DNA of 64,000 nt from Halolamina sp. CBA1230 (GTDB lineage: Archaea; Halobacteriota; Halobacteria; Halobacteriales; Haloferacaceae). The notes under the pieces were generated by a model. The model was given only the letters and a program-made list of their open reading frames with translations. It searched no databases and had not been told where the DNA came from. Positions within the stretch are counted from its first letter, which is position 1, and each line of letters starts with the position of its first letter. Shown piece by piece: positions 1 through 64,000 of this stretch. Position numbers and translations under genes: made by a program. The stretch is from the NCBI RefSeq assembly GCF_002025255.2, contig NZ_CP054587.1, positions 992,001 through 1,056,000 of the forward strand, read 5' to 3'.

Positions 1-44
1 CCAGTCCGTGGTGAGTTGATGCGGATCCAACACGAAGCCCGTGT

Positions 45-648
45 ATGACCGAGTCGGAGGTGATCGAGGAGCGCTACGGCGACGAACTCGACGAGGACAG
101 CGAGGAGTTCCTGGAGGTTGCCGTCGACGGCGCCGAGCGGATGAAGGCGATGATCGACGGGCTGCCGAGTTCTCCCGCGTCGAAACCCGCGCAACCCTCT
201 CGAACCGACCGATCTGGCGTCGGTGCTCGACGACGTGCGGACCGATCTCCAGCTCCGGATCGAGGAGACCGGCGCCGAGATCACCGCGGACGAGCTCCCG
301 ACCGTCGAAGGCGACGAGGGACAGCTCAGACAGGTGCTCCGGAACCTCGTCGAGAACGCGATCGAGTACAGCAGCGACGACTTCCCGGCGATCGAGATCA
401 CCGCCGAACGCGAGGGTGACCGATGGCGGATCGACGTGACCGACGACGGCGTGGGAATCGATCCCGACGATCAGGACCGGGTGTTCGAGGTGTTCCAGCG
501 GCTCCATGCCCGGAGCGAACACGACGGCACCGGGATCGGGCTGGCGCTCTGCAAGCGGAGCCTGGAGCGCCACGGCGGCGACATCTGGGTGGAGTCCGCA
601 GCTGGCGAGGGGGCGGCGTTCTCGTTCACGCTGCCGGCCGTTGAGTGA
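45..648 (+). pseudogene. Decayed sensor histidine kinase (C-terminal half, two frameshifts)
   Basis: Remnant of a haloarchaeal PAS/HisKA-type sensor kinase. The reading starts with the end of the dimerisation helix (RYGDELDEDSEEF, VDGAERMKAMIDG), continues in a second frame as EFSRVETR around 168-190, and finishes in a third frame as the ATPase domain. That domain keeps an N box (NLVENAIEYS, near 343), G1 (DDGVGIDPDD), F box and G2 (GTGIGLALCK). Restoring one base near 163-168 and one near 190 (cgc-g(g)c-aac) would rejoin the frames. The phospho-acceptor His segment that should precede the first helix is absent, and its frame has a stop at 12-14. The ATG at 45 overlaps the stop (46-48) of a possible upstream frame ending GELMRIQHEARV. 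Either a true pseudogene or sequencing errors; the missing His box favours a pseudogene. Confidence 0.75.
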
Positions 649-811
649 GGGCGCCCCCGAATCCCTCTAAAGACCTCGTTCCGCGCGACCGTGAGCGATG
701 GGAAAACGGCACTCCATCCGCGGAAGCGCACCGAACGCTACCACCTCAGCGTCGACGGTAACTGAACCTGCCAGTCAGGAACCTTTTCAGTAGCCATCGA
801 GAATAGCGCTC

Positions 812-2194
812 GTGCAAACAGTCCTTATAACCGTCGACTCACTTCGAGCGGACCATCTCGGACAGTACGGCTATGATCGGGATACGATGCCGGTGCTTGA
901 CGAACTTCTCGACGGGGGTACTCGGTTCGAAAACGCGTTCGCTAACGCACCCTACACCCGGATATCCGTTCCCTCCCTCCTCACTTCCGAGTATCTTGCC
1001 TACGACGACCTCGAGCGAACACCGACCATCGCGTCACGTCTCGAAGACGAGGATATCACTACAGCGGTTATCGGGACACAAACCGGTATCGGCCTCGTTG
1101 ATGGCGACTTCAATTTCGGCGAGACCATCGACCTCGGGCGGGATTCCTACCACGAGGAAGCGAACACGGAAACATCCGCGATGAAACGCGTACAGCAGGA
1201 ACTGAGCAGCCTGGCCGTCTCAGCTAGTGACTGGCTGCAGGCGAAAGGAGCGACGGGGGTGAACAAACGTCTCCGTGGGATCTATCGGACGTTCTTTGGT
1301 GGCATGGGGTTCAACCACCTTGGCTACACGAGCGCCGAGAAGGTCACGGATCGGGCTATCGAATGGGTGAACGAACACGCCTCCGAGCCGTTCTTCCTGT
1401 GGCTCCACTACATGGAAGCCCACCGTCCGTACGGTGTTCACGACGAGAACCCAGCGTATCTGGATCGACAGCTGTCCGAAGAGAGGATAAAACAGTTGAT
1501 GGAGTCGGCCGGCACAGCCCCTGAGCAGGTGGCTGAGGAGGAACGGCAGCTACTGATAGATCTCTACGACTCGGACGCACGCTACTGCTCGCGGCAGCTA
1601 TCGAGACTGTTCGATTCGTTTCGTTCGGCCGGTCTCTGGGACGACGCGAACATCGTCTTCACGAGCGATCACGGCGAAGAGTTCCGTGAACACGGGTCGT
1701 TCTTCCATCGGAACTACCCGTACGACGAGCTTACACACGTCCCCCTGATTACTCGAACACCCGATCAAGGAACACCCGATGACGTCTCCGAACAGCGTGA
1801 ACTGCTCGACGTCACGCCGACAGTATGTGACCTCCACGACATCTCACTCGAAGACGCCACCCTCTGTGGCCGATCGCTGTTTGACGAGAGCGAACGGGAG
1901 AGACTGTTCGCGCTCGGACAGCCGATCGGTGAACCATCTGCCGTCGCCGTTCGCACCGACAGGTGGAAGTACGTCCACTCCGCGGAGACCCGCCAGCTGT
2001 ACGACCTCCGGAGCGACCCCGAGGAACGGACGAACGTCGCATCAGAACACGCCGACGTCGCGGACGAACTCTACAACGCCATCCCGGAGCGCCTGCTCAC
2101 GCGCGACGTCGAGGCACCGCGGGCACCGGAAGATGAGGTCGATCGGGAGCATCTCGAAGCGCTCGGCTATATGGAAGTACGCGGGGACGAGTAG
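812..2194 (+). CDS. Sulfatase/alkaline-phosphatase-fold hydrolase or transferase
   Basis: A 460-residue protein of the sulfatase (alkaline phosphatase superfamily) fold. Metal ligands are visible in TVDSLRADHL (D9) and TSDHGEEFREHG (Asp-His near residue 290). The nucleophile region reads APYTRISVPSLLTS, so Thr49 sits where sulfatases have the Cys or Ser that becomes formylglycine. The CxPxR maturation motif is absent. This points to a Thr nucleophile as in phosphoethanolamine/phosphoglycerol transferases, or to another phosphoester or sulfate-ester substrate. There is no signal peptide. The start is GTG at 812, with a TATA-like cctttTcag about 27 bp upstream, consistent with leaderless transcription. 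The gene uses more A/T-ending codons than its neighbours and stands alone beside a pseudogene, so recent transfer or an accessory surface-glycan function is plausible. Confidence 0.8.
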   Translation: MQTVLITVDSLRADHLGQYGYDRDTMPVLDELLDGGTRFENAFANAPYTRISVPSLLTSEYLAYDDLERTPTIASRLEDEDITTAVIGTQTGIGLVDGDFNFGETIDLGRDSYHEEANTETSAMKRVQQELSSLAVSASDWLQAKGATGVNKRLRGIYRTFFGGMGFNHLGYTSAEKVTDRAIEWVNEHASEPFFLWLHYMEAHRPYGVHDENPAYLDRQLSEERIKQLMESAGTAPEQVAEEERQLLIDLYDSDARYCSRQLSRLFDSFRSAGLWDDANIVFTSDHGEEFREHGSFFHRNYPYDELTHVPLITRTPDQGTPDDVSEQRELLDVTPTVCDLHDISLEDATLCGRSLFDESERERLFALGQPIGEPSAVAVRTDRWKYVHSAETRQLYDLRSDPEERTNVASEHADVADELYNAIPERLLTRDVEAPRAPEDEVDREHLEALGYMEVRGDE

Positions 2195-2329
2195 GAAGCT
2201 GTAGCTGAACCTCCCGTCACGTCCCGGTTTCGAACGGCTCACAGCGGGTTCGCTCGGCTCGCCGTTACGACGAGCGCTTGGTGGAGTAGGTCATTCGACA
2301 TCCATCGACGACGGCCGTGAGACTGGTCC

Positions 2330-2338
2330 TTTATATAA
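2330..2338 (+). promoter_or_regulatory. TATA box of the CARF-like regulator gene
   Basis: The sequence tttatataa is a clean archaeal TATA box centred about 27 bp before the ATG at 2361. This is the spacing of a leaderless haloarchaeal transcript and favours the ATG at 2361 over the in-frame GTG at 2352. Confidence 0.7.
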
Positions 2339-2360
2339 ACACCGACCCGTTGTGCCCCGT

Positions 2361-3269
2361 ATGGGCACCCACATCGTCCCGGTCGGCTTCGACTACGACC
2401 GGCTGATCGCGCCGCTGATCCGCGACCAGTTCGACGTGGACCGGGTGGTGCTGCTCGAGGGCGCCGTCGGCAGCGAGGCCAACGTGGAGTACTCCCAGAA
2501 CCTCGCGGGCAAGCTCGAACAGGATTTCCGGAACCTGCTGGGCGCCGAGACCGAACGCGTCGCGCTTTCGGACGTGTACGACTACGACGCCGCGTTCGAG
2601 CGGGCGTACGACCTGATCAACGCCCACCTCGACTCGGGCAGCGAGGTCTGGGTCAACATCTCCTCGATGCCCCGGCCCGTCAGCTTCGCCTTCGCCACCG
2701 CAGCCCACTCGATCACGCTCGAACGCCAGGAAGACCGCCACCGCATCCACACGTACTACACCGCCCCCGAGAAATACCTCGAGACCGAGATGGCCGAGGA
2801 GCTACGGGACACCCGCGACCTGCTCGCGGCGGTTCGCGAGGGCGACGGCGCGGACGACGGGGAGATCGCCGACCGGCTGGAGAGCATCGAGGGGCTGCTC
2901 TCGGAGTTCGACGAGCGGGGGACGACGATCGGTGCCAAGCGCATCGGCGACAACCACATCGTCGAACTCCCGGTGGCGGCCTTCTCCAACGTCGAGCCGT
3001 TCGAGGAGGTGATCCTGTTCACGCTGGGCGAACACGGCGAGTTCGAGAGCGTGAGCGAGCTCGCGGAGACGCTCGCCGCCGACATGGGCGAGGAGTACAC
3101 CGACAGCTTCCGGTCGAAGGTGATCTACAACGTCGACCGGCTCGGCCCCGGCGGGAAAGCGTACGTCGAACAGGAGGAACACGGCAACTCCCACCGTACG
3201 TCGCTCTCCCGCATCGGCGAGCTCTGGGTGCGGGCCCACGCCGACGACGAGCCCGCGGCGCTCTCCTAG
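2361..3269 (+). CDS. CARF-like / winged-helix transcriptional regulator (DUF6293, HFX_2341 family)
   Basis: A 302-residue cytoplasmic protein. The N-terminal half (about 1-130: HIVPVGFDYDRLIAPLI, DVDRVVLLEG, VWVNISSMPRP) has the alternating strand-helix pattern and the NISSMPRP loop seen in CARF-like Rossmann domains of the haloarchaeal HFX_2341 group. An acidic helical linker follows. The C-terminal third (about 205-300) looks like a winged helix: VILFTLGEHGEFESVSELAE, then FRSKVIYNVDRL. The family is annotated as transcriptional regulators; the ligand is unknown. A TATA box sits 27 bp before the ATG. The 3' end overlaps the convergent subtilase-like gene through a shared ctag. No CRISPR or cas gene lies in the window, so a CRISPR role is not implied. 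Confidence 0.75.
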   Translation: MGTHIVPVGFDYDRLIAPLIRDQFDVDRVVLLEGAVGSEANVEYSQNLAGKLEQDFRNLLGAETERVALSDVYDYDAAFERAYDLINAHLDSGSEVWVNISSMPRPVSFAFATAAHSITLERQEDRHRIHTYYTAPEKYLETEMAEELRDTRDLLAAVREGDGADDGEIADRLESIEGLLSEFDERGTTIGAKRIGDNHIVELPVAAFSNVEPFEEVILFTLGEHGEFESVSELAETLAADMGEEYTDSFRSKVIYNVDRLGPGGKAYVEQEEHGNSHRTSLSRIGELWVRAHADDEPAALS

Positions 3270-4621
3270 TCGGTCCCGTTGTACCAGTCGAGCTCGTCCT
3301 CGTCGATCTCGTCGGTCGTCGAGACCGCCTCGACCGCGCCAGCGGCGTCGAGGTAGAGCCGCCCCTCGTCCCGGACCGCCGTCTCCCGGAACACGCGCTG
3401 GGCTTCGGCGGGCGAGAGGCTCTCGTTCTCCGCGAGCATCAGCGTGAGCGTGCCAGCCACGAGCGGCGCCGCCGCGGAGCTGCCGTACAGCTCCCCCGCC
3501 GCGCTCGTGTCGACGGCGTCCGGCGCCGAGATGTCGAGCCCCTGGCCGGTGGAGCTGTACGGCCGCGGCTCGCCGGTCACCGCGTCGACGGCGCCGACCG
3601 CGATCACCCCCTCGGCGGTCGCGGGCGCGACCATCCCGCCGACGTCGCTGCTGACACCGAGCTCGTGGCCGGAGGCGAACAGCTCGACGGGGGTGTCGCT
3701 GGCGTTGGGGCCGCCGCGCACGGCGACGTAGTACCGTCCCGCGGGGACGGTGGTGTCGATCGCTTCGGTGTGGCTGTCGTTCCCGGTGGTGTTCACCGCC
3801 GACTTGGCGATCAGCGGGTCGTCGCCGTCCTCGGCGCGGTAGAGGAACAGGTCGTAGTCGGCGTCACCCTGCCAGTAGAGCCGGAGCGAGACGCGACCGG
3901 CGATCTCCCCCTCGCCGAGCGTGTTGTACCGGGTGTCGTTCTCGAACGCGAGCCAGCCCTCGTTCCCGGTGCCGGACCAGTGGCGCTCGCCGTAGTTGCC
4001 CGCCGACGTGACGAACGCGGTGTCGTTGTCGGCCGCGGCGGCGGCGGCGCGGTTCAGCCGTGCCATCCCGTCGGCGGTCGTGGGGAAGTAGCTCCCGGCG
4101 TCGACGACCACGTCGACCTCGCGCTCGCGCAGCCACGAGATGGCGCGTTCGTAATCCTTCGGGCCGCCGTCGAGGCCGATCCCCGCGAGGTACAGCTCCG
4201 CTCTCGGCGCGGTCCGGGCCACGATCTCGGCGACGGCAGTGTCGTGCGTGCTGTCGACGGCCCAGCCGGGCGACCTGTCCACGAACGTCCGGGTGCCCGC
4301 GACCGCGTCGCTGATCCGTTCGTTGCCGGGGGAGAACTGGCTGCCGACGATCCCGACACGGACGTCCTCACCCGTGACGCCGACGTCGTGGACCGCGCCG
4401 AACCCCGACAGCGTGTCCGGGGCGTCCCGCCCCGCGTCCGGGCCGTTCCGCTCAGCGTCCGGGCTGGGCGACGACGGGGCGGTCGGCGGCGCGATCGAGA
4501 ACGCGTCGTCAGGCGGGCCACGCACGAGCTGTTGGCTGCTCGATCCGACAGGCGCGGCGAAGGAGACGCTGCTGACGACGACGACGACGACGAACAGCGT
4601 CGCCGCCGTCTCGATCCTCAT
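3266..4621 (-). CDS. Subtilase-fold (S8) secreted protein lacking the catalytic Asp
   Basis: A 451-residue protein with an N-terminal hydrophobic segment (TAATLFVVVVVVSSVSFAAP) that is a Sec-type signal or anchor. The body is subtilase-like. The His segment is HDTAVAEIVARTAP, the oxyanion Asn lies in FVTSAGNYG, and the Ser lies in YGSSAAAPLVAG. The strand that should carry the catalytic Asp (usual pattern V-x-V-I-D-S/T-G) reads VRVGIVGSQFSP, with Gly at the Asp position. A middle insertion (about 205-320: RLYWQGDADYDLFLYR to GRYYVAVRGG) resembles the pre-peptidase-C-like beta-sandwich found in secreted peptidases. It is probably a catalytically weakened or binding-only subtilase at the cell surface, unless another Asp substitutes. 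It follows the membrane HTH gene on the same strand. Confidence 0.8.
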   Translation of the reverse strand: MRIETAATLFVVVVVVSSVSFAAPVGSSSQQLVRGPPDDAFSIAPPTAPSSPSPDAERNGPDAGRDAPDTLSGFGAVHDVGVTGEDVRVGIVGSQFSPGNERISDAVAGTRTFVDRSPGWAVDSTHDTAVAEIVARTAPRAELYLAGIGLDGGPKDYERAISWLREREVDVVVDAGSYFPTTADGMARLNRAAAAAADNDTAFVTSAGNYGERHWSGTGNEGWLAFENDTRYNTLGEGEIAGRVSLRLYWQGDADYDLFLYRAEDGDDPLIAKSAVNTTGNDSHTEAIDTTVPAGRYYVAVRGGPNASDTPVELFASGHELGVSSDVGGMVAPATAEGVIAVGAVDAVTGEPRPYSSTGQGLDISAPDAVDTSAAGELYGSSAAAPLVAGTLTLMLAENESLSPAEAQRVFRETAVRDEGRLYLDAAGAVEAVSTTDEIDEDELDWYNGTD

Positions 4622-4646
4622 ACCGTCACCTCCGGGGGGTGGTTCA

Positions 4647-5252
4647 TCAGTCCGTTCGGCTGTACTGGAGGGCGACCGCGGCGAGGGCGACCAGCCCGCC
4701 GGCGAGGAACAGCGCCGCCGGCGGCACGGTTCCGAACAGTGCGCTCGAACCCACCGAGTCGGCGACCCGCGGGCCAGCGGGGCCGCTGATCCCGCCGCCG
4801 CCGACGTTGACCGTCCAGTGGACCAGCAGGCTGCCCGCGATCACCGCGGCCGCGGCGCCGACGTACCGGCGGAGCGACTCGAGCAGCCCAGCACGCTCGG
4901 CCTCGTTGCCCACACAGACTACGAGCGAGTCGTCGACTGGCGCGTACACCTTCATCTCGCGCCCCTTCACGGAGTAGCGCGTCTCGGTGACCTCGACCAG
5001 ATCCGCCTCCTGGAGGTTGCTGAGGTGGTGGCGGACGTTCTGGAGCGACGTGTCGACCGCGTCGGCGAGCTCCGAGGCCGTCCGGGGCTCCTCGTGGAGC
5101 GCCGTCAGCAGCGACCTGGCGGTCTCGGAGGAGAGCGACCCGATCAGGGGTTCGACCTCCTCGTCGTCGAGCCACAGCAGCCGGGTGCCCCCCTCGTCGT
5201 CCGCCCCATCGGCGGTGACGGCGTCGGATTCGGACGGCAACAGACCGGACAT
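4647..5252 (-). CDS. ArsR-like winged-helix protein with C-terminal membrane segments
   Basis: A 201-residue protein. Residues about 30-115 form an ArsR/HTH_20-type winged helix: LSSETARSLLTALHEEPRTASELADAVDTSLQNVRHHL, then a wing (VEVTETRYSVKGREMKVYAP). The C-terminal third has two hydrophobic helices (VGAAAAVIAGSLLVHW; AALFLAGGLVALAAVAL), so the DNA-binding domain is tethered to the membrane. The ATG at 5252 was chosen because a TATA-like tttagtt lies about 27-29 bp upstream on this strand. An in-frame ATG at 5267 and TTG at 5276 are alternatives. It lies 57 bp after the TgpA-type gene and 25 bp before the subtilase-like gene. The domain order suggests a membrane-anchored regulator of the neighbouring surface-protein genes; that role is inferred. 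Confidence 0.75.
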   Translation of the reverse strand: MSGLLPSESDAVTADGADDEGGTRLLWLDDEEVEPLIGSLSSETARSLLTALHEEPRTASELADAVDTSLQNVRHHLSNLQEADLVEVTETRYSVKGREMKVYAPVDDSLVVCVGNEAERAGLLESLRRYVGAAAAVIAGSLLVHWTVNVGGGGISGPAGPRVADSVGSSALFGTVPPAALFLAGGLVALAAVALQYSRTD

Positions 5253-5309
5253 GAGTATGCGTACCATATCCAGCAACTAAACCCTTCGGAAACGACAAGA
5301 ACCGCCGGG

Positions 5310-7538
5310 TCAGCGCGACCGGCGGAACCGGCCCAGCACCGGCGTGCGCTCCGCGACGAGCGTGTCGGCCGTCTCGACGGCCTCGTCTGCGTCGGATTCT
5401 GTCGCGTCGCCGCCGTACCGGGCCCGCTCGTACAGCGCCGCGACGCGGTGGACCCGCGTGTCGGTCACGCCGACCCGGTCGAGGTAGTCGTCGACGGTCT
5501 CGCCCGGCCGGCGCGGTCGATACCGGACGCCGAGCAGCGTCTCGATCCGGTCGTACGCCCGCTCGACGTCGGCGACGGGCGCGTCGCGTGGCTGGTAGCG
5601 CAGCCAGACGAACCGGTACAGCCGGTCGTCGAGCCCGAACCGCCGGCCGGCTGCCACCCCGCCGATCAGGAGCACGAGCCCGTACCCGACCTCCTCGGGC
5701 GTGGGCAGCGTCGGGTCGTCCGAACGCTCCCCGTCGGCCCCGCCGGTGAAGTTCCCGACGGTCCCGTTCGGCGCGTCCCGTCCGGGTCGGAGGGCGTCCT
5801 CGAGGTTAGCCGTCACCGTCACCGCGTCGACCGTCTCGTTCGCCGTCGCGTCGGTGGCCGTCTCGGTCGGGGTCGGCGTCCACTCCCCCTCGCCGGTGCG
5901 GTTCGTGTCGACGCCCGACTCGCCGGCCTCGCGGGCCTGCTCGATCCGCTGCTCGGCGGCCGCCTCGCGGGCCGCACCCGGCGTCGGGTCGAACCGGACC
6001 CAGCCGACGTCGGGGAAGTACACCTCGACCCACGCGTGGGCGTTGAGGCCGCGGACGACCCACTCGTCCTCCGCGACGCGCTCGCCGGGAGTGTACCCCG
6101 TCGCCATCCGGGCCGGGATCCCCTGGGTGCGGAGCATCACCGCCATCGTCGTCGCGTAGTAGGTGCAGTAGCCGGCCTCCATCTCGAACAGGAACGCGTC
6201 GGCGACGCTGCCCCGCGGCCGCTCGACGTTCAGCGAGTACTCCTTGCTACGCTCGAGGTACTGCTCGACGGCGAGTGCGGTCGCGTAGGGGGTCGACGCG
6301 TTCGCGCGGTCCGCGACCGTCGCCGCACGCTCGCCAACGCGGTCGGGCGTGCTCTCGGGCAACGCGAGGTAGCGCTGCTCGACCGCGTCGGGGTAGTCGG
6401 TGCCCGCTTCCCGGAGGTCGTCGACGGTGTACCCCGGGCGCTGGCTGACGACGGTGTAGGACTCGCCATCGGCGATGGGCGCCGCGGCGCGGAGGCCGTC
6501 CTCGGACGTGACCTGTGTCGCGCGCTGGACGTTCCCCTCGACGGAGACGGGTTTCCAGGCCGCGGGCATGGAGTTCAGCGTCGTCTCGGCGGTGACCGTC
6601 TGCTCGACTTCGATGCTCGGCCCCGGCGGCGGGTCGAGCTCGCCGTCGTAGCTACGCGTCTCGCCGCTGCGGACCCACGAGCCGCCGGTGTAGCGGTCGT
6701 AGGAGCCGACCCGCCAGTACGCCTGGCGTTCGGACTCGACCGTGAAGCGCACCTCGGGCGAGAGCCGGATCGCGCCCACGATACCGACGGTGTCGGCGTT
6801 GTCGACGACGTTCCCCTCGACCGTCGGCGCCGCGGCGCCGCCGAGGACGGGACCGCCGGCGCCGCCGGGGACCAACGACACCGTCGAGGAGAGCACGATC
6901 ATGACCGTGACGACCAGCACCACCGTGTCCCAGTGGGCCGCGATCGCCCGCCGGGGCGTGAGCTCGCCGAACCCCACTGCGATCGCCGCGCCGACGACGC
7001 CCGTGAGCGTGGTGAGGAAGCCGGCGTCGCCCGTGAGCACGAACATGCCGAGCGCGCTCCCGCCGACAGCGGCGCTCAGCGGGTACTCCCCGCGGAGCGC
7101 GAGCAGCCACGAGCCCAGCAGCGGCGCGGGCACCATCGCGAGCGCCCAGATCTCGGCCTGAACCAGCCTGAACACCGAGAGCCCGCTGAGCAGCGCCGCG
7201 AGATCCGTGAACACGGCGCCGACGTCGATCAGCGCCCGCTGGCTCGCGGGGATCGAGAAGTAGTACAGCGACATCCCGCCGACCAGCACCGCTCCCGTGC
7301 CCAGCAGCGCCGTCCGGGCGTCGACCCGGGCGGCGAGCACCGCGCCGACGGCGAGCACGACGCCGACCTCGAGGTACAGCGCTCCCGTTCCGCCGACCAC
7401 GTCGGTGACGTGGACCAGCACCCGCAGGTACGACGCCGTGAGCAGCGCGATCCCGAGCATCCCAGGGGTGACGATCGCGTCCCGGAGCGACCACTCCGAG
7501 TCGCTCACGGGTCGTGACCGGCCGGGTGCGGTCGTCAC
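5310..7538 (-). CDS. TgpA-type membrane transglutaminase-like protein
   Basis: A 742-residue membrane protein. The N-terminal third holds several membrane helices (DUF3488-like). A long extracytoplasmic part contains a transglutaminase-like core with an intact triad: Cys in AGYCTYYATT, His in GLNAHAWVEVYFP and Asp in WVRFDPTPG. A linker rich in Thr/Glu precedes one more membrane helix and a DUF4129-like cytoplasmic tail (ERAYDRIETLLGVRYRPRRPGETVDDYLDRVG). Related bacterial proteins are always found with MoxR and DUF58 partners, as here. The gene overlaps the DUF58 gene by 4 bp (ATGA), implying translational coupling. The substrate is unknown; the position of the triad suggests modification or cleavage of cell-surface proteins. 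Confidence 0.88.
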   Translation of the reverse strand: MTTAPGRSRPVSDSEWSLRDAIVTPGMLGIALLTASYLRVLVHVTDVVGGTGALYLEVGVVLAVGAVLAARVDARTALLGTGAVLVGGMSLYYFSIPASQRALIDVGAVFTDLAALLSGLSVFRLVQAEIWALAMVPAPLLGSWLLALRGEYPLSAAVGGSALGMFVLTGDAGFLTTLTGVVGAAIAVGFGELTPRRAIAAHWDTVVLVVTVMIVLSSTVSLVPGGAGGPVLGGAAAPTVEGNVVDNADTVGIVGAIRLSPEVRFTVESERQAYWRVGSYDRYTGGSWVRSGETRSYDGELDPPPGPSIEVEQTVTAETTLNSMPAAWKPVSVEGNVQRATQVTSEDGLRAAAPIADGESYTVVSQRPGYTVDDLREAGTDYPDAVEQRYLALPESTPDRVGERAATVADRANASTPYATALAVEQYLERSKEYSLNVERPRGSVADAFLFEMEAGYCTYYATTMAVMLRTQGIPARMATGYTPGERVAEDEWVVRGLNAHAWVEVYFPDVGWVRFDPTPGAAREAAAEQRIEQAREAGESGVDTNRTGEGEWTPTPTETATDATANETVDAVTVTANLEDALRPGRDAPNGTVGNFTGGADGERSDDPTLPTPEEVGYGLVLLIGGVAAGRRFGLDDRLYRFVWLRYQPRDAPVADVERAYDRIETLLGVRYRPRRPGETVDDYLDRVGVTDTRVHRVAALYERARYGGDATESDADEAVETADTLVAERTPVLGRFRRSR

Positions 7539-8599
7539 GCCTCCACCTCCGTCGCCGGGGCTGTGTCAGCCGCTGTCCGGTCGTCGACCATCGCCGAGAA
7601 CTCGTGTCGCCGGCCGCGCACGTCGACGGTCGCGTCGTTCGCGTGGCCCTTGATCACCACGTCGGCGTCGGGGTCGGCTATCGGCCCGGACTCGATCACC
7701 GCGAGCGTGCGAAGCATCGCCGCCTGCCCGCCGTACTCGGGGCCGACCCGGAGCTCCCCCCGCGGGAGCGAGAGTTCGACGGGGACGCCGTCGCCGACCA
7801 ACGAGAGCACCACGCTCGCGGTCGCCTCGGCCATCGCATCCGCCCCGTCGGCGTTGGCGCCGGCGGCGACCGTGACCGACTCCACGTCGGTCTCGGCGGC
7901 GAACTCCGTGACGACCAGCTCGTCCCGTTTGGCCGTCGTCTTCCAGTGGATGTCCCGCAGCGGGTCGCCGGGGACGTACTCCCGGAGCTCCTCGAACTCC
8001 CCGCGGCGGTCGGTGCGACTGTACTCCTGGAGCCGTCCCAGCGAGCGCCGGCCGACGGCGCCGAGCCGTCGGACCCGCGGGAACACGAGGGTCGTCTCCG
8101 TTCCCCGAAGCTCGGTCTCCCGTGCGTGGAGGCCGAACGCGTCGGTCGCGACGACCGTCACCGGGCCGAGGCTGTGCTCGCCCCGTTCCCGGTACTGGAG
8201 CTCGTAGCGGATCGGCGCCGCGCCGACCGTCGTCTCGACGGTGAGTTCGGCGTCGCCGTCGACGTGCTCGCGGACGGTGCCGTCGTCGCGTTCGGCCGGC
8301 CGGAGCCCCGCACCCACGCGCTCGGTCACGTCGGCGAGGAACGGGCGGGCGATCGACTCGCCGTCGCGCCGGCGGAAGGAGAGCTCGACCGTCCGGGTCT
8401 CCCCGACGTGGGCGTTCCCCGGCGGCGTGCGGTCGAGCGCGACGTCGGGAACGTAGCGGACCTGAAGGTAGCCGGCGGCCAGCGCGACGGCTGCGGGGGC
8501 GACGACCGCGTTGAGCGAGCGGGCGCCGAACGCCGCCGCGAGCAGCACTGCCACCCCAGCGATGCCGGCGACGGCGCGGCCTCGGCGCGTGAGCATCAC
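7535..8599 (-). CDS. DUF58 domain protein
   Basis: A 354-residue protein with two N-terminal membrane helices (AVAGIAGVAVLLAAAFGA; AAVALAAGYLQV). It then has a beta-rich region and the DUF58 signature FEELREYVPGDPLRDIHWKT followed by AKRDELVVTEFAAETD near residues 205-240. DUF58 proteins have a VWA-like fold and act with MoxR AAA ATPases; the molecular role is not established. It is the middle gene of a MoxR-DUF58-TgpA operon and overlaps both neighbours by 4 bp. Confidence 0.88.
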   Translation of the reverse strand: MMLTRRGRAVAGIAGVAVLLAAAFGARSLNAVVAPAAVALAAGYLQVRYVPDVALDRTPPGNAHVGETRTVELSFRRRDGESIARPFLADVTERVGAGLRPAERDDGTVREHVDGDAELTVETTVGAAPIRYELQYRERGEHSLGPVTVVATDAFGLHARETELRGTETTLVFPRVRRLGAVGRRSLGRLQEYSRTDRRGEFEELREYVPGDPLRDIHWKTTAKRDELVVTEFAAETDVESVTVAAGANADGADAMAEATASVVLSLVGDGVPVELSLPRGELRVGPEYGGQAAMLRTLAVIESGPIADPDADVVIKGHANDATVDVRGRRHEFSAMVDDRTAADTAPATEVEA

Positions 8600-9597
8600 T
8601 CGACGGGGACGGTTTCGAGCGCCGAGGCGACGACGTCCTCGCCGCTCTCGCTACCGGTTCGTGGCCGGATCCGGTGGGCGAACACCGTTCGTGCCTCTGC
8701 CTGTACGTCGTCGGGGGTGACGTAGTCCCGCCCGTCGAGCAGCGCGCGGACCTGCGAGGTGCGGGCGAGCGCGATGCTTCCGCGGGGGCTCACACCCAGC
8801 TGGGCGTTGTTCCGGGTGTGCTCGGCCAGCCGGCTGATGTAGTTCCGAACCGGCTCTCGCAGCGTCACCTGACTTGCAGTCTCGCGGGCGCGCTGGAGCC
8901 GTTCCCCGTCGGTCACGGGGTCGAGCTCCTCGATCGGGTGGTGGCCGGCGGTGCGGCCGATGATCTCCGCCTCCTGGTCGTCGTCGGGGTAGCCCAGCCG
9001 GAGCTTCTTGGCGAAGCGGTCGATCTCGGCCATCGGGAGCTCGTACGTGCGGCCGGTCTCGACGTCGTTCTGGGTCGCGATCACGACGAACGGCTCGGGC
9101 AGGGCCCGCGTGTCGCCGTCGACGGTCACCTGTCGCTCCTCCATCGCCTCGAGCAGCGCGCTCTGGGTCTTCGGCGGCGCGCGGTTGATCTCGTCGGCCA
9201 GCACGACGTTCGCGAACACCGGGCCGGACTGGAACTCGAACTCCTGGGTCTTCTGGTTGAACACGTTCACGCCGGTCACGTCGGAGGGCAGCAGGTCGGG
9301 CGTGAACTGCACGCGGCGGAACGAGGCGTCGACGGAGGTGGCGACCGAGCGCGCGAGCATCGTCTTTCCGGTGCCGGGGACGTCCTCAAGCAGGACGTGG
9401 CCACGGGCCACCGTGGCGACGAGGATGTGTTCGATCGCGTCGCGCTTGCCGACGATGACGCGCTCGACGTTGTCGACGATCTCGTGGATCAGGTCCGCGG
9501 CCGCGTCGACCGACAGCGGGTCGAGCGTCGGCTGGCCGGCGTCACCACCCGTCCCGACGGCGGCGTCACCGCCGTCGGACCGGGCGTCGTCGGTCAT
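8596..9597 (-). CDS. MoxR-family AAA+ ATPase
   Basis: A 333-residue cytoplasmic ATPase. Walker A is VPGTGKTML (about 73-81), Walker B is VVLADEINRAPP, and sensor 1 is in FVVIATQND. A helical lid ends with SPRGSIALARTSQVRALLDGRDYVTPDD, the usual MoxR C-terminal pattern. The N-terminal 30 residues are a disordered acidic tail. MoxR ATPases are thought to act as chaperone-like factors for VWA or DUF58 partners. It is the first gene of the operon. A TATA-like ggtatactc near 9663-9675 would leave a short leader of roughly 40-45 nt. Confidence 0.92.
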   Translation of the reverse strand: MTDDARSDGGDAAVGTGGDAGQPTLDPLSVDAAADLIHEIVDNVERVIVGKRDAIEHILVATVARGHVLLEDVPGTGKTMLARSVATSVDASFRRVQFTPDLLPSDVTGVNVFNQKTQEFEFQSGPVFANVVLADEINRAPPKTQSALLEAMEERQVTVDGDTRALPEPFVVIATQNDVETGRTYELPMAEIDRFAKKLRLGYPDDDQEAEIIGRTAGHHPIEELDPVTDGERLQRARETASQVTLREPVRNYISRLAEHTRNNAQLGVSPRGSIALARTSQVRALLDGRDYVTPDDVQAEARTVFAHRIRPRTGSESGEDVVASALETVPVE

Positions 9598-9797
9598 AAC
9601 GGACCACCTCGGCGTGTACCTCTGCGGGGAGCGGAACGGTCGTACACGGGGGGATAGTGTGCCTGAGTATACCTAACTCTGCCGCCAGTGGCGGAGTCGA
9701 TCCGTCCCGAGCGAGGGCGGGTCGGCCGTGCGCGAGAACGCTCACCCGCTTTGCCGCATCGAACAACCCATTAGCCGTGGCGCCCCCACCCCCGGGC

Positions 9798-11003
9798 ATG
9801 GAGACCACGGACGCGTTCGTCGGCCTCGACTGTATCGACTGCGGGGAGCGGTTCGACGCCGGGACGGCGACCCACCGCTGCCCGGACTGTGGCGGGATCC
9901 TCGATCCCGCGTACGACTACGACGCCGTCGACGTGAGCCGGGAGACGTTCGAGCGCGAGCGCTTCGACTCGCTGTGGCGCTACGACGCGCTGCTGCCGTT
10001 CCCGCGGGAATCGGCGGTCACCATCGGTGAAGGTGCGACGCCGCTGGTCGACTGTCCGACGCTCGCGGAGGCGATGGGCGTCGGCGAGGTGTACATCAAA
10101 GACGAGGGGCACAACCCGACGGGGACGTTCAAGGACCGCGGGCAGACCGGCGCGGTGACCGCCGCCGCACAGCACGGCGCGGAGACGATCGCGCTCAACA
10201 CCGCCGGCAACGCCGGGCAGGCTGCGGCCGCTTACGCCGCCAACGCGGGGATGGACGCCCACGTCTGGATGGCCGAGCGCGCGGGGTACACTCAGAAGGC
10301 GATGGTCGAGGTCCACGGCGGCGAGCTCCACGTCGTCGAGGGGGAGATCACCGACGCCGGCGCGGGCTACGCCGAGCGGATGGAGCAGGAGGACTGGTAC
10401 TCCACGAAGACGTTCGTCACGCCGTACCGCCACGAGACGAAGAAGACGATGCTGTACGAGACGGTCGAACAGCTCGACTGGGAGGTGCCGGACGCGGTCG
10501 TCTACCCCACCGGCGGCGGCGTCGGCCTCATCGGGATGCACAAGGGGGCGACGGAGTTCCGCGACCTCGGCCTCACCGACGAGCTACCGGGGATGTACGC
10601 CGCCCAGGCCGCCGGCTGTGCGCCGGTCGTCGAGGCGTGGGAGCAGGGGAAGTCGATCCACGAGGCGTGGGGCGACGAGAACATCACGACCGCGCTCAAC
10701 GGGATCGCCGTCCCCGACCCGGGCGCCAGCCCGATGATCCTCGACGCCCTGGAGGAGAGCGGCGGCGGCGCGGTCGCCGCCAGCGACGAAGCGATCCTCG
10801 ACGCCGCGATCCAGATCGCACAGACCGAGGGCGTGGAGATGGGCGCGACCTGCGCCGCCGCGGCTGCGGGGGCGTTCGGTCTGGCCGAACAGGGCGAACT
10901 CGGCGCCGACGACACGGTCGTGCTGCTGAACACCGGCGCGGGCAACAAGGACGTGGACACGCTGCGCAGTCACTTGGGTGAGCGGGAGTTCGCGGACGAG
11001 TAG
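9798..11003 (+). CDS. thrC: Threonine synthase
   Basis: A 401-residue PLP enzyme converting O-phosphohomoserine to threonine. It starts with the zinc-ribbon-like CIDCGERF...CPDCGG typical of archaeal threonine synthases. The PLP lysine lies in GTFKDRGQTG (Lys112), and the phosphate-binding loop lies in TAGNAGQAAAAYAANAG. The glycine-rich YPTGGGVGLIGM is also present. The ATG at 9798 was chosen: the open frame extends to 9657, but the extra residues are low quality. A TATA-like ccattagcc also lies about 27 bp before 9798. It stands alone, divergent from the MoxR operon. Confidence 0.93.
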   Translation: METTDAFVGLDCIDCGERFDAGTATHRCPDCGGILDPAYDYDAVDVSRETFERERFDSLWRYDALLPFPRESAVTIGEGATPLVDCPTLAEAMGVGEVYIKDEGHNPTGTFKDRGQTGAVTAAAQHGAETIALNTAGNAGQAAAAYAANAGMDAHVWMAERAGYTQKAMVEVHGGELHVVEGEITDAGAGYAERMEQEDWYSTKTFVTPYRHETKKTMLYETVEQLDWEVPDAVVYPTGGGVGLIGMHKGATEFRDLGLTDELPGMYAAQAAGCAPVVEAWEQGKSIHEAWGDENITTALNGIAVPDPGASPMILDALEESGGGAVAASDEAILDAAIQIAQTEGVEMGATCAAAAAGAFGLAEQGELGADDTVVLLNTGAGNKDVDTLRSHLGEREFADE

Positions 11004-11027
11004 GGCGCCGTTCGCGGTCGTCTGCGG

Positions 11028-11037
11028 TATTTTTTAA
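11028..11037 (+). promoter_or_regulatory. TATA box of the HD-domain gene
   Basis: An A/T run (tattttttaa) in otherwise GC-rich sequence, centred about 27 bp before the ATG at 11061, as expected for a leaderless haloarchaeal promoter. Confidence 0.65.
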
Positions 11038-11060
11038 CTGATGCCGCCGAACTCGCCCCC

Positions 11061-12293
11061 ATGACCACGATCAAGGACTCCGTCCACGACCACATCGAGG
11101 TGGAGGGGGTCGCCGCCGACTTGCTCGATACGCCCGCGGTCCAGCGGCTCCGCCACATCAAGCAGTTGGGGACGGTGCAGTTGGCGTACCCTTCGGCGAA
11201 CCACACGCGGTTCGAGCACTCCCTCGGCGTCTACCACCTCGCCGAGCAGGCGCTCGACCACCTGGACGTCGACGGCGTCGACGCCGATCGCATCCGCGCG
11301 GCGGCGATGCTGCACGACGTCGGCCACGGCCCGTTCTCGCACAACATCGAGGCGCTGACCCACCGCGAGACGGGGAAGTACCACGACGACGTGGACGAAC
11401 TGCTCGCCGAGGGGCAGGTCGGGGAGACGCTCCGGGAGAACGGGCTCGACCCGTCCAGAGTGGCGGGGCTCGTCGCCGGCGAGGGGAAGTTCGGCCAGCT
11501 CGTCTCCGGGGAGCTGGACGTGGACCGGATGGACTACCTCGTCCGGGACGCCCACCACACCGGCGTTCCGTACGGCACGATCGACCCCGGACGGCTGGTG
11601 CGGGCGCTGCGGTTCGTCGACGGCGAACTCGTGCTCGCACCGGGGAACGTCCAGAGCGCCGAGTCGCTGCTGGTCGCACGGGCGCTGATGAACCCCACCG
11701 TCTACTCCCACCACGTCGCCCGGATCAGCAAGGCGATGCTGCGACAGGCCTCGGAGCGACTGCTCAAGAGCGACCCCGATCTGAGCGCCGCGGAGCTCCG
11801 CCGGATGGACGACCACGGGCTGCTGGTCGCGCTTCGACTCTGTGACGAGACCAGCGAGTTCGCGCGACGCTACGCCGAACGCGACCTGTACAAGCGTGCA
11901 GTGTGGGCGGAGCTGGGCGGCGTGCCCGACTGGCTGCTGGCGGCGAGCCACGAGGAGACACGGGAACTGGAGGACGAGATCGCCGACGCCTGCGACCTCG
12001 ACTCCCGGGAGGTGATCCTCGACGTGCCCGACGAGCCGTCGATGCGGGAGTCCACCAGCCGGGTGATGGTGGGCGACGAGATCCGCCAGCTCGGCCGGCA
12101 GTCGCCGCTGGTGAAGGCACTTCGGACCGCGCAGTACCAGCAGTGGCGGCTGGGCGTGTACACGGTTCCCGAAGCGACCGAACGCGTCGGCCACGAGGCG
12201 GTCGAGCGACTGGACCTGGACGTCGAGGGCGCGCTCGTGAGCGAACGCCGCGGTCGGCCGTCGACGCTGGACGAGTTCGCCGAGGCGGAGTAG
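11061..12293 (+). CDS. HD-domain phosphohydrolase (SAMHD1/dGTPase-like)
   Basis: A 410-residue cytoplasmic enzyme. Its opening, KDSVHDHIEVEGVAADLLDTPAVQRLRHIKQLG, is the standard start of the HD 'deoxyguanosinetriphosphate triphosphohydrolase-like' family. Metal ligands are His53 (TRFEHSLGVYHL), His85-Asp86 (MLHDVGHGPFSH) and the Asp of ELDVDRMDYLVRD. The C-terminal half is helical and shows no extra domain. Members hydrolyse dNTPs or related nucleotides; the exact substrate here is unknown. A TATA box lies 27 bp upstream. Confidence 0.88.
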   Translation: MTTIKDSVHDHIEVEGVAADLLDTPAVQRLRHIKQLGTVQLAYPSANHTRFEHSLGVYHLAEQALDHLDVDGVDADRIRAAAMLHDVGHGPFSHNIEALTHRETGKYHDDVDELLAEGQVGETLRENGLDPSRVAGLVAGEGKFGQLVSGELDVDRMDYLVRDAHHTGVPYGTIDPGRLVRALRFVDGELVLAPGNVQSAESLLVARALMNPTVYSHHVARISKAMLRQASERLLKSDPDLSAAELRRMDDHGLLVALRLCDETSEFARRYAERDLYKRAVWAELGGVPDWLLAASHEETRELEDEIADACDLDSREVILDVPDEPSMRESTSRVMVGDEIRQLGRQSPLVKALRTAQYQQWRLGVYTVPEATERVGHEAVERLDLDVEGALVSERRGRPSTLDEFAEAE

Positions 12294-12332
12294 CGCCGGT
12301 AGCTTCAGGCCGTCGCCGCGCCACGGATCAGT

Positions 12333-13106
12333 GTGAACGACAGTCGCGCGGCCGTGCTGGGCGGGCTCGCGAGCCTGCTCGCGCTCGCGGCGTACGCGGT
12401 GCTCGCGGGGATCGCCCCGACGCCCGTCTCCGAGCCCACGCCGCGGATACCGAGCCTGCTGTTCGCCGTGATCGTCCCCGGCACCGTCGCAGCCTGTGTC
12501 GGTGCGGGCGTGGTCCTCCTCCGCCGGCGGTTCGCTCTCCGGGGACCGATAGCGGGGCTGGTCGTCGGTGCCATCCTTGCCGCGATCACGACGCCGAGCG
12601 AGGGGGAGGCGTGGCTGCTCGTGCTCGGCGCGCCGGCGTGGCTCACGCTGCTGGCGGCCGGCGAACTGCTCGGTCGGTGGGTGGGCGCACGGCGCGCTGG
12701 AACGACGCTCCCCCGAACGGAGCGGGCAGGTGTGGTCGGTTCGGTCGCAGGGCTCGGCTACTGGCTGGTCTTCGTCGCGTTCGCAGTCGTCCCAGCGTGG
12801 TCAACCCCCGACCCACCGGGTAGGCCGGGGGTCGTCGAAGCCGCCCTCACGCTCGCCTTCCTCGCCGGCGCGTTCTGCCTGCTGGTCGGGGTGCCGGTGG
12901 CGCTCGCGCGCCGCGGCGGGCCGTACAGCCCGCTTGTCGTCCCGGCGGTCTGGGTCGGGTACAACCTCCTCACCGGGTGGGGGCTGTACGACGGCGAAGT
13001 CGCGGTACTCGCCTTCACGCTCGCCTGGCCGGCGGCGCTCGTGGCGATCGGCGCGCTCGCGGCCGTCGAGACGGCTGTGCGGTGGGGCTGGCGCCGGTTC
13101 AGCTGA
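12333..13106 (+). CDS. Polytopic membrane protein, unknown function
   Basis: A 257-residue protein with about seven hydrophobic helices separated by short Arg-containing loops (for example LLRRRFALRG, GRWVGARRAG, ALARRGG). The start is GTG at 12333, giving a first helix AVLGGLASLLALAAYAVLAG. I see no catalytic motif and no conserved charged residue inside a helix. It lies 39 bp after the HD gene and just before the MOSC gene, with no shared theme. I do not recognise a family. Confidence 0.7.
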   Translation: MNDSRAAVLGGLASLLALAAYAVLAGIAPTPVSEPTPRIPSLLFAVIVPGTVAACVGAGVVLLRRRFALRGPIAGLVVGAILAAITTPSEGEAWLLVLGAPAWLTLLAAGELLGRWVGARRAGTTLPRTERAGVVGSVAGLGYWLVFVAFAVVPAWSTPDPPGRPGVVEAALTLAFLAGAFCLLVGVPVALARRGGPYSPLVVPAVWVGYNLLTGWGLYDGEVAVLAFTLAWPAALVAIGALAAVETAVRWGWRRFS

Positions 13107-13144
13107 CCCGCGCGTTTATGCGCCGGCAGACCACACCCCAGGGT

Positions 13145-13612
13145 ATGACTGGAACGGTCGAACGCATCCACGTCGCCAGCGAGGCGGGCGCCCAACCCGA
13201 ACCGCGGGACTCGGTCGAGGCGGTCGTGGGCAAGGGGCTGACCGGCGACCGCTACTTCGAGAACGAGGGGACGTTCTCCACCGACGACGAGGATCGCACG
13301 CGGGACCTGACGCTGATCGAGGCCGAAGCGATCGAACAGGCCGAAGCCGACTACGACGTCGAGTTCGAGCCGGGGATCCACCGCCGAAACCTCACCGTCC
13401 GCGGCGTCGGGCTGAACCGCCTGCTCGGCGAGCAGTTCCGGGTGGGCGACGCCGTCGTGGAGGGGACGGAGCTCTGTGAGCCCTGCACGTACCTCGAACG
13501 GAAACTCGAGGAGAAAGGCATCCAGGAGGCGCTGGTCCACCGCGGCGGCCTGCGGTGTGAGATCGTCGAGGGCGGCGAGATCACGGTCGGCGACGACGTG
13601 ACGACCGCGTAG
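13145..13612 (+). CDS. MOSC domain protein
   Basis: A 155-residue stand-alone MOSC domain (the C-terminal fold of molybdenum cofactor sulfurases, also YiiM-like). Diagnostic features are the N-terminal GKGLTGDRYF, the central EPGIHRRNLTVRGVGLN and the conserved Cys segment ELCEPCTYLERKL, followed by HRGGLRCEIVEGGEITVGD. MOSC domains carry sulfur or bind molybdenum cofactor; the partner enzyme here is unknown. A TATA-like tttatg at 13115-13120 lies about 27 bp before the ATG, indicating a leaderless transcript. Confidence 0.88.
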   Translation: MTGTVERIHVASEAGAQPEPRDSVEAVVGKGLTGDRYFENEGTFSTDDEDRTRDLTLIEAEAIEQAEADYDVEFEPGIHRRNLTVRGVGLNRLLGEQFRVGDAVVEGTELCEPCTYLERKLEEKGIQEALVHRGGLRCEIVEGGEITVGDDVTTA

Positions 13613-13651
13613 GATCGACGCGTTGAGGGGTTCGGCGACGAAACCACGGGT

Positions 13652-13840
13652 ATGACCGACAGCGACGCCGACCTGGACTTCGACCGCGAGATCAAGGTGC
13701 GACTCGCCTTCGCCGTCGTCGCCGCGGCGCTTGGGATCGGTGTCGCCGTGTTCACTGACGTCTCCGAGTGGATCGCGTTTGGTATCGTCGTCGTGCTCGG
13801 CGTGATCCTGCCGCGAGCGTACCTCTACGTCGAGAAGTAG
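13652..13840 (+). CDS. Small two-helix membrane protein
   Basis: A 62-residue protein with an acidic N-terminus (MTDSDADLDFDREIK) and two hydrophobic helices (LAFAVVAAALGIGVAVF; WIAFGIVVVLGVILPRAYLYV). It is typical of the many conserved haloarchaeal membrane microproteins. Function unknown. It converges on the acc-operon protein, with 9 bp between the stops. Confidence 0.7.
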   Translation: MTDSDADLDFDREIKVRLAFAVVAAALGIGVAVFTDVSEWIAFGIVVVLGVILPRAYLYVEK

Positions 13841-13849
13841 TCCGCCGAG

Positions 13850-14158
13850 TCAGAGCCGTTCGGACCGGCCGGCGGCGCTCCAGGCGTCGGTGGGGGTGCC
13901 GTCCCGGACTCTGACGGTCCGGCGCTGGGTCGATTCGACGCGACCCGCGAACCCCCAGCGCTTCCCCTGCCAGCTCTCCTCCTCGCTCTCGGCGGCCGCC
14001 GCGGCCGCTGCTGCCTCGCCGTCGCGGATGTGGGCGCCGACGGCGGCCGCGATCGCCGCAGCCTCGGCATCGTCGGCGTCGTCGGGGAGGGTGAGCCGGT
14101 CGGCGACGCTCGCTGCCGACGGCTCCTCGGCCCCATCGCCGGTCTCGGCGTCGGTCAT
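13850..14158 (-). CDS. pccX: Small acyl-CoA carboxylase subunit (PccX-like, 'acc operon protein')
   Basis: A 102-residue acidic protein. It has a helical stretch ([29 protein letters not shown]) and a conserved haloarchaeal tail ([14 protein letters not shown]...[14 protein letters not shown]). This matches the third, small subunit described for the haloarchaeal propionyl-CoA carboxylase (PccX), whose gene sits next to pccB. It overlaps pccB by 4 bp (ATGA), consistent with a stoichiometric partner. Its low-complexity Ala-rich helix may bridge subunits; that is inferred. Confidence 0.75.
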
Positions 14159-15699
14159 ATCGGGATGTTGCCGTGTTTCTTCTGGGGCGTTTGCTCGCGC
14201 TTCCCCTGCAGCATCTCCAGGTCGGAGATCAGCCGCTCGCGGGTCTCCGGCGGCTCGATCACGTCGTCGATGTAGCCGCGGTCGGCCGCCGTGTAGGGGT
14301 TGGCGAACTCCTCGCGGTACTCCTCGATCAGCTCCTCGCGGCGGGCCTCGACGTCGTCGGCTTCGTCGAGTTCGTCGCTGTAGAGGATGTCGACCGCACC
14401 CTCCGGCCCCATCACCGCGATCTCGGCGGTGGGCCAGGCGTAGTTCACGTCGGCGCCGACGTGGCTGGAGGCCATCACGTCGTACGCGCCGCCGTAGGCC
14501 TTCCGGGTGATGACGGTGAGGAGCGGGACCGACGCCTCACAGTAGGCGTACAACAGTTTCGCGCCGTGGCGGATGATCCCGTTGTGCTCCTGATCCGTGC
14601 CGGGCATGAAGCCGGGCACGTCGACGAACGTCAGGACGGGGACGTTAAACGCGTCGCAGGTGCGGACGAACCGCGCGCCCTTCTCGCTGGCTTCGATGTC
14701 CAGCGTGCCGGCGTTGACTCGAGGCTGGTTCGCGAGGATGCCCACGGAGCGGCCGTCCATCCGGGCGAACCCGATCACGAGGTTCTTCGCGAACTCCGCC
14801 TGCACCTCGAAGAACGAGCCCTCGTCGACGACCGACTCGAGCACGTCGTGCATGTCGTACGGCTTGCGCGGCTGGTCCGGGACGACCGAGTTCAGCGACT
14901 CGTCGGCGCGCTCGGGGTCGTCCCACGGCTCGACGCGCGGGGGGTCCTCGACGTTGTTCTGCGGGAGGTAGGAGAGCAGCCGCCGGATGTCGTCGAGCGC
15001 GTCCTCCTCGCTCTCCTCGGCGAAGTGGGCGACGCCGGAGGTGGAGGCGTGGGTGACCGCGCCGCCGAGCTCCTCGAAGCTGACCTCCTCGCCGGTGACC
15101 GTCTTCACCACGTCGGGACCGGTGATGAACATGTGGCTGGTGTCTTTCACCATGAACGTGAAGTCGGTCATCGCGGGGGAGTACACCGCGCCGCCGGCGC
15201 AGGGGCCCATGATCGCGGAGATCTGCGGGACGACGCCGGAGGCTTCCTGATTGCGCCGGAAGATCTCGGCGTAGCCGCCGAGCGCGTCGACGCCCTCCTG
15301 GATCCGGGCGCCGGCGGAGTCGTTGAGCCCGACGACGGGCGCGCCGACCTGCGTGGCTTTGTCCATCACCTTCGTGACTTTCTCGGCGAACACCTCACCG
15401 AGCGAGCCGCCGAACACGGTGAAGTCGTGGGCGAACACGAACACCTTGCGGCCGTCGACCTCGCCGTACCCCGTGACGACGCCGTCGCCGTAGATCTGGT
15501 TCTCCTCCATCCCGAACTTGTGGTTGCGGTGGGTTCGGAACTGGTCGAACTCCGTGAACGTGCCGTCGTCGAGGAAGTAGTCGATCCGCTCGCGAGCGGT
15601 CATCTTCCCCTTCTCGTGCTGGCGTTCGATTCGCTCCTCGCCGCCGCCCTTGAGGGCTTTTTCGCGGCGTTCGCGGAGTTCCTCGATGCGGTCCTCCAT
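14155..15699 (-). CDS. pccB: Acyl-CoA (propionyl-CoA) carboxylase, beta (carboxyltransferase) subunit
   Basis: A 514-residue carboxyltransferase. Recognisable segments are the start [37 protein letters not shown], the oxyanion loop [32 protein letters not shown], and the C-terminal half with [26 protein letters not shown] and [16 protein letters not shown]. It transfers carboxyl from biotin to propionyl- or acetyl-CoA. The ATG at 15699 was chosen; the frame stays open to 16017 only because the upstream repeats lack stops. The biotin carboxylase/carrier subunit is not in the window. It is divergent from biotin ligase, which would load its partner. Confidence 0.92.
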
Positions 15700-16056
15700 C
15701 GTCACTGTGGACCACCTGCAGTCATTGTTCGCAACGTCGCCGAGGTGTCGCAAAAGGATTCCGAACGAAGCGAGGCCGGAAAACTCCGAGCGAAGCGAGG
15801 AGGCAAACGGCCTCGGTAGGCGAGCGGGGAGCACAGCGACCCGCGAGCGTGCGGACCTGGAAACGCCGAACGCAGTGAGGCGGCAAACGGCCTCGGTAAC
15901 GCGAGCGGGGAGCGAAGCGACCCGCGAGCCACGGACAGTCGTAAACGAGGCCAGCGAAGCGATCGAACGGTAAACTCCCTCGGAAAAGTGAACAGCGAAG
16001 GAACCCACCGACGCCACACCGCGACCGATTTACCCCCACCGCTCCCACGACCGCCC
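15700..16056. repeat. Intergenic region with a 46 bp direct repeat (15802-15847 and 15882-15928)
   Basis: The 357 bp between pccB and birA contain two imperfect copies, 80 bp apart, of a segment beginning ggcaaacggcctcggta and ending cccgcgagc. They are preceded by shorter gagcgaagcgag units (near 15756 and 15788). Such GCGAGCGAAGCGA-type units are common between haloarchaeal genes. The birA promoter (atttac, 16028-16033) lies at the right end. No reading frame in this stretch looks coding. Confidence 0.6.
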
Positions 16057-17004
16057 ATGCCCGACACGCGCCGCGCGCTGCTCGACGCGCTCGCGGACGG
16101 CCCCGTTCCCGGCCCCGAACTCGCCGACCGTCTCGGCGTCTCCCGCGCCGCGGTCTGGAAGCAGGTCGAGGCGCTCCGCGAGGACGGGCTGGGGATCGAG
16201 AGCACCGACGACGGCTACCGCGTGACCGACGTTTCCGAGTTCGGCGGCGCCGCGATCGCGTACGGCCTCGACGCGCCGTTCGAAATCGAGTACCACGACA
16301 GCATCGGCTCGACGAACGAACGGGTCCGCGAACTCGCCGACGAGGGGCGCGAAGACGTGGCCGTCGTGGCGAACGAGCAAACCGCCGGCCGGGGGCGACT
16401 CGACCGGGGGTGGACCGGGCCGTCAGGAGGGGTCTACTGCTCGCTGCTGCTCCGGCCGGACGTGCCGCTCGCCCACTCGCCCGTCTACACGCTCGCGGCC
16501 GCGGTGGCAGTCGCGCGGGCCGCACGGGAGGCCGGCGTCGACGCGCGGATCAAGTGGCCGAACGATGTGCTAGTACTCGACGACGAGAGCGAACGCGGCG
16601 GGCAGAAGCTCTGTGGCATCCTGACCGAGATGGAGGGCGAAGCGGACCGCGTGAAGTGGCTGATCGTCGGTATCGGGATCAACGCCAACGTCGAGCCTGA
16701 GGACCTGCCCGAAGGCGCGACCTCGCTGCTCGCCGAACGCGGCGAACCGGTCGACCGCCGGATCTTCACCCAGCGCCTGCTGGAGACGTTCGACGAACTC
16801 CGGAGCGATCCGGATTCGATCCTCGACGCGTGGCGCGAACACGCCGCGACACTCGGCCAGCGCGTCCGGGTCGAGACGCCCGGCGGCGAGGTCGTGGGTA
16901 AGACCGTCGACGTCGAGTTCCCCGGCGCACTGATCGTCGAAACCGACGACGGCGAGCGCGAGCGAGTGACGGCTGGGGACTGTGAGCACCTGCGGCCGGT
17001 GTGA
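16057..17004 (+). CDS. birA: Bifunctional biotin--[acetyl-CoA-carboxylase] ligase / BirA repressor
   Basis: A 315-residue protein. Residues 1-65 are a winged helix (LADRLGVSRAAVWKQVEALREDG). The catalytic domain has STNERV, the biotinyl-AMP loop GRGRLDRGWTGPSGGVYCSLLLRP, IKWPNDVLV, KLCGILTEMEG and GIGINAN. The C-terminal SH3-like domain is GQRVRVETPGGEVVGKTVDV. It biotinylates the carrier subunit of the acyl-CoA carboxylase and may repress biotin genes. A TATA-like element 27 bp before the ATG at 16057 fixes the start. It is divergent from pccB, a functional pairing. Confidence 0.93.
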   Translation: MPDTRRALLDALADGPVPGPELADRLGVSRAAVWKQVEALREDGLGIESTDDGYRVTDVSEFGGAAIAYGLDAPFEIEYHDSIGSTNERVRELADEGREDVAVVANEQTAGRGRLDRGWTGPSGGVYCSLLLRPDVPLAHSPVYTLAAAVAVARAAREAGVDARIKWPNDVLVLDDESERGGQKLCGILTEMEGEADRVKWLIVGIGINANVEPEDLPEGATSLLAERGEPVDRRIFTQRLLETFDELRSDPDSILDAWREHAATLGQRVRVETPGGEVVGKTVDVEFPGALIVETDDGERERVTAGDCEHLRPV

Positions 17005-17052
17005 TGGCGACGCGGAGCGAGCGCTTATCGCGGCGTCGGCCGTACGAAGGGT

Positions 17053-17223
17053 ATGGACCGCCGGTGGCTCGTGGTGGGGTTCGCGCTGCTGTTCGCGAGC
17101 CTGACGGCCGTGTTCCTCGCCCGCGGGGAGCCTCTCCAGACGGCCATCGCGCTCGTGCACACGGTCACGATGGTCGGGCTGCTCTGGTGGCAGACGGCCC
17201 ACGGTGACCAGGCCGGGACGTAG
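17053..17223 (+). CDS. Small two-helix membrane protein (56 aa)
   Basis: A short open frame starting MDRRWLVVGFALLFASLTAV, with a second hydrophobic stretch IALVHTVTMVGLLWW and ending HGDQAGT. It is preceded by a TATA-like cttatc (17025-17030) about 26 bp before the ATG, giving a leaderless transcript. The two hydrophobic helices and good promoter spacing support a real membrane microprotein. Function unknown. Confidence 0.6.
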   Translation: MDRRWLVVGFALLFASLTAVFLARGEPLQTAIALVHTVTMVGLLWWQTAHGDQAGT

Positions 17224-17296
17224 TCGTTCGGGTCCGTCGACCCGGAAGTCGACGGGTGCAGTACTGTTTTACACTGTGGCGAAGGAGTGACAGCCG

Positions 17297-17590
17297 ATGC
17301 TCTCCACGCTTCGGAACACCCTGTTCAGCGAGCCCTCCGGCCGGCCCCACGCGCTGATCCAGTTCGGCGGGGCAGTGCTGTTCGTCGCCCTCTACGCCTA
17401 CGGGGTCGCCCGCGGCTCCGGTAGCGAGTGGCTGCTCGTCATCGCGACCGCGAACGTCCTCTCCGGAACCGCCGAATCCCTGCCGAGCGATCGCCGACGG
17501 CTCGCCGGATCGCTCCGGATCGCCGCGATCCTCGTCTGTGTGGGGCTGCTCGCCCTTCTCGTCTTCGAGCCGGGGCTGCTGTTCGAGTAG
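17297..17590 (+). CDS. Small three-helix membrane protein
   Basis: A 97-residue protein with hydrophobic segments near residues 20-38 (LIQFGGAVLFVALYAYGVA), 43-58 (SEWLLVIATANVLSG) and 74-92 (IAAILVCVGLLALLVF). The loops are Arg-rich (SDRRRLAGSLR). A clear TATA-like ttttac (17267-17272) lies 27 bp before the ATG. It is followed 60 bp later by hemE, but nothing ties it to heme synthesis. Family not recognised. Confidence 0.7.
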   Translation: MLSTLRNTLFSEPSGRPHALIQFGGAVLFVALYAYGVARGSGSEWLLVIATANVLSGTAESLPSDRRRLAGSLRIAAILVCVGLLALLVFEPGLLFE

Positions 17591-17650
17591 TCGCCGTCGC
17601 GTCGTGGCGCGAACGGAAACGCACTAACGCCCCACCCACCAACGCCCGCT

Positions 17651-18664
17651 ATGACCGACCCCCTTCTCGTCCGTGCCGCCAGAGGTGAGCGCACCGAGCG
17701 CCCGCCGGTCTGGCTGATGCGGCAGGCTGGCCGTCACTTGCCCGAGTACCGCGAGCTCCGCGAGGAGTACTCGTTCCGCGAGGCGATCGAGACCCCCGAG
17801 ATCGCCGAGGAGATCACCCTCCAACCCTACGAGCGCTACGGCGTCGACGGCGTGGTGATGTTCTCGGACATCCTCACCTGCCTCGAACCGCTCGGCTTCG
17901 ACTACCACATCGAGTCCGGCGTCGGCCCCGTGATCGAGAACCCCGTTGAGGGGCCCGAGGACGTGGCCCGGCGGCGCGGCGACGTGCGCGAGGAGTTGGG
18001 GTTCGTCGCGGACCTGCTCGACCGCCTGAGCGAGAGCGTCGCCGACGAGGACGCCGTGCTGGGGTTCGCGGGCGGCCCGTTCACGCTCGCCTCCTACGTC
18101 GTCGCCGGCGGCCCCGACCGCGGGCGCAAGGAGGTCCGGAAGTTCCGCGCGCGCCACCCCGACGCGTTCCTCGAACTGATGGAGCGCTTCACGGACGTCG
18201 TCGCCGAGTACCTGCGGATGCAGGCCGACCACGGCGCCGACGCGGTCCAGCTGTTCGACACCTACGCGGGAGTGCTCCCGCCCGCTGACTACCAGGAGTA
18301 CGTCCTCCCGCTCCACCGCGAGATCGTCGAGAGCATCGACCTGCCGGCGATCGAGTTCGTGCGCAACATGGGCGGGCGACTGGAGAGTCTGGAAGCCACC
18401 GGTGCCGACGCGGTCGCGCTCGACTGGACGGTCGATATGGCCACCGCGCGCGCAGAACTGGGCGACATGCCCGTGCAGGGGAACCTCGACCCGTCGTTGC
18501 TGTACGCCGACGAAGCCACGATCCGGGAGCGGACCGCGGAGATCGTCGAGGCTGCCGGCCCCGAAGGCCACATCCTGAACCTCGGTCACGGCGTGAACCG
18601 CGACACGCCGATCGAGGGGGTCGAGGCGTTCGTCGAGACGGCACGGAACTGGGAGTGGAAGTAG
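17651..18664 (+). CDS. hemE: Uroporphyrinogen decarboxylase
   Basis: A 337-residue cytoplasmic enzyme decarboxylating uroporphyrinogen III to coproporphyrinogen III. The N-terminal signature PPVWLMRQAGRHLPEYR contains the substrate-binding arginines. MFSDILTCLEPLG holds the catalytic Asp, and the C-terminal ILNLGHGVNRDTPIEGV carries the conserved His-Gly. It converges with hemG and hemH on the opposite strand just downstream, forming a late tetrapyrrole cluster. Length is normal for the family (about 340-355). Confidence 0.95.
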   Translation: MTDPLLVRAARGERTERPPVWLMRQAGRHLPEYRELREEYSFREAIETPEIAEEITLQPYERYGVDGVVMFSDILTCLEPLGFDYHIESGVGPVIENPVEGPEDVARRRGDVREELGFVADLLDRLSESVADEDAVLGFAGGPFTLASYVVAGGPDRGRKEVRKFRARHPDAFLELMERFTDVVAEYLRMQADHGADAVQLFDTYAGVLPPADYQEYVLPLHREIVESIDLPAIEFVRNMGGRLESLEATGADAVALDWTVDMATARAELGDMPVQGNLDPSLLYADEATIRERTAEIVEAAGPEGHILNLGHGVNRDTPIEGVEAFVETARNWEWK

Positions 18665-18701
18665 CGATCGGAGGTTCGTTCCGCAGCTCTGTTGCTAAGC
18701 T

Positions 18702-18805
18702 CTTTCAACCATGGGGCAGAAACCACACGTGCCCGTCGAGAGACGGGCATACGGAGACTCGCGGCCGGCCCTACCCTGACAGGAGTCGGTCGGCCGCGAG
18801 GCCAC
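18702..18805 (+). ncRNA. Structured leader or small RNA before the zinc-finger microprotein
   Basis: A TATA-like ctttcaa (18702-18708) would place transcription start near 18730. There an 8 bp perfect stem begins, TGCCCGTC/GACGGGCA (18730-18737 with 18742-18749), closed by a GAGA (GNRA) tetraloop. It is followed by a 10 bp perfect stem ctcgcggccg/cggccgcgag (18758-18767 with 18791-18800). Inside, gactc (18756-18760) could instead pair with gagtc (18783-18787). The open frame at 18811 follows 10 bases later. A structured leader is unusual where most transcripts are leaderless. Function unknown. Confidence 0.45.
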
Positions 18806-18810
18806 CCTAT

Positions 18811-18990
18811 ATGCCCACGAACGATTCAGACGCCGACGGCTGTATAGATAACGGAGACCGACTCACACCCCACGAGCTTGTCGTCTGCCCCGCCTGTGGC
18901 GAGCAATCGACCGACACCCGGACGTGTGACCACTGCGGCCACGAGTTGGACGACGGGACGGGCGTCGCACGGAGCTTCACCGGGCCGTAG
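18811..18990 (+). CDS. CPxCG zinc-finger microprotein
   Basis: A 59-residue acidic protein with one zinc ribbon, VVCPACGEQSTDTRTCDHCG, in its middle, and a conserved-looking Cys at residue 11. Haloarchaea encode many such CPxCG microproteins; a few have been linked to motility, biofilm or stress phenotypes, but most are uncharacterised. The ATG at 18811 follows two strong hairpins. The frame remains open upstream to 18655, but that part overlaps the hemE end and the hairpins, so it is not included. Confidence 0.65.
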   Translation: MPTNDSDADGCIDNGDRLTPHELVVCPACGEQSTDTRTCDHCGHELDDGTGVARSFTGP

Positions 18991-19001
18991 CGGTCCGCTA
19001 C

Positions 19002-20372
19002 TCAGTTCCCGCCCACCGACGAGAGCTCCCCCGCCAGCCGCCGCGCCTCGCGGACCCGGGAGGGGAGCCCCATCCGCCCGGTGTAGTTGGTCGCGAGCGT
19101 GATCCCGTCGGGGAGGTTCACCCGCTCGCTGGCGGCCCAGGACTCGTCCCACGCGGGGAACGCCTGCGGGATGCGCTCGACGTTGAGCACCCCGGCGTCG
19201 GCGCCCATCACGCGACGGAACTCACGGACAGCAGTCTCGCCCAGCGTCTCGGCGTCGCGCTCGACCGCCCCGGGATCGTGCATCCCACCCATGAACACGG
19301 TGTAGACGCCGTCTCGATCGAACAGGCTCGTGTTCCACGTCACGCCCAGCGTGCGCATCGGCTCGGTCCGGCGGACCTGGTAGCCGAACCCGTCGGCGCG
19401 GGCGGGGCTCTCCAGGTGGACGAGCACGAGGGGGTTGTAGCTGAACTCCCGGAGTGCGGCCGCGCTCTCGGCATCGACACCCGCCACGATGTCGGCGGTG
19501 GTGTCGGCGGGCGTCGTGAGCACGACGTGGTCGACGCGCCGGGTGTCGTCGTCGGTGTGGACGAGCCACTCGGGGTCGTCGCCCGTCCCGGCGCGCTCGA
19601 GCCCCGTCACCGGCGTCTCCCGGTGGAGTCGGTCGGCGTGTTCCGCGGCCAGCGCCTCGGGGAGCCGCTGGAGGCCGGACTCGAAGCTCGCTGGCGGCGG
19701 CGTCTCGTCGTCCGCGAACACCAGCCGCGAGAGCGCAGCCCGCAGCAGGCTCCCTCGCTGTTGCTCCAGCCCCATCAGTGGTTGCAGCGCGTGCCTCGCG
19801 GGCATGTTCGCCGGGTCGGAGCCGTAGGTTCCCCCGAAGATCGGCTCGATCAGGTTGGTGTACGCTTCGGAGCCGAACTTCCGGACGAACGCCTCCTGTG
19901 CGGACTCGTCGGGGTCGATCGGCGCGGTCAGGGGTTCGGCCAGCAGGCGGAGTTTGGCCCGCGTCGACAGCAGGTCCGTGCGGCGGAACGCCGACAGCGA
20001 CCGCGGGACCTCGCGAAGCTTCCCGTCGGCGTAGACGAACAGCGGCAGGTCGTCGTCGGCCGTGATCACCTCGTCGGCGATGTCGAGATCGGTCACCATC
20101 GCCCGGATCGCGTCCGTCATGCGCAGACGCTGGGGGCCGAGTTCGAGCAGCTTCCCGTCGATCTCGCGGCTCCGGACGACGCCGCCGACCTCGTCGGTCG
20201 ACTCGTAGGCGACCGCGTCGACGCCGCGCTCGGTCAGCGCGTGCAGCGTCGAGAGGCCGGTGATGCCCGCGCCGACGATGGCGACGGTGCGATCGTCGGG
20301 GTCGGTAGCAGCGGGGTCGACGTCGTCGTTCGCGTCAGCGTCGACGTCGTCCACGGGAGAGGGTCCACTCAT
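19002..20372 (-). CDS. hemG: Protoporphyrinogen/coproporphyrinogen oxidase (FAD, HemG/HemY type)
   Basis: A 456-residue flavoprotein. After an acidic tail, the FAD fold is VAIVGAGITGLSTLHALTER (from about residue 29), then YESTDEVGGVVRS. KFGSEAYTNLIEPIFGGTYGSDP is the signature of the oxygen-dependent oxidase family, and the C-terminal FAD contact is TLATNYTGRMGLPS. It oxidises protoporphyrinogen IX or coproporphyrinogen III; sequence alone cannot tell which. The ATG at 20372 overlaps the hemH stop by 4 bp (ATGA), so the two are translated together. The longer open frame upstream lies inside hemH and is an artefact. Confidence 0.92.
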   Translation of the reverse strand: MSGPSPVDDVDADANDDVDPAATDPDDRTVAIVGAGITGLSTLHALTERGVDAVAYESTDEVGGVVRSREIDGKLLELGPQRLRMTDAIRAMVTDLDIADEVITADDDLPLFVYADGKLREVPRSLSAFRRTDLLSTRAKLRLLAEPLTAPIDPDESAQEAFVRKFGSEAYTNLIEPIFGGTYGSDPANMPARHALQPLMGLEQQRGSLLRAALSRLVFADDETPPPASFESGLQRLPEALAAEHADRLHRETPVTGLERAGTGDDPEWLVHTDDDTRRVDHVVLTTPADTTADIVAGVDAESAAALREFSYNPLVLVHLESPARADGFGYQVRRTEPMRTLGVTWNTSLFDRDGVYTVFMGGMHDPGAVERDAETLGETAVREFRRVMGADAGVLNVERIPQAFPAWDESWAASERVNLPDGITLATNYTGRMGLPSRVREARRLAGELSSVGGN

Positions 20373-21415
20373 TCGTTGCGCCGCGCGTTCAGACACATCG
20401 CGTTCGGTTCCGGCCGGCACGTACACTGCTGCAGGCCGTAGTAGTCCGGGTCGAAGTCGGCGACGAACGGCTCGGTCAGGTCCGCGAGCAGGCCGACGAA
20501 CCGCTCGTCGTCGTACGGGACCGGGACCCGGGTGAACCCGAGTCCCGCAGCCTCGGCCTCCTCGCGCAGGTCGTGGTCGAGTTCGGCGAGCGTCTCGCTC
20601 TGTTCGTGCATGAAGCTCGTGGGGTCGACGACGACGCGCTCGGCGTCGATCCGCTCGACGACGTCCTCCACGTCGGGCTGGGTCCACTCCACGTCGCGGT
20701 TGGCGTGGTTCTGGTAGCCGAGTTCGTAGTCGGGGTTGCCCAGCATCCCGGCGACCATCTCGCAGTACTCCTCGACGTACTGGACGTACCGACTCCCCTC
20801 GTCGAGGTAGTAGGTGGGCGTCCCGTGGGCCGAGAAGATCAGTCGCGTGTCCGAATCGAGCTCAAGCCCCTCGCGGTCGAGGGTACGGCGGATGTTGTCC
20901 GCACGCAGTCGCGCGTAGGCGGAGTGGGTGTGGTAGCCCGTGATCTCGTGGTAGGGCACGTCCCAGTCGAGGTCGTCGACGGCGCCGGCGAGCTTCTCCA
21001 GCGCCTGCACCGTCGTCGAGGGGCCACACAGCGGGTAGACGGGCAGCCCGATCAGCCGGTCGACGCCGTCCGCGTGGGCCTGCTCGGCCGCGTCCTCGAC
21101 GAACGGCTCCATGAACTGGTAGCCGACGTACGTCTCGGCGTCGTAGCCGCGCTCCCGGAGTTCGGTCTCGAGGAGGTCGGCCTGGCGACGGGCGTGGGCG
21201 TTCAGCGGCGACCCGTCGATCTCGCCGTACTCCTCCAGCAGGCCGGGCGCGCGGCGTTCCGCCAGCGAGCGGGCGCGTTCGCGGGCGGCCTCCTGTGAGG
21301 TGTCACCCTCGATATCCATGTTGGCGAGGAAGATGCGTTCGAGGTACTCCTCGACGACCTCGCGATCGGCCGCGGCCGGCTCGCCGAAGTTGAGCACGGC
21401 GATCCCTGTGGTCAT
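20369..21415 (-). CDS. hemH: Ferrochelatase
   Basis: A 348-residue enzyme inserting iron into the porphyrin. It shows GIAVLNFGEPAA at the start, YVGYQFMEPFVEDA, GLPVYPLCGPSTTVQ, the catalytic His region LIFSAHGTPTYYLDEGS, and the conserved Glu segment before the C-terminus. The tail QQCTCRPEPNAMCLN has three cysteines. Two more (YPLCG, EEYCEM) lie in the body, a set that could hold an Fe-S cluster as in some ferrochelatases. It is the first gene of a two-gene operon with hemG. Confidence 0.93.
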   Translation of the reverse strand: MTTGIAVLNFGEPAAADREVVEEYLERIFLANMDIEGDTSQEAARERARSLAERRAPGLLEEYGEIDGSPLNAHARRQADLLETELRERGYDAETYVGYQFMEPFVEDAAEQAHADGVDRLIGLPVYPLCGPSTTVQALEKLAGAVDDLDWDVPYHEITGYHTHSAYARLRADNIRRTLDREGLELDSDTRLIFSAHGTPTYYLDEGSRYVQYVEEYCEMVAGMLGNPDYELGYQNHANRDVEWTQPDVEDVVERIDAERVVVDPTSFMHEQSETLAELDHDLREEAEAAGLGFTRVPVPYDDERFVGLLADLTEPFVADFDPDYYGLQQCTCRPEPNAMCLNARRNE

Positions 21416-21476
21416 AGCTCGAACTCGGGGGCGGCGGGGCAGAAAGCTAACGGTTCAGGCGCGCGCCCGCGCGGAA

Positions 21477-22499
21477 CTACGCGTCGTCCCCGGCTGGTTC
21501 AGCGTCGTCGGCCGACTCGCCACGATCGCTGAGCGCCGCGGAGTTGACGACCTCGCGCTCGGCCGCCTCGCGGGTCGCGACCCGGGCCTCGCCGCTGGTG
21601 TCGTCGAACACCAGGTGGCGGTGCGGGTAGGCGATCTCCACGTCGACGTCCTCGTCATCCAGACGCTCCCAGATCGCCGTCTGGACGCGCGAGCGGGCGG
21701 TCAGCAGCTTGTACGGCCGGTCGATCCAGTAGCGAAGCGTCAGCACGATCCCGTCGTCGTGGAACTCGTCGATGTAACAGGTGGGCCGGGCGGGGTAGCG
21801 CGCCGAGCCGATCCTGATGTCCGGCCCGCCCTCGATCACGCCCTCGGCCTTGCTCGCGGCGCTCTCGATCAGCGACCGGGCGGTCGCCACGTCGCTCTCG
21901 TAGGTGACCTCGACCGACAGCGAGAGCCGGGTGCGCTCGTCCTCCGCCGAGAGGTTCGTCACCTTCTCGCTCCGGATTACGTCGTTGGGGAGCACGAGGA
22001 ACGTGTTGTCGAGCGTGAATATCTTCGTGTAGCGGATGGTGATGTCGTCGACGAACCCACGGGTGCCGTCGCCGAGTTCGACCATGTCGCCGATCTCGTA
22101 CGGCTCGTCGGCCAGCAGGAACAGTCCGTTGACAACCGACCCCACCAGCGGCGCCAGCACGATCCCGATCACGGCCGAGAACACCGTCACCGAGAGCACG
22201 ATGTTCCCGAGTTCGAGGCCGACCAGCCCCGCGGCGATCAGCAGGAAGAAGAGGGTTATCGTCGCCCGAATCAGTCGCAGCACCTGCTGTGCGACGCTCT
22301 GACGCCGGAACCGCTTGGCGACCCGCCGGCCCATCAACCGTACCGCGTACCGCGAGACGGCGTAGCCGATAGCGGTGAACAGCACCAGTATCAGGAAACT
22401 CAGCGCGGGCGATCGTCCCCAGTTGGGGAAGTGCGGTGCCAGCCAGTCGACGAGGGAGCTGAGCATCCGAATCGGGTCCGGGATCTGGCCGATGCTCAC
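21477..22499 (-). CDS. Mechanosensitive ion channel, MscS family
   Basis: A 340-residue channel. It has three membrane helices (LSFLILVLFTAIGYAV; ITLFFLLIAAGLVGLELG; the pore-lining VFSAVIGIVLAPLVGSVVNGLFLL). The MscS beta domain follows (YEIGDMVELGDGTRGFVDDITIRYTKI), then a C-terminal domain with LPNDVIRSEKVTNLS, and an acidic tail. The GTG start at 22499 was chosen because a TATA-like ctttttcc lies about 27 bp upstream. The ATG at 22466 is an alternative. It releases solutes on osmotic downshock. It is divergent from the folate cyclo-ligase-like gene. Confidence 0.88.
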   Translation of the reverse strand: MSIGQIPDPIRMLSSLVDWLAPHFPNWGRSPALSFLILVLFTAIGYAVSRYAVRLMGRRVAKRFRRQSVAQQVLRLIRATITLFFLLIAAGLVGLELGNIVLSVTVFSAVIGIVLAPLVGSVVNGLFLLADEPYEIGDMVELGDGTRGFVDDITIRYTKIFTLDNTFLVLPNDVIRSEKVTNLSAEDERTRLSLSVEVTYESDVATARSLIESAASKAEGVIEGGPDIRIGSARYPARPTCYIDEFHDDGIVLTLRYWIDRPYKLLTARSRVQTAIWERLDDEDVDVEIAYPHRHLVFDDTSGEARVATREAAEREVVNSAALSDRGESADDAEPAGDDA

Positions 22500-22577
22500 G
22501 ACCGGACATCCAGCCCCCACGGAAAAAGCGTTGCCGTCGGCCCGGGAGGCTAACCGACTGCGGCCCGCAGCAACCCC

Positions 22578-23282
22578 ATGGAGAAACAGGCGCTCCGCCA
22601 ACGGGTGTGGGACGAACTGGAGGACAGCGGCGAGGCGCGTTTCCCGTTCCCGCCCCACGGGCGGATCCCCAACTTCGCCGGCGCCGAGCGGGCGGCCGAA
22701 CGCCTCGCGGCGACTGAGGCGTGGGCGGCCGCGGACGCGATCAAGTCCAACCCCGACTCGCCCCAGCGGCCGGTCCGCCGGCGGGCGCTGGAGGCGGGGA
22801 AGGTGGTGTACATGGCCGTGCCGCGACTCAGCGAGGAGGACTGCTTCCTGCGGCTCGACCCCGCCGAGATCGACGATATCGACCACGCGACGACGATCGG
22901 CGGCTCGTCGGAGCTCGGCGTGCAGGTCGGACCGGAGGCGATGGAACCGATCGACCTGATCGTCTCCGGCAGCGTCGCCGTGACCGAGGACGGCGCTCGC
23001 GTCGGGAAGGGTGAGGGATACAGCGACCTGGAGTTCGCGATCCTCCGGGCGTTCGAACTGGTCGACGACCACACGACCACGGCCACGACCGTCCACGAGA
23101 TTCAGGTGGTGGAGGAGGACGTGCCGACGACCGCACACGACGTGCCGATGGATCAGCTCCACACGCCGGATCGGTCGATCTGGACGGACGCAGCGGCCGA
23201 GAAGCCGTCCGGAATCGACTGGGGAGCGCTGAGCGACGAGCGACTCGAGGAGATCCCGATCCTGGCGCGACTCGAACCCTGA
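22578..23282 (+). CDS. 5-formyltetrahydrofolate cyclo-ligase family protein
   Basis: A 234-residue protein of the 5-FTHF cyclo-ligase (ISOCOT-fold) family. Visible motifs are the N-terminal KQALRQRVWDELE, SNPDSPQRPVRRRALEAGKVVYMAVPRL and the signature ARVGKGEGYSDLEFAIL. The archaeal group is larger and more divergent than the enzyme proper, so ATP-dependent conversion of 5-formyl- to 5,10-methenyl-folate is likely but not certain. A TATA-like gctaac lies about 27 bp before the ATG. The stop codon directly abuts the stop of the next, convergent gene. Confidence 0.82.
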   Translation: MEKQALRQRVWDELEDSGEARFPFPPHGRIPNFAGAERAAERLAATEAWAAADAIKSNPDSPQRPVRRRALEAGKVVYMAVPRLSEEDCFLRLDPAEIDDIDHATTIGGSSELGVQVGPEAMEPIDLIVSGSVAVTEDGARVGKGEGYSDLEFAILRAFELVDDHTTTATTVHEIQVVEEDVPTTAHDVPMDQLHTPDRSIWTDAAAEKPSGIDWGALSDERLEEIPILARLEP

Positions 23283-23657
23283 CTACGCCTCGATCGCTGC
23301 TGCGAACGCCGGCAGGGTGCGCTTGACCTGCGCGCCGTCCTCGACGAACACGATCGTCTGCGGCGGCTCGGCGGCTTTCGGTCGGACGCGCAGTCCCGCC
23401 TCCTCCGCTGCCTCGGCGACCGCCGCAGGCGCGGCGCGGAACTCCACGCGGGCGCGGTCGGGCTGGACGTAGACGCTCGCGATCGTCTCGTCGGTTTCGG
23501 TGTTCAGAACGCGGTACGCGAGCGTGCCATCGGTCGTCGGCTCCACGTCGGGGTCGGCGTCGGTGACCGCGAGCGCGCCGTGGCTGGCGCCGCTCTCCAG
23601 TTCGGAGGCGAGCAGTTGGGCGATCCGGTGGCCGTCCCGCAGGCGATCGGCGCTCAT
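23283..23657 (-). CDS. Conserved haloarchaeal protein, unknown function
   Basis: A 124-residue soluble protein with alternating strands and helices. The N-terminal helix is DRLRDGHRIAQLLASELES and the C-terminal strand-helix is TIVFVEDGAQVKRTLPAFAAAI. There is no Cys, no obvious active site and no membrane segment. It overlaps the DUF2240 gene by 4 bp (ATGA), so the two form a coupled operon, and the pair may share a function. I do not recognise the family. Confidence 0.7.
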   Translation of the reverse strand: MSADRLRDGHRIAQLLASELESGASHGALAVTDADPDVEPTTDGTLAYRVLNTETDETIASVYVQPDRARVEFRAAPAAVAEAAEEAGLRVRPKAAEPPQTIVFVEDGAQVKRTLPAFAAAIEA

Positions 23658-24103
23658 TCCTCAAGCACCGAGTTCCGGGCCGCACCCGCGGTCTCGCCCA
23701 CGTCGACACTCTCGCGGCGGGCGTAGACGATCGCGGCGGCCTCGATGGTCAGCCCCAGTTCGCGCTGGAGTTCGTTGATCCCCGCGACGGCGGCCTGTTT
23801 CTCGACACCGGCGTCGGTGACGCGGTCGAGCACCCGTTCGAACGCGCTCTGTTCTCGCAGCACGTCGGCATCGGGCGAGAACTCCTCGGGCACGTCGACG
23901 CTGTCGGGGTCGAACGTCGCGACCAGGTCGCCGTCGTCGCGTTCGAGCAGCCCCCGGCCGAGCGCCACGTCGACCACGCGCTTGGCCTGATCCGGGGAGA
24001 ACCAGTCCCGATCGAGCGAGAGCGCGACGACGAACTCGCCGTCGCCCAGTCGGTCCCGTCCTTCCTGCCGGTACGGGACGGCGACGGTGGCCTCCAGACT
24101 CAT
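23654..24103 (-). CDS. DUF2240 family protein
   Basis: A 149-residue protein matching the haloarchaeal DUF2240 pattern. It has VAVPYRQEGRDRLGDGEFVVALSLDRDWFSPDQAKRVVDVAL at the start (a winged-helix-like layout). Later come VEKQAAVAGINELQRELGLTIEAAAIVYARR. Its function is unknown; the domain layout suggests nucleic-acid binding, but I see no proof. The ATG at 24103 fits a TATA-like cttacc about 28 bp upstream. It is the first gene of a two-gene operon. Confidence 0.78.
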   Translation of the reverse strand: MSLEATVAVPYRQEGRDRLGDGEFVVALSLDRDWFSPDQAKRVVDVALGRGLLERDDGDLVATFDPDSVDVPEEFSPDADVLREQSAFERVLDRVTDAGVEKQAAVAGINELQRELGLTIEAAAIVYARRESVDVGETAGAARNSVLEE

Positions 24104-24392
24104 TGTCGTGTCGAGGGGGTCGGCGGGCGGTAAGGGTTGTGGATCGGCGGGGTTCTGGTTTGCTTGGGTCTTGGATGGTTGGTCCTGCTTCCCCCGACAG
24201 CGAACAGCAACAGCAGCTCGATCGTTGACAACTGAGACAGCACCCGCCACAGCAACAGCAGCTCGTTCGTAGACTACTTGCGACCGCAGTGCGCCGGGCA
24301 TGGTGCCCGGCGCAGCACCGATTCCCCACCCCTCCCCCGCGGGCCGGCGACCGTTGCCGGCCCGCGGCGTCCACCGCTACCGCACCGCGGTC

Positions 24393-24590
24393 GCGGTGGC
24401 GCGAAGCGCACGCGGCCTCGTGCCGCGTGTCAGCGCGAGGTCCTCGTGAACGAAGTGAACGAGGGCACGAGAGAGCTTGCTCTCTCGGAGGACGAACGAG
24501 CGAACGACGTGAGCGAGTGAGTCGGCTGGGGAGGCCTGTGGGCTGTGCGGGGCGGTGCGGTCACAAGTGGCCCTGCTCGCTCCGCGGTGT
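24393..24590 (+). ncRNA. Dispersed structured element, copy 1
   Basis: Shares with 60078-60225 the start gcggtggcgcga; an 8 bp hairpin (24409-24416 with 24422-24429, CACGCGGC/GCCGCGTG, loop CTCGT); the motif cagcgcgagg; an identical 26 bp block at 24509-24534; and tgtgggctgtgcgg at 24537-24550. This copy also carries an inserted 9 bp hairpin CGAGAGAGC/GCTCTCTCG (24468-24476 with 24479-24487), which recurs at 57629-57649. Strand is assigned arbitrarily to match copy 2. Confidence 0.5.
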
Positions 24591-24716
24591 TGTTCACTGC
24601 TGTAGCGGCGGTGCCGTTCGCGGCCGTAGTACTGTCGGCCCTCCACCAGTCGACGACCACACAACACCGATCACGAACCGCGACCGACTCACCACACGCC
24701 GCACCGACGATCAGCA

Positions 24717-24835
24717 CTGGGACGAGAGTCGAACAGGGGCGAGAGATGCTCGCTCCTCCGTCGCTGCGTCTCTCTCGCCGGCTCGACTCCGTCCCACGTG
24801 CCTCGCTCCGCTCGACAGTGGGACGAGAGTCGAAC
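24717..24835. repeat. Three mutually complementary segments before rps8e
   Basis: Segments 1 (24717-24734) and 3 (24818-24835) share the 17 bp core tgggacgagagtcgaac. Segment 2 (24781-24798, gctcgactccgtcccacg) is largely complementary to both, so it can pair with either one. Between 1 and 2, ggcgagaga and tctctcgcc extend the first hairpin. The likely rps8e TATA lies just after segment 3, so a leaderless rps8e transcript would not contain these elements. Confidence 0.5.
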
Positions 24836-24867
24836 GCTTCAAGTATTCGCTGGCCGTTCTCCGCAGT

Positions 24868-25242
24868 ATGCAAGACCAGGGACCCTCCCGACGCAAGCGT
24901 ACCGGGGGTCGGCTCGTCCGATCTCGAAAGAAGAAGCGCCACCAGCTCGGCAACGAGCCAACCGAGACCACCGTGGGCGAGCCGCGGTTCCGCACCATCG
25001 ACGCCCGCGGCGACACCGAGAAGGTCCGCGCGCTCTCGACGAACGTCGCGCAGGTCGCCGACGGCGAGGAGACCGTCGAGGCCGAGATCGAGGACGTGAG
25101 CGAGAACCCCGCGAACGTCAACTACGTCCGACGGAACATCATCACCAAGGGCGCGGTCATCGAGACCAGCGCCGGCGCCGCTCGCGTCACCTCGCGTCCC
25201 GGGCAGTCCGGGCAGGTGAACGCAGTCGCCGTCGAGGAGTAA
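24868..25242 (+). CDS. rps8e: 30S ribosomal protein S8e
   Basis: A 124-residue ribosomal protein of the archaeal/eukaryotic S8e family. It begins MQDQGPSRRKRTGGRLVRSR and KKKRHQLGNEP, the rRNA-binding basic start. It continues with the beta-rich body NPANVNYVRRNIITKGAVIET and TSRPGQSGQVNAV. It is a component of the small subunit. The ATG at 24868 follows a TATA-like ttcaagtat by about 27 bp. The frame is open far upstream, but that stretch is repeat-rich intergenic DNA. It stands alone, with no other ribosomal gene near. Confidence 0.94.
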   Translation: MQDQGPSRRKRTGGRLVRSRKKKRHQLGNEPTETTVGEPRFRTIDARGDTEKVRALSTNVAQVADGEETVEAEIEDVSENPANVNYVRRNIITKGAVIETSAGAARVTSRPGQSGQVNAVAVEE

Positions 25243-25247
25243 CACCA

Positions 25248-25376
25248 GTCACGGCTCGTGACCGGCCGGCGGCGTCGGCCGCCGGCTCGGAGCGTGTTGC
25301 CGTGACTGTGTAGAACCAATCACGGCTCGTGACCGGCCGAGGCCTTTGTGCCTCGGCGACGGAGCGTGTTGCCGTC
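25248..25376 (+). ncRNA. Tandem pair of two-stem structured elements
   Basis: Two copies, 71 bp apart, of a roughly 59 bp element. Copy 1 (25248-25306) has a closing stem GTCACGGC/GCCGTGAC and an inner stem GCCGGCGGC/GCCGCCGGC (25265-25273 with 25278-25286, loop GTCG). Copy 2 (25319-25376) has a closing stem ACGGC/GCCGT and an inner stem GCCGAGGC/GCCTCGGC (25336-25343 with 25350-25357, loop CTTTGT). Flanks tcacggctcgtgaccggcc and ggagcgtgttgccgt are conserved, while the inner stems differ with pairing kept. It lies between the stops of rps8e and tatA. Transcribed strand not known; a terminator pair is one alternative. Confidence 0.55.
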
Positions 25377-25433
25377 GAACGACGTGAACGTCGGAGCCGC
25401 GGCTACGTCACCCGAGACGGCTCCTCGGCGGGA

Positions 25434-25652
25434 TCAGTCGCTCGACGCCTCCGTAACCGTTTCCTGTTCGTCCTCGACGGTCTCGCGCAGGTCGTTCTCC
25501 AGCTCCTCGCGGCCGCGCTGGAACTCGCCGATCGCCTGCCCGCTCGAGCGAGCGAGCTTCGGGAGCTTGTTCGCCCCGAACAGTAGGACGAGAATACCCA
25601 GAATGATGATCAACTCCGGTCCGCCAGGGATCACGCCGATCAGTGGAACCAT
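25434..25652 (-). CDS. tatA: Twin-arginine translocase component TatA
   Basis: A 72-residue protein with the TatA layout. A short extracytoplasmic N-terminus precedes one membrane helix (ELIIILGILVLLFGANKLP), a Pro-Lys hinge, an amphipathic helix (KLARSSGQAIGEFQRGREEL) and an acidic tail. It forms the pore-like oligomer of the Tat pathway, the main export route in haloarchaea. The Tat-signal proteins further along the window would be clients. A TATA-like cttaatacc lies about 27 bp before the ATG. No tatC is seen nearby. Confidence 0.92.
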   Translation of the reverse strand: MVPLIGVIPGGPELIIILGILVLLFGANKLPKLARSSGQAIGEFQRGREELENDLRETVEDEQETVTEASSD

Positions 25653-25722
25653 ACTGACGTCTGGCGTGCCGAGGTATTAAGCAGGCACTCGCTGCCGGCT
25701 GCTGTCCGCGGTGAGGAGGGTG

Positions 25723-26343
25723 TTACTCGTCGATCCGCTCGTACTCGGTGTCCCGCTCTTTCGCCCGCCGGTCCAGCCGGGACGGGCGGTAGCGCAGGTA
25801 GGGGCCGAGCGTGGCGAGGCCGAACGCGAGCGTCACGACGCCCGCGAGCTGGTAGCCGCCCAGCAGCGCGAACGGCGCGACCCCGAACCACGAGAGGAGC
25901 GCGACGACGAGCGCCGAGCAGGCGGCGGTGGCCGCCAATCGGAGCGCGCCCCCCTGCTCTACCGGGGGCCAGAGGTACGGCCGGAACTCCCGACCCGATT
26001 CGGTGAGTCGGACCGTCCCCCGGTTGGCGTCGTACTCGACGATGTCGTGTTTCGCCAGCTTCGGAAGGTGTGTCTGCCGAAGTGCGGTGTAGGCGCGCTT
26101 GCGCTCCTTCGAGCTGATCGTCGTCGGCGTCTGGTCGGTCTCCCACGCCGCGAGCTGGCGGGCGAGGTCGGCAACCGTCGACTCGCCCCCCGACTCGTAC
26201 AGCGCGTGTAACACGTTCCGACGGCGGCGGCTGCTCAGCAGGGAGTACGCGACGTCCCGTTGGAACGACTGGTCCCGTTCGGTATGGGTATCCTTCGTCC
26301 CCGGTACACTGGCATTATCCGGTTGCAGCAGTTGGTCTTTCAT
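25723..26343 (-). CDS. HTH-membrane protein, DUF7344-like
   Basis: A 206-residue protein. Residues about 25-120 are a winged helix of the haloarchaeal DUF7344 type: AYSLLSSRRRRNVLHALYESGG, STVADLARQLAAWE and RAYTALRQTHLPKLAKHDIVEYD. Two membrane helices follow (AATAACSALVVALLSWFGVA; LAGVVTLAFGLATLGPYL) and a basic-acidic tail. It has the same layout as 27496-28044. Such proteins are presumed membrane-tethered regulators; the signal and targets are unknown. Confidence 0.78.
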   Translation of the reverse strand: MKDQLLQPDNASVPGTKDTHTERDQSFQRDVAYSLLSSRRRRNVLHALYESGGESTVADLARQLAAWETDQTPTTISSKERKRAYTALRQTHLPKLAKHDIVEYDANRGTVRLTESGREFRPYLWPPVEQGGALRLAATAACSALVVALLSWFGVAPFALLGGYQLAGVVTLAFGLATLGPYLRYRPSRLDRRAKERDTEYERIDE

Positions 26344-26566
26344 CAGTTATCTCAACCCTTCGGACGCCGGTCGTTCACCGGCATCGACAGGAATACGGTT
26401 GCTGTTTGAGGGGATAAATCATTCGGCGAACTCCCAAAATTCGGACGATATGAGGTCTCTATCGCGATAATCGCAGTACGGTCCGCTTGCGGCGGTGGCG
26501 GTAGGGTGTTCGTACCTGGCGGGGTGCGGTCCCTGTTCAATACCCTCCTCCCCGTACGGGCGACAC

Positions 26567-27439
26567 ATGGCCGAGACATCACGTACTGAGCGATCGGTCG
26601 CCACCCGAGCCGACGATCACAGCTGGAAGGGTCGGATCGACACGGCAGTATCACGGCTCCGCAACCCCGCCTACACGGGCGCCAACCGCTGTTTCCCCTG
26701 TACCGGCGTGAACCTCGGACTGACCGCCGTGGCCGCGCTGGCGGTGGGAACGATCTCGCCGCCGGCGGGGGCGTTGGTCGGCGTCGGCGGCCTGCTGGCC
26801 GTCTGGCTCCGGGGGTACGTCGTCCCCGGTACGCCCGAACTCACCAAGCGCTACCTCCCCGATCGAGTGCTCGCGTGGTTCGACAAAGCCCCGGACGGCG
26901 ACGCACTCGGGGGGATCGACCCCGAGGCGTACCTCCGCGCGGCCGGCGCGATCACCGACGGCCCGGACGGCGACATCGTGGTGACGCCCGCGACCCGGGC
27001 GGCGCTGATCGACGGCGTCGCCGCGCTCGACAGCGACGACCGCCTCGCGCGCGCGCTCGCCGACACGCTCTCGCTCGACCCCGCGGACGTGACAGTTCGC
27101 CCGGAAGGGGTCGGGTACGCCGCCCGCGTCGGGGGCCAGCCCGGCGGCCGCTGGGAGTCACGGCTGGCGCTGGCGACCGACCTCGCGGTCCACGACCTGT
27201 TCGCCGACCGCGTCGGCGGCTGGCTGGCGCTCCCCGCCGACACGCGGGCGAGCCTGCTCGGCGCGTTCCGACTCTCGCTCGACAGCTGCCCCGGCTGTGA
27301 CGGCCACGTGACGCTGGGCAGCGACACCGCGGAGTCCTGCTGTCGCGCCTACGACGTGCTCGTCGCCAGCTGTGAGAGCTGCGGGAGCCGGCTGTTCGAG
27401 GTCGACGCCGCGCTGGCCGGCGGGGACGTGGCTGCCTGA
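26567..27439 (+). CDS. Haloarchaeal membrane protein with Cys-rich C-terminus
   Basis: A 290-residue protein. Near the start is NRCFPCTGVNLGLTAVAAL with a CxxC, followed by two hydrophobic segments (LTAVAALAVGTISPP; LVGVGGLLAVWLRGYVV). A soluble domain follows, and the C-terminus has CPGCDGHV, CCRAYDVLVASCESCG, probably a zinc site. The ATG at 26567 fits a TATA-like ttcaatacc about 27 bp upstream. It sits between two DUF7344-like regulators transcribed the other way, an arrangement suggesting a common module. The family is conserved in haloarchaea to my knowledge, but its function is unknown. Confidence 0.7.
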   Translation: MAETSRTERSVATRADDHSWKGRIDTAVSRLRNPAYTGANRCFPCTGVNLGLTAVAALAVGTISPPAGALVGVGGLLAVWLRGYVVPGTPELTKRYLPDRVLAWFDKAPDGDALGGIDPEAYLRAAGAITDGPDGDIVVTPATRAALIDGVAALDSDDRLARALADTLSLDPADVTVRPEGVGYAARVGGQPGGRWESRLALATDLAVHDLFADRVGGWLALPADTRASLLGAFRLSLDSCPGCDGHVTLGSDTAESCCRAYDVLVASCESCGSRLFEVDAALAGGDVAA

Positions 27440-27495
27440 ACGGGTCGAACGCTACTTTTCACGAAAAGGTGTGCTCGGGGAGTGTCGCCGACGGG

Positions 27496-28044
27496 TCACG
27501 CGCTCGTCGGCTGCCACTCCTCCTCCACGGTGTTCCCGCGGGGCGACCGGGAGCCACGCGGGTAGAGCGTCCACGCGTGGTACGCCGAGGTGACGGCGTA
27601 CGCTGCCAGCGAGACGATCGCCGGGAGAAGGGGGTCGACTGCGCCGAACAGGGGGATCCCCGCGAGTGCGGCGACGACGCTACAGAGCCCGAGCACGCCG
27701 ATCGCGCGGTACTGCTCGCTCCAGCGCAGGCCGAACGGGCCGGTGTCGCGGATGCGGCGGACGACGCGTTTGGCCGCCGGCGTCGCGTGGAACCCCGTGT
27801 CGCCGTCGGCGACGAGCCCGTAGCGTTCGAGCGTGGGGAGGTGGGTCTGCCGGAGCGACGTGTAGACGCTCTCCCGGACCGCCCGCGGTGCGGGGTCGAC
27901 GCCCGACTCGACGGCCGCGACGGCATCGGCGACGGTCGCCAGCGACGTCGGCGCCGCCGCGTCCCAGAGGAACTCGATCGCCAGCCGGCGACGCTGACAG
28001 CTCAGTACGCGGTAGAACTCCGAATCGGTGAGTGTGTTTGTCAT
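27496..28044 (-). CDS. HTH-membrane protein, DUF7344-like (second copy)
   Basis: A 182-residue paralogue of 25723-26343. The winged helix reads FYRVLSCQRRRLAIEFLWDA, TSLATVADAVAAVESG, and ESVYTSLRQTHLPTLERYGLV, sharing the TxLRQTHLPxLxxxxxV core. Two membrane helices follow (YRAIGVLGLCSVVAALAGIPLFG; ALLPAIVSLAAYAVTSAYHAW as read approximately), then a polar tail. It is oriented away from the VWA/TasA-like locus that begins about 480 bp to the right. It could regulate it from the membrane; this is only positional inference. Confidence 0.75.
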   Translation of the reverse strand: MTNTLTDSEFYRVLSCQRRRLAIEFLWDAAAPTSLATVADAVAAVESGVDPAPRAVRESVYTSLRQTHLPTLERYGLVADGDTGFHATPAAKRVVRRIRDTGPFGLRWSEQYRAIGVLGLCSVVAALAGIPLFGAVDPLLPAIVSLAAYAVTSAYHAWTLYPRGSRSPRGNTVEEEWQPTSA

Positions 28045-28527
28045 GGGTCGCTCCCGCGGTTCGTCGGCGACGAGGCCGCTCGCCCCGCGTTCGGGCCTGC
28101 CTACGCGCGGGGGTCACTAAGTCACGGTCCGCCACCTCCGGCGACACGGAGCCCCACTCCCGACAGCATGGACCGTCACGTCACGCGGTATGGGGGTTGC
28201 TACTCGGCGGGACCGTGACGCTGCCGACCCCCTGTGGCGCGGAACGGTGAGCGTGCCGCAGGCCGGCGGCGGCGGCAACGCGTGGTACGAACTCCCTGCG
28301 CGGGGCTCCTGAACGGTATGGTGAGCCTCTCGAGCCGCCCGGAACGGGCCAAAAGCCGTGTTTTCGGGGCGAACGAGCGGTTCGCGGACGGCGTGGCGGC
28401 CCATGAGTAAGTCCCCTCCCGACACGGTGGAGTACGTCGACGGGGCGTGAGCCCCCGGAAGAACGACGACTCGCCCCGGAACCGGGGCGGGGGCATCGGC
28501 AGACGAACGCCAACCACACACACACCA
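28045..28527. other. Intergenic region (483 bp) before the TasA/VWA locus
   Basis: This contains a conserved element at 28356-28400 that is repeated at 35615-35660, and a 15-codon open frame MSKSPPDTVEYVDGA at 28403-28450 directly after it. It has short GC-rich inverted repeats but no convincing longer gene. The frame open from 28447 into the first locus gene has no good start before the ATG at 28528. The promoter of the locus is expected here. Confidence 0.5.
28356..28400 (+). promoter_or_regulatory. Shared upstream element of the TasA/VWA locus, copy 1
   Basis: Ordered blocks CCGTGTT, CGGTTCG and GGCGTGGCGGC with spacers of 15 and 5 bp. The same blocks occur at 35615-35660 with spacers of 16 and 5 bp. 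In both copies a weak TA-containing motif follows 8-10 bp later (gagtaag here, acatagg there). Possible activator or TFB/TBP-adjacent site; function inferred from recurrence only. It ends 127 bp before the first gene of the locus. Confidence 0.5.
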
Positions 28528-29982
28528 ATGGACGACAACCCGAAACTGTACAACACGACTCGACGCCAGATCCTCGCCGGCATGGGTGCCGTCGGCCTCG
28601 CCTCCGCGGGCGCCGGCCTCGGTACCACGGCGTACTTCAGCGACACCGAGTCGTTCGAAGGCAACAACCTTCAGGCCGGCACGCTCGACCTGAAGCTCGA
28701 CTACAAGTCCACCTACGTGGGTGGCGCCGGCCGCCTCGACCACATCCGCGAGCACTACGAGGACGCGGAGTACCTCGGCGAGGGGCGCTACCTGCTCGAC
28801 CAGGCGCCGACGCCCGACGAGGAGGAGGCGTGGGAGGATCACGTCACCGGCGAGGAGGTCGACTTCTGTTCGCCCGAGGCCGACGAGTACCTCGTCAACG
28901 GCGACGATATGCCGATCTTCACGCTCGACGACGTGAAGCCCGGCGACTCCGGCGAAGTGACCGTCAGCCTCCACATCTGTGACAACCCCGCGTACGTGCG
29001 CATGCTGGGCGAGCTGGTGTCGGAGTCCGAGAACGGCCAGACCGAGCCCGAACTCGACGCGGAGGGCGAGGACACCGACGACGTCTCCGAGCTCGCCGAC
29101 GCCATCGACGTGCGCGTCTGGTACGACGAGGACTGTGACAACGTGTACGAGCCCACCGGCACGGGCCAGCAGCAGGAACTGGAGGTCGCGCTCGTCAGCG
29201 ACACCTCCGGCTCGATGAGCCAGGAGATCGGCGACCTCAAATCCGCCGCGAACAACTTCGTCGACAACCTCTCCTCGCCGGACGAGGCCGCGGCGATCTC
29301 GTTCTCGGACGGCGCCAGCCTCGACCAGGCGCTGACGACGAACTACCAGGCTGTCAAGGACGCCATCAACCTGTACAACGCCAACGGGGGGACCGACATG
29401 GAAGACGGTATCGCCGTCGCCGAGAACGAGCTCCTCAACGGCAGTGCCGCGACCACCGGCGCGTCGAAGGTGATGATCCTGCTCTCGGACGGCGAGCCGA
29501 CCGACGAGGACGACGCCGAGGACGCCGCCGACAGCGCGAAGGACGCGGGCATCCGCCTGTTCACCATCGCGCTCGGCAACGGCGCCGACGAGGCGTTCCT
29601 CGAGAGCATCGCCTCCTCGCCCGGCGACGCGTTCGTCGCGCCCGACCCGTCCGACCTGGACACGGTGTACGCGGAGATCGCCCAGATCGTGCTCGAGGGC
29701 GAGCAGCTGATCGCCGAGGGCAGCCTGCGCGAGGTGCTCGCGGAGCTGGAGGAGATGCCCGTCCTCGACGGCGACCGCGCCGAGGAAGGCATCCAGTGTT
29801 ACCCCGGCAACACCACCCAGTGTGTCGGCTTCGAGTGGGAGCTCCCCTGGGAGACCGGCAACGAGGTCCAGAGCGACAGCGTCACCTTCAACTTCGGCTT
29901 CGAGGCCGAGCAGTGCCGCCACAACGACGAGCCGTTCGTGACGGAGACCGAGACGGAGACCGACACCCAGACGGCCGCCTGA
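28528..29982 (+). CDS. TasA-like surface protein with inserted VWA domain (1)
   Basis: A 484-residue secreted protein. Tat motif TTRRQILAG (Arg12-Arg13) leads a hydrophobic stretch ending GTTAYFSDTESFEGN, the SipW-dependent signal pattern of TasA/camelysin proteins. A beta-sandwich follows (DDVKPGDSGEVTVSLHICDNP, ENGQTEPELDAE, VRVWYDEDCDN). Residues about 218-395 are a VWA domain with a full MIDAS: Asp225-x-Ser227-x-Ser229, Thr289 (GGTD) and Asp321 (LLSDGEP). The sandwich then resumes (EGSLREVL, CVGFEWELPWETGNEVQSD, FEAEQCRHN). Six cysteines could form disulfides. The tail is Thr/Glu-rich. Role inferred: metal-dependent adhesin of a TasA-type fibre. Confidence 0.85.
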   Translation: MDDNPKLYNTTRRQILAGMGAVGLASAGAGLGTTAYFSDTESFEGNNLQAGTLDLKLDYKSTYVGGAGRLDHIREHYEDAEYLGEGRYLLDQAPTPDEEEAWEDHVTGEEVDFCSPEADEYLVNGDDMPIFTLDDVKPGDSGEVTVSLHICDNPAYVRMLGELVSESENGQTEPELDAEGEDTDDVSELADAIDVRVWYDEDCDNVYEPTGTGQQQELEVALVSDTSGSMSQEIGDLKSAANNFVDNLSSPDEAAAISFSDGASLDQALTTNYQAVKDAINLYNANGGTDMEDGIAVAENELLNGSAATTGASKVMILLSDGEPTDEDDAEDAADSAKDAGIRLFTIALGNGADEAFLESIASSPGDAFVAPDPSDLDTVYAEIAQIVLEGEQLIAEGSLREVLAELEEMPVLDGDRAEEGIQCYPGNTTQCVGFEWELPWETGNEVQSDSVTFNFGFEAEQCRHNDEPFVTETETETDTQTAA

Positions 29983-30152
29983 TCCGACCGGCCGCGGCTC
30001 CCCCGCGGCCGTTCCGACTGGCTGTCTGACTCATCCCCCGACGGAGCCACACGGTGTGGCCAGCCGCCGTGGCGGTGCGACGCCGCCACCGGGGTCTGTC
30101 CCGTGGCGAACGCGGGACCGAACCGCACGACGATCACGCGACACCAACCACG

Positions 30153-31676
30153 ATGACCAAGAAACCATACAAGACGACCCGCCGGCAAGTGCTCGCCGGC
30201 ATGGGTGCCGTCGGCCTCGCCTCCGCGGGCGCGGGCCTCGGCACGACAGCGTACTTCAGCGACACCGAGTCGTTCGAAGGCAACAGCCTCCAGGCCGGCA
30301 CGCTCGACCTGAAGCTCGACTACAAGGCGAGCTACGACGGGCCGAACGGCCCCGAACTGATCGGGCAGGCCCCGACCGAGCAGCAGCTGATCGACCAGTA
30401 CGGCGAGGCCATGGAGGGCCCCATGACCTGGGAGGAGCGCGCGGACGTCGGGTTCGCCTGCGACACCGAGGGGCTGATCGACGGCGAGGCGATGCCCGTG
30501 TTCGATCTCGACGACGTGAAACCCGGCGACTACGGCGAGGTCACGATGAGCTTCCACGTCTGTGACAACCCCGCCCACGTGTTCTTCCGCGGCAGCGTCG
30601 GCGAGGACGTGGAGAACGGGCTGACCGAGCCCGAAGCCGAGGTCGACGAGACGCCGGACGTCGGCGAGCTCTCCGAGGCCGTCGACGTGCGGATGTGGTA
30701 CGACGAGAACTGCTCGAACACGTACGACGAGCGCACCGGGCTCGCGGACGTGCTCGTGGTGCAGGACATCTCCGGCTCGATGGAGTACGCCGGCAACGGC
30801 GGCGAGATCGACGACGGGCAGGGCGGTACGACCACCAAGCTCGCGGTCGCGAAAGACGCCGTCGGGGCGTTCGGCGACACCGCGTTCGACGACCCCGCGG
30901 ACGTGAACGTCGGCCTGTTCACGTTCGGCAACGAGGAGTACATCGGCGACGACACCCCGGCCGGCGACGACGTTGGGGTCGAACTCGCGCCGACGGACGA
31001 CGAGTCGACGTTCGACACCGCAGTGTCGAACGTGCAGGCCGCCGCCGAGGGCGTCGGCGGCACGGCGCTCGGGCTCGCGGTGCAGGAGGCCAACGACTTC
31101 CTTCAGGCGAACCTCCGCACCAACGCCCAGCCCGTGCTGATCGTCCTGACCGACGGCGAGCAGTTCGACTCCAGCGTCGACGAGCTCACCGCGGCGAACC
31201 AGGCCAAATCCGAGGGCACCCGGATCGTGATGATCGACATCAACGACGCCGGCGACGGCGAGCCCCAGCTCCTGCGGGACATGGCCGGCAGTTCACCCAC
31301 CAACGCGGGCGACGGCGACGGTACCGACTACTACCAGAGCGCCGGCAGCCAGTTCGCGACCGCCGCGACCGACATCTTCGACTCCATCCTCCAGACCATC
31401 GTGGTCGCGGAGGCCGTGCTGTTCGAGGGGACGCTGGCGGAGTTCGACGACGCGTTCGAGGACGGCCTCGCGCTCGACCCGGCGCCGCTGCTGGGCCAGG
31501 CGACGACGAACGAGATCTGTTTCCACCCCGGGACCCACTGTGTGGCGTTCGAGTGGTGGATCGATCCCGAGGTCGGCAACGAGATCCAGGGCGACGCGGT
31601 CAGCTTCGACTTCGACTTCGCGGCGGTGCAGTGCCGCCACAACGCGGAGCCGACCAACCCCTTCGCTTCGGCCTGA
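30153..31676 (+). CDS. TasA-like surface protein with inserted VWA domain (2)
   Basis: A 507-residue paralogue of the preceding gene. Tat motif TTRRQVLAG and the signal region are almost identical at DNA level to copy 1. The sandwich contains DDVKPGDYGEVTMSFHVCDNP, ENGLTEPEAE and VRMWYDENCSNTY. The VWA domain (about 198-420) has MIDAS residues Asp205-x-Ser207-x-Ser209, Thr304 (GGTALG) and Asp334 (LTDGEQFD), with a Gly/Asp-rich loop (GNGGEIDDGQGG) after strand 1. The sandwich ends with EGTLAEFDDAFEDG, CVAFEWWIDPEVGNEIQGD and AVQCRHN. The gap of 170 bp to copy 1 has GC-rich inverted repeats (gtggcgg..ccgccac near 30067). Confidence 0.85.
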   Translation: MTKKPYKTTRRQVLAGMGAVGLASAGAGLGTTAYFSDTESFEGNSLQAGTLDLKLDYKASYDGPNGPELIGQAPTEQQLIDQYGEAMEGPMTWEERADVGFACDTEGLIDGEAMPVFDLDDVKPGDYGEVTMSFHVCDNPAHVFFRGSVGEDVENGLTEPEAEVDETPDVGELSEAVDVRMWYDENCSNTYDERTGLADVLVVQDISGSMEYAGNGGEIDDGQGGTTTKLAVAKDAVGAFGDTAFDDPADVNVGLFTFGNEEYIGDDTPAGDDVGVELAPTDDESTFDTAVSNVQAAAEGVGGTALGLAVQEANDFLQANLRTNAQPVLIVLTDGEQFDSSVDELTAANQAKSEGTRIVMIDINDAGDGEPQLLRDMAGSSPTNAGDGDGTDYYQSAGSQFATAATDIFDSILQTIVVAEAVLFEGTLAEFDDAFEDGLALDPAPLLGQATTNEICFHPGTHCVAFEWWIDPEVGNEIQGDAVSFDFDFAAVQCRHNAEPTNPFASA

Positions 31677-31878
31677 TCTCCCCTTTCTTCTCCGATCGTT
31701 CCGGCCCGAGAGCGTCGCCGGAGCCGGTTCGGCACCGCAGGGTGATCGTACCCCTGGGGGACGGGATGCCTACTGGACGGCGTCGCCCCCCGTACTTCCC
31801 GGGTGGCTGCCCGTACTAACGCCCCCTCGGCGCCAGAGGTGGATCAACGCGCCCGCGACGGCGGACGCGACACACACC

Positions 31879-32685
31879 ATGACGAATCTCACACGACGGA
31901 GCGTTCTGACGGCGCTCGGGGGCGTCGGCCTCGGCACGGTCGCCGGGTCGCGGCTCGTCGCCGGCGAACGCCCGCCGTTCTCGCGGTACACGCTCGCTCA
32001 GTCCACCGAGGGGACCGGCTCCCTCCGGGTGGCCTGGTACGAGCGCTACAACGGTGACCCGGTCGAGGGGAGCGGCGGCGTCGACGCCGGCGCCGCCGAC
32101 ACGCTCGACCCCGAGACGCCGCCGGCGTACGTCGACGAGACCGCCGGCGCGGTCGTCTCGCTGGACGACGTCCTGCCGGGCGACGACGGCACGCTGGTCG
32201 TCGGGCTCCAGGCCATCGAGGCGGATCTGAACGTCTGGGTCCGCCCGCGGATCACCCTCGACGCCGAGAACGGACAGAACGAACCCGAACTGCTCGCGGA
32301 GGGCGCCGACACGGACGACGACGGCGAACTCGACGAACTGACGAACGTGGCGTACTGGCTGGACAACGGCGTCGTCTTCGGCAGCTGCGACGGCCAGCGC
32401 GGCCTGTTCGAGCCCCAGCTCGTCACCGCCGCGGGCACCGCAGCCGCCGGCACGTTCCGGGACGTGACCGACGAGTTCGGCGACGGCGTTCGCCTGCCGT
32501 TCGACGGCGGCGACGGCTGTCCCGACGCGCTCCCGGCCGGCGGGAACCGCTGTGTCGGCTTCCAGTGGGCGCTCCCGGAGTCGACGGGGAACGAGATCCA
32601 GAGCGACGTGCTGTCGTTCGATCTGGAGTTCGCCGCCACCGCGTGTGGCGACGACGCCAACCCGTTCCAGGAGGTGGAGCAGTGA
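31879..32685 (+). CDS. TasA-like surface protein without VWA domain
   Basis: A 268-residue secreted protein. Tat signal NLTRRSVLTALGGVGLGTVAG. The core shows LDDVLPGDDGTLVVGLQ, DAENGQNEPELLAEGADTDDDGELDE, TNVAYWLDNG, and the C-terminal CVGFQWALPESTGNEIQSDVLSFDLEFAA. These match the sandwich flanks of the two VWA proteins, with only about 35 residues where they carry the VWA domain. Thus it shows the ancestral fold without insertion. The signal lacks the exact TTAYFSDTE motif. The start ATG at 31879 follows a 202 bp gap. Possible structural (fibre) subunit. Confidence 0.75.
   Translation: MTNLTRRSVLTALGGVGLGTVAGSRLVAGERPPFSRYTLAQSTEGTGSLRVAWYERYNGDPVEGSGGVDAGAADTLDPETPPAYVDETAGAVVSLDDVLPGDDGTLVVGLQAIEADLNVWVRPRITLDAENGQNEPELLAEGADTDDDGELDELTNVAYWLDNGVVFGSCDGQRGLFEPQLVTAAGTAAAGTFRDVTDEFGDGVRLPFDGGDGCPDALPAGGNRCVGFQWALPESTGNEIQSDVLSFDLEFAATACGDDANPFQEVEQ
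32670..32676 (+). promoter_or_regulatory. Shine-Dalgarno site fixing a GTG start
   Basis: GGAGGTG ends 5 bp before the GTG at 32682, which overlaps the previous stop (GTGA). It decides the start of the next gene, whose frame is open further upstream. Locus genes inside the operon thus use leadered initiation, unlike most leaderless genes in the window. Confidence 0.65.
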
Positions 32686-33839
32686 CGCCCGTGACCCGCC
32701 GCCAGCTGCTCGCGGGCATCACCGCCGCCGGGGCGGCCGGCACGCTCTCGGGCGTCGGCACCGCGGCGCTGCTCGCCGACCGGGAGACGCTGGCCGCGGG
32801 CGTCGAGAGCGGCCGCGTCGAGCTCCGCGTCGACGCCGGCGAGGGGCCGACCGACGCCGTCGGCGGCCCGGTCGAACTCCCGTTCCCGGCGCTCGACGCC
32901 GGGGACGCGGGCTCGATCGATCTGGCGTTCACCGTCCCCGACGAGGCGGGCGTCAACCCCGCGTACCTCTGGCTCCGCGTCGGCTGTGGCGCCGCGAGCG
33001 GACTGGGCGACCAGCTCGCTGTCACGCTCTCGCGAGCGGACGGGGCGGCCGAGACGCTGTACGACGGCGATCTCGAGGGGCTGATCGACGCGCTGGCTGC
33101 GGGGGTCCCGCTCGATCCCAGCGGCGCCGCGGTCGCGGCGGGCGAGCAGGCCTGTCTCGACCCCGGGACGACGGTCGCGCTCGAACTCGCCTACGAACTC
33201 TCGCCGGCGTACGTCGGCTCGGAGTCGACCAGCCTCCTGATCGAGGGGGCCGCGATCCAGTGTCGCCGCGTCGATCCGACCTGGCGCCCGACCGCGTTCG
33301 GCGTGCCACTCGGCGCCGACGACTGCGCTGTCGAGACGGCGTGTGCGTGCCCCACGCTGATCGGGAAGTACGAGGTCCGGAACGACACGCTCGTGGCCGG
33401 CGTCTACGCGTTCGACGAGGGGACCGACGAATACCGACTCTCGGTCTCCGACGTGGAGACGAAAGACGACGGCGAGCCGATCGCCGCCCGGTTCCGGGTC
33501 GTGCTCGCCGACGATCCCACGGTAGCGGTGCCGCTCGATCGCGTGCTGATCAAGGCCGCCACCGAGGTGTTCGTCTTCGAGGACGACGCCGCACTCGGCG
33601 TGATCGGTGGCGATCGACACGCCATCAGCAACGTCACGGTCGGCGTCTGTCTCCCGGCCGTCGACGGCGACTGTCCGTCCGATCTCGTGTCCGAACCGGG
33701 CGACAACCCCGGGAAAGGGCCCGGAGATAATCCCGGGAAAGGGCCAGGTGACAACCCCGGGAAAGGGCCAGGTGACGATCCCGGCAAAGGACCGGGCGAC
33801 GATCCCGGCAACGGGAAGGGGAAGGGAGGTTCGAAATGA
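32682..33839 (+). CDS. Secreted SipW-type signal protein with GDNPGKGP repeat tail
   Basis: A 385-residue protein. Tat motif PVTRRQLLAG and signal end GVGTAALLADRETLAAG parallel the TasA-like members. The first domain (about 45-205: LDAGDAGSIDLAFTVPDE, GLGDQLAVTLSR, SLLIEGAAIQCRR) is a sandwich of the same general plan. A second beta-rich domain (about 220-335) has paired Cys (CAVETACACP) and ends VGVCLPAVDGDCP. The tail consists of five GD(N/D)PG(K/N)G-type octads and ends GKGKGGSK, a flexible stalk. Overlaps the preceding gene (GTGA) and the signal peptidase gene (ATGA). Possible anchor or cap protein. Confidence 0.75.
   Translation: MTPVTRRQLLAGITAAGAAGTLSGVGTAALLADRETLAAGVESGRVELRVDAGEGPTDAVGGPVELPFPALDAGDAGSIDLAFTVPDEAGVNPAYLWLRVGCGAASGLGDQLAVTLSRADGAAETLYDGDLEGLIDALAAGVPLDPSGAAVAAGEQACLDPGTTVALELAYELSPAYVGSESTSLLIEGAAIQCRRVDPTWRPTAFGVPLGADDCAVETACACPTLIGKYEVRNDTLVAGVYAFDEGTDEYRLSVSDVETKDDGEPIAARFRVVLADDPTVAVPLDRVLIKAATEVFVFEDDAALGVIGGDRHAISNVTVGVCLPAVDGDCPSDLVSEPGDNPGKGPGDNPGKGPGDNPGKGPGDDPGKGPGDDPGNGKGKGGSK
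33697..33816 (+). repeat. 24 bp in-frame tandem repeat (GDNPGKGP tail)
   Basis: Five 24 bp units of the type ggtgacaaccccgggaaagg encode the Gly/Pro/Lys tail of the protein above. Third positions vary between units, so the repeat is kept at protein level. Confidence 0.8.
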
Positions 33840-34885
33840 GCCGCATCGACGGGATCTCACCCCGACACGTCGCCGGGCTGGTCGTGCTGCTGCTCGTGCT
33901 CGCACCGTTCGTGGCGTACACCGTGCCGGCGGCGGTCGGCGCCGACGAGAGCTACATCGTGCTCACCGGGAGCATGCGCCCGGCGATCGACCCCGGGGCC
34001 GTGGTGTTCGTCAGCGCCACCCCCGCGGCGGGGATCAGCGTCGGCGACGTGATCACGTACGACCGCGGCGGTGACGTGCCGACGACCCACCGCGTGATCG
34101 AGGTCGTCGAACGCGACGGCGACGTGCAGTTCCGCACGCAGGGCGACGCCAACGAGGACCCCGACGCCGCGCTGGTCCAGCCCGAGCAGGTGATCGGCGT
34201 GGTGGCGTTCTCGGTGCCGTACGTCGGCAGCGTGATGCTGGCCGCGAACAGCCAGCTCGGTTTCGCCGCGCTGGTGGTCGTTCCGTTCGTGCTGCTGCTG
34301 CTCGACGTGGGGTACGGCGCGGTCGCTCGGCGACGGAACCCCCCGGCCGCCGACGACGCCGACGTGCCGGTCGTCTACGATCCGGCACGCGCCGCGGCGG
34401 CGTACTACGACGCCGCCGAGGAACGGCTCCGCGAGGCGGAGGCGCTCGCCGGCACCGGCGGCGTGTCGAGCCGGGATATGACGGCGTCGATGCTGCTCGC
34501 GGCGGCGCTGGCGGTTTACGCCGGCTGGAACGCCTACTGGCAGTTCGACGCCCTCGGCGCCCCGCGTGCGGAGACCATGTCGGTGCTCTCGGGCGCGCTG
34601 GTCTGTCTGGCGTTCCTCGGCTACCTCCGGGTCACTGCCGAGGACGGCGCGACCGACCAGCCGGGCGTCGATCACTCGACCGTCGCTCCCCCGCCCGTCG
34701 CGCCGGAGCGCGGGATCGGTCCTACGCCCGCAGCGCAGCCGGGGGACGGCACGGCACCGCCTCGGCAGCAACACGCCACAGCCCACCGATCGAACGGGCA
34801 CGCGGCTGCAGACCCCCGCGGGGGGCCGTTCGCCGCCGTCGACCCCGCGTCACACGCGGGGGAGGAGGTGACCGATGCGGAGTAG
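33836..34885 (+). CDS. SipW-like signal peptidase I (Ser-His type)
   Basis: A 349-residue membrane peptidase. The first helix is HVAGLVVLLLVLAPFVAYTV. The catalytic Ser46 lies in VLTGSMRPAI. His85 in VPTTHRVIEV takes the place of the bacterial Lys, as in SipW and the eukaryotic/archaeal signal peptidases, and Asp104 lies in TQGDANEDPD. More membrane helices follow (FAALVVVPFVLLLLDVGYG; MLLAAALAVYAGW; VLSGALVCLAFLGYL), then a disordered 75-residue tail. It presumably cleaves the TasA-like neighbours after Tat export. An SD (GGAGGT, 33825-33830) precedes the ATG, and both ends overlap neighbours. Confidence 0.88.
   Translation: MSRIDGISPRHVAGLVVLLLVLAPFVAYTVPAAVGADESYIVLTGSMRPAIDPGAVVFVSATPAAGISVGDVITYDRGGDVPTTHRVIEVVERDGDVQFRTQGDANEDPDAALVQPEQVIGVVAFSVPYVGSVMLAANSQLGFAALVVVPFVLLLLDVGYGAVARRRNPPAADDADVPVVYDPARAAAAYYDAAEERLREAEALAGTGGVSSRDMTASMLLAAALAVYAGWNAYWQFDALGAPRAETMSVLSGALVCLAFLGYLRVTAEDGATDQPGVDHSTVAPPPVAPERGIGPTPAAQPGDGTAPPRQQHATAHRSNGHAAADPRGGPFAAVDPASHAGEEVTDAE
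34864..34871 (+). promoter_or_regulatory. Shine-Dalgarno site inside the signal peptidase gene
   Basis: GGAGGTGA lies immediately before the ATG at 34875, within the 3' end of the signal peptidase gene. It supports translation of the overlapping next gene, which starts 11 bp before the previous stop ends. Confidence 0.65.
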
Positions 34886-35570
34886 CCGCGCCCTCGCAGT
34901 CGTCGCGACGGCGTTCGTCGTCGCCGCGGCGGCGACCGGCGGCGCGACGGTCGCGCTGCTGTCGGACTCGGAGACGGCGGTCGCCCCGCTGATCGCCAGC
35001 GGGGAGCCACCCGCCGAGGACCGGAGCGTCACGGGGATCGCCGCGGCCGACGGGAACGAAACGTCGACACCGAACGGCAACGACACCGCGACGCCGGGTA
35101 ACGACACGTCAACCTCCGGCAACGGCACAGCCGCATCCGGCAACGACACCGCGCCGTCTGGCAACGACACGGCCACCCCCGGGAACGGCACCGCGACGCC
35201 CGGCAACGACACGTCCACACCTGGCAACGATACGACCACATCGGGGAACGACACCGCGACGCCAGGGAACGACACGGCCACCCCTGGGAACGACACCGCG
35301 ACGCCGGCCGACGGCAACGAAACCGGGACACCGCCGGCGGAGAGCGATCCGTCCCCACCCGAGAACGAGACGGCGACAAGTGGGAACGAGACGACGACGG
35401 GCGGGAACGAGACGGGGACCGGCAACGACACCACGACGCCGGCGAACGACACAGCGACCGACGGCGGACCGACCGCCGAGAGCGCGACGCTGGCCGCCGA
35501 CCACACAGCCACCGACGACGGGGAGGCGAGCGATCCCGCCGAGGCGAACCGGCGCGATCGGCTGACCTGA
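34875..35570 (+). CDS. Mucin-like secreted protein with 18 N-x-T sequons
   Basis: A 231-residue protein. The N-terminal signal RALAVVATAFVVAAAATGGATVALLSDSETA ends with the SDSET motif of SipW substrates, but it is Sec-like without a twin Arg. The rest is low-complexity N-[DGE]-T-x-T-x-G heptads; I count 18 N-x-T sequons, each a potential N-glycosylation site. It has no Cys and no globular domain. It is probably a heavily glycosylated spacer or matrix protein processed by the adjacent signal peptidase. It starts inside the peptidase gene with a good SD, so the two are co-translated. Confidence 0.75.
   Translation: MRSSRALAVVATAFVVAAAATGGATVALLSDSETAVAPLIASGEPPAEDRSVTGIAAADGNETSTPNGNDTATPGNDTSTSGNGTAASGNDTAPSGNDTATPGNGTATPGNDTSTPGNDTTTSGNDTATPGNDTATPGNDTATPADGNETGTPPAESDPSPPENETATSGNETTTGGNETGTGNDTTTPANDTATDGGPTAESATLAADHTATDDGEASDPAEANRRDRLT
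35072..35321 (+). repeat. 21 bp in-frame tandem repeats encoding sequons
   Basis: Degenerate 21 bp units of the type aacgacaccgcgacgccngg encode NDTATPG heptads. The units differ at synonymous positions and keep the reading frame, so this is a coding repeat, not a CRISPR or attachment structure. Confidence 0.8.
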
Positions 35571-35614
35571 CCCCGGATACGATCGCCCTACCGGCTGTCG
35601 ATCCGGGCAGAACT

Positions 35615-35660
35615 CCGTGTTCTCTCGACCGAGGCTCCGGTTCGTTTCTGGCGTGGCGGC
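35615..35660 (+). promoter_or_regulatory. Shared upstream element of the TasA/VWA locus, copy 2
   Basis: Blocks CCGTGTT (35615-35621), CGGTTCG (35638-35644) and GGCGTGGCGGC (35650-35660) match copy 1 at 28356-28400 in order and spacing. The following gtacatagg (35662-35670) is a possible TATA about 30 bp before the next gene. Confidence 0.5.
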
Positions 35661-35699
35661 GCGTACATAGGACGGATCCGCGCCAGGGTGTGGACGCAG

Positions 35700-37112
35700 A
35701 TGAGCGAGAAACACCGTATCACGACAACGCGGCGCAACGTACTCCTCGGACTCGGCACCGTCGGTCTCGCCTCCGCGGGCGCGGGCCTGGGGACGACAGC
35801 GTACTTCAGCGACACCGAGTCGTTCCTCGGCAACAGCCTCGACGCCGGCGAGTTCGACCTCCGGGTGCGCTACGTCGGCCAGTACAACGAGGCCGGCGAG
35901 CCCATGTGGGGGCAGTCCTTCGGCATCATCGACGGCGTCGACTCCATAATGGGGGGAGCGCCCGCCAGCGAGTCGGCGTTCGGCTTCGTCGTCGACGACC
36001 TCAAGCCCGGTGACTCGGGCGTCGGGGAGTTCTGCTTCCAGATCATCGACAACCCGGGCTACGTCACCGTCTCGGGCGAGGTGACCGAGAACGACGAGAA
36101 CGGGTACACCGAGCCCGAGCCGACGACTGCCGCCGACGGCGACGTCAACGATCCGGGCGACCCCGACGGCGAGGGGGAGCTGCTCGACGCGCTCCAGGTC
36201 GCCGTCTCCTACTCCGACGGGAGCTACAGCGACCTCAACACCGGCAGCCCCCCGACGTACCTGAGCGGCACCGCGAAGGGCGACGTGTTCGAGGGGTCGC
36301 TCCGGGAGTTTTTCGCGAGCGAGCACCTGTTCGACGCCGACCCTTCGACGGACGCGCCCGACCCCGTCCCGGGGACGGACGACGCGACCGAGTTCGCCGA
36401 GCCGTGCCTGCTGTTCGAGCTGGAGGTGCCCACGACGGCGGGGAACGAGCTCCAGACCGACCTGCTCGGGTTCTCGGTCGTGTTCAGCGCGATCCAGGCC
36501 CGCCACAACACGGTCGTCACCAGCGACGTCGGCTCGGGGTTCGTCGACGTCGCCCAGTCGGTCAACGTCAACAACGGCTACGGCGACGACGGCGAGGGGT
36601 TCGCCTCGAAGACGATCACCGGCCGCGCGCGCCACGGCGACAGCGCGGGCGCGGCGACCTACGAGCTCGCGACCGGGACGGCCAGCCCCACCGGCGACCA
36701 GCAGCAGATCGACTGGGCGCCGTCCATCGGGAACACGACCGACTTCGCGTTCACCTACGACGCCGACGCCGGGGACGCGACGCTCGCCATCGACGGCGCC
36801 GCCGCCTCGACGATCTCGGGCGTGAGCGCACCCGCGGGCCGGATCGGCCTGCAGGCGAAGGCCGACGAGGCGACCGTCGCCGTCGAGAACGTCCAACTCA
36901 GCGCCGACGGCACCCCCGTGACGGTCGTGGGGCCCGACGAGGTCACCGCGACCAACGACGGGGCGGGGCGGGAGATCCGCTACCTCGTGCTGGAGACCGA
37001 CGCCGCCGACCTCGCGGACGGGTTCGAGATCACCGGCGACCTCCGTCTCGAGGTCCAGGGCGACTTCGACGGAGGGCACGAGGACTTCGGCTTCGACGTC
37101 GTCGTCGAGTGA
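35700..37112 (+). CDS. TasA-like surface protein with extra C-terminal beta domain
   Basis: A 470-residue secreted protein. Tat motif TTTRRNVLLG, then GTTAYFSDTESFLGN, nearly identical in DNA to the two VWA members over about 100 bp. The sandwich has DDLKPGDSGVGEFCFQIIDNP, ENGYTEPEPT, VAVSYSDGSYSD, FEGSLREFFASEH, and LFELEVPTTAGNELQTDLLGFSVVF ending QARHN. There is no VWA insertion. Residues about 271-470 form a second beta-rich domain (NTTDFAFTYDADAGDATLAIDG, IRYLVLETDAADLADG) resembling 'choice-of-anchor' modules. The start ATG at 35700 was preferred to the GTG at 35688. Has its own upstream element, so it may be expressed separately; candidate major fibre or anchor protein. Confidence 0.8.
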   Translation: MSEKHRITTTRRNVLLGLGTVGLASAGAGLGTTAYFSDTESFLGNSLDAGEFDLRVRYVGQYNEAGEPMWGQSFGIIDGVDSIMGGAPASESAFGFVVDDLKPGDSGVGEFCFQIIDNPGYVTVSGEVTENDENGYTEPEPTTAADGDVNDPGDPDGEGELLDALQVAVSYSDGSYSDLNTGSPPTYLSGTAKGDVFEGSLREFFASEHLFDADPSTDAPDPVPGTDDATEFAEPCLLFELEVPTTAGNELQTDLLGFSVVFSAIQARHNTVVTSDVGSGFVDVAQSVNVNNGYGDDGEGFASKTITGRARHGDSAGAATYELATGTASPTGDQQQIDWAPSIGNTTDFAFTYDADAGDATLAIDGAAASTISGVSAPAGRIGLQAKADEATVAVENVQLSADGTPVTVVGPDEVTATNDGAGREIRYLVLETDAADLADGFEITGDLRLEVQGDFDGGHEDFGFDVVVE

Positions 37113-37308
37113 TTGCCGAACGCGGCCGACGCGTTCGCGGCGACGGTCGAGCGGCCGCCCGCGTGACGGTGATTCGCCGGCTGGGATCTGCCGACGGGCT
37201 GCCCGACGCCGGACGCCGTACTGCCCTCTCCGGTGCGGGACGGCCGTTCGAGACGCTCACAACCGGACAGCCTTCCGATTCAAGTGGGCGGACGCCGACA
37301 TCAGGCTG

Positions 37309-38103
37309 ATGACTGGTAGTTCGTCCCCCGACTCCCTCGCTATCGAGACGCACGGCCTCCGCAAGCAGTACGGCGACGTCGTCGCCGTCGACAGCCTCGA
37401 CCTCGCGATCGAGGACGGCGTCGTCTACGGCTTCCTCGGCCCGAACGGCTCGGGGAAAACCACGACAATGCGGATGCTCACCACGCTGACTCGGCCGACC
37501 GCGGGCGAGGCGTTCGTCGCCGGCGCGCCGATCACGGACCGCGAGGCCGTGATCGACCACGTCGGCTACCTCCCCGAGAGCCCGCCGGTGTTCGACGAAC
37601 TCAGCGCCCGCGAGAACCTCCACTACGTCGCAGCGCTCCACGACATCCCCAGGGAGACGGCGAGCGAGCGCATCGAGAGCTACCTCGACCGGTTCGACCT
37701 CGCGGAGGCGGCCGACCGGCGCGTCGAGGGGTACTCGAAAGGGATGCGTCAGAAACTCGGCCTCATCGGCGCGATCATCCACGAGCCACACGTGATCTTC
37801 CTCGACGAGCCGACGTCGGGGCTCGACCCGCGGGCCGCCCGGACCGTGAAGGATCTCGTCGCCGAGCTGGCCGACCGGGACGTGACCATCTTCCTCTCGA
37901 CGCATATTCTCTCGGTCGTCGACGAGCTGGCAGACGAGGTCGGGGTGCTCCACGACGGCGACCTCGTGGCCGAGGGGACGCCCGCCGAACTGACGCGTCG
38001 TGCCGAGCGCGACGAGTCCACCACCCTCGAGAGTGCGTTCCTGGAACTCACCCAGGACCACGACGAGGAAGGGCGCGAGAGCGAGGAGGCGATGTCGCCG
38101 TGA
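37309..38103 (+). CDS. ABC transporter ATP-binding protein (ABC-2 type)
   Basis: A 264-residue ATPase. Walker A GPNGSGKTTT (about 46-55), Q-loop region VGYLPESPPVFDELSARENL, signature YSKGMRQKLGL, Walker B VIFLDEPTSGLDP and switch His FLSTHIL. This is the CcmA/NatA-like class paired with ABC-2 permeases. It overlaps the permease gene by 4 bp (GTGA). It lies 196 bp after the TasA-like locus on the same strand. The substrate is unknown; a link to surface-protein export is only positional. Confidence 0.92.
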   Translation: MTGSSSPDSLAIETHGLRKQYGDVVAVDSLDLAIEDGVVYGFLGPNGSGKTTTMRMLTTLTRPTAGEAFVAGAPITDREAVIDHVGYLPESPPVFDELSARENLHYVAALHDIPRETASERIESYLDRFDLAEAADRRVEGYSKGMRQKLGLIGAIIHEPHVIFLDEPTSGLDPRAARTVKDLVAELADRDVTIFLSTHILSVVDELADEVGVLHDGDLVAEGTPAELTRRAERDESTTLESAFLELTQDHDEEGRESEEAMSP

Positions 38104-39812
38104 GTGGGTCGGAGGCGACACCCAGCGCGGACGGCGGCGGCAGCTCGCGGCTGGCGAGCACGCTCCGTCACGGCTGGACCATCGGCGTCACCGACGCGCG
38201 GCGAACCCTCCGGGCGTCGGTCGAGTCGAAAGCCCAGATCGGAGCGTTCCTGCTCATCGTCGTGGTGTTCGGTGCCGCCGCGGGCTACGGCGGCTACCTG
38301 TTCGGGCGCGAACTCGGGCTGGGCGGCGATCTCCCCTTCGAGTGGTCGGTCCTGCGTCTCGCCCGCGGCGCGTTCGCAGTGCTCTGGCTGTTCCTCACCA
38401 TCATCGTCACGGTCCGGACCGTGGGCGCCCGCGGGGAGCTGGTCAACGAGGTCGGCGTGCTCTCGGTCGTCCCCACCCGGGAGGCGGTCGCGGGGATGCT
38501 GCTCTCCGAGAGCGCGTTCGCCGGAAGCTACGTCCTCCCGCTGTTCGTTGCGGGGACGGCGGGCTACGCCGTCGCGACCGCGCCCACGGCGTTGCTGGTG
38601 ACCGCACCGGTCGCGGCCGCCGTCGCCGTCGTCGCCGCGGTGAGCGTCGGCTACCCGGTCGGGCTGGCGGTCCGCCACGTCGTCACCCGCATCCCGTTCG
38701 TCGCGCGCCACAAGGGCGTCCTGATCGTGCTGGCGTTCGTGGCGTACATGGCGCTGATCATCAGCGGCGCGCTGGGGAACATCGTCGTGACCGTGTTCGA
38801 GCCGATGCAGCGCGCGCCCGTCGGGTGGTTCGCCGACCTCGCGCTGCTGGGCAGCCCGGAAGTGAGCGTCGACGCCGGGCGCGCGGTCGCCGCAGTCGGG
38901 CTTACGGGTGTCCTCGCGGTGGTCGGAGCGACGGTCGGGGCGCGCGTGGCCGACCGGCACTGGTTCGCCGACCCAGTCCTCGGCGGCGAGAGCGAGCAAG
39001 CGGGCGACGACGGGACCGAAGTGGACCGCCTCCGACGGGTCGAGGACGCCGCCGCCGGCGTCGTCGGGCGCCCGGCTGCTGCGGTCACCGTGCTCGCGTG
39101 GAAACGCGCGATCCGCGCGCCGCTGAAGCTGCTGTACGTCGCGTACCCGCTGCTGTTCGTCGTCGGCTTCCTCACCGAAATCGTCCAGACCGGCGAGGTG
39201 CCCGCGTTCGCGGCGGGGTTCGCGCTGGTGTTCGTCGCGTGGGCCAGCGCGGTCGTGTTCACGCTCAACCCCCTCGGGGATCAGGGGTCGGCGCTGCCCG
39301 CGACGGTGCTCTCTCGGATCGACGGCCGGTCGTTCGTCGGCGCCCACGTGCTCGCGGGGGCGCTGGTCACCGTGCCGCTGGGGACCGCCGTCACCACCGG
39401 CGTCGCGCTGCTGTCGCCGATGTCGAGCGACCTCGTGGCGGCCGTCGCCGCCGGGACGCCGCTGAGCATCCTCGTCGGCAGCGCCGCCGCGGTCGGCATC
39501 GGCATGGCGTTCCCGCGCTACGACGCGGTCAACGTCACGCGGTCGACGGAGGCGGTGGTGCCGAGCCTGCTCGCGTTCGCCGCCTTCAGCCTCTACCTCC
39601 TGCTGACCGTCGCCGCCGGTGCGATCGTGTACGAGCCGAGCTTCGAACCGGTGGTTGCGGCGCTGCTGACGTGGCTTCTGCCGATCGGGGGAACAGTCAG
39701 CGCGAACGCGGTCGGAACCGGCGCGATGGCGGCGCTGGTGCCGCTGGGAGCCGCGCCGTTTGTCTCGACGTGGTACGCGATCCGGCGGTTCGACCGCGTA
39801 ACCGTAGCCTAA
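38100..39812 (+). CDS. ABC transporter permease
   Basis: A 570-residue membrane protein starting at GTG 38100. It has about 12 hydrophobic segments, for example IGAFLLIVVVFGAAAGYGGYL, VLIVLAFVAYMALIISGAL and LLTWLLPIGGTVSANAVG. An acidic soluble loop lies near 295-320 (ESEQAGDDGTEVDRLRRVED). It has no solute-binding partner, so an exporter is likely. Its stop overlaps that of the convergent PhoU-type regulator. Long permeases of this type are common beside CcmA-like ATPases in haloarchaea. Confidence 0.85.
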   Translation: MSGSEATPSADGGGSSRLASTLRHGWTIGVTDARRTLRASVESKAQIGAFLLIVVVFGAAAGYGGYLFGRELGLGGDLPFEWSVLRLARGAFAVLWLFLTIIVTVRTVGARGELVNEVGVLSVVPTREAVAGMLLSESAFAGSYVLPLFVAGTAGYAVATAPTALLVTAPVAAAVAVVAAVSVGYPVGLAVRHVVTRIPFVARHKGVLIVLAFVAYMALIISGALGNIVVTVFEPMQRAPVGWFADLALLGSPEVSVDAGRAVAAVGLTGVLAVVGATVGARVADRHWFADPVLGGESEQAGDDGTEVDRLRRVEDAAAGVVGRPAAAVTVLAWKRAIRAPLKLLYVAYPLLFVVGFLTEIVQTGEVPAFAAGFALVFVAWASAVVFTLNPLGDQGSALPATVLSRIDGRSFVGAHVLAGALVTVPLGTAVTTGVALLSPMSSDLVAAVAAGTPLSILVGSAAAVGIGMAFPRYDAVNVTRSTEAVVPSLLAFAAFSLYLLLTVAAGAIVYEPSFEPVVAALLTWLLPIGGTVSANAVGTGAMAALVPLGAAPFVSTWYAIRRFDRVTVA

Positions 39813-40810
39813 GGCGTCGGCGCCGCCTTCTGGAGCGCGGTCTCGGCGACGTTCCCGCCGTAGTCCGCCGACCGCGAGAGCGAGTCCACGATCAGCCCGA
39901 GCACCTGTGCGCGCGCCGGGTCGAGCTCCCGGAGCAGTTCGTCGATCCCGCGGGCGCTGGCGTCGATCTCCTGGACGCGCTCGCGGGCGCCGTTGGCCAG
40001 CTGGATCGCCTCGTCGTTCTCCTCGGCCACCAGCGCGGCCATCGCGTCCTCGATGACTTCGGCGGCGGCGTCCTGGAGCTCGCGGAGCGACTCGGTCACT
40101 TCCTCCGGCGGCGTGCCGTCCAACTCCAGCGAGAGGTGGGCGATCTTGGTCGCGTGGTCGGCGACGCGCTCGAGCTGGCGGGCGCTGGAGTGGTAGTCGA
40201 AACAGGTCTCGCGGGGGAGCCCCAGCTCCTCGGCCGCGCTCAGGCTGCGCAGCGTCGCCCGGAAGATCCGGGAGACGACCATGTACAGTCGGTCCACGTC
40301 GTCGTCGCGCTGGATCACGTCACGCGCGAGGTCGTCGTCGCCGGTCGCCAGCGCCTCGACGGCGTCCTCGAGCATCGACGAGGCGATCAGCCGCATCCGA
40401 TCGACCGCGTTGTGGATCGACAGCTCCGAGGAGTCGAGCAGGTCGCGGACGACCACGCGGTCGCCGGTCTCCTCGAGCACCTCCAGCCCGACGAGGCCCT
40501 GAGCTGCCTGTCTGATCTCCCTGCGCTGGTCGGTCGTGATGCGGTCGGCCTCGAAGGCGATCACGTCGAACCCCGAGACGTACATCGTCATCACCGCCCG
40601 TCGGAGCTCCTCTCCCTCCAGCCCGGCGACGTCGAGGCTCCCCTCCGTGCGCCCCTCCTCGCTGACGGGCGTGAGGATCAACGAGTCGTCCTCCGGGTGG
40701 AACTCGACGCGGCTCCCCGCCTCGACGTCGTTCTCGGTCGCCCACTCCTTCGGGATCGACACGGTGAACGTCGAGCCGCCAGTCACCTGCACCTTCCGAG
40801 TCTCGGCCAT
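39809..40810 (-). CDS. AbrB-PhoU phosphate uptake regulator
   Basis: A 333-residue protein. Residues 1-48 are an AbrB/SpoVT DNA-binding domain (RKVQVTGGSTFTVSIPKEWATENDVEAGSRVEF). Residues about 115-325 are PhoU helical repeats (ALATGDDDLARDVIQRDDDVDRLYMVV; ARQLERVADHATKIAHLSLEL). This is the archaeal phosphate regulator architecture. It is divergent from pstSCAB, which it may control. TATA-like ctttatcac (40835-40843) lies about 29 bp before the ATG. Confidence 0.9.
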   Translation of the reverse strand: MAETRKVQVTGGSTFTVSIPKEWATENDVEAGSRVEFHPEDDSLILTPVSEEGRTEGSLDVAGLEGEELRRAVMTMYVSGFDVIAFEADRITTDQRREIRQAAQGLVGLEVLEETGDRVVVRDLLDSSELSIHNAVDRMRLIASSMLEDAVEALATGDDDLARDVIQRDDDVDRLYMVVSRIFRATLRSLSAAEELGLPRETCFDYHSSARQLERVADHATKIAHLSLELDGTPPEEVTESLRELQDAAAEVIEDAMAALVAEENDEAIQLANGARERVQEIDASARGIDELLRELDPARAQVLGLIVDSLSRSADYGGNVAETALQKAAPTP

Positions 40811-41092
40811 TGTGTGTCGATAGTTGGTGGACACGTGATAAAGATTCCTACAAACTATATACTCGAACATCGCGGTGGTGTTCGAACGGACGTTTGGCTT
40901 GACACGAACCCGGACTACCGAGCACGATATAGCCACCCCGGAGGATCGAACGAGGAATTTCCGGACGGAGCCGGCGGGTCACGAACTTCCGACGACGCCC
41001 CGGTCGGCAACGGAGGGATGAGTACTGTTTCCAAACATTGGTCTATATAGATTTCATAGTAGTGTATTTACCTCCGAGACTGCACGCCTCCC
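40811..41092. promoter_or_regulatory. Divergent control region of the phosphate cluster
   Basis: On the right, two TATA-like sites face pstS: tatata (41044-41049) and gtattta (41064-41070). The second lies 26 bp before the ATG at 41093. On the left, ctttatcac (40835-40843) and gtatatag (near 40853-40862) face the AbrB-PhoU gene. Between them lies a perfect 7 bp inverted repeat. Two promoters per side would allow basal and phosphate-regulated transcription; regulation is inferred from context. Confidence 0.6.
40863..40885. promoter_or_regulatory. Inverted repeat TCGAACA-N9-TGTTCGA, candidate operator
   Basis: Perfect 7 bp arms (40863-40869 and 40879-40885) with a 9 bp spacer. It sits directly upstream of the distal TATA of the regulator gene. 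A dimeric AbrB-type protein would fit such a site. Confidence 0.45.
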
Positions 41093-42127
41093 ATGATGAC
41101 GGAACAGACCGACGGCGTCTCCCGACGAACGTTCCTCGCCGGCGCTGCCGCGACGGGTGCGGTCGCGGCCGCCGGCTGTACGAGCAACACGGGCACCGAG
41201 ACCAGCAGCGGGCTCACGGGGGATATCGACATCTCCGGGAGTTCGACGGTGTTCCCGCTCGCGGTCGCGATGCGCGGGGCGTTCACCGGTGAGAGCGCGA
41301 GCCAGTACCCGAACGTCACTGCCGAGGAGCAGCATCCGAAGGTCGACATCTCGATCAACTCCACCGGGAGCGGTGGCGGGTTCACGAACTACTTCTGTAC
41401 GGGCGACACCGACTTCAACAACGCCTCCCGCCCGATCACCGAGACCGAGCAGGAGCAGTGTTCGAGCAACGACGTCGAGCCGGTCGAACTCAAGGTCGCG
41501 ACCGACGCGGTCACGGTCGTCGTCAACAACAACGCCGACTGGTTCGGCGAGGACGACTGCGTCACCGTCGACCAGCTGGCCGAGATCTGGTCGGCCGAGA
41601 CCAAGCCCACCACGTGGAGCGACGTGAACAGCGAGTGGCCCGACGAGGAGATTCAGCTCTACGGCCCGACGACGGCCTCCGGCACGTTCGACTACTTCAA
41701 GGAGGAGATCGTCGGCGAGGACGTCAAACACCGCACGGACTACCAGTCGACCGAGAAGGACAACCAGATCATCAACGGCGTCGCCAACAGTCAGTACGCG
41801 ATCGGCTACATGGGGTACGCCTACTACTCCGAGAACACCGACCGCGTGACCGCGCTGGCGATCGACAATGGGGACGGCTGCGTGAAGCCGACGCTCGAGA
41901 CCGCAAGCAGCGGCGAGTACCAGCCCCTCTCCCGTCCGCTGTTCACCTACCCCGCGCGGTCGGCGCTGAGCGAGGACCACATCGCCGAGTTCGCACGGTT
42001 CTGGCTGGAGCACAGCACGAGCCGAACGATCGTCGCCGACAACGTGGGCTACGTGCCCAACACCGAGGAGGAGAAGCAGGCGAACCTCGACAAACTCGAG
42101 TCGGCGATCGAGGCCGCCTCGGAGTGA
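41093..42127 (+). CDS. pstS: Phosphate-binding lipoprotein PstS
   Basis: A 344-residue substrate-binding protein. Tat motif SRRTFLAG and lipobox AAAGC (Cys about residue 31) indicate a lipoprotein anchored outside. Phosphate-binding motifs include ISGSSTVFPLA, STGSGGGFTNY and TASGTFDYF. It feeds phosphate to PstCAB. The start ATG at 41093 (a second ATG follows directly) fits the proximal TATA. First gene of pstSCAB. Confidence 0.95.
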   Translation: MMTEQTDGVSRRTFLAGAAATGAVAAAGCTSNTGTETSSGLTGDIDISGSSTVFPLAVAMRGAFTGESASQYPNVTAEEQHPKVDISINSTGSGGGFTNYFCTGDTDFNNASRPITETEQEQCSSNDVEPVELKVATDAVTVVVNNNADWFGEDDCVTVDQLAEIWSAETKPTTWSDVNSEWPDEEIQLYGPTTASGTFDYFKEEIVGEDVKHRTDYQSTEKDNQIINGVANSQYAIGYMGYAYYSENTDRVTALAIDNGDGCVKPTLETASSGEYQPLSRPLFTYPARSALSEDHIAEFARFWLEHSTSRTIVADNVGYVPNTEEEKQANLDKLESAIEAASE

Positions 42128-42200
42128 TCCCGATGCGGAGCACGACGCCGTATCGGAGGACGGAGTGCTTTTCCGGGGAGACAGGTATGATCCGACAACC

Positions 42201-43187
42201 ATGAGCGGGGACGAGGCGACCGAACTGACGCGACGAACCCAGAACTCCTCGCGGGAGCTGCTGGCGAAGTCCTTCTTCTTCGCGTGTGCGGCGCTGTCGG
42301 TGGTGACCACGCTGAGCATCATCGGCCTGCTGGTGTACGAGGCGTCGAAGTTCTTCGCCGCCACCGCCCCCCTACTGGGCGTTCAGGGCGAGACCGCCAC
42401 GCTGACGGAGTTTTTCACCGGCGCGGAGTGGAGCCTGCAGGGGCCGGATCTCGGCGTGATGCCGTTGGTTTCCGCGACGCTGATGGTGACCTTCGGTGCG
42501 GGGCTGATCGCGATCCCGCTCGGGGTGGCGACGGCGCTCTATCTCAGCGAGTACGCGAGCGAGAGCGCGCGCTCCTACCTCAAGCCCGCGCTCGAAATCC
42601 TCGCGGGCATCCCTTCGATCATCTACGGGATCTTCGCGGTGGCCTACATCACCCCCGCGCTCGACGCGTTCGTGCAGATCGAGGGGCTGTTCAACATCGC
42701 TTCGGCCTGTGTGGTCGTCGGCATCATGATCCTCCCGATGGTCGCCTCGGTCTCCGAGGACGCGATGCAGGCAGTGCCCGACGATCTCCGACAGGCCGGC
42801 TACGGGATGGGCGCGACCAAGTACGAGGTCTCGACGGGGATCGTCGTCCCGGCAGCCATCTCGGGGATCTTCTCCTCCTTTATCCTCGCGCTCTCGCGCG
42901 CGATCGGCGAGACGATGGCGGTCACGCTCGCCACCGGGTCGCTCGCCCGGGAGTTCGATCCCACCGAACTCTCGTCGTACCTCGCGCTGCTCGACCCCGA
43001 CTCCTACTTCGAACCGGGGATGACGATGACGGCGGCGATGGTCCAGCTGCTGACCGGCGACGTGACCGGCGGCGGTCTGGCCTACCGTAGCCTGTTCGCG
43101 GTGGGGCTGGTGCTGTTCGTGATCACGCTCGGGATGAACGTGTTGAGCGACCTGATCGCCAACCGCTACCAGGAGGAGTACCAATGA
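42201..43187 (+). CDS. pstC: Phosphate ABC transporter permease PstC
   Basis: A 328-residue permease with six predicted helices and the coupling motif QAGYGMGATKYEVSTGIVVPAAISGI. It also has [18 protein letters not shown], typical of PstC. The ATG at 42201 was preferred to an upstream GTG-type opening. A Ser/Thr-rich N-terminus precedes the first helix (FFFACAALSVVTTLSIIGLLV). It overlaps pstA by 4 bp (ATGA). Confidence 0.95.
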   Translation: MSGDEATELTRRTQNSSRELLAKSFFFACAALSVVTTLSIIGLLVYEASKFFAATAPLLGVQGETATLTEFFTGAEWSLQGPDLGVMPLVSATLMVTFGAGLIAIPLGVATALYLSEYASESARSYLKPALEILAGIPSIIYGIFAVAYITPALDAFVQIEGLFNIASACVVVGIMILPMVASVSEDAMQAVPDDLRQAGYGMGATKYEVSTGIVVPAAISGIFSSFILALSRAIGETMAVTLATGSLAREFDPTELSSYLALLDPDSYFEPGMTMTAAMVQLLTGDVTGGGLAYRSLFAVGLVLFVITLGMNVLSDLIANRYQEEYQ

Positions 43188-44776
43188 GCAGCGAAACCGT
43201 CGAGGCGTTCGGCCGCGTGAGTCGTCGCGTCGGCACCGTCTTCCGGTACGGCCTGCTCGCGTCGACGCTCGTGGGTATCCTGATGCTCGCCGTGTTGCTA
43301 GTGTACGTCCTCAACGACGCGATCCAGCCGCTGACGGCCGATCCGGGCTGGCATCTCACCTTCCTGCTCAGCTTCGTCCTCCCGACGGCCGGGGTGGGCT
43401 GGTGGTGCTACCGGCGGAGCTACGGCACGCTCACGACCGGGCTGCTCGGGGTCGTGATGCCGGCGGTCGCGGCGCTGTACGCCGGCGGGCTGGCCGCGCT
43501 GTTCATCGACGTGATCCCGACGTTGGTCTGGCTCTCCTTCGTCGTCGCGCTCGCGGTGCCCGCCGGCGTCGTCGTCGCGCTGGACCGGACCGACCGGAAT
43601 ATCCCGTTCCTCGTTGAGCTAGGGACGGTGCTCGCCGTGACGGCTGGGTCGCTGCTGGTGATCCCGGGACTCGTTCAGGAGTTCCCGACCGTGCCGGCCG
43701 ACTGGATGGTGCTCGTACTGACCCTGGGGATCCCGGAGGCGCTCCTGCTCGGGCGCTGGTTCGGTGGCCGCTGGGGCCAGCGTGCGGGCCGGATCGCCGG
43801 CGCGGCGATCCTGCTCGGGAGTGCCGCCGGCGGTGTCGTCGGTATGGTGACGGGGCTCGGCGCCATCCCGGGCGTCGCGCTCGCACTGTTCGCCGTCGTG
43901 CCGACCGGGCTGTACGTCGCCATCGTCGTGAAGGAGCGTCCCGAACGCCGCGTCGGCCTGCTGCTGCCCGCGGTCGTCGTCGGCGGCGCACTGACGGGTG
44001 AACTGCTCGTCGGCGCGCTGGGGTTCGCCGGCCCCGAGTCGTGGGTCGACTGGGGGTTCCTGACCAGCACGATCCAGAGCGGCGCCAACCCGAGCGAGGT
44101 CGGGATCTACTCCGGGATCGTGGGGACGATCCTGCTGATGTTCGTCGTCGCCGCGATCGCGGTGCCGGCGGGCGTCGGCGCGGCAGTGTACCTGGAGGAG
44201 TACGCCCCCGACACCACCCTCACGCGGATCATCGACGTGAACATCAGCAACCTCGCCGGCGTGCCGAGCGTGGTGTACGGCCTGCTGGGGCTGGGGCTGT
44301 TCGTCCGCCACGGCGGCCAGCCGACCGGGACGCTGCTGGTCGGCGGCGCGACGCTCGCACTGCTGGTGTTCCCCATCGTGATCATCTCCTCGCGGGAGGC
44401 GATCCGGGCGGTGCCGGATTCGGCGCGGCAGGCCTCCTACGGGATGGGGGCGACGCGCTGGCAGACGGTCAAGAACGTCGTCCTGCCCCGGGCGTTCCCG
44501 GGGATCCTGACGGGGACGATCCTCGCGCTCTCGCGGGCGATCGGCGAGACAGCGCCGCTGCTGGTGATCGGCGCCGCGCAGGTGTTCGGGGTGCCCAACT
44601 CCTGGGACTCCGCTATCGGCGCGATGCCGCTCCAGCTGTACGTCTGGGCGTCGACGTACGCCAGCCCGGCGTTCTACACGACCGTCCTCGCGGCGGGTAT
44701 CGTGGTGCTGCTGACCGCGATGCTGAGCATGAACTCGATCGCGATCTACGTACGCAACCACTATGAGCAACGCTGA
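43184..44776 (+). CDS. pstA: Phosphate ABC transporter permease PstA, long form
   Basis: A 530-residue permease; most PstA proteins are near 300. The last 290 residues are the normal PstA core ([95 protein letters not shown]). The extra N-terminal part carries about seven hydrophobic helices (for example [39 protein letters not shown]) with no known motif. Lengthened PstA also occurs in other haloarchaea as far as I recall. The end overlaps pstB by 14 bp. Confidence 0.92.
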
Positions 44777-45623
44777 CCAGTCGACAGACATGAACGAGGG
44801 ATCGAGCGGCGACGAGTACGCGGTGGGCGTCCCCGAGGGGCGGGGACGGGACCGGGACGCCGACGGCGAGGCGTCGACGATCATCGAGAGCCGCGACCTG
44901 AGCGTCTGGTACAACGACGATCAGGCACTGCGGTCAGTGAGCATGGAGATCCCGGAGAACCGGGTGACCGCGATGATCGGCCCGTCGGGCTGTGGGAAGT
45001 CCACCTACCTCCGGAGCATCAACCGGATGAACGACCTGATCGACGCCGCGCGCGTCGAGGGGGAGATGCTGTTCGACGGGAAGAACGTTTACGACGACGA
45101 CGTGGACCCCGTGGCGCTGCGGCGGCGCATCGGGATGGTGTTCCAGCAGCCAAACCCCTTCCCCAAGAGCATCTACGACAACGTCGCCTACGGCCTGCGC
45201 CTGCAGGACCGGACCGAGAACCTCGACGAGAAAGTCGAGGACGCGCTCCGGCACGCCGCGCTGTGGGACGAGGTGAAAGACCAGCTCGACCAGTCCGGGC
45301 TCGATCTCTCGGGCGGGCAGCAGCAGCGACTCTGCATCGCCCGCGCGATCGCGGTCGACCCCCAGGTGGTGCTGATGGACGAGCCCGCGTCCGCACTCGA
45401 CCCCGTCGCGACCTCGAAGATCGAGGACTTGCTCGACGAGATGGCCGAGGAGTACACGGTCGTGATCGTCACGCACAACATGCAGCAGGCCGCCCGCATC
45501 TCCGACAAGACCGCCGTGTTCCTGACCGGCGGCGAGCTCGTGGAGTTCGACGACACCGACAAGGTGTTCGAGAATCCCGAGAACGAGCGGGTGGAGGACT
45601 ACATCACCGGGAAGTTCGGGTAG
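44763..45623 (+). CDS. pstB: Phosphate ABC transporter ATP-binding protein PstB
   Basis: A 286-residue ATPase. Walker [10 protein letters not shown] (73-81), Q-loop [21 protein letters not shown], signature [16 protein letters not shown], Walker [14 protein letters not shown] and switch His [12 protein letters not shown]. An acidic N-terminal extension of about 40 residues precedes the fold. It powers PstCA. The first ATG at 44763 lies inside pstA. Confidence 0.95.
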
Positions 45624-45725
45624 CTCCGACCCCGGCGCTCCGGATCCGACTCATTGGCTACGTTTCCCACGGGAACCGCCGTGGAGTCTCGAACAGTTAT
45701 CTACCCGCCGCCGCAACCGACCCGT

Positions 45726-46397
45726 ATGCCACGAGACGACTACCAACGACAGCTCGAATCGCTCCGCGAGGACGTGCTCTACATGGGCGAGGTCGTCGCC
45801 GAGCGCCTCCGGATGGGGCTGGACGCGCTCGAACAGCAGGACGCCGAGCTCGGCCAGGAGGTGATCGAGCGCGACGCCGAGGTGAACGAGCTCTACCTCG
45901 AGCTCGAACAGGACTGCATCGACCTGCTGGCGCTCCAGCAGCCGGTCGCCGGCGACCTGCGCTTCATCGCCTCCTCGTTCAAGATCATCACCGACCTCGA
46001 ACGCATCGCCGACCTCGCGACCAACCTCGGCGGCTACGCCAAGGAGGCTCGCTACGAGGTGTTCCCCGACGTCGACGTCCAGCGCATCGGCGACGAGACC
46101 CTCGAGATGCTGGCGATGGCGATGGCCGCCTACGAGGACGAGGATCCCGACGGCTGCTTCGCGGTCGCCGAGCGCGACGACGACCTCGACGCGCTGTGTG
46201 AGGACGCCTCGGAGATCATCGTCCGTGACCTGATCGAGAGCGAGGCCAGCGACCAGGAGGAGGTCGAGGACCTGATGGCCGACGTGTCGCGGCTGCTGCT
46301 CACCGTGCGGGACCTCGAACGCGTCGGCGACCACGCGGTCAACGTCGCCGCACGAACGTTGTACATGGTTGATAACTCGGACGAACTGATCTACTGA
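45726..46397 (+). CDS. phoU: Phosphate signalling protein PhoU
   Basis: A 223-residue all-helical protein with two PhoU repeats: RLRMGLDALEQQDAELGQEVIERDAEVNELYLELEQ with DLRFIASSFKIITDLERIADLATN, and the second ending DLERVGDHAVNVAARTLYMV. It modulates PstB and phosphate signalling. It has its own TATA-like gttatcta about 28 bp before the ATG, 103 bp after pstB, so it can be expressed apart. It is distinct from the AbrB-PhoU protein at the other end of the cluster. Confidence 0.94.
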   Translation: MPRDDYQRQLESLREDVLYMGEVVAERLRMGLDALEQQDAELGQEVIERDAEVNELYLELEQDCIDLLALQQPVAGDLRFIASSFKIITDLERIADLATNLGGYAKEARYEVFPDVDVQRIGDETLEMLAMAMAAYEDEDPDGCFAVAERDDDLDALCEDASEIIVRDLIESEASDQEEVEDLMADVSRLLLTVRDLERVGDHAVNVAARTLYMVDNSDELIY

Positions 46398-46443
46398 GCG
46401 GTCACATATCCAGGTTTTTCAGCTGTGGCCCGAAGGTACGAAC

Positions 46444-46629
46444 ATGGCGTCCGAACAGTGGGAGTACGAGACGCTGCGGCCACCGCGCGGGTCGACGAAG
46501 AAGGAAGCGACCGACCCGAAAGCCACACTCAACGAACTCGGTGAGGAGGGCTGGGAGCTCGCGGACACGATCGACTACGTCGGCGGCGGAACCAAGTTCC
46601 TCGTGCTCAAACGGCGGGTCGAGGAATGA
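46444..46629 (+). CDS. DUF4177 family small protein
   Basis: A 61-residue protein with the DUF4177 pattern: QWEYETLRPPR at the start, LNELGEEGWELADTIDYVGGGTKFLVLKRR at the end. Its function is unknown. A TATA-like ggtttttca lies about 28 bp upstream. It overlaps the following membrane-protein gene by 4 bp (ATGA), so the two are coupled. Confidence 0.8.
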   Translation: MASEQWEYETLRPPRGSTKKEATDPKATLNELGEEGWELADTIDYVGGGTKFLVLKRRVEE

Positions 46630-47696
46630 GCATCGAGCCCGACGACAGCGTCGACGCCGACGCGGAGTCGGAGACGGAGATGGAGACCTCCGGCGACACG
46701 GATATCTCCACGGCGAACACGATGCGCGAGCGAGCCGAGGAGAGCCGACTGAAGCTGTACGTGATGCTGAGCGCGAACCGACTGGTCGTCGCCGCCGCGC
46801 TCGGCGTCCTCATGTTCGCCGCGTTCGTCGCGATCGGGAGCCTCGGCGGCTTTCACGACAACCTCAACACCGGCGACACGAAGGCGACCATCTTCTCGAC
46901 GATGCTGGGGGCGATCATCACCGGCACGACCCTGATCGTCACGATCAGCCAGCTCGTCATCTCCCAGGAGAACGGACCGCTGGGCGATCAGCACGAGCGG
47001 ATGAGTAACACGATGGATTTCCGCGACTACATCGGCGACGTGGCCGAGGAGCCGGTGCCGGTCGACCCCTCGGCGTTCCTCCGGAAGCTGGTCGACGAGA
47101 CCCAACAGCGTGCCGAGGCGCTGCGGGACTCGGTCTCGGGCAGCGACGACGACGAGCTCCGGGAGGAGGTCGACGAGTTCACCGACAGCCTCACCGGCAA
47201 CGCCGACGCCGTCCGCGAGGAGCTCGACGGCGAGCGGTTCGGCAGCTTCGACGTGCTGTACGGCGCGCTGGACTTCAACTACGGCTGGAAGATCTTCCAG
47301 GTCGAACGCATCGCCCACGAACACGCCGACGCGATCGACGAGGACACCGAGACGCTGCTTTCCGAGCTCAAGACCGCACTCTCGATGTGGGGGCCCGCCC
47401 GGGAGCATATCAAGACGCTGTACTTCCAGTGGGCACTCATCGATCTCTCCCAACTCATCCTCTACGTCTCGGTGCCCGCCCTGCTCGTCGCCGGCGGGAT
47501 GCTGGCGTTCTTCGGCACTGGTCGCCTCCCCGGGGCGACCCTGGGCGTCCGGAACGTCCTCTGGGTCGTCGGCGCCGCGTTCACCGCGACCGCGCTCCCG
47601 TTCCTGCTGCTCGTGTCCTACATCGCGCGGATCGCGACCGTCGCCAAGCGGACGCTCGCGATCGGGCCGCTCATCCTCCGCGGCTCACAGCGGTAG
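46626..47696 (+). CDS. Haloarchaeal membrane protein, unknown function
   Basis: A 356-residue protein. An acidic N-terminal tail precedes two helices (LVVAAALGVLMFAAFVAIGSL; IFSTMLGAIITGTTLIVTISQLV). A long acidic soluble region follows (about 120-255), then two more helices (LILYVSVPALLVAGGMLAFFG; VLWVVGAAFTATALPFLLLVSYI). The motif TIFSTMLGAIITGTTLIVTISQLVIS recalls membrane proteins of the DUF2254 kind, but the match is weak. It is coupled to the DUF4177 gene. Confidence 0.7.
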   Translation: MSIEPDDSVDADAESETEMETSGDTDISTANTMRERAEESRLKLYVMLSANRLVVAAALGVLMFAAFVAIGSLGGFHDNLNTGDTKATIFSTMLGAIITGTTLIVTISQLVISQENGPLGDQHERMSNTMDFRDYIGDVAEEPVPVDPSAFLRKLVDETQQRAEALRDSVSGSDDDELREEVDEFTDSLTGNADAVREELDGERFGSFDVLYGALDFNYGWKIFQVERIAHEHADAIDEDTETLLSELKTALSMWGPAREHIKTLYFQWALIDLSQLILYVSVPALLVAGGMLAFFGTGRLPGATLGVRNVLWVVGAAFTATALPFLLLVSYIARIATVAKRTLAIGPLILRGSQR

Positions 47697-47728
47697 GCTC
47701 GGGCCGCCTGGGCGAGGCCGCGGGGGCG

Positions 47729-48601
47729 CTACTCGCTCAGCTGCGCGACCTCCCCGTCGCTCAGATCGATCCCGCTCGCGGCCACGTTCTCCCGTAGGTG
47801 CTCGACGCTCGAGGTACCCGGGATCGGGAGGGTCACGTCCGAGTGTTCGAGTAGCCACGCCAGCGCGACCTGGTAGCGCGAGGCGTCGTGGGCCTCGGCG
47901 ACCTCGTCGACGACCGCCGCCTTCTCGTCGAGGTCGCCGGCGCCGATGGGGAAGTAGGGGATGAACCCGATCCCCGCGTCCTCGCAGGCGTCGAGCACGT
48001 CCTCGTGCTCGCGGTTGGCGAGGTTGTACTCGTTCTGGACCGTCGCGACCTCGACGTGGTCGCGGGCAGTCTCCAGCTGCTCGACGGAGACGTTGCTCAG
48101 CCCGACGTTGTCGACCAGCCCGTCGTCTTTGAGTTCCGCGAGCGTCGTCACGGACTCCTCGAACTCCGTGTCCGGATCGGGTCGGTGGAGCTGGTAGAGG
48201 TCGATGCTGTCGACGCCGAGGCGGTCGATCGACGCCAGCGCGGCGTTGCGGAGGTAGTCGGGGTCGCCGAGCGGGAGCCAGTCGCCGTCGTGGTTCCGGA
48301 GCAGCCCACCCTTCGTCGCGACCAGTGCGTCGTCGGCGCCCGGCCGACCGTCGCCGGTCGCACCCGTGCCGACGACGCCGGCCTCCCGGAGCAGGCGCTC
48401 GCTCGTGCCGGGGCCGTAGGAGTCCGCCGTGTCGATGAAGTCAACACCGAGGTCGACGGCCTCGCGCGCGACCTCGCGGGCAGCCTCCTCGTCGTCGGGC
48501 GCGCCGACGATGTCCTCGCCACAGAGCCGCATCGCGCCGAAGCCGAGTCGGTGGACGGTGTGCTCGCCGATCTCGAACGTGTCGCTCTGGTTCTCGACCA
48601 T
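47729..48601 (-). CDS. Aldo/keto reductase
   Basis: A 290-residue TIM-barrel oxidoreductase. Catalytic residues are Asp and Tyr in FIDTADSYGPG, Lys in ALVATKGG and His in DLYQLHRPDP. NVGLSNVSVEQL, YNLANREHEDVLDAC and the NADP-binding end LPIPGTSSVEHLRENV follow. It uses NADPH to reduce carbonyl compounds; the substrate is unknown. Single gene. Confidence 0.92.
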   Translation of the reverse strand: MVENQSDTFEIGEHTVHRLGFGAMRLCGEDIVGAPDDEEAAREVAREAVDLGVDFIDTADSYGPGTSERLLREAGVVGTGATGDGRPGADDALVATKGGLLRNHDGDWLPLGDPDYLRNAALASIDRLGVDSIDLYQLHRPDPDTEFEESVTTLAELKDDGLVDNVGLSNVSVEQLETARDHVEVATVQNEYNLANREHEDVLDACEDAGIGFIPYFPIGAGDLDEKAAVVDEVAEAHDASRYQVALAWLLEHSDVTLPIPGTSSVEHLRENVAASGIDLSDGEVAQLSE

Positions 48602-48651
48602 ACTCGCCGTTCACGGCGCCGACGGGGTGGGCGTTGTGCTACCGGAACCGA

Positions 48652-49878
48652 TCAGCCGGCGTGGGCTCCCTCGCTCACGTCGGCGGCCGCGGCGGACCAG
48701 TAGCCGACGTACACCTGTGCGAGCAGGACGAGCGTGAACGCGGCGTTGAGGTAGCGCGTGTAGCCCGAGGGCGCGGTGCCGCCGGCCTCGCCCTGGGGCG
48801 GGATGAGGCCGAGTGCGCCCCAGGCGTAGTGGATGACGATGCCGGCGATCACTGCGGTCACGAAGATGGAGACGAACAGTACGGCGGCGATCCGCAGGCC
48901 GTAGTACCGGCGGTAGGCGTCGTCGATCGTCGGGACGATCAGGTCCGCGAAGATGAAGCTCATCACGCCGCCGAACGCGATGCCGTTGTTCCAGAGGATC
49001 ACCGCGAAGGGGACGTTCCCGACCGAACAGACGAACGTCACGACGCCGATCGCCACGCCGATGGCGGCGCTCGCGACCACCCAGCCGAACGTCCCCTCGG
49101 CGCCGACTCCGAACAGCGTCGTCCACCAGACCCGCGGGACGAACGCAGCGATGAGGCCGGCGATCAGGAAGCCGGCGACGATGTCCGTCCAGAGCATCCC
49201 CCACTCCCCCAGCGCGTTCTTCGAGGCGAGGCGCCAGCCGTCCCGGCTGGTCAGCCGCTCGGTCCACGGCTGGTCGACCTGGCGCTGCTCCTCGGCGTAC
49301 GCCTCCCTGCACGACTCCGAGCAGAAGTACTCCGTCCCGCCGTCGGTTTCGAGCGTCACCACGTCGTCGTCCGACGGGTCGACCTCCATCCCGCAGGACG
49401 GGTCGCGCACGCCGTCGGTCTCCTGGAGGTGGTCGCGTGCGGCCGCGAACCAGTCGTCCGGGACCACGTACTTGAACGTCGTCGCGAGCAGCGCGATCAG
49501 CAGCAGCCCCGCCACGTAGTCCGCGAGCACGAACTGCCAGCCCAGCAGGATCCACATCACGAGGCCGAGTTCGATCACGAGGTTCGTCGACGCGAACTGG
49601 AACGCCGCGAGGCTGGCGACCGGCGAGGCGCCCTTCTTGAACAGCGACTTCGTGGTCGCGACGGCGCCGAACGAACACGACGAGGAGGCGGCGCCGAAGG
49701 CGGTCCCCAGGCCGAGCTCGCGCCAGCCGTCGCCGCCGAGCACGGCGGACATCTTCTCCTCGCTCACGAACGTCTCGACGGCGCCGGCGATGGTGAACCC
49801 AAGCACCAGCGCCCACCACGTCTCCCAGAACATCTCGCCCGCGAGGCGCAGGCCCTCGAGGAACCGCTCAACGACCAT
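48652..49878 (-). CDS. Permease (DUF318/ArsP-like) with inserted YHS/TRASH metal-binding motif
   Basis: A 408-residue membrane protein. It has two homologous membrane halves, each with a Cys motif: FGAASSSCSFGAVATTKSLF in the first and FVCSVGNVPFAVILW in the second, as in ArsP/YraQ-type permeases (efflux of organoarsenicals or other thiol-reactive metals). Between them a soluble loop (about 155-200) carries DPSCGMEVDP and EYFCSESCREAY, a YHS/TRASH-type metal-binding module. The ATG at 49878 was preferred (gggggtg SD-like just upstream); the GTG at 49887 is the alternative. Role inferred: metal or metalloid export with a metal sensor or donor loop. Confidence 0.82.
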   Translation of the reverse strand: MVVERFLEGLRLAGEMFWETWWALVLGFTIAGAVETFVSEEKMSAVLGGDGWRELGLGTAFGAASSSCSFGAVATTKSLFKKGASPVASLAAFQFASTNLVIELGLVMWILLGWQFVLADYVAGLLLIALLATTFKYVVPDDWFAAARDHLQETDGVRDPSCGMEVDPSDDDVVTLETDGGTEYFCSESCREAYAEEQRQVDQPWTERLTSRDGWRLASKNALGEWGMLWTDIVAGFLIAGLIAAFVPRVWWTTLFGVGAEGTFGWVVASAAIGVAIGVVTFVCSVGNVPFAVILWNNGIAFGGVMSFIFADLIVPTIDDAYRRYYGLRIAAVLFVSIFVTAVIAGIVIHYAWGALGLIPPQGEAGGTAPSGYTRYLNAAFTLVLLAQVYVGYWSAAAADVSEGAHAG

Positions 49879-50021
49879 CGGTTCCACCCCCGCGAGGCGC
49901 GCGATGCACGCGTCGTCGCAGGCATCCGAGCATGTGTGAGTCTAGGGGGGTGAGATTCAACACGATTGTGCTTCGGAACCTTCGGCTGAACGGGTTCGCG
50001 AACTTCGGAACGCGAACCGGG

Positions 50022-51551
50022 CTACGCGTCGTCGTCGACGCGGACTTCGTACGCCTGTCCGTCCACACGAACGCGGTAGGGCGACTCCTCGAACCCCGTG
50101 AGACCGTACGTGACCTGCTCGCTGCTCCGGAGCCGTACCTCCTCGACCCCGTCCGCGAAGAACGGGAGCGTGTTCCGCAGGCCGCGGTACCAGTCGCGCA
50201 TCACCTGCTCGCGGATCAGCGTCTCGTCGGCGTCGTCGGTGCGGGTCACCGAGAGCGTCGTCGCGTCCTCGCCCCCGTCCTCCCACTCCGGCGTCGTGAC
50301 CGTGACGGTCGACCCGTCACGGTCGTGCTCGACGCCGTCGGTCGGGACGATCTCGATCGGGTCGCCCGCGAGATCGACCATCGCGGCGCTGGACCCGCCG
50401 TCCGCGGCGTACCCCACCGACACCGCGTAGCGGCCGCCGCCGAGGGCGGGGTACGCGCGGCCGTCCTCGGGCGGGAGGCTCCCGCCGCCGCGGTAGGCGT
50501 GTAGCGTCCACGACTTCGTCCCGGCGGGCGGGACCATCCGACACTCCGCCGTCCGGACGTACGGACCGAGGTTGTACCACTCGCCGTCGTGGAGTTTGTA
50601 CACGTACCAGTGGCCACAGCCCTGTTGCTCGCGGGTGTGGTTGACGAACTGGAACGTGATCCCCGCCGGGAGGTCGGCCGTCTCGGTTTCGGGGCGGAGG
50701 TACGCGGCCGTGGACTCGTCGGCTTCGTGGAACCACGTCACGCCGTCCGCTTCGTCTCCGCCGTCGTCGCCTTCCCCGTCCGCGAGCGGCGGAACCGACT
50801 CGCCGGCGAACCGCGACCCCTCGTTCGGGCCGGGAGCGCTCGTCTGCCAGACGGTGATGCTGGCGTCCGTGCCGTCGGCCCCGCCGAGGAACTCGTAGAC
50901 GCCGGTCGGGCGCCCCGACCCTTCGGGGTGGCCGACGACCGCGTACTCCCCCCGGATCGCCTCGCCGGCGTCGAGGGTCACGGTCTCGGGCAGCCAGTGA
51001 TCGATCCCGCCGGCCAGCCGCCAGTGGCCGTCGTCGTCGCGCTCGACTGCCGGCGGGTCGTCGACCAGGTCGTGGTTCTCGGTGGGCGCGAGCACCAGAC
51101 TCCCCTCGTCAGTGAGGCCGCCACCCATCAGCGGTTCACTGTGGTCTCGGGGCGGTTCGCTCGCCGGCCGGCCGAACGGTGGGAGCCAGTCGAGGTCGAC
51201 CGACTCGCGGTAGCGCTCGGTGTTCTGGAGCGAGGCGACCAGCCGCGCGGGGTGGTCGGCGGTCGCGGTCGCGTCGAACCGCATCCGCAGCTCGGCGCCG
51301 TCCTCGGCGCGGTAGCGCATCGGTGAGAGGGCGTACGTCCGGTCGACGGTGTCGAGGTCGACGACGCTGGCGCCGAACAGGGCGTTCCCCTCCAACTGGA
51401 CGACCTCGTCGGGCGTCGAGGGTGTGGCCGTCGGCGCGTCGGTCGCAGTGTCCGTGTCGGTCGGTTCGGTCTCGGTCGTCGCGACGGAGCCACAGCCGGC
51501 GAGCAGGCTGCTGCCCGCCGCCAGCGACGTGAGGAGGGCGCGTCTACGCAT
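50022..51551 (-). CDS. Secreted lipoprotein, unknown function
   Basis: A 509-residue lipoprotein. Signal MRRRALLTSLAAGSSLLAGC has a lipobox (LAGC, Cys20), followed by a Thr-rich spacer (TETEPTDTDTATDAPTATP). The body is beta-rich with no clear enzyme motif. One segment, GCGHWYVYKLHDGEWYNLGPY, resembles the end of haloarchaeal surface proteins of unknown role. A TATA-like ccttttagt lies about 27 bp before the ATG. It may bind a ligand at the membrane surface. Confidence 0.75.
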   Translation of the reverse strand: MRRRALLTSLAAGSSLLAGCGSVATTETEPTDTDTATDAPTATPSTPDEVVQLEGNALFGASVVDLDTVDRTYALSPMRYRAEDGAELRMRFDATATADHPARLVASLQNTERYRESVDLDWLPPFGRPASEPPRDHSEPLMGGGLTDEGSLVLAPTENHDLVDDPPAVERDDDGHWRLAGGIDHWLPETVTLDAGEAIRGEYAVVGHPEGSGRPTGVYEFLGGADGTDASITVWQTSAPGPNEGSRFAGESVPPLADGEGDDGGDEADGVTWFHEADESTAAYLRPETETADLPAGITFQFVNHTREQQGCGHWYVYKLHDGEWYNLGPYVRTAECRMVPPAGTKSWTLHAYRGGGSLPPEDGRAYPALGGGRYAVSVGYAADGGSSAAMVDLAGDPIEIVPTDGVEHDRDGSTVTVTTPEWEDGGEDATTLSVTRTDDADETLIREQVMRDWYRGLRNTLPFFADGVEEVRLRSSEQVTYGLTGFEESPYRVRVDGQAYEVRVDDDA

Positions 51552-51611
51552 ACGCGTCCCTCCGAACCGTCACTAAAAGGCCCTTGTGGAGGCGAAAAGA
51601 CCGCTTTGTGC

Positions 51612-53831
51612 CTACTGGAACCCCAGGCGGTTGCCGCGGTCGACGTTCGCGCTGGAGCTGCCGCGGAACTCCTCCTCGACGTCCTCGTAGTAGCTCATCA
51701 GGTCGTCGGTGATCGTCGGCCGCACCGCCTCGATCGCCTGCCGGAAGTGGCGCATCTCCACCTCGTCGGCGTCGTCGGACTCCCGCAGCGCCTCGATGGC
51801 GGCCTCCCGACAGATCGACTCCAGATCGGAGCCGACGTAGCCGTCGGTGATCTCGGCGACCTCCTTCAGGCTCACGTCCGGCGCCAGCGGCGTGTCCCCG
51901 GTGTGGATCTGGAGGATCTGCTCGCGGCCGTCCTGGTCGGGCGAGCCGACCATCACGAGCCGGTCGAACCGCCCCGAGCGGATCAGCGCGGGGTCGATCA
52001 TGTCCGGGCGGTTGGTGGCGCCGATCACCATCACCTCGCCCATCTCCTCGAGCCCGTCGAGCTCGGTGAGGAGCTGGTTCACGACGCGCTCGGAGACGTT
52101 CGTCCCCGCCTGCTCACCCCGACTCGGCGCGAGCGAGTCGAGCTCGTCGAAGAAGATCACGGTGGGCGAGACCTGTCGCGCCTTGCGGAACGTCTGGCGG
52201 ATCGCCTTCTCGGACTCGCCGACCCACTTCGAGAGCAGCTGCGGGCCCCGCACCGAGATGAAGTTGGCGTTGGTCTCGTTGGCCACCGCCTTCGCCATCA
52301 GCGTCTTCCCCGTGCCGGGCGGGCCGTACAGGAGTACGCCCTTCGGCGCCTCGACGCCCATGCGTTCGAACTTCTCCGGGCTCGAGAGCGGCCACTCGAC
52401 GGCCTCCTTCACCTGCTGTTTGGGGTCGGTCAGGCCGCCAACGTCGTCCCAGGAGATCTTGGGGAGCTCGACCAGCACCTCCCGCATCGCGCTGGGCTCG
52501 ACCTCGTTGAGCGCGCCGCGGAAGTCCTCCCGCTTGACGATCATGCGGTCGATCAGGCTGGGTGGCACCTCCTCCTCGTCGAGATCGATCTCGGGGAGGT
52601 AGCGCCGCAGCGCCTTCATCGCGGCCTCCTTGCTGAGGCTCTCGATGTCGGCGCCGACGAACCCGTGGGTCTCGGCGGCGAGGTGGTCGAGGTCGATGTC
52701 GTCCGACAGCGGCATCCCGCGGCTGTGGATCTGGAGGATCTCTTTGCGCCCGGTCTCGTCGGGGACGCCGATCTCGATCTCGCGGTCGAACCGGCCCGGG
52801 CGACGGAGCGCGGGGTCGACGCTGTCGACGCGGTTGGTCGCGCCGATGACGATCACCTGCCCGCGGGAGTCGAGCCCGTCCATCATCGTCAGCAGCTGGG
52901 CGACGACGCGGCGCTCGACCTCGCCGGTCACGTCCTCACGCTTCGGCGCGATGGAGTCGAGCTCGTCGATGAACACGATCGCGGGGCTCTCCTCCTTGGC
53001 GTCCTCGAAGATCTCCCTGAGCTGCTGTTCGGACTCACCGTAGTACTTCGAGATGATCTCCGGGCCCGCGATGGAGAAGAAACTCGCGGAGGTCTCGTTG
53101 GCGACCGCCTTCGCGAGCAGCGTCTTCCCCGTGCCGGGCGGGCCGTGGAGCAACACCCCCTGGGGCGGCTCGATGCCGAGCTTCTTGAAGATCTGGGGGT
53201 GTTTCATCGGCAGTTCGACCATCTCCCGGACGCGCTGGATCTCGTCCTCGAGGCCGCCGATGTCCTCGTAGGTGATCCCGCCGCCGGTCTTGTCGTACCC
53301 CGAGATGGGCTCCTCGCGGAGCTCCACGTCGGTCTCCTCGGTGATCAGGCAGACGCCGTCGGGCTCGGTGTCGACGGCGATCAGCGGGATCGCCTGCCCG
53401 GGCGAGCGCATGAACGGGTGGTTCGTGCTCGACATCACGGGGACGATGTCGCGCTCGACCACCGGGCGCTTGAGGATCTGCCGTTTCACCATGCCGGCGG
53501 CCTCGGAGCCGAACTGCACCGACGCCTCCTCCGGCGGCGCGAGCGTGAGCGACTCGGCGGTCTCGGCCTCGGCCTTGCGGATCGTGACGCGCTCGCCGAT
53601 GCTCACGTCGGCGTTCTGCCGAGTGAACCCGTCGATTCGGACGGTGTCGGTGTTCCAGTCCTGACGGTCGGCACGCCAGACCTTCGCAGCCGTCGTTTCG
53701 GCGCCCTCGATCTCGATGATGTCGCCGGGGGAGAGCTTGAGATGCAGCAGGGTGTCGGGGTCGAGCCGAGCGATGCCGCGGCCCGAATCGTTCGGGTACG
53801 CTTTCGCGACTTCTAGTTGAACTTCGTTCAT
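51612..53831 (-). CDS. cdc48: Cdc48/p97-type AAA+ ATPase
   Basis: A 739-residue unfoldase. The N-domain comprises double-psi barrel plus second subdomain ([40 protein letters not shown]). Two AAA+ modules follow, each complete: Walker [18 protein letters not shown] with [11 protein letters not shown], and [17 protein letters not shown] with [11 protein letters not shown], plus arginine fingers in [13 protein letters not shown] and [12 protein letters not shown]. It extracts and unfolds proteins for the proteasome. The length and order match archaeal Cdc48 (VAT). Confidence 0.96.
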
Positions 53832-53978
53832 GGGTGACCCGGAGTGAGTTACGTGGAACCAAGGGGTGTCCGCGCATAAGTGTGGCGTTAGACCGGAGTT
53901 TCGTACACCACCTGGTCCGCTGAATCATCGCTCGTTCTCGGAGCGATTCGGGCGACGTGAACGGGCTCGCTCCCGCCC

Positions 53979-56243
53979 TCACGCGGTCGGGAGTTCGACC
54001 ACGTCGCCGCGCTCGCGGGCGTAATCGACGAACGCGTCGAAGGCGTCGCCGGCGGTCACGGTGTCGGCGTCGCCCACGACGACGGCCTTCCGCCGCGCGC
54101 GGGTGAGCGCGACGTTGAACCGCCGCTCGTCGTCGAGAAAGCCGATCTCGTCGCGCGGGTTCGAGCGCACCAGCGAGACGAGCACCAGCTCCTTCTCGCG
54201 GCCCTGGAACCCGTCGACAGTGTCGACTTCGAGCGCATCGGGCCGCCCGCCGAGGCGCTCGTCGAGTTCGTCCTCGGTCCGGCCGACCTGATCGTCGTAC
54301 GGCGAGATCACCGCGAGATCCGCGGGGTCGACACCCGCCGCGAGCGCGTCGGCCGCGAGGTCGGCGACCAGCTCCGCCTCGCGAGGGTTCTCCCGCGAGG
54401 GCGACCCTTCGCGCTGGTGTTCCGCGGCGTCGACGTTCGCGGTGTCGACGAACGTTAGCGGCTCGTCGGGGTCGAGGATCGGTCGCGTCGGTTCGGGGAG
54501 GTCGTCGGGTTCGACGCCGAGGCCGCGGAGCGTGTGGTCGCGGACCGACTCGGCGGCTTCGAGCGCGCCGTCGTAGAAGCGTTCGGCCGAGAACTCCTGG
54601 ATCGTCTCGTGCATCCGGTACTGGGTGCGGAGCAGCGAGCGCAGGTCGTCGTGGTGCTCGGCGAGGCGCTCGAACAGCGTCTCGCGTAGTCCCTCGCGGG
54701 CGGCGTCCTCGTTCTGGACCGTCGGCGGGAGCTGTCGGTGGTCGCCGGCCATGACGACCCGGTCGGCCGAGGTGATCGGGATCAGGCAGGACGGCTCGAT
54801 GGCCTGGGTCGCCTCGTCGAGCACGAGCGTGTCGAACTCGAACCCCTCGAGCACGTCGCTCCCCGAGGTGGCGTTGGTCGTACAGACCACGTCAGCAGCC
54901 TCCAACACCTCGGCGACGGCTTCCTCTTCCAGTTCGTCGGCCCGGTCGAACAGCTCGTCCACTTCCTCGCGCCGTTCGAGCCAGTCGGCCATCTCCTCGA
55001 TCTTCTCGGCCGGGATCCCCCGCGAACTGCGACCCTCCTCGGCGAGTTCGCGGATGCGCTCGTCGGAGAGGCCGCGACGCCACTGCCCGGAGGGTTTCGT
55101 GAGGTCGTCGCGCTCCTCGAGTTCGTCGAGGGCGTCGAACGCCTCCTCGCGGGCCTCCCGCGAGCGCTGGTAGGCGTCGGTGGCCTCGACGCGCTCGTCC
55201 AGCGTGTGCTCGCGGAGCGTCGGCGTCACCCGCGCGGGGTGGCCGACGCGGACGACGTCCAGGTCCGTGTCGGCCAGTCGCTCGACGACGTTGTCGACCG
55301 CGGTGTTGGACGCCGCGGTCGCGAGCACGGACTCCCCGCGATCGACGCACTGCCGGATCACCTCGACTGCGGTGGTGGTCTTCCCGGTGCCGGGCGGGCC
55401 GTGGATCAGGTGGACGTCCTCGGTGCCGACCGCGCGGCGGACGGCCTCGCGCTGGGAGTCGTTCAGCGCGTCGTCGAAGAACCCCTCCACCTCGGCGGGT
55501 GAGGGGTCGGCGGGGTCGGCGACGCCCGCGAACACGTCCCGGAGGTGGGCGAGGGACGTCCCGTCCTCCGCCGCCAGCAGCGCGTCGAGGGCGTCCTGCA
55601 TCCGCTGGTAGGTCACGTCGTTGACGTAGAGGTCGATGCGGAGCTCGGAGCCGAACACGAACCCCGCCGGCTCGCCGTCGAAGGAGACGGTGACGGACTG
55701 GCCCGTCACCTGCGTCACGGTGCCCGTGGGGTTGTCGTCCCGCAGGGGGTCCTGCTTGGAGACCATCACGAGGTCGCCGACGCCGATCTCGGTCTCGGGC
55801 ATCCCGTCGTCGCGCTGGCGGACGAACTTCACCTCGTAGCCGCCGAGCCCCTCACCCTGGTCGCGGCCGTCGAGGTCGAGCACCGCGCGCCCCTTCGCCT
55901 CGCGTTCGCGACCGGAGAGCGAGCGGATCTCCTCCTCGTGGCGGCGCATCTCCGCCTCGCGCTCCATCTCGACGAGTTCGGTGTACTCGCGGACGTACTC
56001 GCGAACCGCCGCGAACGCGTCGTCGTGGCGGTGGACTGTCACCTCCGAGCGCCCGACGCGGCTCCCGTCCATCTCGTTCACGACGTCGTCGGCCGCGCCG
56101 TCGGCGAGTTCGACCGTCGCCTCGCCGTCCTCGATCTCGATGGTGCCGATATCGTCCGGCGAGACGCCGGCCTCGTTGACGAACGCGCCGACGACGTCGT
56201 CCGCTCCCTCTCCGTCGAGTCCGTGAACGACTACCGTCGACAT
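53979..56243 (-). CDS. Superfamily 1 helicase (UPF1/SMUBP2-like) with DbpA-like N-terminus
   Basis: A 754-residue helicase. Motif [16 protein letters not shown], Ia SNTAVDNVVERL, II LVLDEATQAIEP, III VMAGDHRQLPPTV, V/VI VDGFQGREKELVLVSLVRSN and NVALTRARRKAVVVGD give the UPF1/Dna2 group. A beta-barrel (VGDLVMVSKQDPLRDDNPTGTVTQVTG) precedes the motor. Residues 1-75 (GAFVNEAGVSPDDIGTIEIE, VTVHRH) follow the DbpA-type RNA-binding fold pattern, then a charged coiled stretch. It probably acts on RNA or DNA-RNA; the role is unknown. Single gene after Cdc48. Confidence 0.88.
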   Translation of the reverse strand: MSTVVVHGLDGEGADDVVGAFVNEAGVSPDDIGTIEIEDGEATVELADGAADDVVNEMDGSRVGRSEVTVHRHDDAFAAVREYVREYTELVEMEREAEMRRHEEEIRSLSGREREAKGRAVLDLDGRDQGEGLGGYEVKFVRQRDDGMPETEIGVGDLVMVSKQDPLRDDNPTGTVTQVTGQSVTVSFDGEPAGFVFGSELRIDLYVNDVTYQRMQDALDALLAAEDGTSLAHLRDVFAGVADPADPSPAEVEGFFDDALNDSQREAVRRAVGTEDVHLIHGPPGTGKTTTAVEVIRQCVDRGESVLATAASNTAVDNVVERLADTDLDVVRVGHPARVTPTLREHTLDERVEATDAYQRSREAREEAFDALDELEERDDLTKPSGQWRRGLSDERIRELAEEGRSSRGIPAEKIEEMADWLERREEVDELFDRADELEEEAVAEVLEAADVVCTTNATSGSDVLEGFEFDTLVLDEATQAIEPSCLIPITSADRVVMAGDHRQLPPTVQNEDAAREGLRETLFERLAEHHDDLRSLLRTQYRMHETIQEFSAERFYDGALEAAESVRDHTLRGLGVEPDDLPEPTRPILDPDEPLTFVDTANVDAAEHQREGSPSRENPREAELVADLAADALAAGVDPADLAVISPYDDQVGRTEDELDERLGGRPDALEVDTVDGFQGREKELVLVSLVRSNPRDEIGFLDDERRFNVALTRARRKAVVVGDADTVTAGDAFDAFVDYARERGDVVELPTA

Positions 56244-56341
56244 CCCGGGCGAGCAGTAACGGCGTCGACGGCTTAGGCGACACGGCCGCAGTCGGCCCGA
56301 CTCCCGAGCCCTTTCGTACTACCCCGCGTAACCCATGCGCA

Positions 56342-57037
56342 ATGAGCGACCCCGTCCCCACCGGCTGCGACCCGATCGACGACCTGCTCGGCGGCGGCTT
56401 CGAGCGCGGCACCGTCACGCAGGTGTACGGCGAACCGGCCGCGGGGAAAACCAACCTCGCGCTCGCGGCGGCGGTCGAGGCCGCCGTCGACGGCGGGCGC
56501 GCGCTGTACATCGACACCGAGGGGCTGTCGATCGACCGCTTCCGGCAGGTCGTCGACGGGAAGACCGACGACGCCGAGTTCGAGGACGTCGCCTCCCGCA
56601 TCGTGATCTCCGAGGCCCACGACTTCGAGGAGCAGGCCGAAGCCGTCCGTGACGCCGAGGAGTTCGCCGACACCGCGGACCTGATCGTGCTCGACTCCGC
56701 GACGGGGTTCTACCGGCTCGAGCGCGCGGGCGACGACGCCGGCGGCGAGTCGCTGCGGAAAGTCGCCAGCCAGATCACCCACCTGCTCTCGCTGGCCCGG
56801 AAACACGACCTCGCGGTCGTGATCACCAATCAGGTGTTCCGCGACCCCGACGCCGACCGAACCCGCGGGCTCGGCGGCAACACGCTGGAGCACTGGACCG
56901 GCGTGGTCCTCAGGCTGGAGCGGTTCCGCGGCGGGAACCGCCGGGCGGCGCTGGAGAAACACCGATCGAGGGCGACGGGCGAGACGGCGACGTTCCGGAT
57001 CGTCGAGGAGGGGCTGGAGTCGACCGAGGAGTTCTAA
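56342..57037 (+). CDS. radB: DNA repair and recombination protein RadB
   Basis: A 231-residue RecA-family protein lacking the N-terminal domain of RadA, as expected. It begins PTGCDPIDDLLGGGFERG; Walker A is GEPAAGKTN (about 30-38) and Walker B is LIVLDSATGFY. The C-terminal half has TNQVFRDPD and GGNTLEHWTGVVLRLER. It assists RadA in homologous recombination. TATA-like ctttcgta lies about 30 bp before the ATG. Its stop overlaps that of the convergent gene. Confidence 0.95.
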   Translation: MSDPVPTGCDPIDDLLGGGFERGTVTQVYGEPAAGKTNLALAAAVEAAVDGGRALYIDTEGLSIDRFRQVVDGKTDDAEFEDVASRIVISEAHDFEEQAEAVRDAEEFADTADLIVLDSATGFYRLERAGDDAGGESLRKVASQITHLLSLARKHDLAVVITNQVFRDPDADRTRGLGGNTLEHWTGVVLRLERFRGGNRRAALEKHRSRATGETATFRIVEEGLESTEEF

Positions 57038-57441
57038 GCCGGGTCCTTGCGCCCGAACTGGACCGCCAGCCAGCCGCCGAACCCTGCACCGATGCCGCCG
57101 GCGAGGTAGCCGACCGCGACGATCACCGTCGCAGCGATCACGCCCCCGCCGACCGCGATCGCTGTCGAGCCCAGCGACGCGAACCAGTCGGTCGAGTCGA
57201 ACAGGAACCAGACGAGCAGCGGGAGGGTGGCGACGGCACCCGCCCGCCCGCCGGCGGCGTAGGCGTCGACGTTCTCGGGGGCGAGGTAGCCCGCCACGAT
57301 GCCCGCGACGAACAGCAGCGGGCCGCCCTGGCCGGCCTGCGCGTAGACGGGGAGCGCCAGCGCCACGCCGACGGCGCCGCCGACGAGCGCAGGGCGCCAC
57401 AGCCGAGCGCGATCGGTGGAGGGAGGGTCAGTCGAGGACAT
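57034..57441 (-). CDS. DUF5518-like membrane protein
   Basis: A 135-residue protein with four hydrophobic helices. The pattern PALVGGAVGVALALP, FVAGIVAGYLAPENVDAYAAGGRAGAVATLPL and VGYLAGGIGAGFGGWLAV is typical of the haloarchaeal DUF5518 group. Function unknown. The ATG at 57441 fits a TATA-like gattttt 28 bp upstream; the longer frame to 57510 was rejected. Confidence 0.75.
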   Translation of the reverse strand: MSSTDPPSTDRARLWRPALVGGAVGVALALPVYAQAGQGGPLLFVAGIVAGYLAPENVDAYAAGGRAGAVATLPLLVWFLFDSTDWFASLGSTAIAVGGGVIAATVIVAVGYLAGGIGAGFGGWLAVQFGRKDPA

Positions 57442-57747
57442 GCCGGAAAGCTGGCGCTCCAGTAGCAAAAATCCGGAGGTCGCTCGCGTCGGGTAGTACA
57501 GATAGTCCACTCACCGCGAGCGACCGAAGGGAGCGAGCGGGCCAAGAGCCGACCGGAGTTCCCGCGAGCGAAGCGAGCGGGAGCACGAGAGAGTGATACG
57601 AGAGGCGCAACCGCGCCTCTCGGCATGACGAGAGAGCTTTGCTCTCTCGAACCACTTCGCTCTCTCGGAGGGAGGCTCGCAGGCTTTTGGCCGAGCTTTT
57701 GCAAGGGCCCTCCGGGGCCCGCAGCAAAAGGTCGAAGCGTCGGGGTT
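57442..57747. repeat. Intergenic hairpin cluster
   Basis: 306 bp between two minus-strand genes. It contains gagcgaagcgagcggg-type units (57564-57581); a 10 bp stem CGAGAGGCGC/GCGCCTCTCG (57599-57608 with 57613-57622, loop aacc); a 9 bp stem CGAGAGAGC/GCTCTCTCG (57629-57637 with 57641-57649); and a larger fold with cttttgc (57695-57701) and gcagcaaaag (57721-57730) around GGGCCC-tccg-GGGCCC (57705-57720). The 9 bp hairpin also occurs in the element at 24468-24487. No coding frame seen. Confidence 0.6.
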
Positions 57748-58908
57748 CTATAGTTCGTTCAGCTTCCGCATCAGCTGGCCGCGGTACTCCTCGTCGGCTT
57801 TCACGCCCTTGAGTTCGAGCACGTTCCGCTCCAGGCGGTCGAGCGCGACGTGGAAGGCGTGCTCGGCGCCGTACCCCTCGCCGGAGCCGGCGACCTGGCC
57901 CTGCGTGGTGCGCAGGCGGATCTGGCAGCGCAGCAGCGGCGTCCCGCGGAGCTTCTCCTTGTGCTGGGTGAAGCGCACGTGGGCGTGGAGCACGTTCATC
58001 TCCTGGAACTTGTCCGCGACGCTGGTGATGTCCGCGACGATATCCTCGCGGGAGAGCACGTCCAGCAGGTTGACGTTCGTGATCTGGACGTCCATCGACT
58101 CCTCCTCGGTGTGGGTCAGCGCGCGGAGCACGTCGGTCTTGGTGATGACGCCCTCGATCTCGGCACCGTCGGGCGTCGCCGTCACGACCAGCCCCGAGAT
58201 CCCGTTCTCGAACATCACCGACATCGCCTCGTCGACGGTCTCGCCGGCGGTGATGGTGTTCACCGGGCTCGACATCAGGTCGTAGACGGGGATGTCGAGC
58301 ATGCGCTCGAGCTCGCCGCTGCGGTCGCCCTCACCCTGTCGCTCCTCGTCGCGGACCGCGAAGTCGACGATGTCGTTGGTGGTGACGATCCCCGTGAGCT
58401 CGCCGGCCTCGTTCACGACCGGGAGCCGCGAGATCCCGTTCTCGCGCAGGCGGTTGATCGCTTTGCCGACGTGGTCGTCCTCGGTGACGGTGACGACCGA
58501 CTCGGAGGCGATATCGCCGACCGTGATCGCTTCGAGGTTCTCGTGGACCGCACGCAGGATATCGTCGGCGGTCACGACGCCCCAGAGGTTCTCCCCCTCG
58601 TAGACGGGGGCGATCTTCACGTCGCCCTCGACGAGCACGCGACAGACCTCGCGCACGTCGTCGTAGCGGCGCACCTTGGGCGGGCTCCCGCCGCTGCGTG
58701 ACGAACGGACGATGGCCCCGGCCTTGGTGTCGTCCTCGACGTGGGACTGGATCAGCTGTTTCTCGCGGATCACGCCGATGCAGTCGCCGTCGTCCATGAC
58801 GACGATCCCTTTCGGGTTCTCCCGCTCGAACCGTGACCGGACTTTCGCGACGCGGGTGTCGGCATCGACCTCGACGAACTCCTCGACGGCGATATCGGAG
58901 ATGTCCAT
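57748..58908 (-). CDS. Four-CBS protein with ribosome-hibernation-factor-like C-terminus
   Basis: A 386-residue soluble protein. Four CBS motifs: about 5-55 (VEVDADTRVAKVRSRFERE), 65-120 (PVYEGENLWGVVTADDIL), 125-185 (SRLPVVNEAGELTGIVTTNDIV) and 205-268 (GISGLVVTATPDGAEIEGVITKTDVL). Residues about 272-370 read MDVQITNVNLLDVLSREDIV, VRFTQHKEKLRG, LRCQIRLRTTQGQVAGSGEG, and AFHVALDRLERNVLEL. These have the strand-helix-strand-strand-strand-helix order of HPF/YfiA domains. CBS domains bind adenine nucleotides, so an energy-sensing ribosome or RNA-binding factor is possible. The start ATG at 58908 replaces a much longer open frame. Confidence 0.8.
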   Translation of the reverse strand: MDISDIAVEEFVEVDADTRVAKVRSRFERENPKGIVVMDDGDCIGVIREKQLIQSHVEDDTKAGAIVRSSRSGGSPPKVRRYDDVREVCRVLVEGDVKIAPVYEGENLWGVVTADDILRAVHENLEAITVGDIASESVVTVTEDDHVGKAINRLRENGISRLPVVNEAGELTGIVTTNDIVDFAVRDEERQGEGDRSGELERMLDIPVYDLMSSPVNTITAGETVDEAMSVMFENGISGLVVTATPDGAEIEGVITKTDVLRALTHTEEESMDVQITNVNLLDVLSREDIVADITSVADKFQEMNVLHAHVRFTQHKEKLRGTPLLRCQIRLRTTQGQVAGSGEGYGAEHAFHVALDRLERNVLELKGVKADEEYRGQLMRKLNEL

Positions 58909-59179
58909 AGACACCTTGCAGGTTCCCACGGCGTTGCCTTGAAGCTTATCGCCTCGGGACGACACCGTGACGCTTGCGTGTGGCGTGTTAGCGGAGGATT
59001 CCGACGGCGGCGCCCGATCGCGACCCCGGTGGCGCCGACGACCCCCCGGGTCGAAGGGCTCCCCCGCCGTCGATCGATCGTTCCAAAGTTCGCTCCCCGA
59101 GGTTCCTTCGATCCGCGCCACGAGCGGCTGGGGAGCGACGCGTAGGCGGGGGGTTCTTGTGGCTGGCTCCCGCAGGTCG

Positions 59180-59992
59180 ATGACCATGCACGAACACGGA
59201 GCGACCGGTCGCGCCGCGCTCGCCCGCCGGGCGGCCGTCGCGGGCGGCGACGTCGCGAAGGAGTTCTTCCGCACCGGCGTCGCCGTCGAGACGAAGGCGG
59301 GGAAGACCGACGTGGTGACGGAGGCCGACCACGCGGCCCAGCGCGAGGTCGAGGAGATCATCCGCGAGGAGCGGCCCGACGAACCGATCGTCGGCGAGGA
59401 GGGCGACGCGCTCAAGTCGGTGCCGGAAACCGGGCCGGCGTGGATCGTCGACCCCATCGACGGCACGAACAGCTACGTCCGCGAACTCACGACCTGGGCC
59501 ACCGCGGTCGCCTGCGTCGTCGACGGCGAGCCGGTCGCGGCCTGTAACTCCCTGCCCGCGATGGACGACGTGTACACCGCCGACGGGGAGGCCGCCTACC
59601 GCAACGGCACCGAGATCTCGGTCTCCTCGGTGACCGACCCGGAACGCGCGGCAGTCGTCCCGACGGTCTGGTGGCCCCGCGAGCGCCGCGACGAGTACGC
59701 CCGCGCGTGTGAGGCGATCGTGACCCGCTTCGCCGACCTGCGACGCCCGGGCAGCGCACAGGCCGCGCTCGCGATGGTCGCCGCCGGCTCGGTCGAGGGC
59801 GTGATCACCAACGTCCAGACGAAGCCCTGGGACACGATCTCGGGCGTCCACCTCGTCCGGCAGGCCGGCGGGGAAGTGACCGACCTCCGCGGGGAGCCGT
59901 GGCGCCACGACGCCCGCGGGCTGGTGGTCTCGAACGGCGAACTCCACGACGAGATGCTCGAGGCGGCGCAGGCGATCGACGACGCGTGCTGA
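59180..59992 (+). CDS. Inositol monophosphatase family protein
   Basis: A 270-residue Mg-dependent phosphatase. Metal site: Glu73 in PIVGEEGD, Asp91 and Asp94 in WIVDPIDGTNSY, and Asp in KPWDTISGVHLVRQAGG. It hydrolyses inositol phosphates, fructose-1,6-bisphosphate or related esters; the specificity cannot be read from sequence. The ATG at 59180 is supported by a TATA-like gttctt about 27 bp before it. It is divergent from the CBS gene. Confidence 0.9.
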   Translation: MTMHEHGATGRAALARRAAVAGGDVAKEFFRTGVAVETKAGKTDVVTEADHAAQREVEEIIREERPDEPIVGEEGDALKSVPETGPAWIVDPIDGTNSYVRELTTWATAVACVVDGEPVAACNSLPAMDDVYTADGEAAYRNGTEISVSSVTDPERAAVVPTVWWPRERRDEYARACEAIVTRFADLRRPGSAQAALAMVAAGSVEGVITNVQTKPWDTISGVHLVRQAGGEVTDLRGEPWRHDARGLVVSNGELHDEMLEAAQAIDDAC

Positions 59993-60556
59993 TTCTCGGC
60001 GGCGTTCTGGTGTGGTTCGGTGGAGGCAACGTTAACGAGAATCGTCTCTGTGGATTCCTCAGTCATTGCTTGCGGCTGCGGTGGCGCGAGGGCGGGCACG
60101 GCCTTGTGCCGTGCCTCAGCGCGAGGGACGATCGAGCGAACGGATGTGAGCGAGTGAGTCGGCTGGGGAGGTATGTGGGCTGTGCGGTCTGGGTGGGACT
60201 GAAAGGGGCAGTTCGCTCGGCGATGGCGGACGACGCAAGCACCGCAGCGGAGTGAACGAAGCGAACGGAGCGAGGCGCGCAGCGAGTCCCCCGAGCCGAG
60301 CGAACTGGGGCTTTCACCGTGTTGTCGCCCCTGCTCGCCAACTCCGGAAACGAAACTAACTCCGAGTCGACAGAGGCTTTCACGGTGTTGTCGACCACAG
60401 TCGAAGCTACGACACGAGAGACACCTAACGAATACGAATAACCCGTATCTTACCCAGTCCCACTACTGAAACACCTCTCACCGAAAATCTTCCTTCCAGA
60501 TAAGAATCGCCGCCACAGTCACAACCGCAAAGAGCCTCCACCCCGGACCCCCACCC
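59993..60556. other. Intergenic region (564 bp)
   Basis: It holds the dispersed element copy 2 (60078-60225), followed by gaacgaagcgaacggagcgag-like units (about 60254-60275). A direct repeat ggctttcac(c/g)gtgttgtcg lies at 60310-60328 and 60371-60389. An inverted atacg/cgtat pair lies at about 60431-60452. The Lrp-type gene promoter should lie at the right end, but I see no clear TATA. No coding frame is convincing. Confidence 0.55.
60078..60225 (+). ncRNA. Dispersed structured element, copy 2
   Basis: Begins gcggtggcgcga and has an 8 bp hairpin GGCACGGC/GCCGTGCC (60095-60102 with 60108-60115, loop CTTGT). It then shows cagcgcgagg, a 26 bp block (60146-60171) identical to 24509-24534, tgtgggctgtgcgg (60174-60187) and a gactgaaaggggcag motif. 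Compared with copy 1 the hairpin arms differ but stay paired, which suggests selection on RNA structure. Function unknown. Confidence 0.5.
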
Positions 60557-61006
60557 ATGGAACTCGACGAGACGGACCGGCAGATCCTCCGCATCCTCCA
60601 GGAGGACGCCCGGACCCCGTTCAGCGAGGTGGCGCGCCGGATCGACATGTCCAGCGCGACCGTCCACGACCGGGTGAACCGCATGGAGGAGGAGGGCGTC
60701 ATCCAGGGGTACCACGCGAGCGTCGACGCCGACGCGGTGGGGTACAGCGTGAGCGCGTTCGTCGGCCTCCGCACCGAACAGGGCCGCGAGGAGGAGGCGC
60801 TGGCTCACCTGGCCGGGCTCTCCGAGGTGAAGGAGGTCCACCTCACCACCGGGCAGTGGGACGTGATGGTGCGGGTCCACGCCGAGGACACCGACGGGCT
60901 CCGGGACCTGATGTTCGACCACATCGCCGACACCGAGGGGTTCACGCGATCACAGACGATGGTCGTCCTGGGCACCGACTACGAGGCCGACGGGTTGCCG
61001 ATCTGA
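60557..61006 (+). CDS. Lrp/AsnC family transcriptional regulator
   Basis: A 149-residue regulator. HTH: LDETDRQILRILQEDARTPFSEVARRIDMSSATVHDRVNRMEEEG (1-50), then the RAM (ligand-binding) domain with VSAFVGLRTEQG, LSEVKEVHLTTGQWDVMVRVHAED and GFTRSQTMVVLG. It likely senses an amino acid. Single gene, convergent with the TRAM protein. Confidence 0.93.
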   Translation: MELDETDRQILRILQEDARTPFSEVARRIDMSSATVHDRVNRMEEEGVIQGYHASVDADAVGYSVSAFVGLRTEQGREEEALAHLAGLSEVKEVHLTTGQWDVMVRVHAEDTDGLRDLMFDHIADTEGFTRSQTMVVLGTDYEADGLPI

Positions 61007-61025
61007 CTCGGGCAATCGCCGGAAC

Positions 61026-61394
61026 TCAGCCGTCGACGTACTCCGCCTGTGCGGAGGTGCGCTCCTCCCCGAACGAGACGACCTCGGCGTCGATCACGTC
61101 GCCGACGTCGGCGCTGTCGGGCACGTCGTTCACGAAGATCACGAACCCCTGCTTCTTGCAGACCGCGACCTCCTCGCCCGAGTGGTGGGTTTTGAACTCC
61201 TTGATGCCCACCGAGACGCGGTCGCCGACGTCGACCGGCGGCTCCCGCTCGGTGGCTTCCTCGTGAGCCTGCTGGGACTGCTCGCGCTGGGCTTTCGCGA
61301 CCCCGTCGGCCTTCCCCTTCTGGTAGGCGGCGTAGACCGCGATCGCGGCGACGGCGACGCCGCCCGCCACGAGCATCGGTGTCGGAGTAACCAT
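61026..61394 (-). CDS. Membrane-anchored TRAM-domain protein
   Basis: A 122-residue protein. One N-terminal hydrophobic helix (MLVAGGVAVAAIAVYAAYQ) is followed by a charged Gln-rich linker and a TRAM domain (about 55-120: VDVGDRVSVGIKEFKTHHSGEEVAV, FVIFVNDVPDSADVGDVIDAEVVSFG). TRAM domains bind RNA; the membrane anchor would place it at the membrane surface. TATA-like agtaacgtt lies about 30 bp before the ATG at 61394. Confidence 0.78.
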   Translation of the reverse strand: MVTPTPMLVAGGVAVAAIAVYAAYQKGKADGVAKAQREQSQQAHEEATEREPPVDVGDRVSVGIKEFKTHHSGEEVAVCKKQGFVIFVNDVPDSADVGDVIDAEVVSFGEERTSAQAEYVDG

Positions 61395-61493
61395 ACCCCG
61401 GATGGAGGGATCGCGTGAGGTAACGTTACTGGTCCGGCGTCGGCCGGGTGGGAGACCGCAACCCTGAAGCCCCACGCTGTGCGGTGTTGAGGT

Positions 61494-62588
61494 ATGTTCT
61501 CCCTCCGTGAGCGGGCCGACGAGAACCCGGAGCGACTCTGGGCCGGGACCGTCGGGGCGCTCCTGGTGGCGCTGGTCGGGGGGTCGCTGATCGCCCCCGA
61601 AACCGTCTACGACGGGTTCATCTGGCACTACTTCTGGGGGCCGGTGCAGGCCGACGCCCACAACGCGGTCTGTGCGATCCGCCCCGGCAGCACCGTCGAG
61701 TACCTGTACAGTTCGTCCGCGTGTCAGGCGGCGGCCGAGCCGGTCGCCTACCCCGGCTACACGGTCGTCAGCGAGATCGGCTACATCGTCTCGCTGCTGC
61801 TGACGATCACCGGCGTCGTGATGCTGCTCGAACGCCTGGGTATCGGCCAGCGCCGCGGGCTGTTCTGGGCGATGGTGCCGTTCATGCTGCTCGGCGGCGC
61901 GCTGCGGACCGTCGAGGACGCTCACAACGCGATCGGCGATAGCTGGTTCGACTACCCGCTGAACACGCTGCTGATCAGCCCGATCATCTACTTCACCATC
62001 TTCGTGATCGCGCTGGCTTGCATCCTGGCCGCGCTGGGGCTCTCCCGACAGGGGTACGTCGATCGCTACGAGTACCCTCTCGGGGCGATGGGGGCCGTCG
62101 CCTTCCTGCTCTCGATCGTCTACCTCTCCTACCTCGCCGCTACCGAGTCGGCGGTGACGTTCTACCCGCTGGTGCTGATCGCGATGGTCGGCCTCTCGGC
62201 GGCCGCGGCCGCAGCGACGTGGTACGCCATCGAGGCGGTCGCCCCCGAGATCAACGAGGGGACGGGGCTGGCCGGCGCGATGGTGCTCGTCGCCCACGCC
62301 GTCGACGGCGCCGCGAACGTGATCGGCCTCGACTACCTGAAAGCGCTGGGCGTGCCGTACAACCTCAACCCGAAACACCCCGCCAACCAGTTCATCGTCG
62401 ACTTCTTCGGCGCCGCGTGGCCGTTCCTCGTCGTGAAGATGGCCGCGGCGACGTTCCTGATCTGGGTGTTCGAGCCCGACCTGGTCGAGGAGACGCCGCG
62501 GTACACGACGCTGCTGCTGATCGCCGTCAGCGCCGTCGGGCTCGGCCCCGGGTCGAGAGACCTGCTCCGCTCCGTTTTCGGCGTCTGA
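61494..62588 (+). CDS. DUF63 family membrane protein
   Basis: A 364-residue protein with about nine helices. It has the DUF63 pattern: YDGFIWHYFWGPVQADA, VSEIGYIVSLLLTITGVVMLLERL, GGALRTVEDAHN and NPKHPANQFIVDFFGAAWPF. Conserved His, Asn and Asp residues lie near membrane borders. Function unknown; the family is largely archaeal. Single gene. Confidence 0.85.
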   Translation: MFSLRERADENPERLWAGTVGALLVALVGGSLIAPETVYDGFIWHYFWGPVQADAHNAVCAIRPGSTVEYLYSSSACQAAAEPVAYPGYTVVSEIGYIVSLLLTITGVVMLLERLGIGQRRGLFWAMVPFMLLGGALRTVEDAHNAIGDSWFDYPLNTLLISPIIYFTIFVIALACILAALGLSRQGYVDRYEYPLGAMGAVAFLLSIVYLSYLAATESAVTFYPLVLIAMVGLSAAAAAATWYAIEAVAPEINEGTGLAGAMVLVAHAVDGAANVIGLDYLKALGVPYNLNPKHPANQFIVDFFGAAWPFLVVKMAAATFLIWVFEPDLVEETPRYTTLLLIAVSAVGLGPGSRDLLRSVFGV

Positions 62589-62622
62589 GCCGTCGGCGTT
62601 CGACCGATCGTCGACCCGCGCC

Positions 62623-62760
62623 ATTTTTACCCCCGGACCCAGAAGGACCGGGTAAGAACATCCCGCGGGTAAACGCCGACGGGGCGTTGCGGGGATCGGT
62701 GACCGACGCGCTGTAAGACGCCGGGGTCCACGACCCCCAGAACTCGCGGCTGTTTCAGTA
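62623..62760 (+). ncRNA. Structured leader or small RNA before RNase J
   Basis: TATA-like atttttac (62623-62630) predicts a start near 62652. The following bases fold as CCCGC/GCGGG (62662-62666 with 62689-62693) enclosing AACGCC/GGCGTT (62672-62677 with 62683-62688). A second hairpin is GGGGTC/GACCCC (62713-62718 with 62722-62727). RNase J starts at 62800, so this would be a leader of about 148 nt or a separate RNA. A short open frame (KNIPRVNADGALRGSVTDAL) crosses it but has no start codon. Confidence 0.4.
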
Positions 62761-62799
62761 CGCACACCGCCACGAACGTGGCTTTGAGTGCATCCAACT

Positions 62800-64000
62800 A
62801 TGGAAGTCGAAATCGCAACAATCGGCGGCTACGAGGAAGTCGGTAGACAGTGTACAGCAGTCCGCGCGGGACAGGACGTGGTCATCTTCGACATGGGTCT
62901 GAACCTGAGTAAGGTCCTGATCCACGACAACGTCGAGACCGAGCAGATGCACAGTCTCGACCTGATCGACATGGGCGCGATCCCGGACGACCGCGTCATG
63001 TCCGAGATCGAGGGCGACGTGCAGGCCATCGTGCCCACGCACGGCCACCTCGACCACATCGGCGCCATCTCGAAGCTGGCCCACCGCTACGACGCCCCAG
63101 TCGTCGGCGCCCCCTTCACCATCGAGCTGACGAAACAGCAGATCCAGAGCGAGTCCAAGTTCGAGGTCGACAACGACCTGATCAAGATGGAGGCGGGCGA
63201 GACGATGCAGATAGGCGACGAGACCGAGATGGAGTTCGTCAACGTCACCCACTCCATCATCGACGCGATCAACCCCGTGCTCCACACGCCGGAGGGCGCC
63301 GTGGTGTACGGGCTGGACAAGCGCATGGACCACACGCCCGTCATCGGCGACCCGATCGACATGGAGCGGTTCCGCGAGATCGGCCGCGAGGGCGAGGGCG
63401 TGCTGGCGTACATCGAGGACTGCACCAACGCCGCGAAGAAGGGCCGGACGCCCTCCGAGCGCGTCGCCCGCGAGCACCTGCGCGACGTGATGATGAGCCT
63501 GGAGGATTACGACGGCGGCATCGTCGCCACCACCTTCTCCAGCCACATCGCCCGCGTGAAGAGCCTCGTGGAGTTCGCCGAGGAGATCGGCCGCGAGCCG
63601 GTGCTGCTCGGTCGCTCGATGGAGAAGTACTCCGGCACGGCCGAGCGCCTCGGCTTCGTCGACTTCCCGGACGACCTCGGGATGTACGGCCACCGCAAGT
63701 CCGTCGACCGCACGTTCAAGCGGATCATGAAGGAGGGGAAGGAGAACTACCTCCCGATCGTCACCGGCCACCAGGGCGAGCCCCGCGCGATGCTCACCCG
63801 GATGGGTCGCGGCGAGACCCCCTACGACATCGAGGAGGGTGACAAGGTCATCTTCAGCGCCCGCGTGATCCCGGAGCCGACCAACGAGGGCCAGCGCTAC
63901 CAGTCCGAGCAGCTGCTCCGGATGCAGGGAGCCCACATCTACGACGAGATCCACGTCTCGGGCCACCTGCGCGAGGAGGGCCACTACCAGATGCTCGAGG
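62800..64000 (+). CDS. rnj: Ribonuclease J (beta-CASP metallo-beta-lactamase), partial
   Basis: The first 400 residues of a beta-CASP RNase; the gene runs off the window. The metallo-beta-lactamase core shows [28 protein letters not shown], the metal motif [11 protein letters not shown] (His81, His83, Asp85, His86), and [18 protein letters not shown]. The beta-CASP insert follows from about residue 195 (YEDCTN-like [31 protein letters not shown]) with [15 protein letters not shown]. It is a 5'-3' exonuclease/endonuclease in mRNA turnover. The ATG at 62800 was chosen because the conserved family start [10 protein letters not shown] begins there. Confidence 0.92.

Follow-up and report, generated by a model that had tools for sequence, protein, structure and literature searches.

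Seven same-strand genes of the haloarchaeon Halolamina sp. CBA1230 probably encode a TasA-type surface fibre of the donor-strand kind, with subunits that are exported by the Tat pathway and carry exchangeable adhesive modules. The genes lie in a 64,000-nucleotide stretch of the genome, hereafter the window. A first-pass annotation of this DNA had placed seven genes at 28528-37112, attributed to them six secreted proteins and a signal peptidase of the Ser-His type, and read them as a haloarchaeal counterpart of the TasA/SipW system. All seven are open at these coordinates on the + strand, and the inventory of six secreted proteins and one peptidase is confirmed. The reading as a TasA/SipW counterpart is supported by the fold of the pilin domain of protein G and by the co-conservation of the peptidase E with SipW-type proteins; from these we infer the formation of a fibre. 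What had been missed are the integrin-like von Willebrand A (vWA) domains inside the TasA-type sandwich of proteins A and B, which are the most telling feature of the locus.

Organization of the locus

The features of the locus are listed in Table 1. The C and D genes overlap by 4 bp, D and E by 4 bp, and E and F by 11 bp, whereas gaps of 129-202 bases set A, B and G apart; C-D-E-F thus has the appearance of one translationally coupled unit with the pilin genes arranged around it. The conserved neighbourhood is larger than 28528-37112, as the DUF7344 genes and U1 belong to it. Only nine SipW-type genes in the whole genome score above the TIGR04088 cut-off, and three of these are found here and five at a second locus, a gathering far beyond chance.

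Table 1. Features of the TasA-type locus and its neighbourhood (positions within the window).
Feature	Position	Strand	Description	Basis
Second DUF7344 gene of the neighbourhood	25723..26343	-		PF24035 1.4e-28
U1	26567..27439	+	Membrane protein, zinc-ribbon-like Cys-pair motifs	Paralogue (41%) at second locus
DUF7344 protein	27496..28044	-	Probable regulator, divergent from the pilins	PF24035 1.7e-20
A	28528..29982	+	Pilin-like TasA-type protein, vWA inserted in sandwich, 484 aa	TIGR04088, Pfam M73 and VWA
vWA of A	29185..29670	+	Residues 220-381	Pfam PF00092 1.3e-24; MIDAS D225-S227-S229, T289, D321
B	30153..31676	+	Paralogue of A, vWA insert, 507 aa	TIGR04088; 40% identity to A full-length
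vWA of B	30747..31295	+	Pfam match residues 199-381	Pfam PF00092 2.9e-12; MIDAS D205-S207-S209, T- and D-loops
C	31879..32685	+	Minor TasA-like subunit, Tat signal	Own N-terminal signature, cluster conservation
D	32682..33839	+	Minor TasA-like subunit, Cys-containing C-terminal domain, repeat tail	Alignment, position before E
Repeat tail of D	33696..33815	+	24-nt units (GPGDNPGK)	Repeat search, family D5
E	33836..34885	+	Archaeal/SipW-type signal peptidase, several hydrophobic segments	TIGR02228, SipW model, Ser46-His85
F	34875..35570	+	Sec-type signal/anchor, mucin-like N-glycosylation-rich tail	Motif, sequon count
Repeats of F	35054..35464	+	21-nt repeats (GNDTATP-type units)	Repeat search, families D1, D2
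G	35700..37112	+	TasA-type pilin domain (residues 1-280) and beta-rich C-terminal module	TIGR04088, fold

The starts of A (28542-28717), B (30161-30336) and G (35711-35886) share a 176-nt repeat, in which the DNA of B is 90% and that of G 69% identical to A. Between A and B the 90% identity extends over the signal and first strand and falls to 66-74% elsewhere; a start so well conserved relative to the rest of the two genes suggests that this part was recently duplicated or underwent gene conversion. Directly downstream of G lie genes for an ABC transporter ATPase and a multi-spanning protein (37309-39812).

The pilin domain has a TasA-type fold

The pilin domain of G (residues 1-280) was modelled alone with 49 relatives, giving a mean pLDDT of 75.7 with low-confidence loops. 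A Foldseek search of this model against the PDB returned a single match at E <= 0.001, the TasA fibre 8aur, with an E-value of 2e-5. In VIA the first three matches were TasA entries, with Z scores of 9.6 (8aur), 8.3 and 8.1, followed by unrelated hexosaminidases (6.6), AbpA (7ueg, 5.8) and a Sulfolobus thread (5.2). The TasA fold surmised in the first-pass annotation is therefore borne out by structure prediction, in which the TasA fibre is the best PDB match of the G domain by both Foldseek and VIA. A profile of 32 pilins searched against all PDB sequences also placed TasA first (E 0.0011 and 0.0024), with AbpX at E 0.28. The profile alignment pairs the K-P-G-D of the pilin motif NLKPGD with the K-P-G-D of TasA, and the last strand, QGNS...FEATQ, with that of TasA. 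A single-sequence phmmer search of the PDB with one short pilin gave a weak TasA match only (E 1), and taken alone the match by sequence is weak. The fold comparison was made on the G domain, to which, with its paralogues, A, B, C and D are tied by sequence.

vWA domains are inserted in the sandwich of A and B

The MIDAS (DxSxS, T, D) is complete in both A and B, and all five of its residues are kept in each of the first 23 rows of an alignment of A with its relatives. The AlphaFold model of A has a mean pLDDT of 85.9. Its first 20 residues are at 38-53, a low confidence that is compatible with polymerization by donor-strand exchange but no proof of it. The model places the vWA domain between sandwich strands 159-164 and 359-364 (mature-chain numbering). 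The top VIA match of this model is the vWF domain of the pilus-tip protein Mfa5 (6tnj; Z 26.7, 1.5 Å over 173 residues), in a ranking where rows within 1 Z unit count as tied, and the SpaC pilus adhesin is among the first Foldseek rows. As the fold list for A is filled by vWA domains, it is uninformative on the sandwich of A itself. The presence of the inserts shifts the likely job of the system from a plain matrix scaffold to an adhesive fibre.

Pilins of the family differ in such additions. Across 183 pilins the motif of the last strand, where it could be located, falls near residue 240-300 or beyond residue 400, so that forms that are plain, extended at the C-terminus or insert-bearing can be told apart. 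Of the 183, 46 are plain sandwich subunits, about 200-340 aa long, that lack a display module. The added modules named by Pfam are VWA, PKD, laminin B, a cellulose-binding-protein domain and beta-helix; our custom vWA profile under-calls, as Pfam VWA is present in up to 19 of 77 pilins that it scored as non-carriers.

A second complete paralogous locus lies in the same genome at 2.234-2.246 Mb (L009, C1:2234000-2246000) and comprises a divergent DUF7344 gene, U1, five pilins and homologues of C, D, E and F. In one of its pilins the vWA position is taken by a different insert, probably a propeller, and another carries a laminin-B domain at the C-terminal end. The several paralogous subunits of the earlier proposal are borne out. 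A lone pilin with a C-terminal module (L010:5669-7021) is encoded at 2.280 Mb, about 35 kb from the second cluster, and an 11-kb stretch around it yielded neither a further pilin nor an E-type peptidase.

Export signals and the dedicated signal peptidase

A, B and G exceed the threshold of TIGR04088, the model of SipW-cognate signals, while C, D and F match nothing in the model library for a SipW-type signal. A twin-arginine motif (RR) is present in A, B, C, D and G. Of the 214 haloarchaeal proteins with a SipW motif in the surveyed clusters, 213 have RR ahead of it; the sole exception is a sequence stretch with masked bases. The signal of F is of the Sec type, unlike the Tat signals of the pilins. 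Four proteins had initially been credited with both a Tat motif and a TasA signature. This holds for A, B and G; C has the Tat motif and the C-terminal strand motif and lacks the SipW-type cleavage/donor motif. For D, described as having a Tat/SipW-type signal and a repeat tail, the tail stands, the SipW-type motif is divergent and without a library match, and the protein is additionally TasA-like.

The presumed mature start, Y-F-S-D, and the K-P-G-D turn rank with the best-conserved positions in the pilin family. In TasA/camelysin fibres, too, the contact of the mature N-terminus with K-P-G-D is described as the most conserved (PMC10151520). According to a further study, Phe at P2' of the site is the feature that makes TasA dependent on SipW (PMC10269814), and a Phe also occupies P2' of the presumed cleavage site in the haloarchaeal pilins.

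E scores 98.1 bits against the archaeal signal peptidase I model TIGR02228 (cut-off 51.85). Its other top model is the SipW equivalog NF046067, at 99.9 bits, below the cut-off of 190. The protein has Ser46 (in TGSMRP), His85 (in THR) and Asp104, and Lys is absent from the first 130 residues, in agreement with its original description as a Ser-His signal peptidase. We searched independently for E and for SipW-type proteins in 146 genomes of the order; SipW-type proteins were found in 47, strong E matches in 45 and both in 42, leaving five genomes with a SipW-type protein only and three with a strong E only (Fisher p 2e-27). The two are also adjacent: a SipW-type gene lies no more than 12 kb away from 42 of the 47 strong E matches, compared with none of the 19 weak ones, taken to represent general signal peptidases. 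The peptidase is therefore strongly co-conserved with these genes. We rejected the possibility that E is a housekeeping signal peptidase, because general peptidases are not found near SipW-type genes and a further TIGR02228 gene above the cut-off is present at 0.326 Mb.

Minor subunits and the glycosylation-rich protein F

In 44 of 60 clusters C is found immediately ahead of D/E; it is a sandwich with a C-terminal TasA-like strand motif that lacks the SipW-type cleavage/donor motif. As an acceptor without a donor, it is a candidate cap. E mostly follows a D-type gene in the clusters, and the C-terminal domain of D ends in AIS[NH]VTV-C. F is of a different make, with a hydrophobic N-terminus that ends in a SipW-like motif, TVALLSDSET, and no sandwich. 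In its tail 18 of 20 Asn lie in N-x-S/T sequons, against 5.4 +/- 1.9 in shuffled sequences. The repeat-tail protein and glyco-spacer recognised in the first-pass annotation are thus both present, in the form of the D repeats and the F sequons. In most clusters an F-type gene, with a hydrophobic start, SipW-like motif and low-complexity tail, overlaps or abuts the end of E, and its product is a candidate initiator or anchor. The roles suggested for C, D and F derive from the presence or absence of motifs, and C as cap and F as initiator or anchor are proposals from anatomy. In some clusters (L016, L037 and L044) the gene after E encodes a Tat/SipW-type protein (RR...VAAFLTDEE) in place of F.

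Conservation of the gene cluster

We compared 60 E-anchored clusters, a few of which are the same region counted twice, for example L043 and L063. On that contig two E-anchored clusters of opposite orientation lie within about 20 kb of each other. The common order across the roughly 60 clusters is regulator, pilins, C, D, peptidase E and mucin-like F, with C or the regulator absent from some. We rejected the idea that C, D and E are chance neighbours on the strength of this order. A divergent DUF7344-like gene adjoins the first pilin in 53 of the 60 clusters. Of the 13 DUF7344 genes in the genome, four lie within or next to the two loci. U1 is near 31 of the 60 clusters, and the order regulator-U1-regulator recurs among them. 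No Pfam family matched U1 (26567-27439); it has the motifs NRC-PC, CDG and SC-SCG and a conserved LRGYVVPGTP stretch.

A model for fibre assembly and its alternatives

We propose that the pilin-like subunits A, B and G are already folded when they leave the cytoplasm through Tat, and that they retain their signal during export. The membrane peptidase E would then cut just ahead of Y-F-S-D, freeing an N-terminal strand that would enter the groove of the next subunit beside the K-P-G-D turn by donor-strand exchange, as in TasA (PMC10151520, PMC9674648). A thin fibre would thereby grow outside the cell. The vWA domains of A and B may project from this fibre and, through the metal ion of the MIDAS, bind a partner, so that the fibre would stick to cells, surfaces or matrix. 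C, a sandwich with no donor motif, would cap one end of the fibre; F, with its donor-like N-terminus and glycosylated tail, may start or anchor it, as TapA does in Bacillus subtilis. D would be a second minor subunit, and DUF7344 may regulate the locus. We found no experiment, expression data or micrograph on the system. More tentatively, it is possible that the system is a general adhesion fibre of haloarchaea, of a non-type-IV kind, in which cleavage switches on the polymerization of Tat-folded subunits between a start by F and an end by C, with adhesive or sensing domains (vWA, the probable propeller and others) exchanged at a fixed loop of the sandwich.

The proteins could instead be individual Tat-exported adhesins, built on a TasA-like domain that does not polymerize, with E only maturing them. 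Copies do vary in their inserts and C-terminal modules, as display proteins would. However, the residues kept throughout are those of the TasA fibre contact (PMC10151520), plain subunits with no display module are widespread (46/183), as would fit the shaft of a fibre, and both a donor-only F and an acceptor-only C are conserved. On this evidence we regard non-polymerizing adhesins as unlikely.

It seems less likely still that the products form a spore, S-layer or cell-envelope coat in place of an extended fibre or matrix. Proteins of the camelysin/TasA type also occur on the cell and spore surfaces of Bacillus, and vWA proteins are common in envelopes, both of which count for a coat; against it, the seven proteins matched no S-layer, sortase or anchoring family, and the fold agrees best with TasA in its fibre form. 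Camelysin-type metalloproteases with binding modules are very improbable. Although A and B pass the gathering cut-off of Pfam M73, the match spans no more than the signal plus the initial strands (about residues 16-59), and no HExxH occurs in A, B, C, D or G, a motif that is itself not a proven requirement of M73. We rejected the protease reading as unsupported beyond this N-terminal match.

Comparison with known systems

With TasA/TapA/SipW of Bacillus subtilis and SipW-CalY of B. cereus the haloarchaeal locus has in common the sandwich, a signal with Phe at P2' and the K-P-G-D turn, and in the Bacillus TasA systems, too, several SipW substrates are encoded together beside an archaeal-type Ser-His peptidase. 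In contrast to Bacillus, the haloarchaeal pilins have Tat rather than Sec signals, each locus encodes several sandwich subunits, vWA or other modules lie inside the sandwich, and C, D, F and a DUF7344 gene are conserved. No Ig-domain protein like TapA was identified in the haloarchaeal locus, and F shares with TapA a donor-like N-terminus only. TasA polymerizes after Sec export, whereas the haloarchaeal subunits would be exported already folded.

The archaeal bundling pili AbpA of Pyrobaculum and ABPx of Pyrodictium are fibres formed by donor-strand exchange, and AbpA is related to TasA (PMC9674648, PMC11952670). Their matches to the pilins are weak (the Z of 5.8 for AbpA in fold and the E of 0.28 for AbpX in sequence given above). 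Both come from hyperthermophiles, and the subunits with solved structures, of 180 and 163 residues, are small and have no inserted adhesive domains. Mfa5 of type V pili and SpaC of Lactobacillus pili are likewise pilus subunits bearing vWA, but their scaffold and assembly differ, the vWA of A and B being set within a TasA-type sandwich.

In ten clusters from other archaea of the phylum (L076-L085), tandem TasA-like proteins lie beside an E-like peptidase. These are plain forms, mostly of 200-316 aa, with Sec-type signals that have no RR; no regulator or U1 was recognised in these clusters, nor any vWA by the custom profile, which under-calls. Four of them (L078, L079, L080 and L084) have two E-like peptidases close together alongside the plain TasA-like proteins. 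By this comparison the association with a peptidase is ancient, and it is the use of Tat and the inserted modules that seem to have been added in haloarchaea. A TasA-like gene beside a signal peptidase is thus not special to haloarchaea, being found in Bacillus and other archaea. The locus belongs to the TasA kind and does not represent a new one; what distinguishes it are the subunits with a vWA domain inside the sandwich, the Tat signals and the conservation of C, D and F.

Implications

A limited search of the literature found no description of the locus and no work joining haloarchaea with TasA or with SipW and vWA, and the text of the H. lacusprofundi biofilm proteome held no recognisable member of the family. 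A study of Haloferax volcanii describes immersed liquid biofilms that form without known biofilm machineries (PMC7771232), so that haloarchaeal matrix fibres pose a question that the present locus makes testable. SipW-type proteins occur in about one third of the haloarchaeal genomes surveyed (47/146), nearly all beside a dedicated peptidase, and this looks like a widespread adhesion-fibre system of haloarchaea. If our proposal is correct, TasA biofilm fibres, Tat export and the vWA adhesion of pilus tips would be united in one archaeal system, raising the question of how donor-strand exchange operates with subunits that are already folded.
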